A stretch of DNA of 64,000 bases, from NCBI GenBank assembly GCA_000010565.1, contig AP009389.1:2232001-2296000 (forward strand). Reading direction: 5' to 3'. Positions 1-64,000 of the stretch are shown here, piece by piece. The notes under the pieces are model-generated. The model ran no database searches, had not been told where the DNA came from, and was given only the letters and a program-made list of their open reading frames with translations. Each line of letters begins with the position of its first letter. Within the stretch, counting starts at the first letter, position 1. Source of the DNA: Pelotomaculum thermopropionicum SI (lineage in GTDB: Bacteria; Bacillota; Desulfotomaculia; Desulfotomaculales; Pelotomaculaceae). A program made the position numbers and the translations under genes.

Positions 1-965
1 TTCTTGATTAATCCCGCCAGATGAGCCCGCGGGTTCTCCCTGTTTATTTCCGCCAGTTTCTTATAAAGCTCCTGCTCTTTTTGCGTAATGGTTTCCGGAA
101 TTACCACTTTCACCTTAACCATCAGATTGCCCGGACTGCCGCCGCCCGGCTCCGGCATGCCCATGCCCCGCAGGCGGAAAACCCTGCCGGTTTGGGTGCG
201 CGGCGGTATTTTCAGCGAAACGGTCCCTTTCAGGGTGGGAACGTCTATCTGCGCTCCCAGCACCGCTTCGGTTACCGTAACCGGTATTTCACATTCCAGA
301 TCCTTGCCGTTTAACTGGTAGAGGGGGTGAGGCTTAAGGTTGACGGTAAGGTAGAGGTCGCCGGCCGGGCCGCCCATCCTGCCCTCTTCCCCCTGCCTGG
401 GCAGGCGCAATTTATAGCCGTCCCGCACGCCCGGCGGCACCTTCACCTTCAGGCGGCGGCCGTTTACCAGGAGTTCCTTTTCCACCCCGGCGTAAGCCTC
501 TTCCAGGGTCAGTTCCAGAACCGCTTCGGTATCGCCCCCGCCCCGGGCCGCCCCCCTTCTTTCCCAGAAAAGGTCGGTATCCGTGAAGGGATCCAGATCT
601 CCGAAAAACATCTTGAAAAAGTCGCTGAAGCCCCCGTAGCCGGGGCTTTCAAAATGGAACCGGAACCCGTCCGGGCCGGCTTCCCCCCAGCGGGCGCCGC
701 CCTGGCGGAACTTGCCCCAGTCAAAATTATTCCAGTCAAAGTTGGACCATTCCTGGCCGATTTCGTCGTACCGCTTTCTTTTTTCCGGATCGCTTAAAAC
801 TTCATAGGCTTCGCTGATTTCCTTGAATTTTTCCTCCGCCTTTTTGTCGCCCGGGTTTGCATCCGGGTGGTAGCGGCGGGCCAGTTCCCGGTAGGCCTTT
901 TTAATGGTCCTGGCATCGGCGTTTTTGTCCACTCCCAGTATTTTATAATAGTCCTTGTACTGCAT
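1..965 (-). CDS. DnaJ/CbpA-type co-chaperone (3' end cut by window)
   Basis: Read on the minus strand from ATG at 965; the frame stays open to base 1, so the C-terminus lies outside. The product starts [18 protein letters not shown] and carries an N-terminal J domain with the HPD tripeptide (about residue 33). A Gly/Phe-rich linker follows (about residues 70-130), then the two beta-sandwich substrate-binding domains of DnaJ (about 130-300). The Cys-rich zinc domain of true DnaJ is absent, so this is a CbpA-like type II Hsp40 that would stimulate DnaK. It lies 116 bp downstream of an Hsp20 gene on the same strand, but a terminator sits between them. Confidence 0.9.
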
Positions 966-1020
966 TAAAGCTCACCCCCTTTATAAAAGCTTATGTTAAC
1001 CTGGTTATAAATTCTATTTA

Positions 1021-1046
1021 CAAAAAAGCGAGGGGTTATTCCCTCG
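1021..1046 (-). terminator. Rho-independent terminator after hsp20
   Basis: On the minus strand a 6-bp stem CGAGGG/CCCTCG (1046-1029) with a 6-base loop is followed by CTTTTTTG. It lies between the Hsp20 gene and the DnaJ-like gene and should end, or partly attenuate, hsp20 transcription. Confidence 0.7.
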
Positions 1047-1081
1047 TCTTTTAAAACCCAGCCTGCCGGGAGAGTTTTGCC

Positions 1082-1531
1082 TCAGCCTTCAACCGTAATG
1101 GTAACTTCTTTCTTCTTTGACCAGTCTTCCTTGGGCAGAGTGATCTCCAGAATGCCGTCCTGGTAGCGAGCCCTGATTTGCTCCTGCTTCACCGGCACGT
1201 CCACCGAGAAGGACCGGCTGAAGGAGCCGTAACTGCGCTCAACCCTGAGGAAATTTGCGCCCTCCTCTTTTTCTTCCTTCTTGCGCTCGCCCCGGATGGT
1301 CAGCAGGTTGTCGCTGAAGGAAACCTTAATGTCGTCTTTGTTCACCCCGGGCAGCTCCGCCTTGACCAGGATGGCCTCCGGAGTATCTTTAATATCTACA
1401 GGGAAGGTCCATCCTTGGGCCAGGTTTCCTTCATGCACCCTCATAAAGCGGAAATTTTCGTCAAAAAGCCTGTTGATGGAATGCTGCAGGTTGACGAGTT
1501 CACGGAAAGGATCCCACCTTACCAATGCCAT
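1082..1531 (-). CDS. Hsp20 small heat-shock protein
   Basis: 149-residue alpha-crystallin-type holdase chaperone that binds unfolding proteins without ATP. The start MALVRWDPFRELVNLQ is typical of the family. The crystallin core runs from about residue 45 to 140 and includes the A-x-x-x-N-G-V-like strand segment (ARYQDGILEITLPK) near the end. An upstream in-frame GTG is rejected because GGGAGGTG sits 6-7 bases before the ATG at 1531. Upstream there is a consensus promoter with a CtsR-like operator, so heat induction is likely. Confidence 0.93.
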   Translation of the reverse strand: MALVRWDPFRELVNLQHSINRLFDENFRFMRVHEGNLAQGWTFPVDIKDTPEAILVKAELPGVNKDDIKVSFSDNLLTIRGERKKEEKEEGANFLRVERSYGSFSRSFSVDVPVKQEQIRARYQDGILEITLPKEDWSKKKEVTITVEG

Positions 1532-1593
1532 GAAACACACCTCCCGGTTCTTTGAATTTTGTTACTCCCGGCAGACAGGCCGGTCGTCCTGAT

Positions 1594-1610
1594 ATTGACT
1601 ATCCTTGACC
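1594..1610 (-). promoter_or_regulatory. CtsR-like operator
   Basis: Minus strand reads GGTCAAG-GAT-AGTCAAT. The known CtsR box is a direct heptad repeat, RGTCAAA-NAN-RGTCAAA; each half here has one mismatch and the 3-base spacer has the central A. It starts just downstream of the -10 box, where a bound repressor would block transcription of hsp20. No CIRCE element is visible. Confidence 0.65.
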
Positions 1611-1612
1611 TT

Positions 1613-1641
1613 AGTATAATATAAACTTTTCAGACTGTCAA
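1613..1641 (-). promoter_or_regulatory. SigA-type promoter of hsp20
   Basis: Minus strand TTGACA (1641-1636), 17-base spacer, TATACT (1618-1613). It points at the Hsp20 gene about 80 bases downstream. The -35 region also forms ATATTGAC, an inverted match to GTCAATAT on the far side of the CtsR-like box. Confidence 0.8.
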
Positions 1642-1792
1642 TATTCCCCAACAATTTTTTTATGAAATTTATTTTTAAAATTGTGCATGGGCAGCAATGT
1701 CATATGGGCAGGGATATTTTTCGCAGCTCTTATTTTAAAAAAGCCGGGTACCGTGTTATAATCAAAAAAACAATGAAAGTAGGCGGTTCAAT

Positions 1793-1900
1793 TTGCCCCT
1801 GATTCTGGGTTCAATTTTTATATTCGGATTTTTGCTGGGCGTGGCCACCGTTCTCTATCTTCAAAGCAGGCCACCCGGCAGAAAAAGGCGGCAGGTCTAA
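1793..1900 (+). CDS. Possible 35-residue single-span membrane protein
   Basis: TTG at 1793 opens a 35-codon frame ending at TAA 1898-1900. The product has one hydrophobic stretch (about residues 2-21, including IFIFGFLLGVATVLYL) followed by a basic tail rich in Arg and Lys. AGGCGG lies 5 bases before the TTG, and TATAAT occurs at 1757-1762 without a good -35 box. Function is unknown. The non-ATG start and short length make this tentative. Confidence 0.4.
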   Translation: MPLILGSIFIFGFLLGVATVLYLQSRPPGRKRRQV

Positions 1901-1999
1901 ACTTCCCGCAGGGCCGTTTAGGCCTTTTATTTTTTTTATGAAATATTTGGCTCATACAAGCATACATTTTCAATAAAGCCAAAGAAAGGAGGGAAAACC

Positions 2000-2431
2000 G
2001 TGAGGCTATTTAACGCCGTCCTGGCCGGCCTGATTACCTCTCTTTTGCTCTGTATTCTCTTATCCCTGGCAACTTTAAAAGTAACACCAATCGCGCTGCC
2101 CGCAGGCTGGATAATATTTGCCCTTCTGTTTTATCGCGGGGCCGCCTCCGCCGGAAAAATATGGGCCAGGGCCTGCCTTGCAGCAGCGCTGGAGTGCCTG
2201 GCAATGCCCCTGGCATCATGGCTTCTGCCGTATTTTTACAACCAGCAGGCCGTCCTGGCCGCAAAACAGGGCACCCGGGCAGCCGGACAGGCCTTCGGAT
2301 CTGCACTCGGCGGCGGATTGATCAACGTTCTGTCGGGTTATACCGGATTAATAATCGGATTTCTGCTTCTGGCCACAGCTTACTTTTCATTAAAACCTGT
2401 CAGAAGAAAGCGTAAACCAGACCTTCTATAG
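2000..2431 (+). CDS. Hypothetical four-span membrane protein
   Basis: 143 residues starting at GTG 2000, with AAAGGAGG 8 bases upstream. The protein is mostly hydrophobic with about four membrane segments (near residues 5-27, 33-48, 58-77 and 113-132) and a basic C-terminus (RRKRK). Length and topology resemble small Firmicutes membrane proteins of the TIGR04086 type, but no motif proves this. It forms its own unit with a terminator right after the stop. Confidence 0.6.
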   Translation: MRLFNAVLAGLITSLLLCILLSLATLKVTPIALPAGWIIFALLFYRGAASAGKIWARACLAAALECLAMPLASWLLPYFYNQQAVLAAKQGTRAAGQAFGSALGGGLINVLSGYTGLIIGFLLLATAYFSLKPVRRKRKPDLL

Positions 2432-2458
2432 TTAAAGAACTTAAATATTTTAACTTAA

Positions 2459-2485
2459 ACTGGCCGGCAAGCCCAGTTTTTTTTT
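2459..2485 (+). terminator. Rho-independent terminator
   Basis: Stem ACTGG/CCAGT (extendable by A-T pairs) with a 9-base loop, followed by an unbroken run of T. It ends the membrane-protein gene at 2000-2431. Confidence 0.75.
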
Positions 2486-2523
2486 GCCGTTTTTATCATT
2501 GCCAAACAACGCGGCTTTGCTTT

Positions 2524-2553
2524 GTTGAAAGTCTTTCAACTTTAAATTACAAT
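2524..2553 (+). promoter_or_regulatory. Promoter with perfect inverted repeat, CBS-ACT gene
   Basis: TTGAAA (2525-2530), 17-base spacer, TACAAT (2548-2553). A perfect inverted repeat GTTGAAAG-T-CTTTCAAC (2524-2540) covers the -35 box and looks like a repressor site. The transcript would start near 2560, so GGGGGTG rather than the earlier GGAGG would be the ribosome site. Confidence 0.6.
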
Positions 2554-2577
2554 GGAGGAAAATGGGGGTGTTTTAAC

Positions 2578-3213
2578 ATGTTTGTACGCGACTATATGAC
2601 CAGAAATTTAATTACAGTTGACAAAAAAACAGGCATCTTTGAAGCGCTGGAAATAATGAAAAAGCACAAAATCCGGCAGTTGCCCGTGGTGTCGGCGGAA
2701 GGGCATCTGGAGGGTCTGGTTACCGAGAAAGAACTCCTCACCGTTTCACCGTCCCCTGCAACTTCTTTAAGCATCTACGAACTGAACTATCTTCTGGCCA
2801 AAATGACGGTAGCCGAGGCAATGGTTAAAAATCCCCTGACGGTGACAACCGACACGACTCTGGAAGAAGCAGCCCTTCTTATGAGGGAGCACAAGATAGG
2901 AAGCGTGCCCGTCATGGAAGGGGGCAGGATTGCCGGCATCATAACGGTAACCGATATATTTGACGCGCTGGTCAAGTTCTTCGGTTACGGCAAGGCCGGC
3001 ACAAGGCTGGTGATCGAATCTAGGGACCGGGTCGGCCTGCTGGCCGATGTTACCCAGGTGGTAAAGGAATTCGGCATCCTGATCCTGGGCATTATAAGCA
3101 ACGCTAAAGAAAACGGAAACGTCGAAATAATGCTGCGGCTGAACACCGGCGATCCCGCCCCGCTGGCGGCCGCCCTGGAAAGCCGTGGATTTAAAGTGAC
3201 TTATATAAACTAA
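2578..3213 (+). CDS. CBS-domain pair plus ACT domain protein (AcuB-like)
   Basis: 211 residues. Two CBS domains (about residues 1-60 and 75-135) form a Bateman module that usually binds adenine nucleotides. A C-terminal ACT domain (about 140-211, starting RLVIESRDRVGLLADV) usually binds amino acids. The order matches AcuB-like regulators of acetyl-CoA synthetase/acetoin metabolism. An acetyl-CoA synthetase gene lies 4.3 kb downstream, but no operon links them. The direct role is unknown; a metabolite-sensing role is inferred from the domains. Confidence 0.85.
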   Translation: MFVRDYMTRNLITVDKKTGIFEALEIMKKHKIRQLPVVSAEGHLEGLVTEKELLTVSPSPATSLSIYELNYLLAKMTVAEAMVKNPLTVTTDTTLEEAALLMREHKIGSVPVMEGGRIAGIITVTDIFDALVKFFGYGKAGTRLVIESRDRVGLLADVTQVVKEFGILILGIISNAKENGNVEIMLRLNTGDPAPLAAALESRGFKVTYIN

Positions 3214-3229
3214 AATATTTCAGGTTTTG

Positions 3230-3260
3230 CCGGCCCGGGCACGGCCGGTATTTATTTTTT
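3230..3260 (+). terminator. Rho-independent terminator
   Basis: Stem CCGGCC/GGCCGG with a 7-base loop followed by TATTTATTTTTT, directly after the CBS-ACT gene. Confidence 0.8.
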
Positions 3261-3342
3261 CCGGGAAACTTTTATTTTTTTGCATTATTTTCACTGCCTC
3301 CGGCCAAACTAAATTAAAATATGAAGGAGGTGGATTTCTTTG

Positions 3343-3549
3343 ATGCAACTGACAGAAATGGAGCTTATGCATTTAGGGGAGCAGCTCCGGGCAGAAGCCC
3401 TGGCCATAGCCAAATACGCCACCTGTGCCCAGCAGTCGACCGACCCCAAACTCCAGCAAATGTATTCAAGAATAGCCGACAGGCACCGGAGCCATTATGA
3501 AACCCTGTTGAGAAATGTACAAAACCTTGCCCCTCAGAGGCAATTTTAG
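3343..3549 (+). CDS. CotF-like small helical protein
   Basis: 68 residues (MQLTEMELMHLGEQLRAEAL...). The ATG at 3343 is chosen over the TTG at 3340 because AAGGAGGTGG lies 9 bases upstream. The sequence looks like the first two helices of the ferritin-like CotF fold, with a long amphipathic pattern and a DRHRSHYETLL segment typical of the spore-coat CotF family. It is followed after 12 bases by a second CotF-like gene, so the two probably form one transcript and a heteromer. Localisation to the spore coat is inferred from the family. Confidence 0.7.
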   Translation: MQLTEMELMHLGEQLRAEALAIAKYATCAQQSTDPKLQQMYSRIADRHRSHYETLLRNVQNLAPQRQF

Positions 3550-3561
3550 GAGGTGAAAGCG

Positions 3562-3987
3562 ATGCTTGAAGAAAAGGACCGCTTAACAGATTCACTTATA
3601 ACCCAGAAATACATCGCCAGCGGCTATAACATGGCTGCCATTGAGTCGGCCAACAACCAGCTTATGGACACTTTCCTCAGCATTCTGCGTGACGAGCACC
3701 AGATCCAGCACGAAATTTTTAACGAGATGAGAAACCGCGGCTGGTACCAGCCGAAAGCGGCCAGCATGAACGACATCAGCCAAAATATGAGCAAGTGGAG
3801 CCAGGAACTGCAGAGAGTGCAGAGCACCGCCCTGCATCAGCACCCCATGCATCAGGCGACTTACCAGCCGGGCTACCAGGCCGGTATGCCGCAGTACGGC
3901 TTCCAGTCCGGGGCGGCAATGCCTCAAATGGGTGCCGAAGCCCAGCAGCAGGCCATGTACCGCCCACCCCAAAATCCAACGCTCTAA
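3562..3987 (+). CDS. CotF-family spore coat protein
   Basis: 141 residues from ATG 3562 (AGGAGG 7 bases upstream; the earlier GTG at 3553 overlaps that site). Residues 5-85 form the CotF helical region (LTDSLITQKYIASGYNMAA, then a DEHQIQHEIFNEM helix). The C-terminal 50 residues are low-complexity, rich in Gln, Met, Tyr, Gly and Pro, as in many coat proteins. It is co-transcribed with the 68-residue gene before it and ends at a strong terminator. Confidence 0.8.
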   Translation: MLEEKDRLTDSLITQKYIASGYNMAAIESANNQLMDTFLSILRDEHQIQHEIFNEMRNRGWYQPKAASMNDISQNMSKWSQELQRVQSTALHQHPMHQATYQPGYQAGMPQYGFQSGAAMPQMGAEAQQQAMYRPPQNPTL

Positions 3988-4029
3988 CACCGGACTGAAA
4001 CTAACCGGAGTCACCAGGCAACATTTTCC

Positions 4030-4056
4030 GCCCCCCAAAGGGGGCTTAATATTTTT
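4030..4056 (+). terminator. Rho-independent terminator
   Basis: Stem GCCCCC/GGGGGC with a CAAA loop and a following T-rich tract, after the CotF pair. Confidence 0.8.
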
Positions 4057-4196
4057 ACAAAACCCGAAAAAACTTATTATTTTTTTGCTAAAATTTTTTT
4101 TGCACAGGTAAAAACTTCTGAAGGAAGATTTAGGATGATAGTAGAATTACTAACCAGCAAAATTGCTATACGGCTTTTATTTACAGGGAGGCACGG

Positions 4197-4664
4197 ATGA
4201 TAGAAAAAGAATTGCTGTCTCTTTTGCTGCAGGATTTCCCGGAAAGCATCACTTTTACAATAGCAGCCTTTGCCTTATTATCTCTTAAATACGATTATAA
4301 AAAAATACTTTTTATTTCTTTACTACAAACATTTACCAATCTTATCAGGCTTCTGCCCATAGCCTTTGGAATGCATACAATAATCCTATTGATAACACTT
4401 ACTGTATATATCCGCATTTTTACCAAGGCAAAGCTATCAAAAATATTAACTTCAACCGTACTTCTTTTCGTAATAATGGCTGCCATGCAGGCAATTTACG
4501 CCAAGCCTTTATTGAATTTAACCAATCTATCCTATGAGGACGTTGCCTCATCACCGGTTTTAAGAGGCCTTTTCTGCCTGCCATACGAGCTCGTTTTCCT
4601 CGGTATAGCCATATTCCTAAACATTCATAAGAAAAAATCATACAGCTTTAAATCTACAAATTAA
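4197..4664 (+). CDS. Five-span membrane protein next to agrB
   Basis: 155 residues, ATG 4197 with GGGAGG 5 bases upstream. Four to five hydrophobic helices make up most of the protein and there is a short basic tail. The layout resembles the membrane sensor half of AgrC-type peptide receptors but no kinase domain follows. It is 18 bases upstream of agrB, so a role in making, exporting or sensing the peptide is inferred from position only. It could equally be an unrelated membrane protein. Confidence 0.6.
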   Translation: MIEKELLSLLLQDFPESITFTIAAFALLSLKYDYKKILFISLLQTFTNLIRLLPIAFGMHTIILLITLTVYIRIFTKAKLSKILTSTVLLFVIMAAMQAIYAKPLLNLTNLSYEDVASSPVLRGLFCLPYELVFLGIAIFLNIHKKKSYSFKSTN

Positions 4665-4682
4665 AGCGGGTCTTATATAATT

Positions 4683-5312
4683 ATGGGCATCAACCACATT
4701 ATTGCATCATACATGAAGAACAAGCTGAACCTGGACAGTGAAAATGAAGAGGTCATAATATTCAGCCTGGAATTGCTGTTTTTCCTAATAATAAATATCA
4801 GTTCTGTAGTGCTTGCAGCTTGGCTGACCGGTTTATTAAAAGAGTCGCTTGTAGTCTTTGCTACGCTGTTTGTTTTCAAATCTTTTATTGGAGGCGCCCA
4901 CTGCAGCTCCGCCCTGCGGTGCACAGTGCTAAGCATATTGTTAATACCTTCCTTCGGAGCGTTCTCAAGATTCATCGGCCGGCACGCAGGAACAGATTTC
5001 CTACTGTTTTTATCTGCCGTTTGCATCATTTTCTCGCTCATTCTAGTTTTCCTGCTTGCTCCTGTTGATTCACCGGCAAAACCGATCACGTCGTCCAGGC
5101 ACAGGCGGAATTTACGCCTATTATCATTTGCTTTTCTTGCCTTCGTAGCCGTACTGCAGGCTGTATTAATCAGCTATAAAGCGGCAACAGCTTCCTTCGC
5201 AATAGCGGCCATCAACATAAGCATCTTCTGGCAGGCCCTAATGCTGACAAAACAGGGTCATGCTTTTGTAAATTGCTTTGAAAGTTTTTTCAGTGTTTTA
5301 AAGCTACCATAA
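4683..5312 (+). CDS. agrB: AgrB-like peptide-processing membrane endopeptidase
   Basis: 209 residues with about six membrane spans. In the AgrB family a His and a Cys seven residues apart cleave the AgrD precursor and help form its thiolactone ring. The segment GGAHCSSALRC here has exactly that H-x6-C spacing (about residues 77-84). The family usually has 190-210 residues. The substrate is presumably the 43-residue peptide encoded 20 bases downstream. The ribosome site is weak. Confidence 0.88.
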   Translation: MGINHIIASYMKNKLNLDSENEEVIIFSLELLFFLIINISSVVLAAWLTGLLKESLVVFATLFVFKSFIGGAHCSSALRCTVLSILLIPSFGAFSRFIGRHAGTDFLLFLSAVCIIFSLILVFLLAPVDSPAKPITSSRHRRNLRLLSFAFLAFVAVLQAVLISYKAATASFAIAAINISIFWQALMLTKQGHAFVNCFESFFSVLKLP

Positions 5313-5332
5313 AACTATAAGGAGGTGAAAAA

Positions 5333-5464
5333 ATGAGGTACATCCAGCACGCCGTACTGCTTAGCCTGTTCAGCTTTTTGGCCATTTTTGCCAAAATCGG
5401 CATTGGTCCTGCTTGCGCTGGTGCATGGTATCAACCAGAAGTGCCAAAGTCCCTGCTAAAATAA
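5333..5464 (+). CDS. agrD: AgrD-like cyclic peptide autoinducer precursor
   Basis: 43 codons, ATG 5333, preceded by a perfect AAGGAGGTG. The product has an amphipathic N-terminal helix (about residues 7-22, LLSLFSFLAIFAKIG), a central core with one Cys (PACAGAWYQPEVP) and a charged tail. This is the AgrD plan: N-terminal membrane leader, ring-forming Cys, then an acidic-Pro C-terminal recognition part. The Cys (residue 28) and the residues after it would form the cyclic lactone signal. It lies directly behind agrB; no AgrC/AgrA pair is visible in the window. Confidence 0.85.
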   Translation: MRYIQHAVLLSLFSFLAIFAKIGIGPACAGAWYQPEVPKSLLK

Positions 5465-5479
5465 AAAACTAGCCCGGCT

Positions 5480-5502
5480 CGAGGTTGGGGATCCCAACCT
5501 CG
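5480..5502 (+). other. Perfect 10-bp hairpin between agrD and the c-di-GMP gene
   Basis: CGAGGTTGGG, 3-base loop GAT, CCCAACCTCG. The following bases are AAAACTTTAA, not a clean T tract. It may be an mRNA-stabilising or attenuating hairpin that separates the agr genes from the GGDEF gene. Confidence 0.6.
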
Positions 5503-5529
5503 AAAACTTTAATTGCCAGGTGGATAATT

Positions 5530-7224
5530 ATGGTAAAGTGGGAAGATGACAGAAAAAATAAAATTTCCGAACACATCCTTGTTACCCATATAATTTTTGT
5601 ATTTGTTTTTTTCATGGCCCTTCTGGCCATGCTTAAAACTACTCCTGACAGGCCTTCTGAAGTTTTTACAATAATACTGCTTGCCATATCGCTTATAGGA
5701 ACACTGGTAATAGTATACGCAAGCAAGAAGCTTTCCAGCGGGTTAACTCTGGCAGGCAAGCCCGGCCTTGCGGACATTTCCCTGTTCTTGTTTTCTTTCT
5801 TTATTGCCGCAAGCATTTTGTTTCTTACCGGCAAATCCGACAGCCCGGTCAAGATTGTGCTTCTCATTCCGATCATCGTTGCTTCAACGAGCTACGGCAA
5901 AACAACCGGTTTGGTTACTGGCGGGTTTGCCAGTGCCTTCCTGCTTGTGCTGGACCTGCTGGCCGGCCTTGATTCCGCTCCCAGCGTGAAGCTGCAGACC
6001 GACATAATCAACAGCACCGTCATGCTCACCCTGGCCTGGTTTATCGGCGGCCTGGCGGATGTAGACAAGGACATCAGGGTAATGTTGACCGACATGGCCA
6101 ATACCGACGGCCTGACCGGCCTTTTTAACCACCGCTATTTTCACCAAAGCCTGCAAGATCACATAAAGCAAGCCAGAGAAAACAACAGCCAGCTTTCGCT
6201 GATTATGTTCGATATAGATTATTTTAAGTTTTACAACGACAACTACGGCCACCAGAAAGGCGATGAACTGCTCAAAGAAATGGGCTTAATCTTGAATACC
6301 GTGGTAAAAAGCCCTTGTATTGCCGCCCGCTACGGCGGGGATGAATTTACCGTAATAGTGCCGGGCTCCAAAGAAAGAGCAATGGAAATTGCGGAGGAGA
6401 TTCGCCAGGCAATAGAGTCGCAGCCCTTTGAGGGGGCAGCAGTCCAGCCCAAAGGGAAAATTACGGTCTCGCTGGGCGTGGCCACTTTTCCCAAGCACGG
6501 CAGCACGCCCAAGGAATTGATCCGCTCGGCGGACGAGGCCATGTACAAGGCCAAGTACCAGGGAAATAAAGCTCAGCTTTATTTTTCAGTGATGGACGAC
6601 CTGCGGGAAGGGATAGCCGAAACGGAAAGGGACCTGTTTAATTCAATAAAAACCCTGATCACCATAATCAACGCCAAAGACAGGTACACTTTCGGCCACT
6701 CTGAACGGGTGGTACATTATTCTTTAAGGCTGGCTAAACAGCTTGAACTGTCCAAAGAAGACTCGGTTATACTGAGGTACGCCGCTTTTCTTCACGATAT
6801 CGGCAAGATAGAGATAGACCGGGAACTGCTGAACAAAATAGGCCCCTTAAAACCCAGGGAATGGGCTGTTTTGAAAAAGCACCCGGTTTGGGGAAGCGAC
6901 ATAGTCCGGCCGATCATATCCCTTAGAAAAGTAATTCCGGTCATTCTGCACCACCATGAAAATTTCGACGGCACCGGTTATCCGGCCGGCCTGGCCGGCG
7001 AGGAAATTCCCCTGCTGGCAAGAGTGCTGCGAATAGCCGACAGCTTTGACGCCATGACTACCGACAGGCCATACAAAAAAGCCAAAACTGCCGAGCAGGC
7101 CTGCGAAGAACTGAGAAAATTCCGCGGCACGCTGTTCGATCCGTATCTGGTGGATTTATTTGTCCAGATAATCCAAAGGAAAGACACCGAACAGCCGGTT
7201 TTTAAAGAGCCCTCCGCAGTCTGA
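5530..7224 (+). CDS. Membrane GGDEF plus HD-GYP c-di-GMP enzyme
   Basis: 564 residues from ATG 5530 (AGGTGG 7 bases upstream; an earlier in-frame TTG is ignored). The N-terminus has about five to six membrane spans (residues 1-180). A diguanylate cyclase domain follows with an intact RYGGDEF signature, which makes c-di-GMP from GTP. The C-terminal HD-GYP phosphodiesterase domain has HDIGKIEID, HHHENFDGTGYP and IADSFDAMTTDRPY, the residues expected for an active enzyme. No RxxD inhibitory site is seen five residues before GGDEF. It therefore has opposing activities in one protein. Its position right behind agrBD suggests, but does not prove, that peptide signalling and c-di-GMP are linked. Confidence 0.92.
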   Translation: MVKWEDDRKNKISEHILVTHIIFVFVFFMALLAMLKTTPDRPSEVFTIILLAISLIGTLVIVYASKKLSSGLTLAGKPGLADISLFLFSFFIAASILFLTGKSDSPVKIVLLIPIIVASTSYGKTTGLVTGGFASAFLLVLDLLAGLDSAPSVKLQTDIINSTVMLTLAWFIGGLADVDKDIRVMLTDMANTDGLTGLFNHRYFHQSLQDHIKQARENNSQLSLIMFDIDYFKFYNDNYGHQKGDELLKEMGLILNTVVKSPCIAARYGGDEFTVIVPGSKERAMEIAEEIRQAIESQPFEGAAVQPKGKITVSLGVATFPKHGSTPKELIRSADEAMYKAKYQGNKAQLYFSVMDDLREGIAETERDLFNSIKTLITIINAKDRYTFGHSERVVHYSLRLAKQLELSKEDSVILRYAAFLHDIGKIEIDRELLNKIGPLKPREWAVLKKHPVWGSDIVRPIISLRKVIPVILHHHENFDGTGYPAGLAGEEIPLLARVLRIADSFDAMTTDRPYKKAKTAEQACEELRKFRGTLFDPYLVDLFVQIIQRKDTEQPVFKEPSAV

Positions 7225-7540
7225 GATTAAGCTGATAATGCGCCTTCGGCAAAAATCCGGCCTTTTAAACGGCCGGACTTTTAATTAATGCTGCCGTTAA
7301 CCTCCCTGTAAAGACCGCTCGCTTCCGCTTTCCTTGCGGCAGATTCACGGGCCCTACCGTTTAACCGCCTCATCCTGCATTTAAACTTCCCAATCTGATA
7401 ACTAAAAGGCAAATTCTTAATTATTAAAAAGCTTTATTGTACTATAAGAACATCCGGAATACCGCTATTCGCGCCAGGGTATGGCCGCTTAAACAGCAGC
7501 TTCAACATCACCACTATTCATAAAGGCAGGAGGTAGAATT
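7225..7540 (+). other. Intergenic stretch before acsA
   Basis: Holds the terminator at 7256-7286. The remaining 250 bases contain no convincing gene, riboswitch fold or sigma-A promoter; there is only AT-rich sequence near 7420-7450 that could contain a weak promoter for acsA. Confidence 0.4.
7256..7286 (+). terminator. Rho-independent terminator
   Basis: Stem TCCGGCC/GGCCGGA with an 8-base loop, followed by CTTTTAATT. It ends the GGDEF/HD-GYP gene. Confidence 0.8.
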
Positions 7541-9526
7541 ATGAAGGCTGAAAAAACCGGCAGCGTAGAATCATTACTTACAGAAAAAAGAATTTTCAGC
7601 CCGTCAAGCGAGTTTGCTGAGAAGGCCCTGCTTAAGAGCCGGCAGCAATATGAAGAAATGTGGCGAAGGTCAATCGAAAAGCCGGACGAGTTCTGGGCGG
7701 AAATGGCTGAAAAGCATATTGACTGGTTTAAAAAATGGGACGCCGTTGAAGAGTACAGCTTTAAAGATGACGTTTTCGTGCGCTATTTCCGGGGCGCAAA
7801 GCTCAACGCTTCATATAACTGTCTAGACCGCCATTTAAACAACTGGCGCAGGAATAAAGCGGCGCTAATCTGGCAGGGCGAACCGGCGGAGGAAAGCAGG
7901 ACCTATACCTACCTTCAGTTGCACCGGGAGGTCTGCAAATTTGCCAGCGTTCTGAAAAGCCTCGGGGTAAAGAAAGGGGACCGGGTAACCGTATACATGC
8001 CGATGATTCCCGAACTGGTAATCACCCTGCTGGCCTGCGCCCGGATCGGGGCCATCCACAGCGTGGTGTTCGGGGGATTCAGCTCCGAAGCGCTGCGTGA
8101 CAGAATTATCGACTCCCAGGCCGAAACGCTGGTTACCGCCAACTTCGGACTCAGGGCCGGCAAAACGCTGAACTGCAAGGAAAACGCCGACGAGGCCCTC
8201 TCCAATTGCCCCGCCGTAAAGAACTGCATAGTGGTCAGAAGGATTGACAGGGACTGCAATATGATGCCAGGGCGCGACTACTGGTGGCATGAGCTGATGA
8301 GCGCGGCAACGCCCGCCTGCGAACCGGAGCAAATGGACGCAGAAGACCCCCTCTTCATCCTCTATACCAGCGGCAGCACCGGAAAGCCAAAAGGCGTCAT
8401 GCATACTACAGGGGGCTACATGGTTTACGCCACAACAACATTCAAGTATATTTTCGATTATCGTGACGAAGATGTTTTCTGGTGCACGGCAGACATCGGA
8501 TGGGTTACAGGTCACAGTTACATCGTTTACGGACCGCTGTCCGCAGGAGCAACCTCCTTAATGTTCGAAGGCGTACCTAACTATCCTCAGCCGGACAGGT
8601 TCTGGGAAGTCGTGGAAAAGTACCGCGTCAATATATTCTACACCGCCCCCACCGCCATCCGGGCCATGATGAGGGACGGCGACAGATGGCCGCTCGGCAG
8701 GGACCTCAGCAGCCTCCGGCTGCTTGGCACGGTGGGCGAGCCAATTAATCCCGAGGCCTGGATGTGGTATTACAAGGTGGTGGGTAAAGAAAGGTGCCCG
8801 GTTGTCGATACCTGGTGGCAGACAGAAACAGGAGGCATCTTAATTTCCCCGCTGCCGGGCTGCATTCCCACCAAACCCGGCTCTGCCACCGTACCGTTCT
8901 TCGGGGTAAACCCGAAGATCATCCGGCAGGACGGGAGCGAGGCCGCTCCAAACGAAGGCGGCTACCTGGTTATCGACAAACCCTGGCCCGGCATCATGCG
9001 CGGCGTTTACGGCGACCCCAACAGGTTTAAAAACACCTATTTTGTCCAGTACCCGGGTTATTACTTTACCGGTGACGGGGCGCGCCGGGACGAAGACGGC
9101 TATTTCTGGCTGATGGGCCGGGTGGACGATGTTATTAACGTATCCGGGCACAGGCTGGGTACGGCCGAAGTGGAAAGCTCACTGGTGGCGCACCCGAAAG
9201 TTGCTGAAGCGGCGGTGGTAGGTTTTCCGCACGAGATTAAAGGGGAAGGCATTTACGCCTACGTCACGGTTAAGGAAGGCGTGGAAGCAACGGAGGAACT
9301 GAAAAAAGAACTTATTGCCCATGTCCGCAAGGAAATCGGCCCCATCGCCTCTCCGGACAAAATACAGTTTTCCAGTGCCCTGCCCAAAACCAGAAGCGGA
9401 AAAATTATTAGAAGAATACTGAGGAAAATTGCAGCCGGAGAAATCGGTGAGCTTGGCGACACCACCACGCTGGCCGATCCCGCAGTGGTGGAAAGCCTGG
9501 TGGCCGGCAGGCTGGAGGCGGTTTAA
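7541..9526 (+). CDS. acsA: Acetyl-CoA synthetase (AMP-forming)
   Basis: 661 residues, the normal length. It converts acetate, ATP and CoA to acetyl-CoA, AMP and PPi. Visible signatures are the ATP-binding loop [16 protein letters not shown] (about residue 280), WWQTETGG (about 425), the hinge region [15 protein letters not shown] and the C-terminal [11 protein letters not shown], whose Lys is the known acetylation site that switches the enzyme off. The start is supported by GCAGGAGGTAG upstream. It is a single-gene unit ending at a strong terminator. In syntrophic Clostridia acetate handling of this type is common. Confidence 0.97.
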
Positions 9527-9566
9527 AGCCGGCAAGATGTGAAGAAAAAATTAATATGATAAATTA

Positions 9567-9594
9567 AACCCCCTGCAGGCAGGGGGTTGTCCTT
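9567..9594. terminator. Terminator shared by acsA and the NifU-like gene
   Basis: AACCCCCTG-CAGG-CAGGGGGTT: a 9-bp perfect stem with a T-rich tail after it and AT-rich DNA before it. It sits between two convergent genes and probably works for both. Confidence 0.75.
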
Positions 9595-9815
9595 TATACG
9601 GAAACAACTTTTTTCACTTCCGGTATTTCCTGCTTGAGCACCCGCTCAATACCCTGCTTCAGGGTTATCGTTGCGCCCGGTCAGCCGCCACATGCTCCTT
9701 TCAGACGAACCTTAACCAAACCACTGGCATCAACATCTACAAGTTCAACATCCCCGCCGTCCCTCTGGAGAAACGGGCGAACTTTATTGAGAACTTCCTG
9801 GACCTTTTCCTTCAT
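9594..9815 (-). CDS. NifU-type Fe-S scaffold with in-frame TGA (probable selenoprotein)
   Basis: A 73-codon frame read through one TGA (9683-9681, codon 45). The start [20 protein letters not shown] and the motif before the stop, [19 protein letters not shown], match the NifU C-terminal domain. That domain normally has C-G-x-C-P and binds a 4Fe-4S cluster for transfer to apoproteins. The TGA takes the place of the second Cys, giving C-x-x-Sec. The reading continues smoothly after the TGA for 28 residues to a normal TAA, and a hairpin lies 15 bases downstream. ATG 9815 is preferred to ATG 9824, which is only 2 bases from AGGAGG. The alternative is a nonsense mutation or a sequence error (TGC to TGA). 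Confidence 0.8.
9651..9665 (-). promoter_or_regulatory. SECIS-like hairpin
   Basis: On the minus strand a perfect 6-bp stem ACCCTG/CAGGGT with loop AAG begins 15 bases after the TGA. The loop lies about 22 bases downstream of it. Bacterial SECIS elements are short coding-region hairpins with the loop roughly 16-37 bases after UGA and a G early in the loop; if the top G-C pair opens, the loop is GAAGC, which fits. Recognition by SelB is not shown. Confidence 0.5.
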
Positions 9816-9996
9816 GGCTTTCATAACCTCCTTTCCGTAAAAATTAAATTATATTATGGCTGGCCTGACGGTTTGTATGTATCTGGGAAACATCCGGGAT
9901 AACCCTATTTTACTCATATTTACCGGCAATGACAAGAAAAATTTCATTCCTTAAATGTTAAGGCTGGATCTGCAAGAATTCCCGCCCAAACAGGCG

Positions 9997-11247
9997 TTAC
10001 TGCAGGTAAACCTTAATGGTAGCATACCTGGTTTTGCTTGATAAACTGCCTAACAGTTTCTTTTGAAGTTCAAGCTCCTGGCGCACCCGGGCAAGCTGAA
10101 CTTCAGCCGCCTGAACGCCATCCGATGCTGAATCTGCACCGACCGGCTCACCAAGCAGCCTTTGCTCTTCGGCCGCCAGTTCCTGCAGCCTGGCTTCGCA
10201 AGCATAATATATTTGCGTAACATCCTCTTCATTAATCCGCTGAACCGCAGCATGCCCCAGTTCCCGTATTGAATCCACCGCCTGCTCGAACCTTTCTGCC
10301 GGCACGCTTACGGCAACAACCCTCTCACCTGATTCTTCACTTAGCAGGTATCCTCCGCTTTTAACGGCAATGTCTGCTATCCTGGCCGCAACCCCGCCCG
10401 GATCGGCAGCATCAAGACTGACGGCAGCACTGCGAACAATTTTTTTCTGCTGTGCACCAGCACCAAAGGCAGAGCTGAAAGCGGCCTGCTGTTGAATTGT
10501 TTTTCCTCTGACAGCCATGCTCTGGTTATCAGCCGCAGTACCCGTTTGCAAGGGCAGTAAACTGCTTCCCCTTAAGCGCCTTTCAGGCGGGTTGTCAAAC
10601 TGTTCCGGCAAGCCCGTTGCGTGCCGGCTTGGGCCCGCTTCAGTGCCGGACGGCCCGGGCCGGGACTCAGCTAGGGACGGTTCGGCACCGCCAGCGGTTC
10701 CTGCAGCAGGCCGGCCGGGCATTATATTGCCGGCAATGCCGGAACGGTAAGAAATTTCGGAGCCAGAAGAAAAACCCCCGGTGGCCGCCCCGTCTTCTTC
10801 GCCGTTTATACCGCCCGAAGCATTAATATCACTACCATTATGATAGCCGGTGCTCCCCGGCAAAATTAAGTCTTTTCCTCCCCAGCGGCCCGGCGGCCCG
10901 TACACCAATACCGTGATGCCTGCAGTCACAAGGACCGCGGCAGCAAGGGCAACGGCACGATGCCACCGCCCGCCGGCAAGATGCCTGAAAATGCCGGCAA
11001 TTCTGGACGTACTGCGAACAGGGGGTGAAGAAAGCTTGATTTTGTTTATAACCCTGTCGCTGATCCGGGAGGGCGGAACCACTTCGGGCAGGCCTCTGAA
11101 CATGTTTAAAAGCTCACGGAGGACATTGTACTCGGTCCGGCACTCCGGACAGCCGGCCAGATGGGCGGAAACCATATCTCCCGTTGCCGCATCGAGCTCT
11201 CCGTCGAGATAGGGGGACAGCAACTCCCTCGCTTCACGGCACTGCAT
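9997..11247 (-). CDS. Membrane anti-sigma factor with zinc finger and DUF4349 domain
   Basis: 416 residues from ATG 11247 (GGAGGG 7 bases upstream; the earlier ATG at 11262 overlaps the site). The N-terminal zf-HC2 anti-sigma domain carries C-R-E-A, then H-L-A-G-C-P-E-C (about residue 33-40), which binds zinc and the sigma factor. One membrane helix lies near residues 90-115. A long low-complexity extracellular linker follows, then a DUF4349 domain (about 270-416) with a coiled coil. It starts one base after the sigma gene stop, so the two are translationally coupled. It likely holds the ECF sigma inactive until an envelope signal arrives. Confidence 0.85.
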   Translation of the reverse strand: MQCREARELLSPYLDGELDAATGDMVSAHLAGCPECRTEYNVLRELLNMFRGLPEVVPPSRISDRVINKIKLSSPPVRSTSRIAGIFRHLAGGRWHRAVALAAAVLVTAGITVLVYGPPGRWGGKDLILPGSTGYHNGSDINASGGINGEEDGAATGGFSSGSEISYRSGIAGNIMPGRPAAGTAGGAEPSLAESRPGPSGTEAGPSRHATGLPEQFDNPPERRLRGSSLLPLQTGTAADNQSMAVRGKTIQQQAAFSSAFGAGAQQKKIVRSAAVSLDAADPGGVAARIADIAVKSGGYLLSEESGERVVAVSVPAERFEQAVDSIRELGHAAVQRINEEDVTQIYYACEARLQELAAEEQRLLGEPVGADSASDGVQAAEVQLARVRQELELQKKLLGSLSSKTRYATIKVYLQ

Positions 11248-11248
11248 T

Positions 11249-11863
11249 TCAAATCCCTCCATATTTCTCTTGACGTGAGGTTAGCTCCATGAGTTCCTTG
11301 AGGCCGTTAAATTTTTCCCTAAATGCCCGGCGGGCGCGGCTTAGGCGCGACTTTACCGTACCCAGGGAGCAATTCATTACAGCGGAAATCTCATCGTAAG
11401 TCATGCCCTGGATCTCCCTCATTACCAGAATCAGGCGATGTTCCCCGGATATGCTGTTCAGGCACATCTGAACAAGCTCATTAAGCTCTTTTTTTTCAAC
11501 TGTGTCTTCGGGGGAAGGTATGTATCCTGAAAAGAGGGAATAATTTTGAATATGTTCAAGACCGTTTTCGCCGTCTAAGGATACCGTGCTGTTTCTCTGC
11601 CGGCGCCGCAGTTCATCACGGCAGGCATTGGCGGTAATGCGGTAAAGCCAGGTCATAAAACTGGACTCGCCGCGAAAGCGGGGCAGGGCCTGATACAGGC
11701 GCAGAAAGGCTTCCTGGGCCAGGTCGGATGCATCGGCGTGGTTGCCTAAAAAACGGTACGCCACCGTGTATACCTTATTTTCATAACGGCGGACCAGCAT
11801 TTCAAAAGCCTCCAGGTCGCCGTTTTGGCTTCTTTCGACAAGAATTTCATCGGCCGGATGCAT
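11249..11863 (-). CDS. ECF RNA polymerase sigma factor
   Basis: 204 residues from ATG 11863 (AAGGAGGGGGTGAG just upstream). Sigma region 2 (about residues 15-80) has DASDLAQEAFLRLYQALPRF and SSFMTWLYRITANACRDELRR. Region 4 (about 135-190) has the helix-turn-helix ending SLGTVKSRLSRARRAFRE. The following gene encodes its membrane anti-sigma factor. Length, domain order and pairing are typical of envelope-stress sigma factors. Target genes cannot be read from this window. Confidence 0.93.
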   Translation of the reverse strand: MHPADEILVERSQNGDLEAFEMLVRRYENKVYTVAYRFLGNHADASDLAQEAFLRLYQALPRFRGESSFMTWLYRITANACRDELRRRQRNSTVSLDGENGLEHIQNYSLFSGYIPSPEDTVEKKELNELVQMCLNSISGEHRLILVMREIQGMTYDEISAVMNCSLGTVKSRLSRARRAFREKFNGLKELMELTSRQEKYGGI

Positions 11864-12177
11864 CTCACCCCCTCCTTCACGAAAGGGCCGCCCGCCATCA
11901 GGGCAGGGGATTTGCCGGGTACCGGGCTGCACCCCGCTCACGGCTAAGTTTAAACTTCGACACGCCTCATTTTAATCCTTTCTTAAAATATTTCAGCACC
12001 TTAATTAATCGCCCGGCCTCTGCCAAGGACAGGGCTCCATGTAAAGCTTACAAAAAGCTTGCCCCCGCCCGTTATATCGCGTTGAAAATACCGTCCTTTA
12101 ACTGCCAAAAGGGATACTGGCCCGGAAAAATCCAGGGCAAATTATCGTTAAGCAAAAAACGCCCCGCCTCCCTTGTA
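11864..12177. other. Intergenic stretch between sigma gene and tRNA
   Basis: About 310 bases with no convincing gene. Minus-strand sequence upstream of the sigma gene contains the palindrome AAGTTTAAACTT (near 11945-11956), which might belong to its promoter, but no clear -35/-10 pair is seen. Confidence 0.4.
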
Positions 12178-12206
12178 TTGACTGGCAGGTTCTTTTCTGC
12201 TAGAAT
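12178..12206 (+). promoter_or_regulatory. Promoter of tRNA-Leu
   Basis: TTGACT (12178-12183), 17-base spacer, TAGAAT (12201-12206), placed 24 bases before the mature tRNA. Confidence 0.8.
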
Positions 12207-12230
12207 AGGTGTTGCTTAAGAACAAAAAAC

Positions 12231-12319
<89 letters not shown>

Positions 12320-12468
12320 TCAGTATTTTCAAGGGCTCCAGGGTTGGGTGTAATTTCCAGAAGGAAATTTAAAACACCGAATCCGCTGCCCCTGAATCAA
12401 CCGCAACGGATTCCTTCTTGTGCTACTCTGTCCGGAAATACTTGAGTAGCGAAGGAGGAATTTTATTT

Positions 12469-13413
12469 ATGGCGAAAAAGAAAGTTGCTACCGTCAGAAA
12501 AGAAGTACCGGATACATGGCAGGAAGCGTTACAAGGGTTCCTTTTCTGGAAACAGGCTCAAGGATTAGCTGAAAGAACGCTTACCGATTACCGTAAACAC
12601 GTTAGTCAATTTTTTAACCGCCACCCAAAAGCGTACAATTCCAAAAACCTGAAATCTGCTGTTCTGGAGTATATGGCACAGCCTGTCAAACCGGCGACAT
12701 TTAATTTGCGGCTGGTCAACCTAAAGGCTTTCTTTGACTGGTGCATCCAGGAGGGCATCTTTACAGATAACCCATTGGCCGGCTTTAAACGCAGGAAGGC
12801 GGAAGGCCGGGTTGTCAACATAGAAGAAGAAAAATTAGCCCGTCTGCTTACCTTGCCGAACAAAGAAACATTTGCGGGACTGCGGGATTATGCTTTGTTG
12901 CTTCTCACGTTAGATACAGGTATTCGCCCGAAAGAAGCGTTTTCCTTGCTGGTGGACGACATCAACCTCCGTTCCCTGGAAGTGTGCATCCGTTCCGAAA
13001 TCGCCAAAACCAGGACAACCAGGACGCTTCCCATATCCCCTGTAACGGCACAAGTCATCAGGGAATTATTGCAATCAAGACACCCTGCCTGGAAAAACAG
13101 CACCCCTGTGTTCTGCAGTTCAGAAGGAGGTAAAATGACGGATTTAAAGTGGGGGGATCGTCTGGAAGTTTATAGCAAGCAGCTAGGCGTATGGATTCGC
13201 CCTTATGATTTGCGTCATGCCTTCGCCTTGCAGTTCTTACGGAATGGCGGCCAACCCTTCGCACTGCAAAGAATCTTGGGGCATACAGACTTGACAATGA
13301 CGAAGCGGTATATCGCACTTACCCAGCAGGACTTGCGTGAACAGCACACCGTTGCCTCCCCCTTAAACACGCTGGCACCCCAAAAGCACAGGGTTCGGAA
13401 AATAAAAAAGTAG
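12469..13413 (+). CDS. int: Phage tyrosine recombinase (integrase)
   Basis: 314 residues from ATG 12469 (GAAGGAGGA upstream). An N-terminal SAM-like core-binding domain (about residues 10-100) precedes the catalytic domain (about 115-295). Catalytic residues are Arg in TGIRPKEA, Arg in YDLRHAFA (the usual preceding His is Tyr), His in GHTDLTMTKRY and the nucleophile Tyr in the same motif. It inserts and excises the prophage. It lies 150 bases from the 3' end of tRNA-Leu and points into the prophage. Confidence 0.92.
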   Translation: MAKKKVATVRKEVPDTWQEALQGFLFWKQAQGLAERTLTDYRKHVSQFFNRHPKAYNSKNLKSAVLEYMAQPVKPATFNLRLVNLKAFFDWCIQEGIFTDNPLAGFKRRKAEGRVVNIEEEKLARLLTLPNKETFAGLRDYALLLLTLDTGIRPKEAFSLLVDDINLRSLEVCIRSEIAKTRTTRTLPISPVTAQVIRELLQSRHPAWKNSTPVFCSSEGGKMTDLKWGDRLEVYSKQLGVWIRPYDLRHAFALQFLRNGGQPFALQRILGHTDLTMTKRYIALTQQDLREQHTVASPLNTLAPQKHRVRKIKK

Positions 13414-13424
13414 CTTTAAAGAGT

Positions 13425-13450
13425 AGCGGGGTTTTTGCCCCGCTTTTTTA
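13425..13450 (+). terminator. Rho-independent terminator after int
   Basis: Stem AGCGGGG/CCCCGCT with a TTTTTG loop followed by TTTTTTA. Confidence 0.85.
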
Positions 13451-13511
13451 TAGTTTCTTATTAAATTTTGGAACAAATAGTACAGCTACTGAAAGATGAA
13501 TAAAATACCAG

Positions 13512-13540
13512 TTGAAATGTACTATATTACGTAATATAAT
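13512..13540 (+). promoter_or_regulatory. Promoter with palindromic operator
   Basis: TTGAAA (13512-13517), 17-base spacer, TATAAT (13535-13540). A perfect 16-bp palindrome TATATTACGTAATATA (13523-13538) covers the spacer and -10 box, a typical place for a repressor dimer. It drives the HEXXH-motif gene 40 bases downstream. Confidence 0.75.
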
Positions 13541-13581
13541 ACCTATTGCAACAAATTCACTTAAATGCGAGGATCAACAAA

Positions 13582-14067
13582 ATGACACTTAAAAACCCCA
13601 TTTATAAAAGCATAAAGGTTAAGCCGGAAGCGGTTCGGTTAGTGAAAGAAATGGTCAAGGCCGGTTTCTACCGTAAATCGGAGGCTGAAAAATTTGACGC
13701 CCTTAAAAAGCTGGGCGAGGACATTTGCGGCATCTACAGGGTGGACAAGGTAAATGTGAAAACTGGCGGTGTCGTAATGGGAGCCTTCGCAATTTACCAA
13801 CCCGCATCGAAAACCATCAGCCTGAATAACATCAGCATAGTCAGCTTCCTACATGAGCTACGGCATCACCTCCAGCACGTTGGCCACCTACAAGCCAGCG
13901 GATTAAACGCTGAACAGGACGCCCATGCCTGGAGCTCGCGGATATTCAGCAAAGCGGTTCCAAATATGTTCCTGAAAGCGGTCAAAGCGGGAAGAATCGC
14001 CGCCCTACAGTGGGACGAGGCCAGTCAGCGGGTGGTTAACCGGCCAGATTACGACCAGATAAGGTGA
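13582..14067 (+). CDS. HEXXH-motif putative metalloprotease
   Basis: 161 residues from ATG 13582 (GAGG 9 bases upstream; an in-frame TTG at 13546 would add 12 residues). Centre of interest is SFLHELRHHLQHV near residue 100, an HExxH zinc-protease signature, followed about 20 residues later by EQDAHAW, which could supply the third ligand. The family resembles small ImmA/IrrE-like or phage-associated peptidases, but there is no clear match. It sits directly behind the integrase with its own palindromic promoter, so it may control prophage induction by cleaving a repressor. That is inference. Confidence 0.65.
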   Translation: MTLKNPIYKSIKVKPEAVRLVKEMVKAGFYRKSEAEKFDALKKLGEDICGIYRVDKVNVKTGGVVMGAFAIYQPASKTISLNNISIVSFLHELRHHLQHVGHLQASGLNAEQDAHAWSSRIFSKAVPNMFLKAVKAGRIAALQWDEASQRVVNRPDYDQIR

Positions 14068-14155
14068 GGGAAATTGGGGGAGCGAAGCCCCCGCAGGGTT
14101 AAGGTCTTCTCTTTGGTCATTTAAGCTAACCATTGTTAAACTCAACTTTGACAGT

Positions 14156-14194
14156 AAAAAAGTAAAAACCCCCGGATTTCAAGGTCTCCGGGGG
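14156..14194 (-). terminator. Minus-direction terminator
   Basis: On the minus strand stem TCCGGGGG (right arm) with CCCCCGGA (left arm) is followed by TTTTTACTTTTTT. No minus-strand gene is seen immediately upstream, so it may stop phage read-through from reaching the integrase region. Confidence 0.65.
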
Positions 14195-14477
14195 AAAAGA
14201 TTTAGACGTACCACAACATCTTCCTTTATTTAGGAATTCCAACGAAAAAGTTGCAATTTTTACTGGCAAGCAATTAAAGAAATAACAATTTTTAGGGTAA
14301 TGGGGTAGCTACTAATACCCATATTATAGCACCATCAGGTAGTTCTTACTAGGCAAAAACTGTAAACGTGGCACAACGCTCCTGAATGATTTAGTGACTG
14401 ACCCTTGATTTTATTGGGTTTGTGGCCTCCCTAAAGGGCTAAAATGGACTTTAACTGTCAAACTTCAGTTAAATAAG
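14195..14477. other. Non-coding AT-rich stretch
   Basis: Together with the terminator before it and promoter after it this fills 14068-14558. I see no coding frame with a ribosome site. The DNA is AT-rich with several short inverted repeats and contains CCCTAAAGGG (near 14434). Confidence 0.4.
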
Positions 14478-14507
14478 TTGCAAGAGGATATAAGAGGGAC
14501 TTATAAT
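14478..14507 (+). promoter_or_regulatory. Promoter of interrupted zinc-ribbon gene
   Basis: TTGCAA (14478-14483), 18-base spacer, TATAAT (14502-14507), about 50 bases before the GTG start at 14559. Confidence 0.65.
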
Positions 14508-15737
14508 ACAACTAACTAGATTAATTGGTATTCCAGCGAATAGAAAGATGGTGAAGTTGTGGCTAAATGTGTTCAATGTGGACGGCCTGCAGTTTTAGCC
14601 CTCAAGGATGAAAATGTGACGTTTTGTATAGACTGTTATTTAAAATTTACGCAGGCAATTGAGATTCAAAACAGAATGTTGGCCGAAAAAATTAACTTTC
14701 TTTTGGGAGAAATGGAAGCCATATCAGGAGTTTACGGACTATTTCCGAGATATAATATTACCAAACCTATTTAGGGCTTGCTGAATAGCCATAAATTCCA
14801 GTAGTACCAAGGGATTAAGGGCCTTTTTGTCGAATTATTCTCCAAGGAAAACAGGCTCAATCATGTAAAAAGCTTGCACTTGGAGGCTGATAATATGTAC
14901 CGGCGTCCCACTGGTCAGATGGTTATTGAAGACTTCGTACTTCCCTTCGAAGGAAAACTTGATGCCAACAACCGCTGGGTGAAACTGGCCAAGATAATAC
15001 CCTGGGAGCAGATCGAAAATGAATATGCCGATCTTTTCCCCTCCAGTACCGGTACAGTGGCAAAGCCCTTGCGTATGGCCCTGGGCGCCTTGATTATAAA
15101 AGAACGATGCGGTTTCACCGACAGGGAGACGGTGGAGCAGATCACCGAAAACCCCTATCTCCAGTATTTCATCGGGCTGGAGAAATACCAGATAGAACCG
15201 CCCTTCGATCCCTCGTTAATGGTCCATTTCCGGAAACGGTTGGATCAAAAGATCATAAAGAAAATTAACGAGTTGATCTGCCAGAGCGAAAAACACAAGG
15301 AACAAAAAGACAAAGACCCAAAAGACAAAGACCCAGGCAATCCATCAGGCTCCGGTAATTTTGAAGTATGGAAGCCGGAAGTGAACAAGGGCAAGCTGTT
15401 GCTTGACGCTACCTGCGCCCCGGCAGACATCCGGTATCCCACTGACCTCTCCCTTCTCAATGAGGCCAGGGAAAAAACGGAAAAGATGATCGACACCCTG
15501 TACAATCAGGAACTCGGACTGGCCAGGAAACCCCGTACCTACCGCAAGCGGGCGAGAAAAGACTACCTGAAGTTCGCCAGGCAGAGAAAACCGCATGTGA
15601 AGGCTATTCGTAAGGCTATCGGTAAACAACTGGGGTACCTTCGCAGAAACCTGGGCACAATCGATTTTCTTCTAAAGTGTGATGGCCATGGCAATTTGAG
15701 CGCCCGGCAGTCTAGAGAACTGGAAACCATTCGTATT

Positions 15738-15870
15738 TGTAGATTCTCAAATTAATCCAATAACGATTCTCACATTAAATTGGGTCAATCCAGTCCAAAA
15801 ACAAGCGAAATTCGCAAATTAAACCGGTACCTTCAATAAACATTTGCAAATTTCATTAGCATTAGAAAAA
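15738..15870 (+). repeat. Left-end transposase binding repeats
   Basis: Terminal TGTAGATTCTCAAATTAA is followed by related blocks CGATTCTCACATTAAATT, AATTCGCAAATTAAACC and TTTGCAAATTTCATTAG within 130 bases. Arrays like this are where TnsB/MuA-type transposases bind. Confidence 0.7.
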
Positions 15871-15912
15871 GATCCGGGCTGCCCTGATTAGACAGCCCAG
15901 ATTCAAGAATAG

Positions 15913-16161
15913 CTAATCCCGGTACCTATTCCGGAAGGCCAGTATTTCCGCCCGCGCTTCTTGTAGTTTTTCGCGGAACACGGTGGCAAACCAACCCGTC
16001 CGGTTCCTGGTCGGTGGATAGACTCTGGCTTTATCAGCTACCTTGCAAATCGCTTCGATCATTTCTTCTTTGGTGTAGTTTAATTCCTGGGTCATCTTGA
16101 CCGCTACGGGCAGCAAATCCGAAAAGCCGGTGAATAGAAAGTAATCTTTCAGGCTGCGCAT
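15913..16161 (-). CDS. 82-residue accessory protein of the transposon
   Basis: Starts MRSLKDYFLFTGFSDLLP, 14 bases after the ATPase gene, with GGGGG 10 bases upstream. It is helical and charged with no recognised motif. As the last gene of the transposase-ATPase operon it probably assists transposition or target choice, but nothing in the sequence shows how. Confidence 0.6.
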   Translation of the reverse strand: MRSLKDYFLFTGFSDLLPVAVKMTQELNYTKEEMIEAICKVADKARVYPPTRNRTGWFATVFREKLQEARAEILAFRNRYRD

Positions 16162-16175
16162 AGCAAACCAACCCC

Positions 16176-16979
16176 CTAAATTTCCAGTTCCTGCTGGGCT
16201 TGGTAGACCACCTCGGGATCGATCTCCCTTTGCTTCTTACTGCAGGCGCAGATCAAACAGGTGGTGACCAGGTTGTTGACCAGCCGGGGGAGTCCGTTGG
16301 TGACGGCATAGATTGCCTCAAAGGCTGCGGGGGTAAAAATCTCCTCGTGCAGGCCGGCATACTTCAACCGGCTGACGCAATACTCCCTGATCTCCTCGGC
16401 TTTTAAGCCCCGCATGGAATATTTGACGGTCAGCCGCTGCCGTAAAGGGTTGTTCACATTGAGGGCAAGCTTGCTCCGGATTAAGGTCTGTCCGGCCAAA
16501 ATTAGAATAAAGGGGTTTTGCGAGTCCATCTGAAAGTTAAATAGAAGCCTTAAGTCCTCCAAAATCTTGTTGCCCGCCAGGTGAATTTCGTCCAGGACAA
16601 TCACCGGGGTAATCCGCCGTTCGTAATAAAGACTGGCAATGGCCCCCTGAATCTGGTGGAAGATGCTCACCTTCTTGTGCTTCGGTTCTTCCCCCAAGGC
16701 CAGAGCCAGACCCTGGTAGAATTCCAGCACGGTTACCGTGGACAGGGCAAAGTAACACGTCTTGTAGTGGGCGGGGTTCAGTTCGCTGACGTACTTGCGC
16801 AAAGCGCTGGTTTTCCCGCACCCCGGCTCCCCGGTAACCAGGCCGATCCCCCGTACCTGCTGCAAATATTTTAAACGGGAGGTCAGCTCCTGAAGGTCCC
16901 AACTGGCAAACAACTGGTCAAAGGGCACCTCTTTGGAAAAAGGGTTGAACTTTAGGCCGTAGAACTGGGTGAACATCAT
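16176..16979 (-). CDS. AAA ATPase of transposon (TnsC/TniB/ExeA-like)
   Basis: 267 residues. It has a Walker A loop GEPGCGKTSALRKYV (about residue 50), Walker B with TPVIVLDEIHLAG (about 125), a sensor region LAGQTLIRSKLAL and a C-terminal lid with RLVNNLVTTCLICA. Such ATPases pick target DNA and activate the partner transposase. Its ATG overlaps the transposase stop codon (ATGA), so the two are translated together. Confidence 0.88.
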   Translation of the reverse strand: MMFTQFYGLKFNPFSKEVPFDQLFASWDLQELTSRLKYLQQVRGIGLVTGEPGCGKTSALRKYVSELNPAHYKTCYFALSTVTVLEFYQGLALALGEEPKHKKVSIFHQIQGAIASLYYERRITPVIVLDEIHLAGNKILEDLRLLFNFQMDSQNPFILILAGQTLIRSKLALNVNNPLRQRLTVKYSMRGLKAEEIREYCVSRLKYAGLHEEIFTPAAFEAIYAVTNGLPRLVNNLVTTCLICACSKKQREIDPEVVYQAQQELEI

Positions 16980-18340
16980 TTTTCTTCACCTTCATTTTCG
17001 AGCAGGCGGGTAAAAGAGATGACCGGCGCCGTGGTCTCCCCACCGCCCCGGGCGGGGGAAAGTTCCTCCGGCTCATCATTTTGATGCGCCGGGCGGCCGC
17101 GCCCCTTTCTTTTCACCCAGGCGTTGGCAAAGAAGTCCACCTGCCTAGCCTCGCCCACTTTCAAGCCGTCCTGGTAAAGGAACACCGGCCGGGCGGGGGA
17201 CTTCAACCATTCGGGCTCGTACCTGACCTCCACCCTGCTGCCGGCAAACTTCTGGTCTGTTTCGTAGAGGATGTTTTCCAAAGAAAAGGTGGCGTCGTGG
17301 TTAACTTTGCGGGTTGTCCGCAAAAGGAAATACTCGTCCAAAAGGGTCGGGTCGGAAAACATCTTTACCGCTTGCGCCTGGGATAAAAAATAATCGAGGG
17401 GGCTCATGCCCAGAGCGCTGTGGATTTTGCGCTGGTAATCCGCCTCCAGCCACTGCCAGAAAAGCAGGTTTAATTCTTCCAAAGACTTTACCCTGTCCAT
17501 CTCCAGGCGGCTTAAAAAGCGCATCCGGACGGTCCTAAAGAACCGTTCCACCTTCCCTTTCGAACTGGGAGAAAATGGTTCCGCATGCAAAAGCGTGCAC
17601 CCCAAGCTGGCGCAAACCACGGCCAGCTGGTTGCAGCGGTAAACCTTGCCGTTGTCGGTATAGATCATCTTCGGGACCCCCCGTTTTAAAATTGCTTCTT
17701 TGAAAACGGCCCTGACCGCGGTAAAATTCTGCTCCCAGCAGAACCGGGCGGCCGTAACCAGTCGGGAGGCGTCATCAATGAAGGCAAGGAGGTAAGTTTG
17801 TTTTTTGGACCGGCCCACCCTTAAGCATGGGCCGTACATGATGTCCGTCTGCCAGAGCTCGTTTACCCGCTGGTGGGAAAAGCGCCGGACATCCTTTTCT
17901 TCTTCATCGGGATCTTTACCGGAGGCCAGGTCCGGGTTCTGGGCTAAAAAGCGGTAAAAGGTGGCCAAAGAGAGCCTGTCCGGGGTAAACACCCCCTCTT
18001 TGACCAGTTCCTCATAGAGGAGGATACCTTTTAAACCGGGCTTTTCCGCCCTTTTCTGCCGGATTTTTGCGGCGATTTCCGCAGTCACCCGGCGGCTTTT
18101 TCCACGGTCGGAGCGATAGCCCGGTTTTAACCCCTCCAGGCCATAGCGACGGTAAAGGTAGAGCCACCACTGAAAGGACTTCACGGCATAGCGCCGCGGT
18201 CCGTAGTGGGGCATGTCGATAAGCTGGTCCGAGAGCTTTCGAAAGTATTCCTGCTGGTTCAATTTTTCTTCGTTCAACACCGGCGCAATTAAAGAAAACT
18301 TTTTTAAGGCGATGTTTTCCCTTTCTTTGGCATCAAGCAT
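16976..18340 (-). CDS. DDE transposase of the rve superfamily (TnsB/TniA-like)
   Basis: 454 residues from ATG 18340, with AGGAGG 8 bases upstream; an in-frame start 29 codons earlier lacks a site. The N-terminus carries helix-turn-helix domains (SFQWWLYLYRRYGLEGLKPG). The RNase-H-like catalytic core has Asp in WQTDIMYG, Asp in IYTDNGKVY and Glu in SKGKVERFFRTVR, the DDE triad. A basic beta-barrel-like region and an acidic tail follow. It cuts and joins the element ends together with the ATPase encoded downstream. Confidence 0.9.
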   Translation of the reverse strand: MLDAKERENIALKKFSLIAPVLNEEKLNQQEYFRKLSDQLIDMPHYGPRRYAVKSFQWWLYLYRRYGLEGLKPGYRSDRGKSRRVTAEIAAKIRQKRAEKPGLKGILLYEELVKEGVFTPDRLSLATFYRFLAQNPDLASGKDPDEEEKDVRRFSHQRVNELWQTDIMYGPCLRVGRSKKQTYLLAFIDDASRLVTAARFCWEQNFTAVRAVFKEAILKRGVPKMIYTDNGKVYRCNQLAVVCASLGCTLLHAEPFSPSSKGKVERFFRTVRMRFLSRLEMDRVKSLEELNLLFWQWLEADYQRKIHSALGMSPLDYFLSQAQAVKMFSDPTLLDEYFLLRTTRKVNHDATFSLENILYETDQKFAGSRVEVRYEPEWLKSPARPVFLYQDGLKVGEARQVDFFANAWVKRKGRGRPAHQNDEPEELSPARGGGETTAPVISFTRLLENEGEEK

Positions 18341-18499
18341 AACCAAAACCTCCTGTTTAGGAGGCTTTAAGCGCTTAAAGCCTTTTTTCGGCGCCGCCGT
18401 AATCGTAACATTTCCCCGGCCAAACAAAAAGACAAAAGGTTTGTTGGCGGCTTTTGCCCTTCCAAAGGGGTACCCAAAAGGCTCTTTTAGATGCTAAAA

Positions 18500-19084
18500 T
18501 TATGTGCGAGGAGCCAGGAAAGAGTACCCACATTGGGCGTAAAACCTGGTGGAGAAGGTCTGGATGTGGGCGAATCCAGCAGCCACAATGTGCAGTACCT
18601 TTTTGGCTCCTTCCCTTTTATCCAGGTTCTCCCCGGGTAGTTCTACCCGGGGGAGGAGCTGACGAAGGCCCAGTTTGATGTGGTATAGGTTGGCAAAAAA
18701 GCGCCGGGCGTAAAACTGCAGGTGGGCGGGGGTCCAGAATAACCGCTTGAGCAACTGCAAAGAGGCCCGAAGGGAGTAGCAAAACACCAGGATGTACCGA
18801 AGAGCGGTATAGATTACCTCCACGGTGTACTGGAAGTAAGGCAGGCAGAAGGAAGGCAGGTACGAGATGGTCTTGCCGCAATATTTACAATGGTACCGGC
18901 GGATCAAAATCCGGGCGCTGAAATCCGGGGTGACGACGTTCCGGCGGTAAAAACCATGCTTTTGCGGGGCTATCTTGACCAGGCAGCCAGGATTCGGGCA
19001 GGAATCGGGTACAGGAAAAGGGAAATCTTTGCCCAGACGGTAATATTCTTCGGGCGAGACGGAAGTGTAGAATATCTGCTGCAT
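18500..19084 (-). CDS. Cys-rich transposon protein (DUF6431-like)
   Basis: 194 residues from ATG 19084 (GGCGGTG 9 bases upstream). The N-terminus has two zinc-knuckle pairs, C-P-N-P-G-C near residue 30 and C-K-Y-C near 66. It resembles a DNA-binding zinc domain and is followed by a helical region. Proteins like this often accompany the same transposase/ATPase pair; a TniQ/TnsD-like target-recognition role is possible but not shown. It is first in the operon, 160 bases before the transposase. Confidence 0.65.
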   Translation of the reverse strand: MQQIFYTSVSPEEYYRLGKDFPFPVPDSCPNPGCLVKIAPQKHGFYRRNVVTPDFSARILIRRYHCKYCGKTISYLPSFCLPYFQYTVEVIYTALRYILVFCYSLRASLQLLKRLFWTPAHLQFYARRFFANLYHIKLGLRQLLPRVELPGENLDKREGAKKVLHIVAAGFAHIQTFSTRFYAQCGYSFLAPRT

Positions 19085-19159
19085 GGTAATTAACACCGCC
19101 AAATATTCTACCTTTTTCGCATTGGAATTTGAAGGGGTACACAGGTGGGTATGCTAACA

Positions 19160-19296
19160 TATGGGAGAGGACGGACGGACATTACTAAAAGAAAATGAGA
19201 AAAATTTGCAGATTGCTATGGTATTAAAACCGGTTGCATATTGTTCAATCTGATAATATATGCCTGGACTGAACTAAATGAAAATGAGAATTTACA
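19160..19296 (-). repeat. Right-end transposase binding repeats
   Basis: Read inward on the minus strand, terminal TGTAAATTCTCATTTTCATT is followed about 80 bases in by AAATTTTTCTCATTTTCTTT. Both share the TTCTCATTTT core with the left end. Confidence 0.7.
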
Positions 19297-20371
19297 CGTA
19301 TTCTCTACGCCCAGCAGCGGGAGATGTACCAGACAAGGACACACCGTATCGATGATCGCATAGTCAGCATCTCTCAGCCCCACGTGCGTCCCATAGTAAG
19401 GGGCAAGGCCAGGGCGGAGACCGAGTTTGGGGCTAAAGTGGCCATTAGCATGGTTGATGGATACGCCTTCATCGATCACCTCAGCTGGGATTCCTTCAAC
19501 GAAAGTCTTGGCTTAAAACAGGCGGTCGAAGATTACAAGAAACGGTACGGTCACTATCCGGAAGCAGTCCTGGCCGACCAGTTATATCGTACCAGAGAAA
19601 ACCTCTCTTTCTGCAGAAAACATGGCATCAGGCTGAGCGGGCCGCCGCTGGGCCGTCCGCCACTTGATAGCAGACGGGAGAAGCAATTCGCACACCAGGA
19701 CATGAGGGAACGCAACGCTGTTGAAGGCGGCTTTGGCGTATGCAAGCGCAGATACGGCTTGGCCAGGATCATGGCACGCCTCAAAGAGACAGCAGAGAGC
19801 GTCATTGCGCTGCAGTTCCTGGTAATGAACTTGGAACACCGGCTCCGGCTTCTTTTTTGCCATTTTATATGCGCCATCTTGAAGACTTATAAGGACCAAA
19901 ATTACACTGTGTATGCGGTTATCTAAGAGCAGTTTGTGAAATTGGAAAACTTGTTCAGCAAGCCCTATTTATCAAGGCCCATTTATCAAAGTAGATAATA
20001 GTGTAGTTGGTTCGATCAATACAGGAGAAGTACAACAGATTAATGTTGCGATGAGTAATATCATGAATTCTGGAAACCAAGCACTTGTACAGTCATTAAA
20101 AGAATTTACCGAAGCGGTCATTGCAGAAAAAAGTATTAATACAGATTTAAAGAATCAGATTATTGAACTTATATCATTTCTGTCAAGCCAAGCTACAAAC
20201 CCTAAAGAAAAGCAAAAGACCGTAGTAACAAGGACAATAATGTCTACTGTTAAAGATATTGTTTCAACAATTACATCTCTTTCTACTTTATGGGATAAAT
20301 TGCAACCACAATTGGAAGCAATTTTTAAATGACAGGTAAATCCAAAGATATAAGGAAAAAAAACAAAGGGA

Positions 20372-21001
20372 CTACCTGATATCGCTTAGCTCTATTAATT
20401 TATCGAATATTTTTTTATATTTACCATGAAGTTCATAGATAAGATAATCTTTTGTAATCATATTTCCATCCAGACTCATTATCTTAGAATATTTTTCGCC
20501 GAATACTTCAACTTCCAGAAGTAAGAAATTAAATCTAATAAGGTCGAAAGAATTTGTTATATAGTTAAGATTTATTATATCGTGCCTAATTTTTTCTATT
20601 ATCCCATATAATTTATTAATTAATGTTAATTCATCAGCGTTAAATTCACTGCTGATAAAAGTAATTGCTTTTCCATACTCATGATACATAGGCAATAAAG
20701 GTGGAGCATTTCCTACATTCGGCCTTGCTACTCCTTTTAAGAATTGGAAGCCCTCAAATACCGCTGTGAGAAGATCTAAATAAATTAATTTTGCATATGT
20801 TTTAATGATTTCACGTTTCTTTTCATCCTCTAGCTCTTTAGCTTCGGTTAAAACTTTATTTTGTACTTCAATATTTCTCTCGGCCGCGTTTTTACTACCT
20901 TTATAACTGTAAATACCAGCAATTAATGAACCGATGATTGTACCTATCAAACCAAAAATCCCAGCCAAAAGCGTACTGTCCATTAATTGTTCTTCGGCCA
21001 T
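20372..21001 (-). CDS. Hypothetical membrane-anchored helical protein
   Basis: 209 residues from ATG 21001, with AGGAGG 8 bases upstream. One N-terminal membrane helix (about residues 8-32, glycine-rich) is followed by a charged coiled coil (about 35-70) and a helical cytoplasmic domain of 140 residues. Codon use is more AT-rich than in the phage genes to its right, and it sits at the inner edge of the accessory zone beside the IS-split gene. It is a candidate lysogenic-conversion or exclusion gene by position. No family is recognised. Confidence 0.65.
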   Translation of the reverse strand: MAEEQLMDSTLLAGIFGLIGTIIGSLIAGIYSYKGSKNAAERNIEVQNKVLTEAKELEDEKKREIIKTYAKLIYLDLLTAVFEGFQFLKGVARPNVGNAPPLLPMYHEYGKAITFISSEFNADELTLINKLYGIIEKIRHDIINLNYITNSFDLIRFNFLLLEVEVFGEKYSKIMSLDGNMITKDYLIYELHGKYKKIFDKLIELSDIR

Positions 21002-21123
21002 TCATTACCCCTCCTGATGTTTTTTACACTATTCGATAAGAGGTAGTTATTTCCTGCAAGGCATGATAAAAGCACTCGAATTAAGACGACCCATGTAAGG
21101 ATAATGGTAGCCCCCTTTTTTGT

Positions 21124-22230
21124 TTAAGCCGCTGTTGTGCGGCTTTTTGCTATTTCTACATAATCGCTTTCGCGTTCAATGGCGATGAAGTTGAAACCTT
21201 CCCGTATCGCTGCTACCGCCGTGCTGCCACTTCCGGCAAACGGGTCTAGCACGAGTCCCCCCGGTGGGGTTATCAGCCTACAAAGCCAGGCCATTAGCCC
21301 GGTGGGTTTGACGGTGGGGTGGGTGTTGCGGTTGGTGGTTATGTATCCGTCAAGGCTTCCGTCCGTCCTCATCTTCAGGCTTCCGGCCTGTTTTACCGGG
21401 AGGTCAATCACATTGCCCCGCCAGTCGGAATTACGGTCGGCCTTGGACGCCTTCTTGGAAATTTCCTTAGCGGTCACGTTGAAATATTCGCTGTACCACT
21501 GGTCGCCGCCGGTGGTCACACAGTTTGCCGGGAAGCGTGCCTCGCCTACCAAACAACCGTCGATATTCAAGGCCCCGGTGCCGTACTTTTCGACGGTTTG
21601 ACAAACGGTTTTTTCAAGCGGTTTCCGGGCCAGGATGATCGGCTCGTGGGCCGGCTTCAACGCAGTGCCCCAGCCGTACCACTTCCGGGCCAGTTCCGTT
21701 ACCGGGGCGGTAATGTAAGTCGTTTCCCTCGGGGCCTGCCTAAATATTTCGTTGTTGGTGCCGTTAGTGCCGTTACGTTTGTATTTAACGCCGATAATTT
21801 CCTGCTCTGCCCCGGCCAGTTTGTCGAACTGCTTGCTTACGTCCATGTTTTTAGGAAAACCGGTCAGGTAAAGCCATTCGATAACGTCGCGGATTTCGAA
21901 GCCGGCCAGCCGGAGGGCTATGGTCATTATGTCCTGGGTGCGTGTCCCGGCAAAGCAAAGGACGTGGCCGCCCGGCTTCAGTACCCTGTAAACTTCTCGC
22001 CAGAGGGACGGACTGGGGACAAAAGAATCCCAGTCCTTGCCCATAAAGCCTTTGCTTAGGTGTTTGTACTCCTGGTCGTCCAGCCAGTGGGTCAAAACTT
22101 CCACGATGTCCGGTTCTTTAGAAAGCCCGTATGGCGGGTCTGTGACTACGGCGTCCACGGAGTTTTCCGGTAGGTCTTTCAGCACTTCGTAGCTGTCCCC
22201 CTGGGTTATCGTGTTTAAATATCTTTGCAT
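21124..22230 (-). CDS. DNA adenine/cytosine-N4 methyltransferase
   Basis: 368 residues from ATG 22230 (AGGGGGTG upstream; the in-frame GTG at 22239 is less likely). It has the catalytic DPPY motif in VVTDPPYGLS (about residue 35) and the AdoMet motif DPFAGSGSTAVAA near residue 335. The DPPY-first order is the beta class of N6-adenine/N4-cytosine enzymes. No restriction enzyme gene is adjacent, so it may protect phage DNA from host restriction. It is the last gene of the early operon. Confidence 0.92.
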   Translation of the reverse strand: MQRYLNTITQGDSYEVLKDLPENSVDAVVTDPPYGLSKEPDIVEVLTHWLDDQEYKHLSKGFMGKDWDSFVPSPSLWREVYRVLKPGGHVLCFAGTRTQDIMTIALRLAGFEIRDVIEWLYLTGFPKNMDVSKQFDKLAGAEQEIIGVKYKRNGTNGTNNEIFRQAPRETTYITAPVTELARKWYGWGTALKPAHEPIILARKPLEKTVCQTVEKYGTGALNIDGCLVGEARFPANCVTTGGDQWYSEYFNVTAKEISKKASKADRNSDWRGNVIDLPVKQAGSLKMRTDGSLDGYITTNRNTHPTVKPTGLMAWLCRLITPPGGLVLDPFAGSGSTAVAAIREGFNFIAIERESDYVEIAKSRTTAA

Positions 22231-22616
22231 CCAGCCCACCCCCTATGTTTTTGAGTCGCCCTTTTCGGGAAGGTCTTGCCGTAGCTGTAGTAGTTAAAGT
22301 CGGGCCGGGGCAGTTCCCGCCTTTTTCTTAACTTCACCTGGCCTTCCGACAAAATAGGATATTCCGTGTTTGTTACCTTGTCGGGGCAGCGGTCGGCCAG
22401 TTCTTCAGCCAGGATGTGGTTAGCCAGCAGGGTTAGCTGTTGGCTGTCCGGTATTTCGCCGGTCTGTTCCACGTAGGCTTCGCAAAGGTCGTCAATGGCT
22501 TTGATCCGCCAGGGCAGGGGCAGGTCCTGGTTTATCAAACGTTCAGCCGCTTTTTTAAAGGCTTCCTTGTAGTTGGTACCAGGTGCGAACTTGCCTTCAT
22601 ACATTTTAACGGCCAA
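22215..22616 (-). CDS. Hypothetical phage protein
   Basis: About 133 residues. TTG 22616 is chosen because GGGGGG lies 8 bases upstream, while GTG 22625 directly abuts it. The middle part (ADRCPDKVTNTEYPILSE) contains one Cys and the C-terminus is basic and rich in Arg and Tyr. It overlaps the methyltransferase start by 16 bases. Function is unknown. Confidence 0.65.
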   Translation of the reverse strand: MAVKMYEGKFAPGTNYKEAFKKAAERLINQDLPLPWRIKAIDDLCEAYVEQTGEIPDSQQLTLLANHILAEELADRCPDKVTNTEYPILSEGQVKLRKRRELPRPDFNYYSYGKTFPKRATQKHRGWAGCKDI

Positions 22617-22618
22617 CT

Positions 22619-22977
22619 TTACCACCCCCCTTTGAGCCGGTTTACCTGGGCTATCTTGTTCACGACGGTGTTGACGTGGTCGCTAACGGCTTGCTGGGAT
22701 ATGTTCAACAGCCTTGCCACTTCTTTCTGGGGCAGGTCTTTTCCAAACACAAGGTAAATAACTTGCTTCTGCCGCCGGGTCAGGTTTGCTTCTTCCATAC
22801 TGTCGGCGAAGTCTATCAACATAATGGAAGCGTCGTAGTCCCCACGGATGAAGCGGTGTTCCCGTACCCGGTGGATTTTGGGACAGCAGGGGCGTAGACG
22901 CCTTTAAGGGTATTCAGCGGGAAGGTGTCTTCCAGCCGCTTTTCCCTCGAAGCCAGGTCGATTTTTACACTCCCCAT
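22619..22977 (-). CDS. Sigma-70 region 4-like HTH protein, needs -1 frameshift
   Basis: The frame starts at ATG 22977 (MGSVKIDLASREKRLED, GGGGGG 6 bases upstream, overlapping the kinase gene). It is in phase with the C-terminal frame only after a -1 shift at C_CCA_AAA (22882-22876). The combined product of about 119 residues has the link APAVPK-IHRVREHRFIRGDYD. It ends in a sigma region 4-type helix-turn-helix (NLTRRQKQVIYLVFG, LNISQQAVSDHVN). Without the shift, only a 53-residue piece or a 67-residue HTH from ATG 22822 is made. The shift could be programmed or a mutation or sequence error. A late-gene activator role is possible. Confidence 0.7.
22876..22882 (-). promoter_or_regulatory. Candidate -1 slippery heptamer C_CCA_AAA
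   Basis: The heptamer is in the exact phase required (GTC-CCA-AAA-TCC) and links the two frames of the sigma-like gene. I see no strong pseudoknot or hairpin directly downstream. Confidence 0.5.
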
Positions 22978-23546
22978 GTCCAGCCCCCCAACATTCTAAC
23001 CATCTGGTCAACTTGCCTGTATAGTTCTCCAATGGTGCTGTTATTGTAGAGATCGAAGTCCACCCGGTAATAACGGTGGTGTGATTCAGTGACATGGTCG
23101 ACTTCCGCCTGGGTGAAGTGGTCGCCGGCCGCCAGCATACGCTGGTAGCAAACGTAATCGTCCGCGTTGACACGGACAATATAGAAGCCTTTATTTTTCA
23201 GGGCCGTGTATTCATTCGGTTGTCTAAGGTCGGTAATAACTGCGTTGTCCCACACCGGCTTTGTTTCATCCATCTGGTGTAATACATACTTCACCCACAC
23301 GTCCGGGTCGTACTGCCGGAGCAGTTGCCCGATGTCCTGAAACAGCTTGCGGGGCTTGCCTTGGGCCACCAGGTCGGGGTAAAGGATGCGGCAGACTTCC
23401 CGTATCCCGTCGCCGAAGGCGAAGCGGGTAAAGCCGTACTTTTCGCACAAGTATGCAGCCACGGTGTCCTTGCCGCTCCGCATACCGCCGCACAGGGCTA
23501 TTTTCAGGCCCTGGGTCTTTATGTTGTCTTCTGTATGCCTATCCAT
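22965..23546 (-). CDS. Deoxynucleoside monophosphate kinase-like protein
   Basis: 193 residues from ATG 23546; longer in-frame starts run deep into the gene before it. It has a P-loop ALCGGMRSGKDTVAAYL (about residue 18), then FGDGIREVCR and VITDLRQPNEYTAL as in T4 gp1-like dNMP kinases. It would phosphorylate dNMPs to feed the phage polymerase, in line with the ThyX, dUTPase and NrdDG genes nearby. It overlaps the preceding gene by 8 bases. Confidence 0.8.
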   Translation of the reverse strand: MDRHTEDNIKTQGLKIALCGGMRSGKDTVAAYLCEKYGFTRFAFGDGIREVCRILYPDLVAQGKPRKLFQDIGQLLRQYDPDVWVKYVLHQMDETKPVWDNAVITDLRQPNEYTALKNKGFYIVRVNADDYVCYQRMLAAGDHFTQAEVDHVTESHHRYYRVDFDLYNNSTIGELYRQVDQMVRMLGGWTWGV

Positions 23547-23817
23547 CGTGAACCCGATCCGCCTCCTCTTCGGCATGGCCGCCAACCTCCTTCCCAGGTC
23601 CGCCTTCCTGGGCAGCCCAGCGGCGTAGCTGTTCCACACGCCTCTTGAATTCTTCGTAATAAGCCCGCTCGACGATGTCCAGTTCATTTTCCACCAGTTC
23701 TTCCAGGGGCGGCAGCGGTCTACCGGGGTCGGCCAGGCTCATTATGTCGGCCTCCAGTTCAGCCAGTTCCGCTTCCCACCTTTCCAAAACCTTACGGTAG
23801 TAAATGGCTTTACCCAT
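23539..23817 (-). CDS. Hypothetical phage protein, coiled coil
   Basis: 92 residues from ATG 23817 (MGKAIYYRKVLERWEAELAE). It is strongly acidic and helical, probably a coiled coil in the first half. It overlaps both neighbours by 8 bases, showing operon coupling. No family is recognised. Confidence 0.6.
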   Translation of the reverse strand: MGKAIYYRKVLERWEAELAELEADIMSLADPGRPLPPLEELVENELDIVERAYYEEFKRRVEQLRRWAAQEGGPGKEVGGHAEEEADRVHDG

Positions 23818-24319
23818 CAGCTTGTTCTCCCTCCTCGAACGTCGTCCAGCGGAATTCTGTGGCCGCAATTTCATAACATAGCTTCCCGCCCCACGGTAAA
23901 AATGCCACTGGTGTATGTGTCCGTTTAATCCGTTCCAGGTCAACTGTTTCCAATACCGTGAACACCGGCTTACCGGTTGTATAGCCGTTTACCCACAGCA
24001 CCGACGCCCCTTGCTTCAAATAGCTCTCTAACTGGTCAACTTTAAAGTGGAACTTTGACAGGTGGTTGTTGTTGAATTTCACTTCTACCGGTTTGCCGTC
24101 TACCCGGAAGTCGGCCCGGCTGTTCACTTCCCGGTCGCTTAAAAGGCGGCCTGAGTTATCGCAGCCGTTGTCCTCCACGGCCGGTTCAATGCCGTGCTTG
24201 ATTTTGCAATGTCGTACATACCGCTGGATAATGTCCCGTTCGGCTTTGGCCGCCGCTTCGATGTCCTGGGCGAACTGTTCAAGGGAACGGCTGTCCATCC
24301 GGTAATTGTAAGCGTACAC
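23810..24319 (-). CDS. PD-(D/E)XK-like phage nuclease
   Basis: 169 residues from GTG 24319 (GGGGG 8 bases upstream). The segment RADFRVDGKPVEVKFNNN (about residues 70-85) matches the D-x(n)-E-x-K catalytic core of restriction-like nucleases. It starts 25 bases after a copy of the phage TGTCACA promoter and is the first gene of the left-most early operon. A recombination or resolution role is inferred. Confidence 0.65.
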   Translation of the reverse strand: MYAYNYRMDSRSLEQFAQDIEAAAKAERDIIQRYVRHCKIKHGIEPAVEDNGCDNSGRLLSDREVNSRADFRVDGKPVEVKFNNNHLSKFHFKVDQLESYLKQGASVLWVNGYTTGKPVFTVLETVDLERIKRTHTPVAFLPWGGKLCYEIAATEFRWTTFEEGEQADG

Positions 24320-24343
24320 GGTTACTTCCCCCTTTTCTTATTG

Positions 24344-24370
24344 CTCCGTATGGAAGGGGGCTGTGTGACG
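24344..24370 (-). promoter_or_regulatory. Phage promoter P6 (TGTCACA type)
   Basis: Minus strand CGTCACA, 13 bases, TACGGAG. It is the one copy of the six with a 13-base spacer and C in the first position. It precedes the nuclease-kinase-methyltransferase operon. Confidence 0.6.
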
Positions 24371-24390
24371 CCGTTATAAAAACCTTGTAC

Positions 24391-24420
24391 TTGATTCCGT
24401 ACTCAGTGACATGGTATACT
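24391..24420 (+). promoter_or_regulatory. Promoter of the HTH gene at 24447
   Basis: TTGATT (24391-24396), 18-base spacer, TATACT (24415-24420). It diverges from P6, whose -35 box lies only 20 bases away, so binding at one could affect the other. Confidence 0.6.
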
Positions 24421-24446
24421 TTAGGGTAATGAAGGGAGGGCCTGGG

Positions 24447-24671
24447 ATGGGTCTTAGACTTGTAATAAAGCTGAAGGACGTTTTGAGGGAAAGGGGTTTA
24501 ACGCAACAGCAGTTGGCGGAGATGTCCGGCGTCCGCCGCCCTTCTATTTCTGAATTTGCGACAAACGCCAGGACAACCATCAACAAAGAACACCTCCTGG
24601 CTATTGCTAAAGCGTTAAACATCCGGGACATCCGGGAATTGATCGACATCGTGGACGACGAAAAGGGCTAG
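24447..24671 (+). CDS. XRE-family HTH regulator
   Basis: 74 residues from ATG 24447 (GGGAGGG 6 bases upstream; earlier in-frame starts lack a site). It is a compact Cro/CI-type domain (LTQQQLAEMSGVRRPSISEF, the helix-turn-helix). It is the only plus-strand gene inside the left early region. It is divergent from the nuclease operon and overlaps the stop of thyX by 4 bases, and may regulate promoter P6. Confidence 0.82.
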   Translation: MGLRLVIKLKDVLRERGLTQQQLAEMSGVRRPSISEFATNARTTINKEHLLAIAKALNIRDIRELIDIVDDEKG

Positions 24672-25309
24672 GCAGGTTTCTTTGGGTGCTTGCCGCAAGC
24701 CCCGTGGGTTTCCGGGCAGTAGCTCAGTTCATCGCCCTTGCAACCCAGGTTTTCAAAAATGACCGGCACTTGGTCTTTCAGGACTTCGGCCATTTGTCCG
24801 GCCATTTTTCTTATTTCCCACTCTGCCCTTTTACAGAGCCGCAGCTGCAGGAATTCATACAAAGCCTGGAAATTGCCGCTGATGACGAGGCTGGTGGTGC
24901 TGCCCAGCGGGAGCATTAATTTGGCCATTTCCCGCCTTTCGGGCTCCGTATAGCCCTCCCGCCTGTTCCATTTTTCGTAAATTATCATTATGGTGTTGTA
25001 GTCGTCCGCGTATTCAAGGCGGTCCTGCCACTTCAAGGAGGGCGGCACCACGCACTCAGTATCCTCGAAAGAACAGTAACGGGCGGACTTCACCGTCAAG
25101 TTAACGTGCGGGTGCCGGCTTAACTGCTTTAACAGGCTTTGGCTTACGCCCTCCACCAAAAAACTGGCCATCCCGTGCCGTGCTATGCTGCGGTGCCCGC
25201 TTTCCCACACCCGTTTCACAAGCCCCTCAGTGGGCCTGGATTGGTAAGGCATTGCCGCCGCCTTGAATAAAACGTCCACAGGGGTGCGGTCGATTAGCGT
25301 TACTCTCAT
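24668..25309 (-). CDS. thyX: Flavin-dependent thymidylate synthase ThyX
   Basis: 213 residues from ATG 25309 (GAGGAGGGG upstream; the longer frame to 25489 overlaps the previous gene). ThyX makes dTMP from dUMP using FAD and NADPH. The signature region appears as LSRHPHVNLTVKSARY, where most enzymes have RHR-x7-S-x-R; Pro replaces the second Arg. The catalytic-domain helix ESGHRSIARHGMASFLVEGVSQSLLKQLSRH is typical. It is grouped with dUTPase and dNMP kinase in phage nucleotide metabolism. Confidence 0.88.
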   Translation of the reverse strand: MRVTLIDRTPVDVLFKAAAMPYQSRPTEGLVKRVWESGHRSIARHGMASFLVEGVSQSLLKQLSRHPHVNLTVKSARYCSFEDTECVVPPSLKWQDRLEYADDYNTIMIIYEKWNRREGYTEPERREMAKLMLPLGSTTSLVISGNFQALYEFLQLRLCKRAEWEIRKMAGQMAEVLKDQVPVIFENLGCKGDELSYCPETHGACGKHPKKPA

Positions 25310-25323
25310 TGTTTGCCCCTCCT

Positions 25324-26085
25324 CTAGCGTGCAAATACGTGGCTGCCTATTTGGGTCGTTACCGTATGCCCTCCCGCCCAGCCTGCAACGTAAGGGTTCC
25401 AAAAGTACAAGGCCCCGTAAGTCGGGTCGTAGCCGCTTAAAGCGTCTTGGGCCGCTCTGTAAGATGTCCCGGTAGGCGTTTGCCACCACAAGGCCCCGTT
25501 TGAAACTACTTCAAAGGCGTAAGGCTGATAGATAACGCCCTCTATGCTGTTAGGGAAGCGGGAGTCGCGTACACGGTTCAGGATAACGGCCCCCACGCCC
25601 ACCATCCCGGCGTAAGGTTCGCCCCCTGCCTCGGCCTGGATAACACGGGCCATTAGGTCCAGGTTGGGCCTGCCGCTTACGCCCCGGTTGACGGTAACGG
25701 GTTCCCGCCGCTGTCCGGCCTGGGGTGGCGAGGCCGCCGGGATATACAGCCTTTGGCCTACGTAAATATAGGTCCCGTTTAAGCGGTTTAGCCATTGGAC
25801 AGCCTCAACGGTGGTCCCGTAAGCCCGGGAGATAAGCCACAGGCTGTCTCCGGGCTGGACGTGGTAAACGTCCGGCACGTCCAACTCCTGGCCTGCGAAA
25901 ATAAGGGCGTTGCCGCCGTTAGCGTCTAAAACCACGTCAGCCGGTACGCCGTAAGCCTGGCCCAGCTTCCAGACAGAGTCGCCGGGCTGCACGGTGACGG
26001 TGGCAGCGTGGGCCGACTGACTGTAGAGCACTAGGGCAATGAGAAGGGCCGCCAGCATCATTAAAAGCCTTTTAAATGATTTCAA
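25324..26085 (-). CDS. Secreted LysM plus SleB-like cell-wall hydrolase
   Basis: 253 residues from TTG 26085 (AAGGGGTG 7 bases upstream). It has a signal peptide (residues 1-28, ending SAHA) and two LysM peptidoglycan-binding motifs (about 30-72 and 74-118). The C-terminal Hydrolase_2/SleB-type domain (about 135-253) has MARVIQAEAGGEPYAGMVGVGAVILNR with the catalytic Glu region. SleB enzymes are lytic transglycosylases of spore cortex. Its place in a nucleotide operon rather than the lysis module is odd; it may help release or alter host spores. Confidence 0.88.
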   Translation of the reverse strand: MKSFKRLLMMLAALLIALVLYSQSAHAATVTVQPGDSVWKLGQAYGVPADVVLDANGGNALIFAGQELDVPDVYHVQPGDSLWLISRAYGTTVEAVQWLNRLNGTYIYVGQRLYIPAASPPQAGQRREPVTVNRGVSGRPNLDLMARVIQAEAGGEPYAGMVGVGAVILNRVRDSRFPNSIEGVIYQPYAFEVVSNGALWWQTPTGTSYRAAQDALSGYDPTYGALYFWNPYVAGWAGGHTVTTQIGSHVFAR

Positions 26086-26227
26086 GTAATTTCACCCCTT
26101 GGTCGATTAGTTGGGATACGTGTTCCAAGTCGTCCCGGTCGAGGTAAAAGCCGAAGTGGTAAACGACGAGCCATATCAGGGCTATCACGAGCAGGAAGGC
26201 AATCCAGTATTTTTGGCGGTAGCCCAT
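26072..26227 (-). CDS. Small single-span membrane protein
   Basis: 51 residues from ATG 26227 (MGYRQKYWIAFLLVIALIW...), with one membrane helix (about 8-27) and an acidic cytoplasmic or outer tail. It overlaps the TTG start of the hydrolase by 14 bases, so the two are translated together; it may be a partner for the hydrolase. GTGATAAAG-type sequence gives only a weak ribosome site. Confidence 0.6.
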   Translation of the reverse strand: MGYRQKYWIAFLLVIALIWLVVYHFGFYLDRDDLEHVSQLIDQGVKLLEII

Positions 26228-26238
26228 GTCCGGCTTTA

Positions 26239-26850
26239 TCACTTGCAGCCCCCCTTTGTCCCGGTATGGCCGTAGGCCCCGGCCCCCCGTTCGGTTTCGG
26301 CCAGTTCCGCAGCTTCCACCAACTTCACGTTATGCAGTACCGGGGCAAAGACCAGCTGGGCCACACGGTCGCCCTTTCTGATTTCAAAAGGTTCCCGGCT
26401 GGTGTTCCAGAGGACGATTCCCACGTCGCCGGTGTAGTCGGCGTCGACGGTGCCCGGTGTATTCAGGACAGTTATACCGTGCTTTAGGGCCAGGCCGCTC
26501 CTGGGCCTTACCTGGGCCTCTATCCCGGCTTCCATCTGTAAGGCAAGCCCCGTCCTTACTAAAACCCGCTCCCCGGCCCGGACGGTAAAGGCGGCGGTTT
26601 CGGTGTCGTAAGGTTTCTTGACGTTTTCCGCTTTAACAACGTCCAGGGCGTGGAGGTCGAGGCCGCTGGAAAGCGGCGTGCCCCGCCCCGGTATCATGGC
26701 TTCCGGGTGCAGCTTTTTGACTAAAACCTTCAAAGCGTCCACTCCTTCGATTTTGACTTTGGTTACGGTCTGCCGGCCGGGTATGGCCGCCGTTAACGCG
26801 GTGCTTTCCCCGTCCGAAAAACCCAGTTCCAGCCGTACTTTCCGCATCTT
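26239..26850 (-). CDS. dut: dUTPase
   Basis: 203 residues from ATG 26850 (GGGAGG 9 bases upstream). Trimeric dUTPase motifs appear in order: SSGLDLHA, RPRSGLALKHGI, the catalytic NTPGTVDADYTGDVGI, GDRVAQLVF and RGAGAYGHTG. It removes dUTP and supplies dUMP to ThyX. About 55 extra N-terminal residues precede the core, more than in most phage enzymes. It starts 21 bases after promoter P2 and leads the dUTPase-hydrolase-ThyX operon. Confidence 0.92.
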   Translation of the reverse strand, partial: KMRKVRLELGFSDGESTALTAAIPGRQTVTKVKIEGVDALKVLVKKLHPEAMIPGRGTPLSSGLDLHALDVVKAENVKKPYDTETAAFTVRAGERVLVRTGLALQMEAGIEAQVRPRSGLALKHGITVLNTPGTVDADYTGDVGIVLWNTSREPFEIRKGDRVAQLVFAPVLHNVKLVEAAELAETERGAGAYGHTGTKGGCK

Positions 26851-26870
26851 CATCGCCCTCCCAATACACA

Positions 26871-26898
26871 CTCCGTAAAGGGAAAGGCCGGTGTGACA
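26871..26898 (-). promoter_or_regulatory. Phage promoter P2 (TGTCACA type)
   Basis: Minus strand TGTCACA, 14 bases, TACGGAG, 20 bases before the dUTPase start. Confidence 0.7.
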
Positions 26899-26933
26899 GA
26901 GGACATATCGTCCCCCCGGATTAAGCAATGTTT

Positions 26934-28829
26934 TTAAACTGTCGCCGTGGGTATTCGTAGTTCTTGCGGGTGTCGCCCCAGCTTGACTGACACTTTGGTA
27001 AAGTAGCCGATGACCCGCGTTAAGTGGTCTTCTATGGGCTCCCCGCATACCGGGCAGGTCTTGCCGGTGCCTACAACGGAGGTATGGCCCTGGGTGCATA
27101 TCCCGAAGCCGTAGTTTATGGCGAAGTGCTCCACGCCTTCTTTCAGGGCCAGGAGCATAAGCCGCTTCATGGTGTCCGGGCTTTGAATACGGTCCTGGAT
27201 ATTCAGGTGCAGGATGCCGCCGCCGGAAACGTGCTTCATAAAGCGACCGGTCAGCTTCACCCGGTCAACGGCGTCCATATCGGCGATAAGGGGGATATAC
27301 TGGTTGCTGTAAAGGCTGAACGGCTGGAGAATGTCGCCGTATAAAACACGGTCTTTCCCGGCCAGGGTCACGGCGGTCGATTCAGCCGGGATTTCTTCGG
27401 TGTTGAAGCTGTGTCCGGTCTCGCGGCTAAACTCCAAAGCGTAGCCGTCCGTTACTTTCAGCACTTCTTCCGAGAAGGCCTGGCCGCCTTCTTCTTCCAT
27501 CCGGAGCCCCGCGAAGTGGCACATCTCATAAAGGCCGTGGATTCCGATGGTCGAAAACAGCATATCCAGCGTAAACCACCGCAAAGGCTTGAAGAACTTG
27601 AGGAAGCCCCGCTCCACGCGGCGGCGTAAAATTTCCTCGCGGTGTACCAGTAAAAGATCGCGTGCCGCCTTAACCCGTTTGTCCAGAATTTCAAAGAAAT
27701 GCTTGCGGGATTCGGTTTCCAGGGCTATACGGGGAAAATTAATGGTAACTACGCGGTGGCTCCCTATATTCAGGCCGCCGTTGCCGAAGCTGTCGGCCCT
27801 GTAGTCCATCCGCCCGGTGTCGTTAATGAAGCGGCAGCACATGGCGATCTTGGAGCCTTCGTTGGCGTAGATGTTATACACGCCCAGCTTGATGTTCGTC
27901 CGGGCCACGAAGTCCACGAAGTCAGGGTCGAGGGGTCTCCGGTTTTCGTCAACGGAAAGGTTGGCGGTCAGGACAGGGAAGCGGTAGGGGAGGCCGGTCT
28001 TGGGATCGCCCTGGGCGAAGTATTCAGCTACAATTTTTTGGACTTCCATTACGTATTCGATGTCCACCGGCGTGCCGTCCGGGTAGCGGTAGCCTTCAAA
28101 CAGCTTTTGGAGGTTTACCCGGTCGAAAATGGATATGTTAGAAAACGGGCTTTGGCCGGATACACGGAATTTGTTGTTCATTACGTGGACAAACTTTTGC
28201 CACTGGTTTTCAATGTACTTCTGGCCGTCCTCGCGGCCGGGTTCAATACCTTCCCGCTTCAAGTACCAGCACAAGTTTACGATGAAGTCTCCGGGAGCCA
28301 CGGCCCCAACGAATTCCTGGGACAAGTCCATCGTGGTTTCAATTACCTGGGCCACAAAACTGTCGGACCGCCGGGGCGGGGTGCTGTGCAGCTGGCCGTA
28401 GGGCCGCCCCTCGACCATCAGGTTAGCCGTGGAATAGGCAAAACAGTAAGGCACCTGTACCCCGTGGCCGCTTGCGTCGTGGAAGTATAGCTCCCCCCGC
28501 CAGATAGCGGAAATAAGTTCGTTGGCCCTGCGGGTGTCGAAGCGTTTTTTGCTGTACCGCCATAACAGGTAGTAGCCTTCCAGCTTCAAAAGGCCCTTGG
28601 TCACTTCGGCCTGGTAGTTGTTTGCCGACAGTTCTTCGTTGGCGTTGGCGTTCATGTCCACGGAGGAGTCCGCCAGCCGCTTTGTGAAATAGTCGTGGCT
28701 CATCTGGCCCACGTCAACTTTACGGGGGCTGATGCCGTCCAAGTCCAGTAGTTGCAACCCCACCGGGTCATTTGCAAATTTCCTGTAAAGGCGGTCAAAG
28801 CCGGGTTCGAAGGTTACAGTTACTTTCAA
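26934..28829 (-). CDS. nrdD: Anaerobic ribonucleotide reductase, large subunit
   Basis: 631 residues. A glycyl-radical enzyme that reduces NTPs to dNTPs without oxygen. The C-terminus has the zinc-site cysteines C-T-Q-G-H and C-P-V-C and then RVIGYF, where the Gly carries the radical. No N-terminal ATP-cone regulatory domain is present, as in many phage versions. It overlaps nrdG by 4 bases (ATGA). Such a gene makes sense only for a strictly or facultatively anaerobic host. Confidence 0.93.
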   Translation of the reverse strand: MKVTVTFEPGFDRLYRKFANDPVGLQLLDLDGISPRKVDVGQMSHDYFTKRLADSSVDMNANANEELSANNYQAEVTKGLLKLEGYYLLWRYSKKRFDTRRANELISAIWRGELYFHDASGHGVQVPYCFAYSTANLMVEGRPYGQLHSTPPRRSDSFVAQVIETTMDLSQEFVGAVAPGDFIVNLCWYLKREGIEPGREDGQKYIENQWQKFVHVMNNKFRVSGQSPFSNISIFDRVNLQKLFEGYRYPDGTPVDIEYVMEVQKIVAEYFAQGDPKTGLPYRFPVLTANLSVDENRRPLDPDFVDFVARTNIKLGVYNIYANEGSKIAMCCRFINDTGRMDYRADSFGNGGLNIGSHRVVTINFPRIALETESRKHFFEILDKRVKAARDLLLVHREEILRRRVERGFLKFFKPLRWFTLDMLFSTIGIHGLYEMCHFAGLRMEEEGGQAFSEEVLKVTDGYALEFSRETGHSFNTEEIPAESTAVTLAGKDRVLYGDILQPFSLYSNQYIPLIADMDAVDRVKLTGRFMKHVSGGGILHLNIQDRIQSPDTMKRLMLLALKEGVEHFAINYGFGICTQGHTSVVGTGKTCPVCGEPIEDHLTRVIGYFTKVSVKLGRHPQELRIPTATV

Positions 28830-29272
28830 TTCGGCCTCTCCTTTCTAATAATTACCTGGTTGGAGCTTGCCGGGAAGCCCCCGGTTTTCAGGTCGTCGCG
28901 GTACTCGCCGGCCACGATGACGTCGCATAAAGCGGCGATGGGTTCCGGTATTTCGCCGGGGCTGTAGCCGGTGTAAAGCCACGCCTCGATGTTGGTCCCC
29001 CTTATGAACTTTAACAAGTGTTCCAGGGCTTTCGGCTGTTCCAGCGGTTCTCCTCCAACAAAGACGACGGCCTCGTACCAGTCGCGGTTTCGCCATATAC
29101 GGTCAATTATTTCCTGGGCGTCTATTTCCCGGCCCCCTTCGAAGGGCTGTAGCTCCGGGTTGTGGCAGCCGGGGCACCGGCGTCTGCAGCCTTGAAAGAA
29201 TATGCTGAAGGCCACTTTGCCCAAGGCGTCGCCGGTGTTTAAGTCGTCGAAGCCGCCCACTTTAACTTTCAA
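28826..29272 (-). CDS. nrdG: Anaerobic ribonucleotide reductase activase
   Basis: 148 residues, radical-SAM activase of NrdD. The 4Fe-4S binding motif is C-R-R-R-C-P-G-C-H-N (about residue 29), and the GGEPL strand follows near residue 74. It is the first gene of its unit, 20 bases after promoter P3; nrdD follows with overlapping codons. Confidence 0.92.
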   Translation of the reverse strand: MKVKVGGFDDLNTGDALGKVAFSIFFQGCRRRCPGCHNPELQPFEGGREIDAQEIIDRIWRNRDWYEAVVFVGGEPLEQPKALEHLLKFIRGTNIEAWLYTGYSPGEIPEPIAALCDVIVAGEYRDDLKTGGFPASSNQVIIRKERPN

Positions 29273-29292
29273 TATTTCACCCCCATAGTCCT

Positions 29293-29320
29293 CACCGTAA
29301 AGCAGGCCACGCCCGTGACA
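29293..29320 (-). promoter_or_regulatory. Phage promoter P3 (TGTCACA type)
   Basis: Minus strand TGTCACG, 14 bases, TACGGTG. It lies between a terminator (29332-29356) and nrdG, so this unit must start its own transcript here. Confidence 0.7.
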
Positions 29321-29331
29321 CTAAAAAAGGG

Positions 29332-29356
29332 AAAAAGAAAGGCAGCTTTCGCCGCC
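29332..29356 (-). terminator. Terminator before nrdG
   Basis: Minus strand GGCGGC-GAAA-GCTGCC (stable GNRA loop) followed by TTTCTTTTT. It ends the long operon from the sigma gene to the resolvase. Confidence 0.8.
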
Positions 29357-29369
29357 GAGTTTCCACACT

Positions 29370-29714
29370 TTAAGAAGCCTCTTTTTCTTTCACGCCTCTT
29401 CCGGTGATTTGCCACTTCCGGAAGCCGACGTGATCGACCCACACCCACAGCTCGAAGTCCAGGTTTTCAGCTTCGTCCAGGCCGTAATCTCCTATGAGGT
29501 CTTGGATCGCCTGGATTTCCTTGCGGTAGGCCGACGGCGTATACAGCTTTGTCCGTTTGGACTGCACGGCGATAATGCGGTCCTTCCGCAGGCCCAGGAC
29601 GTCGATTTTGGAATGGGAGCCAGCGGAACGGAGGACTAAAAAGCCCTGTTCCGCCAGGTCAGCCATTATCCGGCGTTCCGTCTCGTAGCCCCGCCGGTAG
29701 TTTGTCCGTGCCAC
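29370..29714 (-). CDS. Hjc-like Holliday junction resolvase/PD-(D/E)XK nuclease
   Basis: 114 residues. It starts MARTNYRRGYETERRIMADL, the usual opening helix with a catalytic Glu. It contains GSHSKIDVLGLRKDRIIAVQSKRTK, where D and the Q-x-K-type strand match archaeal Hjc/Hje-like resolvases. Its start overlaps the stop of the preceding nuclease gene. It would cut recombination branches during phage DNA packaging or repair. Confidence 0.78.
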   Translation of the reverse strand: MARTNYRRGYETERRIMADLAEQGFLVLRSAGSHSKIDVLGLRKDRIIAVQSKRTKLYTPSAYRKEIQAIQDLIGDYGLDEAENLDFELWVWVDHVGFRKWQITGRGVKEKEAS

Positions 29715-30616
29715 TACGCCGCCTCCTTAATGCAACGGGTTTTATACGGACAGAAAATACATTTGGAAGGGTCGCCTCCGGGCACTTCGCCGTTGTAGTA
29801 GCTTTCGGCTACTTCGGCGAACTTGTCCAGCAGGAGGCCCCGCTCGTAGTCGCCGGTTTCCACGTAAAAAGCCCTCATGTCGGGCCGTGCTTCCTCGTTC
29901 TTTGTCCAGTTGTCTTTTGCCAGGCTTTCGTAAACCACAAGGAATTCATTTAAGCCGAACAGCAGGGAATAGGCCGTGCACTGGTCGCGGTGGCTTTCCT
30001 GGGCATCCTTCAGCTTGTAGGTGCCGACGGCGGAGACGGTTGTGGACTTCGTTTTGAACTCCAGGCCGATCTTGCTGTTGTCCGGCACATATAACAGCAC
30101 GCCGTCCATCATGCCGTATATCTGGAACTTGACGCCCCGGTGTTCGAACTGCTTGACCTGCCTGATGTTCTTTTCCCATGCGGGGCGGCCCTGGTCAGTC
30201 CGTGCCATTTTAAACTTCGGATTTGATAAATACTTTTCAGCGTACAAGAGGTCTTTCTGTATGGCCGCGTGGACGGCCGTGCCGTTACGCATCCAGCGTC
30301 TTTGGAACGGGAAGAAGGCCTGGGGTTCCGGTTCGACCTTGCACGCCCTGAAGAAAAGTTCCCGCCTGCACTTCGAGGCCGAAGACGGCGTAAAGGTGGC
30401 TATCTTTTCAAAGTTCAAACGGCTTGTGTCGTTTTCCAGGGCCAGCCTCCCGTCTTCCAGCATATATTTTTCAATTTCGAAGTCCAGCGGCAGGTCCAGG
30501 GAATGGAGGTCGTCAAAGTGCCGGAGGATAGCTCTGGTCAGGACTTCGCCCCGTTCCTGGCTCTGTACTTCTTCGCGGAGCCGCCTGGCCCCGCTTCTAT
30601 TTACTAAGCAACCCAT
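29714..30616 (-). CDS. RecB/Cas4-like phage exonuclease
   Basis: 300 residues. A PD-(D/E)XK core with GMMDGVLLY (catalytic Asp, about residue 168) and IGLEFKTKS (E-x-K, about 183). A C-terminal C-I-F-C-P-Y-K-T-R-C cluster plus an early Cys (SKCRRE) could bind an Fe-S cluster as in Cas4/AddB. It follows the polymerase gene with a 13-base overlap, so it likely acts with it in replication or recombination. Confidence 0.8.
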   Translation of the reverse strand: MGCLVNRSGARRLREEVQSQERGEVLTRAILRHFDDLHSLDLPLDFEIEKYMLEDGRLALENDTSRLNFEKIATFTPSSASKCRRELFFRACKVEPEPQAFFPFQRRWMRNGTAVHAAIQKDLLYAEKYLSNPKFKMARTDQGRPAWEKNIRQVKQFEHRGVKFQIYGMMDGVLLYVPDNSKIGLEFKTKSTTVSAVGTYKLKDAQESHRDQCTAYSLLFGLNEFLVVYESLAKDNWTKNEEARPDMRAFYVETGDYERGLLLDKFAEVAESYYNGEVPGGDPSKCIFCPYKTRCIKEAA

Positions 30617-32859
30617 TTATATTCTCCCTTCTTGACCCCGTCACCCCAACGGGCCATAATTTCCGTATCCACTTTGACCGGGACTTCCAACTCGGCGGCC
30701 CTGACCATACAGGCTTCCAGTTCTTCCACTTCGGCCAGGGTAATAGTGTCCCTCACCAGCAGCAGGGCCTCGTCGTGTACCGTGCCGTTTATCTTCCAGC
30801 CCCTGGCCCTGGTGTACTCGTACAGGTTCAGGAGTGCCCGTTTCATAATGTCGGCGGCGGTGCCCTGGATTCTCGCGTTAACGGCCATCCGCCTTACCCG
30901 TTCCACCTCGCCTTTTACCGCCCCGAATTTCCTTTTTAAGTCCTTGGGTATACCCTTATTTGACCAGAAGTCAAGGGGCACCCGTTCAGTGCCCAGGGCC
31001 TTACAGATTTTGGCCGCCAGTTGATCGTAAACTATAGCCTGCTCCCGGTGGCCGGGGAAGCGGCGTTTTCTGCCGTAAAGCGTAGCCACGTATTCGTTTT
31101 TCTTGACGAATTCCCAGGTATCTTTAATGAAGGCGTAGACGTCCGGGTACTCGTCGTAAAAGCCTTCTATAAACCGGTGGGCTTCTTCAACACTTATCCC
31201 AAGTTGTTCAGACAAGGTAAACATAGACGTGCCGTACATCACAGCCAGGAGACCGATCTTCATCATCTTGCGGTACTTGCTGCCGTCCCCGCATTCGGAC
31301 AGCGGCACTTTAAAGACACGGGCCGCCAGGGTCGAGTACAGGTCTTCGCCTTTCAAGTAAGGTTCACGGAAGTGGGGATCGCCGCTCATGTGGGCCAGGA
31401 TTCGCGGCTCAATTTGGGAAAAGTCGATGCCCAAGAGCAGCCAGCCTTTGGGGGCCACGATCAGCCGCCGTGCCCTGGGCGGCAGGTTCTGGAGGTTCGG
31501 CTCCCGGCTTGCGAAGCGTCCGGTGACAGTCGCAACCTGGTTAAAGGAGCCGTGGATGCGGCCGTCGGCCTTTAGCTGGTGGGGGAGGGCTTCCACGTAG
31601 GTGCCCAGCAACTTGGTCAGTTCCCGGTATTTCAACAGGGGTTCTATTCCGGGGTGCCTGCCTTTGAGTCCTTTAAGGGTCTTGACGTCGGTTGATCGTT
31701 CTTTGCCCTGGGGAAGCCCCAGCCGGTCATAAAGCACCTCGGCCAGTTGGGCCGGTGAATTGAAGTTGATTTCCCCGAAGTGGGCGACAAGCGTTTTTTC
31801 TACTTCGGCAAGTTCGCCTTTTAGTTCCTCGCCGTATTCCTGGGCAAACGCGGTGTCCACTGCAAAGCCGGTCTGTTCCATTTCCACGCAGATGTCTACC
31901 AGGGGGTTTTCCAGTTCACGGTATAATTTTAAAAGGTCTTCCCGCTTCGTCAGGTGTTCCATTTGCCACTTGTAGAGTTCCCAGGTCAGGTGGGTGTCCT
32001 TGGCCGCGTAGATTAAAGCCATGTCCAGCGGCACGTCCGCAAAACAGGCCTTGCCGAACAGGTCTTCAAAGGTGTGGCTTTCGCCGTCAAAGCCGAAAAA
32101 CTTCCCGTACCTGGTGGCCAGGTTTTTCAGGGCCACGCTCGGCTCGTTTTCGTTCAGGATTTTCATGGCGATCATGGTATCGTGGGCCAGGCCCCGCATC
32201 CGCATGCCGTGCCTTAACAGCATATGGATGTCGAACTTGGCGTTGTGGAGGACTTTTCCCACGGTTGGGTCAGTCAGATACCGCTTCAAACCGTTTAATA
32301 CGTAGCTCCTGCGAAGCTGGGGGCCGGCGTTGTTATGGGCCACGGGAATATAGACGTGGTAGCCGGCACGCGGCAGGGTAAGGGATACCCCCACGATGAC
32401 GTCCTGGTAAACGTCCACGCCGGTGGTTTCAGTGTCGAAAGCGAAGGCCGGTTCATGCCGGAGGTCTGCCAATAAGGCTTTAAACTGGTCTTCGGTCTGG
32501 ATCAGCCGGTAGTTGTCAGGCTTGGACTTTAATAATTTTGCTATTTTTTCGTTTTTCTCAGCTAATTCCAGTTCCCTGAACTTTTCTGAAACCAGCTTGC
32601 CGGTTATCTTTTCGGGAGGCACGTCCATTCCCAGGACACCGTTTTCCACCGCCGCCTTCACCCGTTCGGCCCTTTGCCGGTCGAGGCCGCTTTTAAACTT
32701 GGACATACCAAAAATCTGCTTCCAGCGGTCTTCCCAGCTGGTGGCCGCCTTCACCCGTGCCTTTTTTCCCTGGGCCTCTTTAACACGCTCGGCGGCCCCC
32801 CTTTCGGACAAGGCCGCTTTTTCCATTGTTTTCATCAACCCGTCAAAGTTCAGTTCCAT
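30604..32859 (-). CDS. polA: Phage DNA polymerase, family A
   Basis: 751 residues. A 3'-5' exonuclease domain (about residues 120-320) has FAFDTETTGVD (DxE) and DTHLTWELYK. The polymerase domain (about 340-751) has motif A GIDFSQIEPRILAHMSGD, motif B RKMMKIGLLAVMYGTS and motif C HDEALLLV. There is no 5'-3' nuclease domain. The N-terminal 110 residues are charged and unique. It should be the replicative polymerase of the phage, with the primase, helicase and ssDNA-binding protein encoded nearby. Confidence 0.95.
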   Translation of the reverse strand: MELNFDGLMKTMEKAALSERGAAERVKEAQGKKARVKAATSWEDRWKQIFGMSKFKSGLDRQRAERVKAAVENGVLGMDVPPEKITGKLVSEKFRELELAEKNEKIAKLLKSKPDNYRLIQTEDQFKALLADLRHEPAFAFDTETTGVDVYQDVIVGVSLTLPRAGYHVYIPVAHNNAGPQLRRSYVLNGLKRYLTDPTVGKVLHNAKFDIHMLLRHGMRMRGLAHDTMIAMKILNENEPSVALKNLATRYGKFFGFDGESHTFEDLFGKACFADVPLDMALIYAAKDTHLTWELYKWQMEHLTKREDLLKLYRELENPLVDICVEMEQTGFAVDTAFAQEYGEELKGELAEVEKTLVAHFGEINFNSPAQLAEVLYDRLGLPQGKERSTDVKTLKGLKGRHPGIEPLLKYRELTKLLGTYVEALPHQLKADGRIHGSFNQVATVTGRFASREPNLQNLPPRARRLIVAPKGWLLLGIDFSQIEPRILAHMSGDPHFREPYLKGEDLYSTLAARVFKVPLSECGDGSKYRKMMKIGLLAVMYGTSMFTLSEQLGISVEEAHRFIEGFYDEYPDVYAFIKDTWEFVKKNEYVATLYGRKRRFPGHREQAIVYDQLAAKICKALGTERVPLDFWSNKGIPKDLKRKFGAVKGEVERVRRMAVNARIQGTAADIMKRALLNLYEYTRARGWKINGTVHDEALLLVRDTITLAEVEELEACMVRAAELEVPVKVDTEIMARWGDGVKKGEYKWVA

Positions 32860-32912
32860 ACGATCCCCCCAGCCTACGCCGGCTTTTTGGTAACGCTGCC
32901 CTTGCGGTATTT

Positions 32913-33680
32913 TTAGACAACGCCCCTTGTTTCCTTAACTTTTTCAACGGTACCCATGACGTCGTCCGCGTGGTTGGAAAGCCATCCCCGGTAGTTGGTT
33001 TCCAGAGTGCAGTAGGAAACAAGTGGCATACCTTTAAAATGAAGCATAAAGAGTTCGAAGGGGGTCAGGCCGTGCACCCGTTTGATTTTCCGGTTGTCGT
33101 TCTGCCTTAACGAGCCGAGCACCACTACTTTGCAGTCGTCGGCACAACGGGTAAGGGCTGTCTGTATTTCTTCCAGGTCAAAGGACTGGGCCTCGTCCAG
33201 TATCACAAAGGCTCGCCGCCAGGTCAGGCCCCGGATAAAGGCAGTTGACAAGGCTTCCACCTTGGGCGGTTCTTTCTTCATGGGGTCAGGCCTGGCCCAC
33301 TTCCCATAAAGGCCGGGCTGTACGACCTCCATCGCCCCCACCAGCGGGGCCATGAACGGCAATTGCTTTTCGTCCACACCGCCGGGTAAAAAGCCCACCT
33401 CACGGACCGGGACCGTGTTCCGCAGGTATATCAGCTTATCGTAGGTGCCCGCTTCCACCTCGTAGACACCGGCCAGGACAGCCAGCGTGGTTTTTCCGGT
33501 GCCTGCCCGTGCCTCGCAAAACACGGCCTGGACGCTTTCCACAGGTGCCCACAGTGCTTGCATATATGCCAGCTGGTGCTCGTCGTCAAAGACGTAGAAG
33601 CCGCGTTCGGCCAACCACTTCCAACGTATTTCCCCTTTAGCGGCGGGGGCTGTACGGCTGCCACTTTTCTTTCTACCCAC
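32913..33680 (-). CDS. PhoH-like ATPase
   Basis: 255 residues from GTG 33680 (GGAGG 7 bases upstream). Walker A is EARAGTGKTTLAVLAG (about residue 60) and Walker B is FVILDEAQS (about 160), with the NTVPVREVGFLPG loop typical of PhoH. PhoH proteins are common in phages and have helicase/RNase-linked roles that are not well defined. It sits between the ssDNA-binding protein and polymerase genes. Confidence 0.88.
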   Translation of the reverse strand: MGRKKSGSRTAPAAKGEIRWKWLAERGFYVFDDEHQLAYMQALWAPVESVQAVFCEARAGTGKTTLAVLAGVYEVEAGTYDKLIYLRNTVPVREVGFLPGGVDEKQLPFMAPLVGAMEVVQPGLYGKWARPDPMKKEPPKVEALSTAFIRGLTWRRAFVILDEAQSFDLEEIQTALTRCADDCKVVVLGSLRQNDNRKIKRVHGLTPFELFMLHFKGMPLVSYCTLETNYRGWLSNHADDVMGTVEKVKETRGVV

Positions 33681-33745
33681 ATCCCAGCCTCCGTTCTTTT
33701 TAAGAAGGATGGGGGAGGGGGTTTGCCTCCCCCTTGTCCTTTCGC

Positions 33746-34441
33746 TTAAAATACGCTGTCGGGGTCTGTGCCGTCGTCTTCAATAGGCTTGGAGCCGTCT
33801 TCTTGAGGGGCCGCCGGTGTTTCGTTGAAGAACTGGTCAACAGGAAAGCCGGCCCTGGCCAGTTCTTCGATTTGCTGTTCGCGGGTCCTCGGTGCTAATA
33901 CAGCGTCGAAGAACTCGTCCTCAACCACTTGGCCGTCAAACTTCGCGAACCTTTCTTTATCTTCGGGTTTCAATTTAAGGATCGGGTTCAAGGCGTAATT
34001 GGTTTCAGTTTTACTTCCGGTGCGTTTAAAAATAAAAGCCGTTTCGCCAATGTCTTCGGCGTACTGTTCTATGGTGTCGATCAGACCGGTGGCTTGTCCT
34101 TTGGTCGCGTCGAACACGCGGACCGAGCCGTCGTCGATGTCGGCCATAGCGAACAAGTAGCGTTTCCGGGGGTAAAGGGCCTTGAATTTTTCCAGGCCTG
34201 CGTTTGCGGCTTCACAAAGGGCACATTTTTGGCCGAGGGGCTCGACGCAGGGCTGGGTGAAAATACCTAAACCAAAATCGCCGTGGGCTTTGTATTCCAC
34301 GTAGTCCTCGGCGGACAGGAGCCGGACACGCACGGAGTCGCCGTCTTTCAAACGGATATATACTTTTTTAAAGTCAATTTGGGAGCCTTTCTTGTTTGCA
34401 CTTTCTTTCGCGGCTTTACCCCTTGCAGTAATAACGGACAT
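33746..34441 (-). CDS. Phage single-stranded DNA-binding protein (gp32-like)
   Basis: 231 residues from ATG 34441 (AAAGGTGG 8 bases upstream). A zinc-finger-like C-V-E-P-L-G-Q-K-C-A-L-C lies near residue 65, then ALYPRKRYLFAMADI and an OB-like core. The C-terminus is strongly acidic and ends EDDGTDPDSVF, like the partner-binding tail of SSB proteins. The pattern matches T4 gp32-type proteins; its place beside replication genes supports the call. Confidence 0.75.
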   Translation of the reverse strand: MSVITARGKAAKESANKKGSQIDFKKVYIRLKDGDSVRVRLLSAEDYVEYKAHGDFGLGIFTQPCVEPLGQKCALCEAANAGLEKFKALYPRKRYLFAMADIDDGSVRVFDATKGQATGLIDTIEQYAEDIGETAFIFKRTGSKTETNYALNPILKLKPEDKERFAKFDGQVVEDEFFDAVLAPRTREQQIEELARAGFPVDQFFNETPAAPQEDGSKPIEDDGTDPDSVF

Positions 34442-34509
34442 TAAAAATACCACCTTTCAACATAGATATTGATTGAGGAAATGTTGTATAATAGGTGGGA
34501 CGGGACGTC

Positions 34510-35154
34510 TTAACAGGCTTGGGCAAAATGCTTGTCGTAGTATTTTCTGAAGTCTTGTTTGGCCCGCTGCACGAGCTTCCGGACTGCCGGGGTATATTCG
34601 TCGGCACCGAATTCCCTGGCTATTTCCCGGTTCGTGCGTCCTTGGTTCACCATTTCAATCACTTTAGCGTACCGCTCGTTGGCTGTCGCCTGGTAGCCAG
34701 CGAGCAATTTTTTTATATCTGTTTCAAAAACCACGTCGTCCTCAAAAGCCGTTTGGTGGTCTGGTATCAAATTTCCCGCTTGTGTCACGGTACCGGAAGC
34801 CTCTACAGACTTGTCCAGCGGCACTTCCGCGTAACCCCACCGTGATTTCGCCTGGTGGTGCCTTAACAGGTCGACCACCTTGTCTTTTACCTTCGCTCTC
34901 CAGCACCTCAGGTAGGGTTCATTCCCTTTGTAGGCGTCTGCTTCCACATAAACACATTCAAGGAAATGGCTTTCAAAGTCTTCCAGCGATATTTTGTTTT
35001 TTAAGCCGTATTTGTTAAATTGCCTGATAGCCTCCCGCCTTACTTTGGGGTACATGAGCCGGTACAGTTGGTCAAAGTCCTTTGTCTCTTTTGTTTTTGC
35101 GAACCGGGTAGCCAGTTGGTCGAGTATTACGGAATCTTCTTCGGCCGTTTTAAT
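34510..35154 (-). CDS. Phage ECF-like RNA polymerase sigma factor
   Basis: 214 residues if ATT 35154 is the start: GAGGGGGG lies 6 bases upstream, an in-frame TGA is at about 35168, and no ATG/GTG/TTG occurs before ATG 35055. Conservation-like sequence upstream of that ATG (DQLATRFAKTKETKDFDQLYRL) argues for the longer form. Region 2 covers about residues 25-105 (LYRLMYPKVRREAIRQF, YLRCWRAKVKDKVVDLLRHH). Region 4 with a helix-turn-helix covers about 155-205 (RTNREIAREFGADEYTPAV). It is preceded by a TGTCACA-type promoter, P1. It is the best candidate for the factor that reads all six such promoters. Confidence 0.75.
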   Translation of the reverse strand: MKTAEEDSVILDQLATRFAKTKETKDFDQLYRLMYPKVRREAIRQFNKYGLKNKISLEDFESHFLECVYVEADAYKGNEPYLRCWRAKVKDKVVDLLRHHQAKSRWGYAEVPLDKSVEASGTVTQAGNLIPDHQTAFEDDVVFETDIKKLLAGYQATANERYAKVIEMVNQGRTNREIAREFGADEYTPAVRKLVQRAKQDFRKYYDKHFAQAC

Positions 35155-35285
35155 GTCTAGCCCCCCTCACTGGTATGTTTTTAAACTTGCGGGGTTAATC
35201 TTCGATCCAGGACTCTTGCCGATCCAGCGGCACTCTGGACGGTTTTTCCCGGCCCGTCGCTCTCCCCTGCCCGTTCTACAATATA

Positions 35286-35313
35286 CCCCGTATATAGGCT
35301 CCGCTGTGTGACA
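35286..35313 (-). promoter_or_regulatory. Phage promoter P1 (TGTCACA type)
   Basis: Minus strand TGTCACA, 14 bases, TACGGGG. The 130-base leader to the sigma gene is longer than at the other sites; I see no gene in it. Confidence 0.7.
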
Positions 35314-35512
35314 CCCACCTCCGGAAAAAAATTTGAATTATTAACAATAGATGTTCCAATAATAACTAAGAAGCCCTAAATTTATAAATCATTTGTTTAT
35401 AATTTATACACCTGTAATTTATAATCTTATTGATTACAACGGTCTATATAATGCCACACCGTAAGAGAAGTGTCATTAATGAATTAATGTATATTGGACC
35501 AAGTATTTTCTG
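35314..35512. promoter_or_regulatory. Divergent lysogeny control region
   Basis: Together with the flanking sites this 35155-35580 stretch has no gene. It is very AT-rich with overlapping palindromes such as AAATTTATAAAT (near 35377) and repeated TTTATAATTTATA/TAATTTATAATC blocks, the kind of sites repressor dimers bind. It separates the minus-strand sigma operon from the plus-strand repressor. Confidence 0.5.
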
Positions 35513-35541
35513 TTGACTTTATAAAAAGCCCGAGTTAATAA
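35513..35541 (+). promoter_or_regulatory. Repressor promoter
   Basis: TTGACT (35513-35518), 17-base spacer, TAATAA (35536-35541). Inverted CGAG...CTCG flanks the -10 box, a possible autoregulatory site. Confidence 0.75.
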
Positions 35542-35580
35542 GCTCGAAGTATATTTTGTCATATAAGGGAATGGTTGCGG

Positions 35581-35988
35581 GTGAAAGGGATAACGGCAAA
35601 GGAAAAGGCCGAACAGTTATTACGCCAGGCCGAGGCTGGGGAATATTTACTGCAGTTAAGGTCTAAAAAAGGGGTTTCGCTTGCCCAGTTAGGGGAAAAG
35701 GTTGGAGTAAGTGCCAATTATTTATCAGAAATTGAACGCGGGCTAAAGGTCCCCAGTGACTTATTAATCCGTGAACTCGCCGGGTATTATGGCACTGATG
35801 AAAACATTATTTTTAAAAAATATGGCAAAACCCCACTTGCCGCCATAGAAGAAGTGAACGACAACCCTACTTTACAAAAGACTCTAACGGAAATAAGGCG
35901 TAACAAAAAGTTAACTGACGACCAAAAGCAGGAATTATACGACAAGGTTTATGAACTTTACCAGGAATTTATAAACAAAGGGGTGTAA
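35581..35988 (+). CDS. Phage repressor, XRE-type HTH
   Basis: 135 residues from GTG 35581 (AAGGGA 10 bases upstream; TTG 35575 is an alternative). The HTH (about residues 30-80) reads GVSLAQLGEKVGVSANYLSEIERG, the CI/Cro pattern. A helical C-terminal part follows and no LexA-type protease domain is present, so induction would need another route such as the HEXXH protein at 13.6 kb. It is transcribed away from the early operon, as expected of a lysogeny repressor. Confidence 0.85.
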   Translation: MKGITAKEKAEQLLRQAEAGEYLLQLRSKKGVSLAQLGEKVGVSANYLSEIERGLKVPSDLLIRELAGYYGTDENIIFKKYGKTPLAAIEEVNDNPTLQKTLTEIRRNKKLTDDQKQELYDKVYELYQEFINKGV

Positions 35989-35994
35989 AAACCT

Positions 35995-36432
35995 ATGTTC
36001 AAGTTAATGGAAAGCCTGTTGACTTGCTATGAGAGGGCGGTCGGCTACCGCATTGCGGCCATTACTGAAAACATAGCCGTGTTGCTATCCGGTTTTATAC
36101 TGGGTGCCATCATAACGTTATTCGTGCTTTCCAGCGTGATCGTCAACTTTAAACGCAACATCGGGCCGTTAAAAAAAATTGAAATGGGAAATATATCCGT
36201 CATACGCCTCAAGAATGAAGGCAAGGAAACAATCCTGATTAACCCTGATAATATACCTGAATTGATGGACAACCTCATTGACTTGGCTTTGCTGAAGTTA
36301 TTCCCGAATAAAATGATTTTTTTAAAGAACAGACGAAGGGCCAACCGGATAGTGTGGGTAGCCATAGGGTTAGCCTTGCTGTTCTCATTATTTGGCATAG
36401 GCTTGGCCTTTCACGTAATAGAGGGGAACTAG
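35995..36432 (+). CDS. Two-span membrane protein behind the repressor
   Basis: 145 residues, 6 bases after the repressor stop. It has hydrophobic helices at about 24-50 and 120-142 with a soluble loop of about 65 residues between them. Expression with the repressor in the lysogen suggests a superinfection-exclusion or lysogenic-conversion role (inference). No family is recognised. Confidence 0.7.
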   Translation: MFKLMESLLTCYERAVGYRIAAITENIAVLLSGFILGAIITLFVLSSVIVNFKRNIGPLKKIEMGNISVIRLKNEGKETILINPDNIPELMDNLIDLALLKLFPNKMIFLKNRRRANRIVWVAIGLALLFSLFGIGLAFHVIEGN

Positions 36433-36477
36433 GCCAGGAGGCGGAAAGCCCTCCAAGATATGGGGGGCTTTTGTGTA

Positions 36478-37425
36478 TTATGCGGCAAAGTTAAAAGGCA
36501 TGGCCCTGGTCCTGGCGGCCACTTCCAGCAGTTCCTCACGAGTCAAGTCGTTTACGTCCTTAACGTGGCCGGGGAGGTCAATGGCCTGGACGGCCTTAAA
36601 GCCACCTAGCTGTCCCGCGATAGTCCGGGCAATCCGCCGCCCCGCTTTGTCGTTGTCTGTGGCCACTACCAGGCATTCCAGGGGGCTTTGTATAATCAGT
36701 TCCCTCTGCCTTGGGGACAGGTTGGCACCGCCCAGGGCGACGGCCGGGAAACCGGCCTGCCATAAGGTGATCGCGTCGATCTCGCTTTCCACCACGTAGG
36801 CCAGCCGCTTTCCTGCTTTGTAAATGAAATTCAGGGCGTAAACGTGGTCCCCCACCGGCTGGCCGTCGCCGTAAAACCAGAAGCGTTTGTCGGTGACAGA
36901 CCGGAACTTTACATTTACAAGCCGCCCCTGCCGGTCGTACCAGGGGAAGGTCACGGCCCTGTGCTTCCGGTCGTAGCCCACGCGGAAGGCCCTTTGCCAC
37001 TTTTCTTCGATGCCCCGGCGTTCCGTGAGGTAAGGGTGCCGGTATTTGAATTCGTCCAGTACGGCGGGGTCCAGCGACACCGGGGCCGTCCTGGGCGTCA
37101 GGTCGTAGGTAAGGCGAAGGTGGTCTGGGTCGCCGGCGAAAGGGCCGTATTCCTCCAGTAGATAATCAGCGGTCTCCTGGTAGGTCTCGTTTCGCAGGAA
37201 CGCCAGCAGTTTAATAATGTTTCCCTTCCGCCATCCTTCGTCGTCGCTCCCGCTGTCGATCCACACACCGTTATCCAGCCGCACGGCAAAGGAAGGGTGC
37301 CTTTCGTGCCTGAACGGAGAACAGGCGTGTAATTTATCTCCTGTCCACCTGGGCCGCCGCCAGTCGTACTTCTCCAGTTCCCGCGTCACGTCTACATCGA
37401 CTTCCCTGCCCCGGATGATAACCAC
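36478..37425 (-). CDS. DnaG-like phage primase (TOPRIM)
   Basis: 315 residues from GTG 37425. The N-terminal part has a reduced zinc-finger-like C-S-P-F-R-H-E-R-H-P-S-F. A TOPRIM fold follows with Glu in VVESEIDAIT (about residue 215) and the Asp pair in VVATDNDKAGRR (about 255). It lays RNA primers for phage replication. It ends near the plus-strand repressor genes, with convergent stops. Confidence 0.88.
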   Translation of the reverse strand: MVIIRGREVDVDVTRELEKYDWRRPRWTGDKLHACSPFRHERHPSFAVRLDNGVWIDSGSDDEGWRKGNIIKLLAFLRNETYQETADYLLEEYGPFAGDPDHLRLTYDLTPRTAPVSLDPAVLDEFKYRHPYLTERRGIEEKWQRAFRVGYDRKHRAVTFPWYDRQGRLVNVKFRSVTDKRFWFYGDGQPVGDHVYALNFIYKAGKRLAYVVESEIDAITLWQAGFPAVALGGANLSPRQRELIIQSPLECLVVATDNDKAGRRIARTIAGQLGGFKAVQAIDLPGHVKDVNDLTREELLEVAARTRAMPFNFAA

Positions 37426-37447
37426 GGCCTTTCTCCTTCCTCGACAT

Positions 37448-38698
37448 CTAAAATATGTCTGTGACGTCGGATTCCCGTATCACACCGTAATTAAAATCGC
37501 AGTTTAGCTCTATAACCAGGCCCACGTTGGGCTCCCGGGCCTTTTCTATGGACAGGCGGCCAACGCCCTGGGCTTGGTCGAAGGTGAGGGCCGTCGCCGC
37601 GTCCTGGATTACGGCCACGGTTTCGCTGTAGTCAGTCAGCTTCGGCGGCTTGACTAGCCGTGTCTCGCCGTCGTCTTTGTGGCTGTCCTTTTCGCTTGCC
37701 CCAGGGGTCTGGTGTACTACCAGCCCCGCCACTCCGTAACGCCCGAATAGCTGCCGGAGCCGCCGGGAGGTCTGGGTCATGCTGTCCCGCACCCTAGCCC
37801 CCTTGCCGTGGGCCATAAGGTTAAAGCCGTCTACGATAACCATTTTGACTTCCGGGCGGGCCTGCAGGTCGGCCTCGATAACTTCCAAAGATAAACCGTT
37901 CGGCAGGTCTTCCATCGTCTTGATAAAGTACGGGGTGGGCAGGTTTTCAAAGCCTTTCAGGAAGTCCAGGTATTCCCGTTCGTTGTCCAGGCTCCCTCGC
38001 CTTAGCTTCACGTTGTCGAAGTGGCCCATTAACGTGTCCAGCCTTAACGCCTGTTGGCGTTTAGACAATTCCGGGGAATAGTGCAGGACGCCGAAGCCGT
38101 TCTGCCATGCCGCCAGCCCTATGTGGCTAGCCAGCCAGGACTTGCCCCGGTTGGTAAACGCCATCAGCAGGATATAGTCGCCCGCTTCAAAACCGCCGCC
38201 CAGGGCCGCCGTAAGGGTGGGGTAAGGGGTCGGGATAAACTGCCGGGACATTTTTTCCTTGGATTCTTTATACCACTGGAGCCGCTCCGGGCCGTTTGTG
38301 GCGTAGTTGGTGCCGTCGGGCGGCGGGGCCGTGGCAGCCTCGATCTTGGCCGTTTCTTCCTTCAGCCAGGCGACGAATTGGTCGCCGGGGAGTTCATTAA
38401 ATTTCCTTACAGCTCGGTTCTGCAGCAGTTCAAAGGCCCTTACCTTGGCCGTCTGTGCTTTCAGCTTGCGGCAAAGGTATTTAAAAGTGTCGGTAACTTC
38501 GGGAATGTATTCAAAGTTGGGGAATTCGGCCACCACAGTCCGGTAGTCCGGGGTCGCGTTGTTTTCCTGTACGTAGTCCTGGATGAAGCCGTATACTTCG
38601 CCGAGGGTGGGGAAGTCGGCGACGTCCACTTTATACCTTCGGAGGACGTAGAAGTCTTTCTCGTCAATGACTTTGCTCAGCAGTTGGGATTCGATCAT
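37448..38698 (-). CDS. DnaB-like replicative helicase
   Basis: 416 residues. The RecA-like domain starts near 165 with a variant Walker A, LMAFTNRGKSWLASHIG (Gly-Lys-Ser kept, first Gly lost). It has KMVIVDGFNLM as Walker B and HQTPGASEKD as a motif-4-like loop. A helical N-terminal domain precedes it. Its ATG overlaps the stop of the loader gene. It likely unwinds DNA with the phage primase. Confidence 0.85.
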   Translation of the reverse strand: MIESQLLSKVIDEKDFYVLRRYKVDVADFPTLGEVYGFIQDYVQENNATPDYRTVVAEFPNFEYIPEVTDTFKYLCRKLKAQTAKVRAFELLQNRAVRKFNELPGDQFVAWLKEETAKIEAATAPPPDGTNYATNGPERLQWYKESKEKMSRQFIPTPYPTLTAALGGGFEAGDYILLMAFTNRGKSWLASHIGLAAWQNGFGVLHYSPELSKRQQALRLDTLMGHFDNVKLRRGSLDNEREYLDFLKGFENLPTPYFIKTMEDLPNGLSLEVIEADLQARPEVKMVIVDGFNLMAHGKGARVRDSMTQTSRRLRQLFGRYGVAGLVVHQTPGASEKDSHKDDGETRLVKPPKLTDYSETVAVIQDAATALTFDQAQGVGRLSIEKAREPNVGLVIELNCDFNYGVIRESDVTDIF

Positions 38699-39468
38699 TA
38701 CAATACCCCCCGCCTGTGGTCTTTGCCGACAAATGCCACGGGTAAGGTGCTTCCCTCAATCCGTGAGGCTGTCCGGTCGTCGTATATGGCCGCGATCACG
38801 CCCAGCGATTCATTGGAAGTAAAAATGGTGGCCTTTTCCCCGGTGGCCCTTTCGTCAATGACTTCGTAAAATTCCCCGTTAAACGCCTGGGTCGATTCCC
38901 GTACCCCGATGTCGTCCAGCACTAACAATTCCGCCGCGATCATGTTGTCTTTCAGGGTGTAATACTGGAGGCTAGCTTCTTCCTGCAAGTCTTTGGGGCC
39001 ACGGAACTGCTTGTTAAACACGTTTTGGAACTTGGGCACACTTACGAAAAGGGCCGGGACGACCTCAATAGGCCTCTCTTTTTTGACGTGTTGGATAACT
39101 CGGGCCACAAGGTATTCATTTACTATGGCCACCGCCGCCGTGGTCTTCCCGGTGCCGGTGCCTTTGGGGTTGTCCTTGTTTGGAATGGAGTACAGGTAAA
39201 GGCCTTTCCCGGCGTCCACGTATGTGGTGACGTCGGAGCAGTATCCGGTTATCACCTTGTAGGCCGCCGGGTTTTCCTTCGCAAACGGCAGCCGGTCAGC
39301 CCGGACGTGGGCAATTGTCTTGGGAACGTCGGCCAGGCCCCAAAGGCCCCCGGTTCCGGTCTGGCCCTGTATCTTTTTGAAAGGGAAACAAAGAATGTTG
39401 CAGTGTTCTGGATTGCCAGCCTTCTTACACTTATGGGCCAAAAGGCACTTGTCCTTTAAGACTTCCAC
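38698..39468 (-). CDS. DnaC-like helicase loader ATPase
   Basis: 256 residues from GTG 39468, which overlaps the TAG stop of the preceding gene (TAGTG) with GAGGCGGTG 6-8 bases upstream. An N-terminal cysteine cluster (C-L-L-A-H-K-C ... C-N-I-L-C) could bind zinc. Walker A is KGTGTGKTTAAVA (about residue 110) and Walker B is LLVLDDIGVRE (about 180). It should load the DnaB-like helicase encoded next. Confidence 0.87.
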   Translation of the reverse strand: MEVLKDKCLLAHKCKKAGNPEHCNILCFPFKKIQGQTGTGGLWGLADVPKTIAHVRADRLPFAKENPAAYKVITGYCSDVTTYVDAGKGLYLYSIPNKDNPKGTGTGKTTAAVAIVNEYLVARVIQHVKKERPIEVVPALFVSVPKFQNVFNKQFRGPKDLQEEASLQYYTLKDNMIAAELLVLDDIGVRESTQAFNGEFYEVIDERATGEKATIFTSNESLGVIAAIYDDRTASRIEGSTLPVAFVGKDHRRGVL

Positions 39469-40328
39469 TACTTCACCGCCTCTTTCCACCGGGCCATTTT
39501 CGCCAGGAGTTTATCGGCGTCCGGGGGTTCCTGGGCCATCGCCGCCTCCAGGCGTCCGGCTTCCCGCTTTTTACGGTCAAGGATAGTCAGGGCTTCATTC
39601 GGGAGCCAGGATATGGCCCCTATGGTTGGCCTGGGGTATTTGTCCCGTGCCCAGCGGTCATCGTATTCTTCAAAGATAACGTCAATAATGGCTTTAATCT
39701 GTTCCGGGGTATAGTTCGCTATCAGTTTGTTTTTAACGGTAGGTATATCCCTTCCCCAGTTAACCGTATAATTGACGTTATATTTTTCGCGGTATTTTTT
39801 ACAAAAATAAACCACAATATCTTTGGCTGTATTGAGTTCAACGGTATCACCCATAAATTCAGCCTCCTCTTTATTAATATCAGATATACCGTTAGATATA
39901 GGGATATAGTTAGTGTAACCGCCCGGTGACATCGTAGGTTCTTCCTGAATGTAACCCTCCGGTGACATTTGATTGTAACCGTGCGGTGACATTCGGGCTT
40001 CTTCTTTCACTTTTCCGTCAAAAATAGCCAGTTGGTACGTGGGTAATATACGGTATTTGTTGTTGTTATTGAAGCCATTTCCTACTTTTTCAACCTTGAT
40101 AATGGGGCTACCATTCCAGGTGAATTCCTTCAGGCTGTTAATATACTTGTTTGCCGTTTTTCTTGATACCCCTAATTCTTTGGCTATCTGGTCTTGGGTT
40201 GGGAAGCATATGCCGTTTTTATCCATATGGGAGGCCAGGACGCAGAGGGTGGCCCAGCGTTCCACGCCCAGGGCCGCCAGGAGGCCGCTTCTAACAGCCT
40301 CCACGTACATCCGCACGTATACGCTCAT
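39468..40328 (-). CDS. Replication initiator with winged HTH (DnaD-like)
   Basis: 286 residues from ATG 40328. The N-terminal winged helix (about residues 15-85) has GICFPTQDQIAKELGVSRKTANKYI. A flexible stretch has three near repeats MSPHGYNQ, MSPEGYIQ and MSPGGYTN. The C-terminal part (YTPEQIKAIIDVIFEEYDD) is like the DnaB2/replisome-organiser region. It probably binds the phage origin and recruits the loader and helicase encoded after it. The origin itself may lie within this gene, where the three repeats are (about 39930-40000). Confidence 0.8.
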   Translation of the reverse strand: MSVYVRMYVEAVRSGLLAALGVERWATLCVLASHMDKNGICFPTQDQIAKELGVSRKTANKYINSLKEFTWNGSPIIKVEKVGNGFNNNNKYRILPTYQLAIFDGKVKEEARMSPHGYNQMSPEGYIQEEPTMSPGGYTNYIPISNGISDINKEEAEFMGDTVELNTAKDIVVYFCKKYREKYNVNYTVNWGRDIPTVKNKLIANYTPEQIKAIIDVIFEEYDDRWARDKYPRPTIGAISWLPNEALTILDRKKREAGRLEAAMAQEPPDADKLLAKMARWKEAVK

Positions 40329-40329
40329 A

Positions 40330-40545
40330 TCACCCACCCCTCGGCTTTAAACTGATTTCCCACAGGCCGTTTACCGTCTTTACCCAGTAGTCCATAGTGG
40401 AAATATTACATACGGGGCAGGACTTACTTCCGTATGGGTTGGCTTTAAACTGCCGCCATTCGCCGCAGAACGGGCACCACAAGTCCCCTTTCCGCTTCTT
40501 TTTGCTAGGGTCGGGTTCTTTAAATGGGGCTGTCGCGTATTTCAT
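40330..40545 (-). CDS. Small zinc-ribbon protein
   Basis: 71 residues with two pairs C-P-F-C and C-P-V-C, 19 residues apart, a zinc ribbon. The N-terminus is basic (KKKRK). It is the first gene of the replication operon, 28 bases after promoter P4, and overlaps the extended start of the initiator. It may bind DNA or RNA polymerase. Confidence 0.7.
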   Translation of the reverse strand: MKYATAPFKEPDPSKKKRKGDLWCPFCGEWRQFKANPYGSKSCPVCNISTMDYWVKTVNGLWEISLKPRGG

Positions 40546-40573
40546 GAGTTCACCGTCCTTTCATTAATTGTTA

Positions 40574-40601
40574 CCCCGTTTCAAATAGCTCCCATGTGAC
40601 A
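40574..40601 (-). promoter_or_regulatory. Phage promoter P4 (TGTCACA type)
   Basis: Minus strand TGTCACA, 14 bases, AACGGGG. It drives the replication operon; two terminators lie just upstream of it. Confidence 0.65.
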
Positions 40602-40612
40602 AGGCAATTTGA

Positions 40613-40648
40613 AGAAAAAAAATACCCGCCAGCACTAGGCCAGCGGGT
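40613..40648 (-). terminator. Minus-direction terminator, proximal
   Basis: Minus strand ACCCGC...GCGGGT with inner pairing, followed by ATTTTTTTTC. It stops transcripts arriving from the late genes. Confidence 0.8.
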
Positions 40649-40707
40649 GGGGGGAAATTTTGTTTTAAAAACATCGAACCACCTGATTTTGTAGCAGCGG
40701 GGGAAAA

Positions 40708-40742
40708 TAAAAAAAACCGGAGGCGTATTAGAACGCTTCCGG
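40708..40742 (-). terminator. Minus-direction terminator, distal
   Basis: Minus strand CCGGAAGCG...CGCCTCCGG (9 bp, one wobble) followed by TTTTTTTTATTTT. It is in tandem with the terminator at 40613-40648 and insulates the replication operon. Confidence 0.8.
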
Positions 40743-40994
40743 GTATAAAATAATTACTAAATTTTATTTTATAATACACAATAAACGAAAAATACAGAAA
40801 TAGGAGGAAGATAATGGATAATAAAATTCAAATCTTTATTTAATAGATCCGAGCCGTCATCTTATCAGTGTATTGTTCAGGTGCAATTTCAGTCTCTCCC
40901 CCTAAGAAGATTTTCCTTGCTTAAATTTATTTATTCCGACATTCATAGGTTTTTTATTTGACTTGGTGAAATAAATATTTTTCATATTTTAATA
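40743..40994. other. Intergenic stretch with a nine-codon frame
   Basis: Part of the 40546-41050 gap. It contains ATG 40814 with a near-perfect TAGGAGGAAG 3-10 bases upstream, opening nine codons (MDNKIQIFI) to a TAA at 40841-40843, and a TATAAT-like box near 40771. It could be a leader peptide or the remnant of a lost gene. Nothing else is recognised. Confidence 0.4.
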
Positions 40995-41023
40995 TTGACT
41001 CGTTATACAATTTATGTTATATT
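40995..41023 (+). promoter_or_regulatory. Promoter of the winged-HTH pair
   Basis: TTGACT (40995-41000), 17-base spacer, TATATT (41018-41023), 28 bases before ATG 41051. Confidence 0.75.
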
Positions 41024-41050
41024 AAAAAAAACAACCAAAGGAAGATCTCA

Positions 41051-41452
41051 ATGGCAAGTATTATTGAAGACCGCGTTTTAAAATATTTACAAGAGAACGC
41101 TTTAGATGGTCGAATATTGATAAAGCTAGATGATTTGGCTGCCGCTCTGGGCGAGACAAAAAATCCTGTTTACAGAGCCCTCAATTCTTTAGTTAAAAAG
41201 AAAAAAATAAAGAGCGAAAACAGAAGTAGAATGGGGCTAGAAATTACTCTAATTAAAAAACCAACTAATGGTTCCCAAAGCGATCTCCTAGGTTCAGAAA
41301 CTCAGGTTAATGAATTCAGCGAAACTGAAGCAATACCTTTTGATGAGCTTTTATCACAAATTCGTCTACTAAATCTTAATCAACTGCGTATTGTTAAAGA
41401 TTTTGTCGATTTAAATATAATAAAAAAAAGGAGTGGTGATAATAATGAATAA
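41051..41452 (+). CDS. Winged-helix DNA-binding protein
   Basis: 133 residues, ATG 41051 with AAAGGAAG upstream. The first 70 residues form a winged helix (LIKLDDLAAALGETKNPVYRALNSLVKKKKIKSE). A linker and a short helical C-terminus follow. It is AT-rich relative to phage operons. Together with the next gene it forms a small plus-strand regulatory unit between late and replication genes, perhaps a switch for P4 or late expression (inference). Confidence 0.7.
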   Translation: MASIIEDRVLKYLQENALDGRILIKLDDLAAALGETKNPVYRALNSLVKKKKIKSENRSRMGLEITLIKKPTNGSQSDLLGSETQVNEFSETEAIPFDELLSQIRLLNLNQLRIVKDFVDLNIIKKRSGDNNE

Positions 41453-41714
41453 AAATCGTTTAGACAATATTCAAAAACTTTTATTTGGTTATATTTGGCT
41501 TAACGGTTCAATTGTATGTTCCAAACCATCTCTTAGTTTAAAACTAAACATACCTAAATATCTGCTAGGAAAGACAATTAAGGAATTAACCGAAAAAAGG
41601 TGGATTCGAACCACTGGTCGAGGTAAGGGTTTTCGTTTAGAATCAATCAAAAAAGAAGTCCCTAAATATATAATTGATTTTATGGAAAAAAATTTCCAAA
41701 AATATGTTTGCTAA
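41445..41714 (+). CDS. Second winged-helix protein
   Basis: 89 residues from ATG 41445 (AAGGAG 11 bases upstream; two in-frame GTG codons lie earlier). The winged-helix core (SLSLKLNIPKYLLGKTIKELTEKRWIRTTGRGKGFRL) is almost the whole protein. It overlaps the preceding gene by 8 bases, so both are made together and may form a heterodimer. Confidence 0.65.
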   Translation: MNKNRLDNIQKLLFGYIWLNGSIVCSKPSLSLKLNIPKYLLGKTIKELTEKRWIRTTGRGKGFRLESIKKEVPKYIIDFMEKNFQKYVC

Positions 41715-41863
41715 TAAAAAGGACGGGAAGCTTTATTTCTTTATATTTATATCATTTTATCACATAACGTTTAGACATTAATATTTCTTGTTGTAATAAT
41801 TTCCATAAGGAATAATAAATACTCCTTCTTTGTTTATATTCCAGTGACAACCACTTAACAGAG

Positions 41864-41896
41864 GCTCGCCAGCCAAAGCCAGCGAGCTTCTTTTTC
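41864..41896 (+). terminator. Terminator of the winged-HTH unit
   Basis: GCTCGC...GCGAGC with an inner GC pair, then TTCTTTTTC on the plus strand. Confidence 0.75.
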
Positions 41897-41903
41897 TATT
41901 CAG

Positions 41904-42683
41904 TTAAATTCCGATAAAGTGCTGGGTAAACATGGCCCCGTATGGCCCACCCCGGACGATACCGATCCCGATATGAGTATAATTCGGGTTCAGAATGTTT
42001 TCCCTGTGTCCGGGGGAATTCATAAGGGCCTCGTGTGCCCTTTCGACAGTCTGGTTCCCGGCGAGGTTTTCCCCGGCGTAGCGGTAAGTCACACCTTGGG
42101 CCTTCATTAAGTCCCACGGAGTAACGCCGGAAGGCGAAGTGTGGGCAAAGTAATTTTTGTCAACCATATCCTGTGATTTCGCCCGTGCAGACTTGACTAA
42201 ACGCTCGTCAACGACAAGCGGCTTTAAGCCGGCCTTTACCCGTTCCTGGTTCACAAGGTCGACCATTTTTTGTTCGTCAGCGGTCAGGATCGGGGAAGGG
42301 GTTGGAGCCGGTGCCGGTGAAGGGGACGGTTGGGGTGTCGGTTGTGGAGCCGGTGTCGGAGCGGGCTCAGGTTGTGGCTGTGGTTTTGGTGCCGGTTCCG
42401 GTGCCGGGGTTGGTTGCGGTTGGGGTTGTGGTGCCGGTGCTGGAGCCGGGGCTGGTTCCGGCAGCTGGCCTTTGTAGATTACGTTATAACCCTTGGCCTT
42501 CAGGTACTCGTAGATTCTATAATTGGTTGTGTAGAAGGTAATCTTGTAAACTTTAGCTCTATATACAAAAATCGTCGGTTTTCCTTGGGAAGCTGTGGCG
42601 GCTTCGGCTTTCCGGGCCAGCATCATGTAACCGCCCAACAGCAGGGCCAGGGCCAACAGCACGGCAGTTATTTTCTTCGTCAT
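41904..42683 (-). CDS. Secreted CAP-domain protein (YkwD-like)
   Basis: 259 residues from ATG 42683 (AAAGGTGG 7 bases upstream). It has a signal peptide (about 1-29, ending AEA) and a small N-terminal domain (about 35-70). A Pro-Ala-Gln-rich linker follows (about 75-135, built from PAP/PQP repeats), then a CAP/SCP domain (about 137-259) with ALMNSPGHRENILNPNYTHIGIG. CAP proteins of this kind occur in spores and cell walls; their activity is not settled. It is the last late gene and may alter the host surface. Confidence 0.87.
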   Translation of the reverse strand: MTKKITAVLLALALLLGGYMMLARKAEAATASQGKPTIFVYRAKVYKITFYTTNYRIYEYLKAKGYNVIYKGQLPEPAPAPAPAPQPQPQPTPAPEPAPKPQPQPEPAPTPAPQPTPQPSPSPAPAPTPSPILTADEQKMVDLVNQERVKAGLKPLVVDERLVKSARAKSQDMVDKNYFAHTSPSGVTPWDLMKAQGVTYRYAGENLAGNQTVERAHEALMNSPGHRENILNPNYTHIGIGIVRGGPYGAMFTQHFIGI

Positions 42684-42699
42684 CCGTCTGCCACCTTTC

Positions 42700-42735
42700 A
42701 AAAAGAATTACCCGCCAGTTGGTTAGACCGACGGG
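42700..42735 (-). terminator. Terminator between holin and CAP gene
   Basis: Minus strand CCCGTCGGT/ACTGGCGGG (9 pairs counting wobbles) with a 7-base loop, then TAATTCTTTTT. It would make CAP expression depend on read-through. Confidence 0.65.
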
Positions 42736-42751
42736 CATTTTTAGTCAATTC

Positions 42752-42988
42752 TTAGACGCCTTTGCTGTGCATCATCTTGGTCACGTCGAAAAGGCCGTTA
42801 GCGGAAAGGGCGAGGATTACGCCATTCATAATGCCGTCCTGAATACCAGTGTTCGGGAGGTAAACGATACCGGCGACGATACCCAGCACCATAGTTACCA
42901 GGGGGACAAAGCGGCTGGGAATGTAACCTTTCGCGAACTGGGCGATAGCCATAATAACGGCAGCGACAAACGCGGCTTCGTAGGTCAC
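42752..42988 (-). CDS. Phage holin
   Basis: 78 residues with two to three membrane helices (about 5-22, 28-45 and 50-65). The size, a short charged C-terminus (KMMHSKGV) and a position beside the amidase fit a holin that opens the membrane for the endolysin. It lies 35 bases after promoter P5, so its timing may be set separately from the structural genes. Confidence 0.75.
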   Translation of the reverse strand: MTYEAAFVAAVIMAIAQFAKGYIPSRFVPLVTMVLGIVAGIVYLPNTGIQDGIMNGVILALSANGLFDVTKMMHSKGV

Positions 42989-43023
42989 TTAGTTCACCCC
43001 CTTTCGGGCCTGCCTAATCATAA

Positions 43024-43051
43024 CTCCGTAAATCACAATAAGTTTGTGACA
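43024..43051 (-). promoter_or_regulatory. Phage promoter P5 (TGTCACA type)
   Basis: Minus strand TGTCACA, 14 bases, TACGGAG, ahead of the holin gene. It is the only copy inside the late region. Confidence 0.7.
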
Positions 43052-43056
43052 CTGTC

Positions 43057-43185
43057 TTATCGATCAAGCAAGCCGAGCCGGTCCAGCAGCACCAAAGTGC
43101 GGTAAAAAGCCGTGTCCCCCAGGGGTTCGTTTATATAGCCTTTGTTATAGACTTTCAGAACAGCCGCTTTAGCCCAGTCAGGCAC
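43057..43185 (-). pseudogene. Displaced C-terminal part of the amidase gene
   Basis: The frame from GTG 43185 encodes VPDWAKAAVLKVYNKGYINEP... (42 residues), a type of C-terminal segment found in phage amidases. It overlaps the 3' end of the amidase in the -1 frame. A one-base change near 43195-43205 would join the two as ...EPQADPLAAVPDW. I see no standard slippery heptamer there. It could be a frameshift mutation, a sequence error, or an independently translated wall-binding piece. Confidence 0.55.
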
Positions 43186-43829
43186 GGCGGCCAGGGGATC
43201 GGCCTGGCTTGGGGTTCCACTTTAGTGATTTTGATTTTGTCGCCTACGGAAAGGCGGTCTGGGTCTTTTAACCGGGGGTTGGCCAGAACAATTTCCTCCA
43301 TAGTCAATTCAAAGCGTCCCGCTATCGCGGCAAGGGTGTCCCCTTCCTTTACAGTGTAGGTGCCTTGAATGGTTTCGATGAACTCAGCCCAGCGGGGGAT
43401 AATCCGGTGGGGGCAGTATTTGCCGCTCCAGTAACGGTGTTGCACCACGTTTTCAACAGGTATTTTAAATTCAGCCATAAGGTGCCGGATAAGCAAGACG
43501 GCGTTGGCCTCAGCCTTCCTGTAGTCGCCGTCTTCGTTCTCGCATATTTCAATACCTATGGAAGTGGTGTTCCCAGGGCCGTCGGCCCCGTCGTCGGCGT
43601 GGTAGGCGTTTTCGCCGGCCGGGATGTGCTGGATGATTTCCTTGTCGTCGACGGTAAAATGCCACCCGGTCGAACCGGACTTCCCGGCCTTTAGAAATTC
43701 CGCGTGGCCCCTGGCGTTGGCCCCCTTGTTGGTGTTGCCGGTATTGTGCACGGTTATAAACTTGGGTTCCATCTTCCGGCCAGGGCGTGCCCGTAAGTTG
43801 CCGGGTATAAAGCCCTGAATTATCTTCAT
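43155..43829 (-). CDS. N-acetylmuramoyl-L-alanine amidase endolysin with LysM
   Basis: 224 residues. The Amidase_2 domain (about 20-150) has zinc-ligand regions FITVHNTGN, ENAYHADD and HRYWSGKYCPHRI. A LysM motif follows (about 155-200, GTYTVKEGDTLAAIAGRF). It cuts the bond between MurNAc and the peptide stem to lyse the host. The last 25 residues (RPIPWPPCLTGLKRLF) look frame-shifted. The start overlaps the holin-like BhlA gene. Confidence 0.9.
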   Translation of the reverse strand: MKIIQGFIPGNLRARPGRKMEPKFITVHNTGNTNKGANARGHAEFLKAGKSGSTGWHFTVDDKEIIQHIPAGENAYHADDGADGPGNTTSIGIEICENEDGDYRKAEANAVLLIRHLMAEFKIPVENVVQHRYWSGKYCPHRIIPRWAEFIETIQGTYTVKEGDTLAAIAGRFELTMEEIVLANPRLKDPDRLSVGDKIKITKVEPQARPIPWPPCLTGLKRLF

Positions 43830-44077
43830 TTTCTGCTTTCCTCCTTTAACAGACAGACGCGGATTTCCTGAAGGTCATAGCTCATCCGTTCGTACTTGGT
43901 CGCCAGGGTTTCAAGCTGTTTGGTTATATCGTTTATAAGGGCCGTCAGCCGGTCTTCCCGCTCTTTTGCCACGTCCTGCAGACGGCGGCTTTCCCGCAGC
44001 TGGTAAACAAACAGGGTAACAAACAAAACGGCCCAGAGGCCCTCTTTAAAAGCCAGCGTGTAAATCTGTTCCTCCAC
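43826..44077 (-). CDS. BhlA/UviB-type holin-like protein
   Basis: 83 residues from GTG 44077 (GAGGGG 9 bases upstream; the GTG at 44086 directly abuts that site). It has one membrane helix (EGLWAVLFVTLFVYQL, about residues 12-27) followed by a charged coiled coil of 55 residues, the layout of BhlA/UviB. It lies immediately before the amidase and shares an ATGA overlap, so it is probably the lysis partner of it. Confidence 0.78.
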   Translation of the reverse strand: MEEQIYTLAFKEGLWAVLFVTLFVYQLRESRRLQDVAKEREDRLTALINDITKQLETLATKYERMSYDLQEIRVCLLKEESRK

Positions 44078-44105
44078 CTGCCTCACCCCCTCGGCCCGAA
44101 AGTAA

Positions 44106-44132
44106 GAGCCTAATCCGCCCGGGATTAGGCTC
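44106..44132 (-). terminator. Strong hairpin, likely terminator
   Basis: Minus strand GAGCCTAATC-N7-GATTAGGCTC, a 10-bp perfect stem followed by TTACTTTCG. It overlaps the stop of the gene at 44125-44439 and divides tail from lysis genes. Confidence 0.65.
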
Positions 44133-44439
44133 TCGGTAATTTCTGTTCGATTTTGGCCAACCGGTTTTCAATCGCTTTCAAGCGGTCTTCCAGCTTTATT
44201 TCCTTTGTCTTTATGTTTTGTTTTTCATCTTTGGTCAACCACCGGGGGTCTATGTCCTGGCCTGCGGCCGCCTCGTACACTTCGGCGTCGCTAACCAGGA
44301 CAAAGTCTTTCTTGATGTTTTTTACTTCGCCGTACCTGTGGCGTACTGTGTTGCCGTCCACTTCCGCGTCCCATAGTCCCTTAAAAAACTGCAATACTTT
44401 ACCGTTTTCGTGGATTATGAGGTTATACATTCCGGCCAT
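44125..44439 (-). CDS. Hypothetical tail-region protein with coiled coil
   Basis: 104 residues, ATG 44439, with AGGAGG 7 bases upstream. The first half is beta-rich (MYNLIIHENGKVLQFFKGLWD) and the C-terminus is a coiled coil (KLEDRLKAIENRLAKIEQKL). It lies between tail fibre and lysis genes like many XkdX-region proteins. Confidence 0.65.
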   Translation of the reverse strand: MAGMYNLIIHENGKVLQFFKGLWDAEVDGNTVRHRYGEVKNIKKDFVLVSDAEVYEAAAGQDIDPRWLTKDEKQNIKTKEIKLEDRLKAIENRLAKIEQKLPRA

Positions 44440-44451
44440 GCAGACGCCTCC

Positions 44452-47400
44452 TTAACTGTAAACCACTTTAATCTTGAAGCCAGGTTCAAATTTCGCGTAG
44501 TTGGAACGGCCTTCGGAATACAAAGCGAAGCCTTTGGCGTTGCCTTCTAATATGGCCTGTATTGTCCAGGTGGGTATTTCTTCCCACTTGGCCTCGCTCC
44601 AGGCAAATTCCCTTTCGCCTTCCACGGGGTAAATTACCCGTGGCGGACCGGGCGGCAGCGTGGCGGGGGTGTAGTTGTGCATAGCCAGGTGCAGGGGTTC
44701 CGGGGTGGGCACGCCGCCCTCGGCCCTCCGGGCGGCATAAATATAAGCGGCCTTCAAAGTCTTACCGCTTAACGTGGCCTTGAGGTTGGTGAGGTCTGCG
44801 TCGTTAAAAAACAGGAAAGTCGTATAGTTGCCCCAGTCTTTGAATTCGCCTTGCACCGCCGCACCGCCGGTGTCGATCCCGGAATAGGCGGTATATTCGT
44901 TGTAGACTGCGATGTTCTTGACTTCCCATACGCTGGTGTCGGGCGGGGCGGGCTGTGCCGCCGGGGTCCCGGGGTCAAAGGTCAGGGTGCCCAGGATTTC
45001 CCCGTCGGCTTCCGATAAAGTGTCGGCGGTCGTCCCGTTCGGTGCCACGTCCCTGCCGGCCACGGTGGAAGGCCCAATACATTTAATACCGTAAGGGGAT
45101 TCTCCGTAGTTGGAGCCGTACAGGTGGACTAAGGCCCCGTGGGTCGCCACTATACTCGCGTCTATACCGCCGTACAGCTTGTTGTAGTAACAGTCCACGA
45201 CGCTGCCCTCGGCGTGGACACAGGCTCCCACTTCGCTGTTGGAATACACGTCCATGTGGCCCACTTCCACGCGGTTGGAGGAAAAAACCTGAATGGAGCC
45301 GTCGGGGAAGTCGTTTTCAAAGTAGGGTGTGGGCTGGTTTATCTTGCCTTTCAGGATTTTAATGGCTTTCTGTAAATTGGCCCTTACAGTAATGTAGCCG
45401 TGGACCGTGCTCCCCATAAAGTCGATGTCGATGTTCCCGGCCCCGTAAAACCCTTCGATAAGGATTTCGTTTTCATATATTAGGCTGTTGTCGGCTAGGA
45501 TTATTTGGACATCTCCGTAATTGAATTTAGGGATGGAATTAACCGCCTTCTGTACGGTCTTGAAGGCTTGTTCCGGGGTCACGCCGGGGTTGGAGTCCTT
45601 GCCGGTAGCGGGGTTGACGTAGTATTTTAAAGTTTCGTGGCTGAAGTTAAAAACATTGCCCTTCAGCTTCCCCACGTAAAGCTCTTTGAAGCCTCCCACG
45701 CGGCTGTCCAGGTCGGCAATGACTTCGCCGCTGCCGTTTAATACCTGCAGCCGCCCGAACCCGTTGTCGGCCCCGCCCAGGGTCAGGGTGCCGCCTTTGG
45801 CACGGTCGAAAAATAAATAGCCAGTTTTTATCAGGTCAGCAGAAAAGCCGTCGCCGGTGCCGAAGGTCGTCCAAAGCCATTCCCCGGTTACAGGGTCTTT
45901 GCTGTTGGCTATGGCGAAGATACCGCCCAGGAGCCGGAGGGCCTTCGTCGGATTAATCTCCCGGTCTGTTATCAGAATACCCTGGTCGCTGGTCAGCTTG
46001 ACGGTGCCGTTACCGGCCCTCACCTGTGCCCGGAGGGTGTCCAGCACACCGTCCACGGCCCCGATCTTGCCGTCCCAGTAGGGTTCTTTTTCTTCTACTT
46101 TCTTTTCTACCTGTTCCAGCCGGGCCAGGGTGTTTGTTACCTTGGGGATGAAGTTACCGAGCTTGATTTCAGCCTTTTCCGGCTCGTCCAGGTAACGCCG
46201 TATTTCGATGACGCGGGCCTCGACGGCCAGCGGGGGGTTAAATTCCCGGTCTATCGCGGTCACGGTGTCGCCCAGCCGCACTTTCTCGCTGCTGTAGCCG
46301 GCGGTCTGTTCCAGGTCCACAACGTCCATTTGGAACTCTACCAGCGGCACTTTAGCCTTTTGGAGTGCGTCCCAGGTCTTTTGTAAAAGGGTTACCGGGT
46401 CGGTTTCTTCCTGGTCTTCAAAAATGCCCGTCCGGTGCCTGAAGGTCCTGTCCCCGTTGGGCCGCCCGTAAGCTGTTAGGGCGTCCGGGTCGCCCACCCA
46501 TTCCTGCCCGGCCGGTTTGTCAGCCGGGTCGCCGCCGGCTTTGCTCCATACCACGTCCGCAAACGTAGTCCTGCGGCCGTAGCCGTCATCGGTTTCCTCA
46601 CCTTTGCCCCGCCCGTAAAGGGCCGTCTTTATACTGGTGGAGTCCACTTTACGGGTGACTTTCTTCATGTCCCTGGTATATTCAAAACGCCTTCCTGTTT
46701 CGTGGCCCCGGCGTGCCAGGAGGTCGACGTACCGTCCCACGATCTTGCCGCCGGCCAGCTTCACGCGGTAGCGGACTTCGCACTTCCATACTTCCAGCAT
46801 TTTGTGAATGGCCGACAAAACACTTTGGTAATAGAAAGTAGTGGAACAGGTGCCCAGGCTGTTGACGACACCGGCCTGCCAGCGGGTGGCCGCCAGGATG
46901 TCTTCCAGCACTTCCCTGGCCATTTTGTTTTCCGGCCTTTTGTCGGTTATAATTTCGTCTGCCAGTTCGAAGGCCGCGTGTTCACAGTAGGCCCTTTTAT
47001 ACGTCACCTCGTCGTGGATTTCCTCCACTTCTTTAATTACAAATAACTGGTAGAAGTCTTCGTCCAGGTCTTTTATCGCCACCAGGTTTTCTTCCGTGAT
47101 ATATTGGGCGTCTTCGTGTCCGGCCGGTACGCTGAGTTCCAGGCTGTTCTCGCCGTTCAGCTGTTCTAAGTGTACCGCGTTGAAGTAGGGGCAAGCCTTG
47201 GGGCTCCCGTTGATAAGCACCGCCTGTACCACTTCGGACTTGTTAAAAATAAAAATAGGCCGGTCCGGGTCGTGTTGCTCGTCCCGGCTTTGTATGTCTG
47301 TCACAAATTTATCCCAGCGGGGGAGGAGGAGTCCTGGCCGGTTGGAGCCGTCCCAGTATTGCAGGGGCACGACGTTTGAAACAGGTATGGCGTAAAGGGC

Positions 47401-47817
47401 CATGAGGTAACGGATAAGCCATGTCGCGTTTTCCTCTGCCTTGGAACGGTTGCCGGTTCGGCAAATAGTTATAGATATAGTGGCGAGGTTGCCTGGGTCA
47501 CTGGTCGATCCGGTGACGAATAGGGACATTTCATCGGTGGGCAAATGCTGTATGATGATTTTATCGTCAACAGTATAGTGCCAGCTATTTGTTCCCGCTA
47601 AGTCTGTGTTTAAATACGAGCCATAATATTCAGCGGTGGCAGTGGACGCGGTGTTGCCGTCGTTGACGGTTATATGAGTCGGGTTAATGAAAAGCCCCGG
47701 CCTGTTGGGCCTTCCCGTGCTTATATAATTACTGGTTATTTCAGGTATTTCCCCCACCTCCACTTCAAAAAGAAATGGCGTCCCCGCGAAGGAAGACGCC
47801 GTTTTGTCTATAGCCAT
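44452..47817 (-). CDS. Tail fibre/endopeptidase-like protein with dead amidase domain
   Basis: 1121 residues. Residues about 25-180 are clearly related to the phage's own amidase (WHYTVDDKIIIQHLP matches WHFTVDDKEIIQHIP) but its metal-binding residues are gone: HNTGN is NDGN, and KYCPHR is SNRPGL. Residues about 190-560 form a Gp37/Prophage_tail-like hub domain. A coiled coil (about 555-575) follows, then a parallel beta-helix-like segment starting KYYVNPATGKDSNPG (about 720-900) and a C-terminal binding module. It would contact the host surface. Its ATG overlaps the Dit-like gene stop by 10 bases. Confidence 0.83.
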   Translation of the reverse strand: MAIDKTASSFAGTPFLFEVEVGEIPEITSNYISTGRPNRPGLFINPTHITVNDGNTASTATAEYYGSYLNTDLAGTNSWHYTVDDKIIIQHLPTDEMSLFVTGSTSDPGNLATISITICRTGNRSKAEENATWLIRYLMALYAIPVSNVVPLQYWDGSNRPGLLLPRWDKFVTDIQSRDEQHDPDRPIFIFNKSEVVQAVLINGSPKACPYFNAVHLEQLNGENSLELSVPAGHEDAQYITEENLVAIKDLDEDFYQLFVIKEVEEIHDEVTYKRAYCEHAAFELADEIITDKRPENKMAREVLEDILAATRWQAGVVNSLGTCSTTFYYQSVLSAIHKMLEVWKCEVRYRVKLAGGKIVGRYVDLLARRGHETGRRFEYTRDMKKVTRKVDSTSIKTALYGRGKGEETDDGYGRRTTFADVVWSKAGGDPADKPAGQEWVGDPDALTAYGRPNGDRTFRHRTGIFEDQEETDPVTLLQKTWDALQKAKVPLVEFQMDVVDLEQTAGYSSEKVRLGDTVTAIDREFNPPLAVEARVIEIRRYLDEPEKAEIKLGNFIPKVTNTLARLEQVEKKVEEKEPYWDGKIGAVDGVLDTLRAQVRAGNGTVKLTSDQGILITDREINPTKALRLLGGIFAIANSKDPVTGEWLWTTFGTGDGFSADLIKTGYLFFDRAKGGTLTLGGADNGFGRLQVLNGSGEVIADLDSRVGGFKELYVGKLKGNVFNFSHETLKYYVNPATGKDSNPGVTPEQAFKTVQKAVNSIPKFNYGDVQIILADNSLIYENEILIEGFYGAGNIDIDFMGSTVHGYITVRANLQKAIKILKGKINQPTPYFENDFPDGSIQVFSSNRVEVGHMDVYSNSEVGACVHAEGSVVDCYYNKLYGGIDASIVATHGALVHLYGSNYGESPYGIKCIGPSTVAGRDVAPNGTTADTLSEADGEILGTLTFDPGTPAAQPAPPDTSVWEVKNIAVYNEYTAYSGIDTGGAAVQGEFKDWGNYTTFLFFNDADLTNLKATLSGKTLKAAYIYAARRAEGGVPTPEPLHLAMHNYTPATLPPGPPRVIYPVEGEREFAWSEAKWEEIPTWTIQAILEGNAKGFALYSEGRSNYAKFEPGFKIKVVYS

Positions 47818-50800
47818 TTTTCGTTAAACTGCACGGTTACGTCCGCCTTGTTTGCCGGTTCCAGGGTGAACTCGTTCAGCCCTTTGTCCAGCATAAAGAA
47901 GTCGCTGCTCACGTCCAGGTATCGCATGGCCCGGAGTCCATTCACCTTTATCGTCGCCCTGTCGTTGTCGATTACAAGCACGTCGCCCTGTTTAAAGTTA
48001 TAAGTGACTAATACTTGCTTGGTGCCCTTCATCACCTTGATGTACGGACAGGGGGCTTTGAATTCCACGGTAAAGACCGGGTAGGTCCTGGCCGTCCCGT
48101 TGTAGGTGAGGGCAGGGGTCCCGCCGGCGTTCGTCACTTCCAGGTCGTTGTTGAATTCCAGCTTGCAGGACGTGCTGGCGTCCACCGGGAGCGGCGTCCC
48201 GGCCTGTACTTGGGCCAGGAGGTCGGCGTCCGGACGGGCCACGGTGGAAGTCCTTACTTCGTCGATGAGGTTGTTCCAGTGCTTCTCGTTGCTGTAGCGG
48301 CTCCCGATATAGACTTTTTCGATCTTGGACATATCCACGGGGGAGGCCAATGTCGCCGATCCCACCACCACGCCGTCAATTAAAAGCCATACAGAACTCC
48401 CGTTCCAGCGTGCGGAATAGACGTGCCAGCCAACAGCGGCGATACTGGAAGTCTTAATAGCCATCGTGTTGTTAAAATACAGCACGTAGGTAGAGTCGGT
48501 CAGCTTTTCCAGCAGGAAACGGCTCCCCATATCGGTGCCGTAGCTGTCCCACAGGAAGGCGTAACGGTTAACCGTACCGTCTTCGTAGGCCCTCACGTCG
48601 AAGGTGCCCTGGGCACTTTCCAGGCCTCCGGCCATGTCCAGGGTAAGGGTCTCAGGCTGCCTGGTGCCGTCGGTGAACGAAGTTCTATAAATTTTTTCTT
48701 CCAGCTGCCACTTCATTACGTTGGCCGGGGTCAGGGTTATTTTGCTTGCCGCCGGTTTCACCAGGGCCGCCGGAGCGGTCTGCCGGGCCGCTACTTTTAC
48801 GGTCAGGCTGTGTAACACCGGCGGGTTAGGCCCGGTAACGGTATGGAGGGTTTGCCGTACATAAAGGGTCTTACCGGAAAGGTCCACGCCGCTGGTCAGC
48901 CCGGAGACGGAGCCGCCGTTGGTGGCCGCCGTCCAGTTGGTCCCGTCCAGGCTTGTCTCGACGGTCAGCGAAGCCCCGGCCGGTACGGTCGCCGTCCAGC
49001 TTATTTTGGAAGAATAACAGGTGCCGATGCCGGTTAACGTCCAGATGGGCCATGTGCGGTTTCCGCTGTTCGCCTTGTCCACGGTAACAGTAATGTCCAG
49101 TAACTTGGGCGAGGTCTTTTGGTCTGCAGTCGGGGTCAGGGTCACGCGGTATTTAACTTTGGCACTGCCGCCTAACACCGTACCGTTGGACAGGCCGGGG
49201 ATCGCCCCGCCGTTGGCGACGGCACTCCAGGCCCCCCAGGTGGTGCCGTCGGCAGAAAAGCTAGTTTCCACGGTAACGCCGGTCCCCGCCGGCTTATTTT
49301 CCGTCCAGCTAATGGTTGAGCCTAAAACGGTAAAGGCCCCCAGGGCCATCGCCGGGGAGACGATGTTGCCGGACGAATTGTAAATATCCAAAGAGTTCAC
49401 GGTTATGGTAAGGCTGTTCAGCTTCGGGGTCTGCGATTGGTTGGTGGTGTTCAACGTCACCTTCCAGTACAGGGTCTTCCCGCTCATGTCCATACCGGCG
49501 GTAATGCCGGGGACCGGGCCGCCGTTGGTGACTTCGGTATAGTTGGTTCCGTCCAGGCTGGTTTCCACTCTAAGGGTGGTGCTGGCCGACGGTAAGGTTT
49601 CCTCCCAGGAAACGGAGCTTGATTCAGCCGTAACGACGGAGGCGAGGCTGGCCGAGTTTACCCTGTTGCCGCTGGTCAGGTAACGGGTAATGGTTTCATC
49701 CCGTTTATATTCAAATACCAAATAGTCTATATAAGCCTTGTAGTTGGAATTGCCTTTTAATGTGATGGTGTACGAGTTCCCCGCTGTCAGGTTGATAGTG
49801 TGTATATACCATCCTGGCGAAGCGGATGCCGATAAGTTCAAGCTGCCGTCCAGGTAGACGTAAAAAGAGTTCTGCGTGACTTGATAAGAAAAGCTAACAT
49901 AGGCGTTATAACCCCCCGGAGGCACGGTGACGGTGAAAGAAACTTCACTGGTGCCCGAGTAGTTGGTAAAGGAATACTGCCCTTCCCAGGGGAGGGAGGT
50001 AGTCCTTACCCAGCCCCCGTTTACGTGGGTGTAGGAAAATTCGTGGTTGGCGTCCTCGAAGTCGTCCCTTGTGGTGTAGGTGTTCGTCTGGTTCACAGTT
50101 TCGGTCGCCAGTTCCAGGTCGCCCCCGGCCGTCGCCACCACTTGAGTCAACGTGCCTGCCTGGAAGTCTGCCTGGGTGGTCTCCGTCCTGGTGAAAGTCG
50201 TGCCGGAGGGGACTTTGGTCAACTCCACCTCACCGGCGGCGGTGGCCTGTACGTTGGTCAGCGTGCCGGCCAGGAAGTCGGCCTGGGTGGTGTCGGTGTC
50301 CGAAAAGCCGGGGGTGAGGGCCAGCTTCAGGTCGGTTACGTCGGCGTAGACGCCGGTCAGCGTCCCGGTGCTGAAGTCGTCGTCCTTTACGTGGTCGATC
50401 ACAGTGGCAGGAGAAGGGCCGTACTGGGAAAGGGTGTAGCTGCCGCCCACAGCCAGCCCTGTCACCGTTTCCGTGGCCGGGGCCGCCGCCGTGGTCAAGA
50501 TGTTGGTCGTCCCTTCTTCCATTTTAATAGCCTGGCCATGTTGCCCGGTCTGGAAGCGGGGCTGGCCGGTCGCGTAGGCGTCCAGGTCGTCGTCGTAGGC
50601 GGTCGAAGCCCTGGCGAAAGTGGGCGTAGGTTTGGCCGTGGCTATTACCTGGCTCACAAGCCGGCCGGTGGCCAGCGGGTCGGGGCAAAGGAAAGAGAGG
50701 ACGCCCTGTCCGTTGAACACGATTTCCTCGATTTCGGTGTCCCCGGCGATCCGGGCATAGTAAGCCTTGTCCGGTTCGTCGTCGAACACCAGCGGCTTTA

Positions 50801-51044
50801 AGTCGTCCTGGTAAAGCCAGTCGGCGATGTCCCGTGCCTTCCGGCGTAGTTGTTCATAAGAACCGGCTTTTATGGTAACGGTGACGTCGATCTGCCGCAC
50901 GCCCAATTCCACGCCGAAGTCTATCGCCCCGGCCCTTTTCGGCACTGCCACAGTCTTAGAAGAAACGGGCGGCAGGATACTCTGCCGCACCGCGTTAACA
51001 GTTAAATAAAGGTCGCTGGGTATGCCGTTAAAGGTAAAGCCCAT
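47808..51044 (-). CDS. Distal tail (Dit-like) protein with long repeat insert
   Basis: 1078 residues. The N-terminal 130 residues are Dit-like (VAVPKRAGAIDFGVELGVRQIDVTVTI). Then come two copies of an ADFxAGTLT-type unit (about 245-300) and a carbohydrate-binding-like domain (about 320-430). Three repeats with the pattern VETSLDGTNxT...NGG...GKTLY (about 470-760) and a LamG-like domain (about 800-960) follow, and the Dit C-terminus ends the protein. The family is usually 250-500 residues; the extra domains suggest glycan binding at the tail tip. Confidence 0.8.
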   Translation of the reverse strand: MGFTFNGIPSDLYLTVNAVRQSILPPVSSKTVAVPKRAGAIDFGVELGVRQIDVTVTIKAGSYEQLRRKARDIADWLYQDDLKPLVFDDEPDKAYYARIAGDTEIEEIVFNGQGVLSFLCPDPLATGRLVSQVIATAKPTPTFARASTAYDDDLDAYATGQPRFQTGQHGQAIKMEEGTTNILTTAAAPATETVTGLAVGGSYTLSQYGPSPATVIDHVKDDDFSTGTLTGVYADVTDLKLALTPGFSDTDTTQADFLAGTLTNVQATAAGEVELTKVPSGTTFTRTETTQADFQAGTLTQVVATAGGDLELATETVNQTNTYTTRDDFEDANHEFSYTHVNGGWVRTTSLPWEGQYSFTNYSGTSEVSFTVTVPPGGYNAYVSFSYQVTQNSFYVYLDGSLNLSASASPGWYIHTINLTAGNSYTITLKGNSNYKAYIDYLVFEYKRDETITRYLTSGNRVNSASLASVVTAESSSVSWEETLPSASTTLRVETSLDGTNYTEVTNGGPVPGITAGMDMSGKTLYWKVTLNTTNQSQTPKLNSLTITVNSLDIYNSSGNIVSPAMALGAFTVLGSTISWTENKPAGTGVTVETSFSADGTTWGAWSAVANGGAIPGLSNGTVLGGSAKVKYRVTLTPTADQKTSPKLLDITVTVDKANSGNRTWPIWTLTGIGTCYSSKISWTATVPAGASLTVETSLDGTNWTAATNGGSVSGLTSGVDLSGKTLYVRQTLHTVTGPNPPVLHSLTVKVAARQTAPAALVKPAASKITLTPANVMKWQLEEKIYRTSFTDGTRQPETLTLDMAGGLESAQGTFDVRAYEDGTVNRYAFLWDSYGTDMGSRFLLEKLTDSTYVLYFNNTMAIKTSSIAAVGWHVYSARWNGSSVWLLIDGVVVGSATLASPVDMSKIEKVYIGSRYSNEKHWNNLIDEVRTSTVARPDADLLAQVQAGTPLPVDASTSCKLEFNNDLEVTNAGGTPALTYNGTARTYPVFTVEFKAPCPYIKVMKGTKQVLVTYNFKQGDVLVIDNDRATIKVNGLRAMRYLDVSSDFFMLDKGLNEFTLEPANKADVTVQFNEKWL

Positions 51045-51047
51045 TTT

Positions 51048-53684
51048 TTAAATTACCCCCTTTGCACGTTGTCCCCGCTTCATCAGCCGGTGCAGTTCCC
51101 CGGCGATCCTCTCGATGTCGGCCTCTTCCCGGACAGCCAGCTGGTTCACGGTGATGTTGACCCCGCCGCCCCCGTCGGTGTTTATGGGGATGCCGCCTAA
51201 CTGGCTTGCAATGGCGGCGGCAAAAGGTTTCATCCGGTGGCCTTTAAGCGGCACGGCGGCTTCCAGGCCCCTCTCGCCGATGATGATGTTGGTCGCCTTG
51301 GTGAACAGGCCGCCGTCGGCCATCTTCGGGGGGCTGCCGCCGCCTCCCTTAACGGCATTGGCCGCCTGGCTGGCCCAGCTTTTGGCCTTGTCGTAGGCCG
51401 CTTTCGCCGCGTCCACGGCTTTCCTGGCGGCTTCGACCACGCTGTCCAGCTTGTCTTTCATGTAGTCCACAGCCTGGCCCACCACGTCTTTAGCCTGGTT
51501 TATATAGCCGGTGATGGTCGACTTGACAGCACTCCAGGCACTTTCAGTCACAGAGCGGGCACTGTTCCAGGTATCCGTGATTTTACTCTTGACAGCGTTC
51601 AAAACACCGTCAACGGTCTGCTTGATCTGGTTCAAGAGGCTGGTTATGGTCTGCTTGACGGCGTTCCAGGTCTGCTCGGTGCTCGCCTTAATTTGGTTGT
51701 AGGTGTTTTGCAGGAAAGAACTGATGGAATTCCAGGTCTGCTCGGAGGCGGCCTTAACCTGGTTCCAGGTGCTTTGCAGGAAGGACTTTATGGCGTTCAT
51801 TACGGATTCCGTATTGGACTTGATAGCGTTCCAGGTGTCTTGCAGAAAAGATTTAACGGCGTTCCAGGCGGATTCCGTGTTGGACTTTATAGCGTCCCAG
51901 GTATTTTGGAGGAGAGACTTTATGGTGTTAAGGACGTTTTCAGTGTTCGTCTTAACGGCTTTCCAGGTGTTTTGTAAAAAATTCTTAACGGTGTCCCAGG
52001 CTGTTTCTGTTGCCACTTTGATTGCTTCCCAGGTATTGCTTACGGTCTGGGAAATGGTCTGCCATACTTGGGAGGCGGTAGTGCTTATGGTCGTCCATAC
52101 GCCGTTCAACCATTGTGCCACCTGTTCCCATACCTGGCGGGTGTAGGCCGCGATCTCGTCCCAGTGGCGAATAACCACGCCCACGACAGTCCAGTCCGTA
52201 ATAACGGCCGTAAGGAGGTCTAAGGCAAGTTTTACGATGGCCTTAATACCTTCCCAGGCCGCTTTTGTCCGGGCCTTGATGTCGTCCCAGTTTTTAACGA
52301 AGTAGTTTATGATAGGAAGGTTTCTGACGACCTCGACCATACCGGCAACTGCGTTTTGGAGTACTGCCTTGATGCCTTCCCAGGCTGTGGTCGCCGTGGC
52401 CTTAATCCCGTCCCAGGTTGTTTGGAAAAAGTCCTTGATTCCTCCCCAGGTGGATGCCGCCGCGTTTTTAACGGCGTCCCAGGTGCCGGTCAGGGTGTTT
52501 TTGACGGTGTCCCAGTTTTTTACCACTAACCAGCCGGCGGCCACAAGTGCCCCGATTGCCACTACGGCGATACCTACCGGGCTGCTGAGGAAGGCCAGCA
52601 CGGTGCCCACGCCTTGGATCGCGGTGGTAACGGCGTTGAAAGCACTTACAAGCCCGGTTATGGCTTTGAAAGCCATAAAGCCGGCCAGCACACCGGCCAG
52701 GACCGGCTGGAGGGTGCCCCAGTTGTCCTTAATAAAATTAAAAAGGCCCGTTACGGCCTGCAGTATCGTGTTGATAGTCGCGGCCACGGCAGGCGGGAAG
52801 GCGGCTTCCAAGGCCCCCCGGATACCGTCAGTTTTAAAGCCTTCGTTTAGCTTGCCTACAAATTCGTTCACCACGGGGAGCATGGCTTTTAACTTGTTGA
52901 AAAGGGGTTCCATAGCCTGCCCCAGTACCATGTTCAGGTTGTCTTTCAACGTGGACAGCATACCGGAGAAAGACTTGCTCTGCCGATCCATAGCCCCGGA
53001 GAAGCGTTCGCCCATCCCTTCGATAAGGGCCGGGAGGGCGTCCTTGGCGAAGACTTTACCTTGCTCGGACAGCTTCATCAGCTGTTCCTTGGACATCCCC
53101 ATCTTCTGGGCCATGATGTCCCAGGCCGGGATTCCCCGCTCGGCTAACTGGTTCATTTCTTCGGCGGACACTTTGCCTTTGGTCAGCATTTGGCCCAGGG
53201 CCAGCGTCACGCCCTGGAGGGTTTCCTGGTTCCCGCCGACGGCCGCCACCGCGTCGCCGACGGCCTTCAAGTTGGGCAGGACGGACTCAGCGTTGAAGCC
53301 CATCGCCAGCATCAGCTTGGCCGAGTTCTGCAGGCCGGGGAATTCAAAAGGAGTCTGGGCCGCAAAGGCCTGGAGTTGCTTAACCATCTCCTGGGCCTTG
53401 TCGGCCGAATGGAGCAGGGTTTCAAAGGATATTAAGGACTGCTCCATGTCGGCGTTAAATTCGATGCCCTTCCAGGCCGACAGGCCGCCCAGGGCAGTGG
53501 ACACGGCTCCAATGGCCGGTAACGCCATGCTTTTGAATTTATCGAAAACGCCGCCCAGCCTGCCGCCGGTGGATTCCGCTTGCTTGGCCGTTTCTTCGAT
53601 TTGCCTGGTGCCTTCTTTTAGCTTGCTCGTCAAGTCGGTAATGTCCGCCGTAAACTTGACCAATACACTGGATAATGCCCCCAT
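51048..53684 (-). CDS. Tail tape measure protein
   Basis: 878 residues from ATG 53684 (AGGCGGTG 5 bases upstream). Residues about 75-270 form the tape-measure core (SFETLLHSADKAQEMVKQLQAFAAQTPFEF). Hydrophobic helices lie near 330-400. About 450-750 is a long array of 11- and 22-residue helical repeats with periodic Trp (TWNAIKSNTESAW-type). The total sets tail length, about 130 nm by the usual 1.5 angstrom per residue. The repeats are directly visible in the DNA at about 51.5-52.5 kb. Confidence 0.92.
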   Translation of the reverse strand: MGALSSVLVKFTADITDLTSKLKEGTRQIEETAKQAESTGGRLGGVFDKFKSMALPAIGAVSTALGGLSAWKGIEFNADMEQSLISFETLLHSADKAQEMVKQLQAFAAQTPFEFPGLQNSAKLMLAMGFNAESVLPNLKAVGDAVAAVGGNQETLQGVTLALGQMLTKGKVSAEEMNQLAERGIPAWDIMAQKMGMSKEQLMKLSEQGKVFAKDALPALIEGMGERFSGAMDRQSKSFSGMLSTLKDNLNMVLGQAMEPLFNKLKAMLPVVNEFVGKLNEGFKTDGIRGALEAAFPPAVAATINTILQAVTGLFNFIKDNWGTLQPVLAGVLAGFMAFKAITGLVSAFNAVTTAIQGVGTVLAFLSSPVGIAVVAIGALVAAGWLVVKNWDTVKNTLTGTWDAVKNAAASTWGGIKDFFQTTWDGIKATATTAWEGIKAVLQNAVAGMVEVVRNLPIINYFVKNWDDIKARTKAAWEGIKAIVKLALDLLTAVITDWTVVGVVIRHWDEIAAYTRQVWEQVAQWLNGVWTTISTTASQVWQTISQTVSNTWEAIKVATETAWDTVKNFLQNTWKAVKTNTENVLNTIKSLLQNTWDAIKSNTESAWNAVKSFLQDTWNAIKSNTESVMNAIKSFLQSTWNQVKAASEQTWNSISSFLQNTYNQIKASTEQTWNAVKQTITSLLNQIKQTVDGVLNAVKSKITDTWNSARSVTESAWSAVKSTITGYINQAKDVVGQAVDYMKDKLDSVVEAARKAVDAAKAAYDKAKSWASQAANAVKGGGGSPPKMADGGLFTKATNIIIGERGLEAAVPLKGHRMKPFAAAIASQLGGIPINTDGGGGVNITVNQLAVREEADIERIAGELHRLMKRGQRAKGVI

Positions 53685-53735
53685 CTCCACACCGCCTTTC
53701 TGTAGGGAATAAAAAAAGGCCGCCACCGCTACCCG

Positions 53736-54086
53736 TCACCCAGGGAAGCGATAGCGGCTTTCAGCCTTTTTGTTAAATTTTTTCAGGAGTTCTTGCATAG
53801 CTTTATCCCGTTCCTCTGGGGTTATGGGTTGGCTTTGGGCCTTCTTCCTGCCCAGCAGTTTATCGGGCGTGATCGTTTGCCTGTAGTTCCCGCTTGCGTT
53901 CATAAGGTGGGAGGCCAGCCATGCGGTGCGGTAGTAGTCCGCTTCGTCCCGCCTTTCTTCTTCCCACTTAAACGCGTCCACGAGGTCGCCCAGTTCTGTG
54001 GGGGTCAAGTCCCAGAATTCGGCGGGGCGTAACCTCAACGGGCCAAAGCCCAGCTTTTTAAGCTCGTCCCACCCCAGGGCTAGGAG
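53736..54086 (-). CDS. Tail assembly chaperone, frameshift extension (gpT-like)
   Basis: The 117-codon frame has no own start: it is open upstream to 54086, where A_AAA_AAC lets ribosomes slip -1 from the gpG-like gene. The extension reads LLALGWDELKKLGFGPLRLRPAEFWDLTPTE and ends in a basic helix. The order gpG, gpGT, tape measure matches lambda-like siphoviruses, where the fusion binds the tape measure during tail assembly. ATG-like codon 54038 (TTG) would give only 100 residues. Confidence 0.8.
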   Translation of the reverse strand, partial: LLALGWDELKKLGFGPLRLRPAEFWDLTPTELGDLVDAFKWEEERRDEADYYRTAWLASHLMNASGNYRQTITPDKLLGRKKAQSQPITPEERDKAMQELLKKFNKKAESRYRFPG

Positions 54087-54373
54087 TTTTTTCTTGTCCC
54101 GGCCTCGAACACCTTGGCGATACAGTCTTGCACGTATTCAAAGTTGCCGAAGTCCACCAGTTCACCCACTTCGTCTTCTGTTAATCCTTCGTGGACAAGG
54201 CCGGCCCAAAGCAGGGTGCGGACGGTCTTCATGCCCATAGAAATGTTGCTGAGTTCCGTCAAAGGCACGCCCAGGCGGTCTTCCAGTTCGGCCAGGGAAT
54301 TCAGGGTATAACGCAGTCTATAGGTGTTTTCGCCCAGTTTGATTTCTACTTGTCCACGGTGTTTGTTGGCCAA
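54080..54373 (-). CDS. Tail assembly chaperone (gpG-like)
   Basis: 97 residues. It starts MANKHRGQVEIKLGENTYRLR and has the helical body LNSLAELEDRLGVPLTELSNI common in this family. It ends RKNS at TAG 54082-54080 in the normal frame; a share of ribosomes shifts to the T frame. It lies between the major tail protein and tape measure genes. Confidence 0.85.
   Translation of the reverse strand: MANKHRGQVEIKLGENTYRLRYTLNSLAELEDRLGVPLTELSNISMGMKTVRTLLWAGLVHEGLTEDEVGELVDFGNFEYVQDCIAKVFEAGTRKNS
54086..54092 (-). promoter_or_regulatory. -1 slippery heptamer A_AAA_AAC
   Basis: Minus strand A-AAA-AAC in the correct phase (AGA-AAA-AAC-TCC), six bases before the gpG stop. This is one of the most efficient -1 frameshift sites known in bacteria. 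Confidence 0.85.
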
Positions 54374-54408
54374 TTAATTAACCCTCCAGAATTCAGTTAA
54401 TCATTTGT

Positions 54409-54831
54409 CTATGGGGTAACGGTCAGGGCACCGGTGCCGGTGAGGGTAAGGCTGTAAGTGGCGGCGTCTTCTTGCGGAAATTCAGCGGGGAAGTCGGATA
54501 TAATAATGTCGCCGGTGTACTTCTTACCGCTCGGCATCCGGATTTCAGCCTTGAGGGTCTGCCTGTCGGCCCAGGCGGTTTCCAGGTATTCGAGGGCGGT
54601 GTCGGAAGCAATGATGTAGCCTTCACATTCCAGGCCCCAGGAGTTGATCCCGGCCACGTTGGAAGCCCAGCCGCAGTCGTCTTTACTGTTGGAGGCCACG
54701 ATGTTGGTGGAACGGGTCAGGGTGGCGTTGGACTGGCCGCCCAGGACGGTATATATGGGGTTGTTGCCTGCGTCCGTGCCGGTTTGGACATAAAGCAGGA
54801 CGTCTACGCCGGCGATTTTGGTAGTAGGCAT
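54409..54831 (-). CDS. Major tail protein
   Basis: 140 residues, AAAGGAGG upstream. It is a beta-sandwich protein starting MPTTKIAGVDVLLYVQTG with a GGQSNATLTRSTNIV segment, as in TP901-1-type tail tube proteins. Many copies form the tail tube. The position before the chaperone genes supports this. Confidence 0.85.
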   Translation of the reverse strand: MPTTKIAGVDVLLYVQTGTDAGNNPIYTVLGGQSNATLTRSTNIVASNSKDDCGWASNVAGINSWGLECEGYIIASDTALEYLETAWADRQTLKAEIRMPSGKKYTGDIIISDFPAEFPQEDAATYSLTLTGTGALTVTP

Positions 54832-54880
54832 TTGTCAAAGTCCTCCTTTCAAAAATTAAAATGGCCTTACGGCCCAGGGA

Positions 54881-55222
54881 TTAAAACTTAAATGCGGCTA
54901 CGGTCACGGAAGCGGACGCACTGAAGTTAACGAATACCTTACCGGCGTCAGCCCCGGATTGGTTGAAGAGGGCCTTGTCAAATACGCCGATAATCTTTTC
55001 CGCACCATTTGCTATGGTTACAGAAATATCCCCGGTGCGGCCATGCGAACAGGGCACGCTGACGATGGTCACGGTGATCGGAGAAGCCTCGCCGTTTTTA
55101 ACGTGCAGGACAGTCCTGCCGTCGTTCGTAAAAGACATACCGTTAGCGGAGTCGGCGGCGGTGTAAGTGGGTGCCACACCGGTCTGGTTAACAGGTTGAA
55201 CAGCAATGGCTGTACGGGCCAT
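54881..55222 (-). CDS. Phage structural protein, decoration-like
   Basis: 113 residues. The sequence MARTAIAVQPVNQTGVAPTY followed by NGMSFTNDGRTVLHVKN is a common small beta-rich phage protein near tail or head completion genes. It could decorate the capsid or belong to the tail. Exact role is unknown. Confidence 0.7.
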   Translation of the reverse strand: MARTAIAVQPVNQTGVAPTYTAADSANGMSFTNDGRTVLHVKNGEASPITVTIVSVPCSHGRTGDISVTIANGAEKIIGVFDKALFNQSGADAGKVFVNFSASASVTVAAFKF

Positions 55223-55225
55223 TTA

Positions 55226-55588
55226 CTACACCTCCGTTATGGTCGTAAAGTTTATAGAATAAAGAAAACGCCTGTTTTCGTCCGTGCCGATATACAGCGG
55301 CGTGGACTGGGAAGCGGTGCATAATAAAACGCGGGCTGTGCCCACGTAAAAGTCTCTCTTGCGGTTCATGTAGCCGTAAACTTCCCACGCCTTCGCCTCC
55401 GCGTCGGCCGGGGATTTAGCCCTTAACAGTACCTGAAAGGAAGGGCGGCTTATTTCCCGGTCTTCCGGTCCTCCCCCGGTGAGTTGGACAGTGGCACAGT
55501 CGTCAGCCGCCGTTTCGGGGAAAACGTTGGGGTAAAATTGGTAGTTCACGCCCTGCTTAATTACGTTAATCAGGTCTAAGATTCGCAC
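55226..55588 (-). CDS. Tail terminator/minor capsid-like protein
   Basis: 120 residues with MRILDLINVIKQG at the start and a beta-rich core with SFQVLLRAKSPADAEAKAWEVYGYM, like phage tail terminator proteins that cap the tail and join it to the head. Its place between the gp10-like gene and tail tube genes agrees. Confidence 0.72.
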   Translation of the reverse strand: MRILDLINVIKQGVNYQFYPNVFPETAADDCATVQLTGGGPEDREISRPSFQVLLRAKSPADAEAKAWEVYGYMNRKRDFYVGTARVLLCTASQSTPLYIGTDENRRFLYSINFTTITEV

Positions 55589-55605
55589 CAGTGCTCACCT
55601 CGCCT

Positions 55606-56049
55606 TTAAGTTTTTAGGTGCTTTTGCAGTTCGGCTTCAATATGTTCCTTGTATTTTTCTTTTTCACCTTCCAGGGGCCTTTCAAGGAATTTCCTGCCTA
55701 CAGCGTAATGTTTGCCGCTCATGCCGGAGCCGCCTGGCTTCGCCTGGGAGCCGGGGCCTAAGTTGTAGGTGCCTTCGTGCATCTTTAAAGCGTAATTGAA
55801 GTTCCCGCCGCTGTAGGTTTCCTTTACGGAAAATTCCACGGTGCCGTCTACCTTGTCGCCGCTCGCCGTCACTTCTTTTGCATAGGACTTCTCCAAAATG
55901 CCTTTATCATGCGGGGCGGCTTCCGACGAAGTGCGGGCTAGGTCGTCGATACAGTCCTCAACGGTCCTTTTTAGCGTCGCCTTAACTTCCCGCTCCAGCC
56001 CTTTTAACTTGCCCAAGTCCACCTTGACTTCAGCCTTGAATTTTGCCAC
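55606..56049 (-). CDS. HK97 gp10-like head-tail joining protein
   Basis: 147 residues. It has an N-terminal helix with KLKGLEREVKATLKRTVEDCIDDL, then the conserved EAAPHDKGILEKS and a MHEGTYNLGPGSQA loop. This is the HK97-gp10 family, tail completion or head-tail joining. The C-terminus is a basic helix. Confidence 0.85.
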   Translation of the reverse strand: MAKFKAEVKVDLGKLKGLEREVKATLKRTVEDCIDDLARTSSEAAPHDKGILEKSYAKEVTASGDKVDGTVEFSVKETYSGGNFNYALKMHEGTYNLGPGSQAKPGGSGMSGKHYAVGRKFLERPLEGEKEKYKEHIEAELQKHLKT

Positions 56050-56050
56050 T

Positions 56051-56362
56051 TTAGACCACTACCTTTGTAAACACTGGCTTTCCGGCTAAGTCGCGGATAA
56101 CGGCAATATTTAGCGGGGTCATGTTATGCTTGTTCCCGGCTTCGTCCTTCCACTCCAAAGCGTCCCCGTAATTGACCGCCACAAATCCTTTGAATAAAAT
56201 CTCCGCACTGGACAGGACTTCCCGGCCCTCCTGGGTTTTGACAGCTTTAGATGCCTGGTCGATACGGCATTTCAAAGTCTGGGTCCTGCCGGGGACCGGC
56301 TGGCCCCATTCGTCCAGGCCGCCGGCTTTTGTAAGTTTAACCGTCTGCTTTAAAGGTATCAT
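56051..56362 (-). CDS. Head closure protein (head-tail stopper)
   Basis: 103 residues, beta-rich, starting MIPLKQTVKLTKAGGLDEWG. The LKCRIDQASK and VNYGDALEWKD strands resemble SPP1 gp16/YqbH-like stoppers that plug the portal after packaging. It overlaps the connector gene by 4 bases. Confidence 0.78.
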   Translation of the reverse strand: MIPLKQTVKLTKAGGLDEWGQPVPGRTQTLKCRIDQASKAVKTQEGREVLSSAEILFKGFVAVNYGDALEWKDEAGNKHNMTPLNIAVIRDLAGKPVFTKVVV

Positions 56363-56712
56363 CCAGCACTCCTCCCCACGCGGCGGCCGATTATTAAAGC
56401 GGCCTGGGGAGCCACGGTCGTGTTGATCCGTTCTATTGAGATTTGCATACCGCCGACGGTGACGGAATTGACGCCGAATTCGGATTTGCGGATTGCATCG
56501 TCAGCCCGTAAAAGCCAGAGGGCTTGTTCAAAAACAGCCGCATCCGGCAGGGGCTTGGTAATTTCGTTGTAGTTCTTATAAACCCGGTACAGGATATTTT
56601 TGGCGTTGGTTAAAGCCCGTTGTTTCCTGGCCGCGTCCGCTTCCGTCCATTCCTCGTTATGCAGGACGTTTACCGCAAAATAGGCCTCCGCGTCGCCTAA
56701 TGTTACAGCCAT
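56359..56712 (-). CDS. Head-tail connector protein (gp6/gp15-like)
   Basis: 117 residues from ATG 56712 (AGGTG 6 bases upstream; ATG 56721 lacks a site). It is helical with VTLGDAEAYFAVNVLHNEEW, then ALTNAKNILYRVYKNY and a GVNSVTVGGMQISIE turn. This is the adaptor that sits under the portal. It was presumably next to the capsid gene before the GIY-YIG gene and IS arrived. Confidence 0.82.
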   Translation of the reverse strand: MAVTLGDAEAYFAVNVLHNEEWTEADAARKQRALTNAKNILYRVYKNYNEITKPLPDAAVFEQALWLLRADDAIRKSEFGVNSVTVGGMQISIERINTTVAPQAALIIGRRVGRSAG

Positions 56713-56850
56713 TATTTTCACCTACTTTCCAAACGGGCCGCATAATACTTTAAGTGTTCATCTAAAAAGAAATTTCTTTCTATGTGTTGAAATAATAAGT
56801 TAAATTTATTTTTTGGGGGATAATTTCAATGAAAATCGATTTTCTAATTA

Positions 56851-58475
56851 GGGCTTGCTGAATAGCCATAAATTCCAGTAGTACCAAGGGATTAAGGGCC
56901 TTTTTGTCGAATTATTCTCCAAGGAAAACGAGCTAAATCATGTAAAAAGCTTGCACTTGGAGGCGGAAAAATGTACCGGCGTCCCACTGGTCAGATGGTT
57001 ATTGAAGACTTTCTACTTCCCTTCGAAGGAAAACTTGATGCCAACAACCGCTGGGTGAAACTGGCCAAGATAATACCCTGGGAGCAGATCGAAAATGAAT
57101 ATGCCGATCTTTTCCCGTCCAATACCGGTACAGTGGCAAAGCCCTTGCGTATGGCCCTGGGCGCCTTGATTATAAAAGAACGATGCGGTTTCACCGACAG
57201 GGAGACGGTGGAGCAGATCACCGAAAACCCCTATCTCCAGTATTTCATCGGGCTGGAGAAATACCAGATAGAACCGCCCTTCGATCCATCGTTAATGGTC
57301 CATTTCCGGAAACGGTTGGATCAAAAGATCATAAAGAAAATTAACGAGTTGATCTGCCAGAGCGAAAAACACAAGGAACAAAAAGACAAAGACCCAAAAG
57401 ACAAAGACCCGGGCAATCCATCAGGCTCCGGTAATTTTGAAGTATGGAAGCCGGAAGTGAACAAGGGCAAGCTGCTGCTTGACGCTACCTGCGCCCCGGC
57501 AGACATCCGGTATCCCACTGACCTCTCCCTTCTCAATGAGGCCAGGGAAAAATGGAAAAGATGATCGACACCCTGTACAATCAGGAACTCGGACTGGCCA
57601 GGAAACCCCGTACCTACCGCAAGCGGGCGAGAAAAGACTACCTGAAGTTCGCCAGGCAGAGAAAACCGCATGTGAAGGCTATTCGTAAGGCTATCGGTAA
57701 ACAACTGGGGTACCTTCGCAGAAACCTGGGCACAATCGATTTTCTTCTAAAGTGTGATGGCCATGGCAATTTGAGCGCCCGGCAGTCTAGAGAACTGGAA
57801 ACCATTCGTATTCTCTACGCCCAGCAGCGGGAGATGTACCAGACAAGGACACACCGTATCGATGATCGCATAGTCAGCATCTCTCAGCCCCACGTGCGTC
57901 CCATAGTAAGGGGCAAGGCCAGGGCGGAGACCGAGTTTGGGGCTAAAGTAGCCATTAGCATGGTTGATGGATACGCCTTCATCGATCACCTCAGCTGGGA
58001 TTCCTTCAACGAAAGTCTTGGCTTAAAACAGGCGGTCGAAGACTACAAGAAACGGTACGGTCACTATCCGGAAGCAGTCCTGGCCGACCAGTTATATCGT
58101 ACCAGAGAAAACCTCTCTTTCTGCAGAAAACATGGCATCAGGCTGAGCGGGCCGCCGCTGGGCCGTCCGCCACTTGATAGCAGACGGGAGAAGCAATTCG
58201 CACACCAGGACATGAGGGAACGCAACGCTGTTGAAGGCGGCTTTGGCGTATGCAAGCGCAGATACGGCTTGGCCAGGATCATGGCACGCCTCAAAGAGAC
58301 AGCAGAGAGCGTCATTGCGCTGCAGTTCCTGGTAATGAACTTGGAACACCGGCTCCGGCTTCTTTTTTGCCATTTTATATGCGCCATCTTGAAGACTTAT
58401 AAGGACCAAAATTACACTGTGTATGCGGTTATCTAAGAGCAGTTTGTGAAATTGGAAAACTTGTTCAGCAAGCCC
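56851..58475 (+). mobile_element. IS copy 2 (same element as copy 1)
   Basis: 1625 bp with ends GGGCTTGCTGAA/TTCAGCAAGCCC and direct repeats TAATTA at 56845-56850 and 58476-58481. Sequence is nearly identical to copy 1, so both insertions are recent. It is not interrupted by the transposon, which lets the transposon site in copy 1 be read exactly. Confidence 0.93.
56971..58436 (+). pseudogene. IS transposase with one-base deletion
   Basis: The same protein as in copy 1, but a run of six A plus C (copy 1) is five A plus T here, at about 57547-57552. The frame breaks after EAREKWKR (197 codons); the rest, 57552-58436, is open from MEKMIDTLYNQ. The result is two pieces unless ribosomal or RNA polymerase slippage at the A run restores the frame. 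Confidence 0.85.
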
Positions 58476-59000
58476 TAATTAGTGTTTTAAAACAATTTAT
58501 CTCGAATAACGGTAATATTATTGGTCATCCAAAATTTGAAATTTTAAGCAGTAGTGACAGTGATAACAATACATATCTTTTTGATGTTAAACAATTTGAG
58601 AAAACTGATTCTTGGCATAGTAATGGTCTTGATAAATATGGAGTTTATTTTATTATTGACGACGATGATAATATCTTATATATTGGGAAAGCTGAAGCTA
58701 GTAGCATTACACAAAGAATCTGGAGTCATATAGGAACTCCAGTTAAACAACCCCAATTAAAGTTCCCCAATAATAGATTTAATGAGGTTGCCGAAATAGA
58801 CGATAATGTAAAGAACTTAATTGAAAATGGTAATTTTAAAGTTGCTGGAATAACGGTTGAACCCAGAGAATTTTGCTCGTTAATAGAAACCTTTGCTCTG
58901 ACATATGTTTGGCATACCGAAAAAAAGTTACCCTTATTAAATAAAAAGATAGGATAATGAAGCGTGACAAGTGATAACCCGCCACGCCTCTTAATTAAGA

Positions 59001-59912
59001 CTAAGCAGCCTTCTTGACCCACTTCAGGCGAGCGGCGGCCCTGGGGTGGAACACGGCCATACCGCAGTAGAATTCGATCCTGGTGCGGAATACAGGCATG
59101 GAGTCGATTTCGCCCAGGTCGCGGACATTCACGCTGCCGTTGCGGAGGCCGGAGACGTATTGCTCGGCCCCGAATTTCACGGCGTAGATAGAAGCGGTGT
59201 CGTTGGCGGTACCGGCTTTGTTCTGCTCGGTGAAGCCCAGGATTTCGTTACCGGCCACGTCGGTTTCGATAACACGGATGGGGATGCCGCCGTAAGTGGC
59301 AACCGGGCGGCCGAAGCTGTCTTCGCCGCTTTCGATGTAGTGCTGGGAGGCCTGCAGGACTTTCTTTACCTCCCGACGCATGGCCTTGGACATAAACAGC
59401 ACGTCCGGCTCACCTTCCACAGCGTCGATCAGTTCGTCGATCATGGCCAGGGTGATCGTGCCGTCTTTACCGTCGATAACCTGAGCACCGGAAAGTCGCT
59501 TTTCAAGGCCGTTGAATTCCTTGGGGTTGGTGGCGTTGTCGCCCTTGAAGAAGGACTTGGTGAAGGACAGGGACAGGGCCTTGGCTTTCATGCCGGTGTG
59601 GATCGCCCGGATGTCCTGGATGTTGCCGCGAGTCTGGACGAGGAACTTGTCCACGTCGACGTCGCCGCCCATGATGTATAAGCCTTCCGAATACTGGTTG
59701 ATAACGCCGGCGGACTCGGTGTAGCCTTCGTTCACGTTACGGAAAGCGATACCGGGGAGGGTGCCTTCCTGGTTGTATTTATAGGCATTGCCGCTGATTT
59801 CCATAAAGGGGAGCAGTTCCAGAACAGCAGAGTTCCGGGCGAAAGTTTCAATAACGCCGCGTTGCAGGACGTCGTTAGACAGCTTTGCAGCTTCGGTAAG
59901 GGTCAAAGCCAT
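59001..59912 (-). CDS. Major capsid protein (HK97 fold)
   Basis: 303 residues. It starts MALTLTEAAKLSNDVLQRGV and continues with LPFMEISGNAYKYNQEGTLPGIAFRNVNEG, typical of HK97-fold capsid proteins that lack a fused protease. A scaffold gene lies directly upstream. It ends with WVKKAA. The GIY-YIG gene converges on its stop codon. Confidence 0.9.
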   Translation of the reverse strand: MALTLTEAAKLSNDVLQRGVIETFARNSAVLELLPFMEISGNAYKYNQEGTLPGIAFRNVNEGYTESAGVINQYSEGLYIMGGDVDVDKFLVQTRGNIQDIRAIHTGMKAKALSLSFTKSFFKGDNATNPKEFNGLEKRLSGAQVIDGKDGTITLAMIDELIDAVEGEPDVLFMSKAMRREVKKVLQASQHYIESGEDSFGRPVATYGGIPIRVIETDVAGNEILGFTEQNKAGTANDTASIYAVKFGAEQYVSGLRNGSVNVRDLGEIDSMPVFRTRIEFYCGMAVFHPRAAARLKWVKKAA

Positions 59913-59978
59913 TTCCTTTTTCCTCCTTAAAATGTCTCAGAAAATAAAAAAGACGCGGTGTTTAACCACGTCGCGGGT

Positions 59979-60626
59979 TTACCTGGAGCCGTAGGCGGCT
60001 CTCAGCATTTCCATCGGGGAAAGTTTGTTCAGGTCGGTGTTCTGGCTCACAGGCGGGTTGGTGCTTTCGCCCAGGGGGGTGTTTTTCTTGGTGTTGGTAA
60101 ACAGCCCTTTCTTTTCAGCCTGGGCCAGCCATTCCAGCTTTGCCTCCGGGGCCATGTGTGCGGGGAGTAAGTCGCGGTATTCTTCAGGCACGGCTTCCAG
60201 CTTCGCTTCCAGCAGGCCGTTAATCACCGCTTCAAGCTGTTTAACCCTATCGCTGGCTTGCTTGTGGTCGGCCTTGTACTTGTTCAGCTCGTCGGAAGTC
60301 GATTTGTAAAGTTCTTCAAATTTGCCTTGCTGTTCCTTGGCAAGCCTGTCCGCCTCCGCCGCCTTTTTGTCGTTTTCTTCCTTTTCTTTCAGCAGGGCGT
60401 CAAGCTGCTTTTTCATTTCCTTGTACTTGTCGTTGACTTCGTCAAAGCGGTGCTTGGGTATCATGTGTTCCTCCCGGCCGGCGGAGCCCTTCCCGTCCTT
60501 GTCCGTGTTTTTCGTCGCGTCCGACGCCTGGGGCTTTACTCCGTCCTGGTCTTGGGCGGCGTTCTGGTCCGGGTTGGTTTCTGCGGCAAACTCATACATG
60601 AAGTCTTGGACAAAGTGCTTTTTCAC
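59979..60626 (-). CDS. Capsid scaffolding protein (GP20-like)
   Basis: 215 residues from GTG 60626 (GGGGG 8 bases upstream). Acidic disordered N-terminus, then a long charged coiled coil (about 70-160), then a C-terminal segment ending LSPMEMLRAAYGSR that probably binds the capsid. Layout and position before the capsid gene fit the phage minor structural GP20/scaffold family. Confidence 0.85.
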   Translation of the reverse strand: MKKHFVQDFMYEFAAETNPDQNAAQDQDGVKPQASDATKNTDKDGKGSAGREEHMIPKHRFDEVNDKYKEMKKQLDALLKEKEENDKKAAEADRLAKEQQGKFEELYKSTSDELNKYKADHKQASDRVKQLEAVINGLLEAKLEAVPEEYRDLLPAHMAPEAKLEWLAQAEKKGLFTNTKKNTPLGESTNPPVSQNTDLNKLSPMEMLRAAYGSR

Positions 60627-60715
60627 AATTATGTCCCCCTTCAAATTTCGCTTGTTGTCGCGGTCGCGTCCGCTTTTGGGCATGAAAAAAGCCCCGGAAT
60701 AGCCGGGGCCGTAGT

Positions 60716-61627
60716 CTATTCTTCTAATACCCGCTTGGCCCTCCGCATGGCTTCCTCGTGTTTTTCGCGGAGGCGTCCTGGTAACAAGGAGATGTCTCGC
60801 AAAGCGTGGACGGTGTGTTTACAGTTCGGGTGAAATATTTTGCCGCTCTGCCGCAGTTCGCTGTAAGTCCTGTAGCCGGGGGTCAGCCCGTTAAGTGAAA
60901 TAACCATACCCTCGAAGTTCCGGCAGGGGTCGGTAGCCCCGTGGGAGGAGACAACAGCCAGGTCAAGGCCCCGCTCCAGCATTTCCACGCGGTTCCCTTC
61001 CACGTGGGCCTGTTGTATTTTAGTCCTGACCACCATTTCAGCATAGGTCGACAGGTTCCACCGCCGCCCCGCCCTGTCCACAATGCCCACCCAGACTTCA
61101 CCGTCCAGCCGCCTTGACAGGCCGGCCCTGGTCAGCTTGTCGATAATCTCGTTGCGGGTTGTACGGCGTCCCAGTTGTTCCAGTGCTTTCACCCTCATCG
61201 TGTCACTGACGACGCTTCTTACAAGCTGCTTAATTTTTCTTTCCGTGTTTTGTGTGGCAGCCAGGAGGTCGGTGTAGGTGTCGTTGACAAGGGCCTCCAC
61301 GGTGTTCCGGGCCAGCATGGAGAAGGAAGCCAGGGAAGCGGCCTCGGCCAGTGACGCCGCCTCGCCTATGCCGTAAACGGCACTTGCCTGGCCGTCGTTA
61401 AAAGCCCTGTTTATGGTTTCTTCCACCCATGAGCGGGTGTTTTCGTCCAGTTCCCGTAAAATAAAGGCGATCTGGTTCAGCAGGGAGGCGGCCTGGGCCT
61501 CTTCTATACCGTTGGTGATAACGCCCATCTGCCTTGCGATTTCTTTGAAGGCCCTTTTATAGTATTGGACTAACCTCCGTTCGTCCCGTCCGTAGTCAGG
61601 CTCCGGCACAACGCGGAATCCGGGCAT
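60716..61627 (-). CDS. Minor head protein (SPP1 gp7/Mu F-like)
   Basis: 303 residues. The C-terminal half has TYAEMVVRTKIQQAHVEGNR, then SSHGATDPCRNFEGMV and SGKIFHPNCKHTVHAL, the conserved Cys/His signature of phage minor capsid 2/Mu F proteins. It aids DNA ejection or portal assembly. It follows the portal gene with overlapping codons. Confidence 0.88.
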   Translation of the reverse strand: MPGFRVVPEPDYGRDERRLVQYYKRAFKEIARQMGVITNGIEEAQAASLLNQIAFILRELDENTRSWVEETINRAFNDGQASAVYGIGEAASLAEAASLASFSMLARNTVEALVNDTYTDLLAATQNTERKIKQLVRSVVSDTMRVKALEQLGRRTTRNEIIDKLTRAGLSRRLDGEVWVGIVDRAGRRWNLSTYAEMVVRTKIQQAHVEGNRVEMLERGLDLAVVSSHGATDPCRNFEGMVISLNGLTPGYRTYSELRQSGKIFHPNCKHTVHALRDISLLPGRLREKHEEAMRRAKRVLEE

Positions 61628-63117
61628 TACGCATCACCGGCCTTTTGCTTTCCCCGGGCCTTTTTCAGCGGGTCATTTTCGGCGTTGAAGATAGAAGGAT
61701 CGGCCACGGCCTCTTCTTCCTTAATCCTTTCCAGTTCGGCCTCGGCCTGTTCTTCGGTCAGGTTGTCCATTACCATAATGGCCGTCTTTTGGGAAATGGT
61801 CGCTTTGCCGCCGGTACGGATAGACATGATGTTGGCCATTTCCGCTTCGTCGTCGGGGAGGCCGTCGTTGAACTTGATTATCGGCACAGTTATCTGGTAG
61901 TCCTTTTTCCCGCCCCGTGCTTGTTCCAGCATTTGGGCGATTAACAATACACGTTTGAGGCCCCGGTCATAATACTGCCGCTTCCGGTTAACCTTCGCCA
62001 GGAGGCTGTTCATCCGCCATTTAATGGACAGGCCGGAGGCCCCGCTTGTGCCGCTGTCGCCTTTGCCCAGGGCCACGGCGGGGATTTCGCAGTTTATCAG
62101 CAGGAGGTCGACCAGCCTTTCGAGTTCCTGAAAGGCCGCCTGTAGCTGGCCGTCCCAGGTAATGTACTGCGGTACGACGTCGTCCTTGCCCATCACTTCA
62201 AAGACTTTGTCCAGGCCCACCCTGAAGACCGGGTTCCCGTCTTCGTCTTCGGCCATGACGCCGGCCGGCACAGCTATGGCAGGGTCGGCGTGCTTGTCCA
62301 GGATGGTGGCGATTTGGGAGAGCCGGTGGTTGATTTCGTCAAACAGGGACTTGTTCTCGGTCAGGTCGTCGATCCCGTGCCAGCTTTCGTCGGTGGCATA
62401 GTTGGGGACGTGTACCACCAGGGGGAAGGGCACGTCGGTCTCCACTTCCCGGCGGCTTCCCGCCAGTTCCGCGTAAATCCGCCATTCGGTTATTTCGTTG
62501 TCTACGGTAATGGAGAGCGGGTTCATCCGGTACTTAACGTAAACAATGCGGCCGGGGTAATGGCTTTCCACGTTCAAGACCCAGCCCTCGCCGTTTTTGT
62601 CCCTGACCAGCATGGGGTAGGCGATGTGGTAGGCGGTTATCTTGTTGCTGTCCCCCGGTGCCGTCTCGGGGAAGACGTATTCAGCGTTCTGGGATTCGAT
62701 AATCACGCGGTAGGGGTCCGCCTTTTCGTCCACCAGGCCGCCCCATTCCTGGCCCCAGCGTACCTTATAAAAGCTGTCGCCCCGGTAGCTGTTGCCCAGG
62801 GCCGACTCATAATTGGTTATATCCAAGTTGTTTTCTTTGACAATTCTTTCAAGGGCTAATTGTTCCGGTGCCTTGTCGTCTTTGCCGGCCGTATAGACAG
62901 GCGTTTCACCAAACAAAAAGTCCGCCGATTTCTTGCAGATAATCGCCGGGAGGTTCGTCGATATATAAATTATTTCGTTGTTCCTGGTCGAGAGCCGGTT
63001 CTGTACCTTTTGGAACACGTCGTAATGTTTGCCCATAAACAGCTTCCGGTTTTCCCGGTAGCGTGCGATCCGGTCTTTATGGGCCGGCGGCGGGTAATAT
63101 TCGCCTATACCGAACAA
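61627..63117 (-). CDS. Portal protein (SPP1 gp6-like)
   Basis: 496 residues, the family size. It has an N-terminal wing (KDRIARYRENRKLFMGKHYDVF), central GASGLSIKWRMNSLLAKVNRKRQYYDRGLKRV (clip and stem helices) and an acidic C-terminal crown. Twelve copies form the ring through which DNA is packaged. It sits between terminase and minor head genes. Confidence 0.92.
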   Translation of the reverse strand: MFGIGEYYPPPAHKDRIARYRENRKLFMGKHYDVFQKVQNRLSTRNNEIIYISTNLPAIICKKSADFLFGETPVYTAGKDDKAPEQLALERIVKENNLDITNYESALGNSYRGDSFYKVRWGQEWGGLVDEKADPYRVIIESQNAEYVFPETAPGDSNKITAYHIAYPMLVRDKNGEGWVLNVESHYPGRIVYVKYRMNPLSITVDNEITEWRIYAELAGSRREVETDVPFPLVVHVPNYATDESWHGIDDLTENKSLFDEINHRLSQIATILDKHADPAIAVPAGVMAEDEDGNPVFRVGLDKVFEVMGKDDVVPQYITWDGQLQAAFQELERLVDLLLINCEIPAVALGKGDSGTSGASGLSIKWRMNSLLAKVNRKRQYYDRGLKRVLLIAQMLEQARGGKKDYQITVPIIKFNDGLPDDEAEMANIMSIRTGGKATISQKTAIMVMDNLTEEQAEAELERIKEEEAVADPSIFNAENDPLKKARGKQKAGDA

Positions 63118-63171
63118 GAGGCTCGCCTCCTTTTTGCGTTCATCACTTAATGGGCTAGCGGGGCGGGCCTT

Positions 63172-64000
63172 TTACAAGCCGGCCGGTTTTTTATGGAACG
63201 TCCTCCTCTTGCCGCTCCCGCATAGTTCGACGGCCATCTGCAGGGCGTCGGGGAGGTCGTCGTGGTCGTGGGTGGGGTAGTTTTCCAGCATTTCAATTAG
63301 GAGCCGCTGGTGCCGCATCACCCGGATATAGCCGTTTTCAAACAGCGGCTCCAGGCTTTCGATCCGTTCCTCTTTCTTGGTCTTGTGGGATACGCCTTTA
63401 AGTTTGGTGGTGTAAATACCAGCCTTCGCCAGCCGTTCCCGCAACTGCCGGAACAGGTCAAGCTGGGCCTGTACGGTCTCGACGGCAAATACTTTGTTTC
63501 GGTACTGTAGGATTTTTTCCATAGCCACTTCCAAGGCTTCGTGGGCCGGGCACTTCTTGGCCCAGGCGTCAACCACGTAAATAACGCCGGTCTTCCGGTG
63601 CCGTGCCACTGTGACTATAGCGTTATAGTCGGACCGGCTGTTTTTCCCGAAGGCGATGTCCCAGGCGGCGTAAAAGTCCAGGGGCAGGTCGCATCCCCGG
63701 TCGTCCTTTAGGTCGCCGTAATCAAAATAGGTGAACAGGCCGGGCTTGAATATCTGGGTGTCTTCGTCTACGGGGTTGTTCATAAATTCCGAGCCGAAGG
63801 CCCTTGAGCCGATGTTTACCTTTTCCATCATCAACTTGGCGTAGGAAAACCGCTGGGGCCAGAGGACTTCCACGCCCCTGTCCATTTCCTCCTGGTTGGC
63901 ACGGTAGAAGGCCAGGGCGTCTTCCAGCCGGTTTTCGTTTTCCGGGTCGCGGTAGATGTTTTCAAACTGTTCCAAGAGGTCTTCCCGTTCCGGCGGCGAC
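63172..64000 (-). CDS. Terminase large subunit, C-terminal part
   Basis: The frame is open to the window edge, so the ATPase half lies beyond base 64000. The visible 275 residues form the RNase H-like nuclease domain, with DFYAAWDIAFGKNSRSDYNA (catalytic Asp), the AVETVQAQLDLFR strand and THDHDDLPDALQMAVEL with the last acidic residues. It cuts concatemeric DNA and works with the portal during packaging. Confidence 0.9.
   Translation of the reverse strand, partial: SPPEREDLLEQFENIYRDPENENRLEDALAFYRANQEEMDRGVEVLWPQRFSYAKLMMEKVNIGSRAFGSEFMNNPVDEDTQIFKPGLFTYFDYGDLKDDRGCDLPLDFYAAWDIAFGKNSRSDYNAIVTVARHRKTGVIYVVDAWAKKCPAHEALEVAMEKILQYRNKVFAVETVQAQLDLFRQLRERLAKAGIYTTKLKGVSHKTKKEERIESLEPLFENGYIRVMRHQRLLIEMLENYPTHDHDDLPDALQMAVELCGSGKRRTFHKKPAGL

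Follow-up and report, generated by a model that had tools for sequence, protein, structure and literature searches.

A degenerate amidase domain at the N terminus of a prophage Tal protein, a candidate non-cutting wall-binding module of the tail tip

To recognize the cell wall, phage tail tips usually rely on carbohydrate-binding modules or active hydrolases. The locus analysed here raises the question of what an amidase domain with a replaced active site is doing at the N terminus of a phage tail protein. It lies in a 64,000-nucleotide stretch (the window) of the genome of Pelotomaculum thermopropionicum SI, a single contig of 3,025,375 bases, and belongs to a siphophage-type prophage. Our analysis points to the capture of a lysis enzyme and its reuse, without cutting activity, in the infection machinery: an enzyme that belongs to lysis seems to have been transferred to the opposite end of the phage life cycle and deprived of its chemistry.

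The prophage genes are read on the minus strand in the order tape measure, Dit, Tal, a small ORF, a BhlA-type holin and the endolysin (Table 1). The protein that carries the amidase-like domain had been described as a tail fibre in the original prediction, which was made from the DNA sequence alone. By its sequence features, however, it is a Tal-type tail-tip protein and not a side tail fibre, as it contains the Tal core domains PF18994 and PF06605 and is encoded directly downstream of Dit. Pfam recognized no C-terminal hydrolase in it. Tal is a trimer, and the amidase-like domain, which we denote TalN, would presumably be present in three copies at the tail tip. TalN joins the gp27-like Tal core right at its D1 domain; in known phages, this core and Dit together form a hub (PMC7291167). 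Beyond the endolysin, a further minus-strand gene (41904–42701) encodes a protein with a signal-like N terminus, a repetitive linker rich in Pro, Ala and Gln, and an apparent CAP/SCP-type C-terminal domain.

Table 1 Coordinates of the features of the Tal locus, numbered from the first base of the window
Feature	Position	Strand	Basis or remark
Evolved Dit, 1,078 aa, upstream neighbour of Tal	47808-51044	minus	Pfam: Sipho_tail and SPP1_Dit, large insert with Laminin_G_3
Tal ORF, 1,121 aa	44452-47817	minus	The N-terminal ~180 residues are the subject of this report
Nominal N terminus, Tal residues 1-25	47743-47817	minus	pLDDT <50 for residues 1-21; hairpin inside; Met of the homologues aligns with residue 24
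Terminator-like hairpin between the dit and tal frames	47777-47800	minus	Kept in both homologues, where it is intergenic
ATA codon where the homologues have ATG, possible rare start	47746-47748	minus	Alignment; 8 nt after GGAGG
Degenerate Amidase_2 domain (TalN), Tal residues 26-177	47287-47742	minus	Pfam, identity to endolysin, AF2 and Foldseek
Asn52 for zinc ligand His (PlyL H29)	47662-47664	minus	Alignment with 197 amidases; His in both fused homologues
Asn110, retained (PlyL N83; AmiE N112 equivalent by position, peptide-stem anchor)	47488-47490	minus	197/197 other amidases, 3/3 fused proteins; role from PMC2837410
Thr117 for catalytic Glu (PlyL E90)	47467-47469	minus	Alignment; Thr in all three fused proteins
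Leu152 for second zinc ligand His (PlyL H129)	47362-47364	minus	Alignment; His in both fused homologues
Ser158 for catalytic Lys (PlyL K135)	47344-47346	minus	Alignment; Ala in both fused homologues
Arg160 for zinc ligand Cys (PlyL C137)	47338-47340	minus	Alignment; Cys in both fused homologues
Prophage_tailD1 (PF18994), Tal residues 189-280	46978-47253	minus	Pfam
Prophage_tail (PF06605), gp27-like Tal core, residues 283-566	46120-46971	minus	Pfam; sequence match to phage NF5 Tal 9m7n, E 2.8e-29
Tal C-terminal extension	44455-46110	minus	No Pfam match; PHROG tail protein phrog_21973 over residues 663-1120
Phage endolysin P0002, intact Amidase_2 and LysM	43155-43829	minus	Pfam

The original prediction had placed a match to the phage's own endolysin at residues 25–180 of this ORF; both the frame and the span are correct, with slightly narrower limits (residues 26–177) describing the domain best. 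Aligning the two domains, one of the checks proposed with it, gave a full-length alignment of TalN with the endolysin P0002 at a BLOSUM62 score of 302, far above 500 shuffled controls (mean 30.5, s.d. 4.9, maximum 51). The two are 43% identical (E = 2.5e-33 in a search of the phage's host genome), and the endolysin is the sole other match to TalN in that genome. TalN also scores 28.9 bits against Pfam Amidase_2 (PF01510), above the curated cut-off of 26, and matches PHROG amidase families (phrog_3088, E = 2e-23); the closest solved structure by sequence is the endolysin XlyA (E = 4e-30).

Modelling the structure, the other proposed check, predicted the α/β fold of peptidoglycan recognition proteins (PGRPs) and amidases. 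The AF2 model has a pLDDT of about 90–97 over most of residues 31–170, with a dip to 59 in the block 101–110; its input alignment comprised the window protein, endolysin domains and Tals, and it thus shows that the sequence fits the fold in a test that depends on homology. A Foldseek search with this model ranked XlyA (3hmb) first (TMt 0.89, rmsd 2.0). It also returned camel PGRP-S and the complex of a zinc-site LytA mutant (PDB 5ctv), the latter not being used as support. Past residue 280 the model is poor (pLDDT mostly <50), and no placement of domains in the trimer was drawn from it. Chance similarity is ruled out by the alignment score when set against the shuffle maximum. Taken more broadly, an explanation by chance or by a different fold has next to no probability: on its side are only the degenerate motifs and a single-sequence prediction that was uninformative (pLDDT 44), and against it, besides the score, stand the alignment-based model at pLDDT >90 and its similarity to XlyA.

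Whether TalN could still cut peptidoglycan can be read from its active site. The zinc site of Amidase_2 enzymes is His/His/Cys (PMC10167349), and in PlyL the proposed roles are proton shuttle for E90 and stabilizer of the transition state for K135 (PMC2837410). Among 197 other Amidase_2 domains, these residues are conserved in 196 (H29), 196 (E90), 196 (H129), 194 (K135) and 195 (C137), whereas the window Tal has N, T, L, S and R, respectively. The original prediction had held the zinc-binding His/Cys/His residues to be replaced and the domain to be catalytically dead, and both statements stand: H29 has become N and C137 R, the second His (H129) has become L by a change of NVVQH to NVVPL, and to the loss of all three zinc ligands are added the replacements of E90 by T and of K135 by S, which had escaped notice. 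With five catalytic or zinc-binding positions replaced, the window TalN cannot hydrolyse peptidoglycan by the known mechanism, a conclusion drawn from its residues and firmer than the one argued before.

Two full-length homologues carry the same fusion. One, in the genome G097 (L110), is 58% identical to the window Tal over residues 11–1113; the other is in the genome G104 (L133/L223; IMG/VR L271). The host genomes of both prophages belong to the same order as that of the window but to another family. In both homologues TalN has Thr in place of E90 and Ala in place of K135, with the zinc triad His/His/Cys intact, and their Amidase_2 Pfam scores, 47.5 and 50.1 bits, are higher than that of the window protein.

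No further fusion turned up in the collections searched. The known fused proteins are these three sequences, from 3 of the 113 genomes of the order (a class-level search comprised the same 113 genomes), and a search of 398 genomes from across the phylum gave no fused homologue outside the order. In IMG/VR, 81 related Tal ORFs at 80 loci included no amidase fusion except the window's own, and the fusions seen in that collection are those of the window's prophage and of the G104 homologue only; in 50,697 GenBank phages there was no fusion covering 80% of the query. One apparent fused protein, L104 (match 32–610), was rejected as two separate genes, Tal and endolysin. At the 80 IMG/VR loci, the nearest Tals without TalN begin at or near D1, with only the window's own carrying an amidase upstream of it; same-order Tals at 47–54% identity likewise lack TalN, and the nearest Tals without it adjoin similar Dits.

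The surroundings of the two homologues were compared with the window as well. Their Dits are of the same size as the window's, with the insert 45–63% conserved as against 70–76% at the Dit ends. Both homologous prophages have an extra gene near tal and holin (L128:4984-5733 and L223:1985-2746 (minus)), which in G097 encodes two LysM domains and a Hydrolase_2 domain (a SleB-like cell wall hydrolase); the extra gene has no counterpart in the window between tal and the endolysin gene. An ORF at L128 2809–3540 is similar in size to the window gene at 41904–42701, corresponds to it in position and also encodes a signal-like N terminus. Separately, L201, L203, L216 and similar IMG/VR loci contain phage ORFs of ~460–570 aa in which Amidase_2 follows an N-terminal region of ~250–360 aa that resembles phrog_18955, a family listed as of unknown function.

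Phylogenetic analysis bears on the origin of TalN. The TalN domains of the three proteins group as a single clade (100/100) on a long stem (0.95); its neighbours (86/84) are clostridial endolysins, those of the same phages among them, and the order within the clade mirrors that of the phages' endolysins. TalN had been proposed to be a duplicated lysin. A recent duplicate of this phage's own endolysin is rejected, as a tree joining the window TalN and the window endolysin in one clade has a p-AU of 0.0008; an older duplication, with TalN arising in the ancestor that the three phages share and being sister to their endolysins, is not rejected (p-AU 0.449). The data suggest a single old event, in which the ancestor of this phage group would have gained a Tal fused once at its N terminus to the catalytic domain of a clostridial-phage endolysin; duplication within the lineage and capture from a clostridial-phage relative both fit the tree as sources. 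Because the G097 and G104 proteins share the loss of Glu and Lys yet keep the zinc triad, loss of catalysis probably preceded that of the zinc site, the latter being confined to the window lineage. Shared residues place the replacement of Glu and Lys in the ancestor of all three, and parsimony on the tree assigns that of the zinc ligands to the window phage alone. The relatives thus preserve an intermediate, with zinc kept and catalysis lost, and the order of loss is directly testable on three natural proteins.

Loss of catalysis has not been followed by free decay. The dN/dS of TalN is about 0.19 between the window and G097 and 0.15 between G097 and G104, compared with 0.20 and 0.16 for the endolysin catalytic domain; dS is near saturation between the window and its homologues, which makes these values rough and the G097–G104 pair the more reliable. 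Rough as they are, they indicate purifying selection on TalN as strong as that on the active endolysin domain. The tree shows no acceleration of the window branch despite the loss of zinc ligands. The homologues are 57–62% identical to the window protein in TalN, 68–74% in D1 and 43–48% in the Tal C terminus.

What is conserved within TalN is unevenly distributed. A set of 49 thinned, nearer endolysin domains has 57 conserved positions, of which the three TalN sequences keep 39–41, mostly in the hydrophobic core, and also Asn110. The lost positions cluster round the active site (the HNT loop, H65, the WHAGDG loop, G115, E117 and K158). The HNT loop is altered in all three fused proteins, and in the WHAGDG loop H100 has become F, H or N and G104 has become S, S or A. 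Such remodelling of the cleft is as expected after loss of catalysis, and binding of the original substrate cannot be assumed from the sequence.

What, then, might TalN do at the tail tip? The original prediction took it for a peptidoglycan-binding module, which is plausible. The most likely single reading is that it binds the cell wall, to which we assign a probability of roughly 0.45. TalN would be a folded, selected, non-hydrolytic module, likely giving low-affinity binding to cell-wall peptidoglycan or a neighbouring wall glycan, and together with the evolved Dit it would hold the tail tip to the wall without cutting, much as non-catalytic PGRPs use this fold to bind peptidoglycan. We favour wall binding because inactive AmiE mutants still bind muramyl tripeptide and non-lytic PGRPs lack zinc ligands yet bind peptidoglycan (PMC2837410), and because all three fused proteins keep the Asn equivalent to AmiE N112, a residue in contact with the peptide stem whether or not the family member is active (PMC2837410). 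Speaking against it are the remodelled substrate cleft, including both loops, G115, E117 and K158, and a level of conservation of TalN that fits a structural role equally well. That role is the serious rival, second after wall binding: the dead domain may have been exapted as a baseplate block or adaptor with no wall ligand, for example by packing against the outside of the Dit ring, by holding the Tal trimer in place or by giving another tail protein a docking site. The cleft is remodelled in all three proteins with the hydrophobic core kept, conservation of TalN is closer to that of the Tal core than to that of the fast-evolving C terminus, and the fusion point lies directly at D1 of a core that forms a hub with Dit in known phages (PMC7291167), all as a structural block would have it. 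Retention of the peptide-stem Asn in three of three argues the other way, as does the fact that the nearest TalN-less Tals stand beside similar Dits, which implies that the domain is not generally needed for assembly.

The complete zinc triad of the two homologues would also be superfluous in a purely structural part, except for stability. Together with their higher Pfam scores, this triad is what could make TalN a weak or altered enzyme, one that cuts slowly or by other chemistry in the zinc-bearing homologues and is dead in the window copy alone. We regard this as unlikely, as both homologues lack the Glu and the Lys that are conserved in 196 and 194 of the 197 amidases and proposed to act as proton shuttle and transition-state stabilizer in PlyL (PMC2837410). 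Still less probable is that TalN is a remnant without function, left by an accidental fusion and decaying in a prophage that is itself defective. The lost zinc site and the ATA in place of the homologues' ATG could be cited for this reading; a dN/dS of about 0.15–0.2, equal to that of the active endolysin domain, a frame open across two bacterial families and the absence of branch acceleration largely refute it for the group. If wall binding is correct, TalN may be taken further as a phage counterpart of the non-catalytic PGRPs: after fusion to Tal, an endolysin domain would have lost first Glu and Lys and then zinc, and become a peptidoglycan-reading module of the tail tip. It would represent a new class of 'evolved Tal' decoration, with relatives that keep the intermediate. 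We hold this fuller proposal somewhat more tentatively than wall binding as such.

Comparison with known systems places TalN between several of them. The XlyA (3HMB) and PlyL (1YB0) endolysins resemble it in fold, length and core residues, with about 42–45% identity to XlyA and 29–35% to PlyL. Unlike them, TalN lacks the catalytic Glu and Lys, and in the window copy the zinc ligands; it has no LysM or other wall-binding domain and sits at the N terminus of Tal, not in a lysis gene. The Tal of phage 80alpha reportedly has a C-terminal peptidoglycan hydrolase domain, as suggested by structure prediction. Tals with such C-terminal hydrolases, such as that of NF5 (9m7n, named from the PDB title), share the PF06605 core with the window protein, but their extra domains are C-terminal, whereas the amidase-like domain here is N-terminal and inactive. 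Evolved Dits and Tals with carbohydrate-binding modules are already known and, as here, bear an extra, probably wall-directed domain on a siphophage Dit–Tal core; in the known evolved Tals these modules lie within the gp27-like domain, or C-terminal extensions carry lysins or carbohydrate-binding modules, in contrast to an N-terminal dead amidase (PMC7291167). Non-catalytic PGRPs (PGRP-S, PGRP-SA and PGRP-Iα C) share with TalN the superfamily fold, the lost zinc ligands and the retained stem-binding Asn (PMC2837410), and TalN offers a bacterial-virus parallel to them. The losses are independent, however; those PGRPs are animal immune proteins with demonstrated binding, and the likeness of TalN to them drawn here is one of fold, lost zinc ligands and retained Asn. 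Mosaic domain combinations that link endolysins with tail proteins are a known general phenomenon (PMC10684548), as are evolved Tals. What appears new is an inactive amidase at the N terminus of Tal, which we did not find in the papers and sequence collections searched, the lack of a description in the open-access literature being weak evidence of absence.

The start of the window tal gene also differs from that of its relatives. The last bases of dit, which ends at 47808, overlap the nominal tal ATG (47817), and the next ~23 codons read through the terminator-like hairpin. In the homologues, translation starts after the GGGGGTGG element, at an ATG aligned with the window ATA, which itself lies behind a good ribosome-binding site. 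Because of this read-through, and because the homologues start downstream of the hairpin, the annotated first ~23 residues of Tal are probably not translated as such and would be an untranslated leader or a low-value extension. As judged from the alignment, the window tal would start either at the ATA or by reinitiation at the overlapping ATG.
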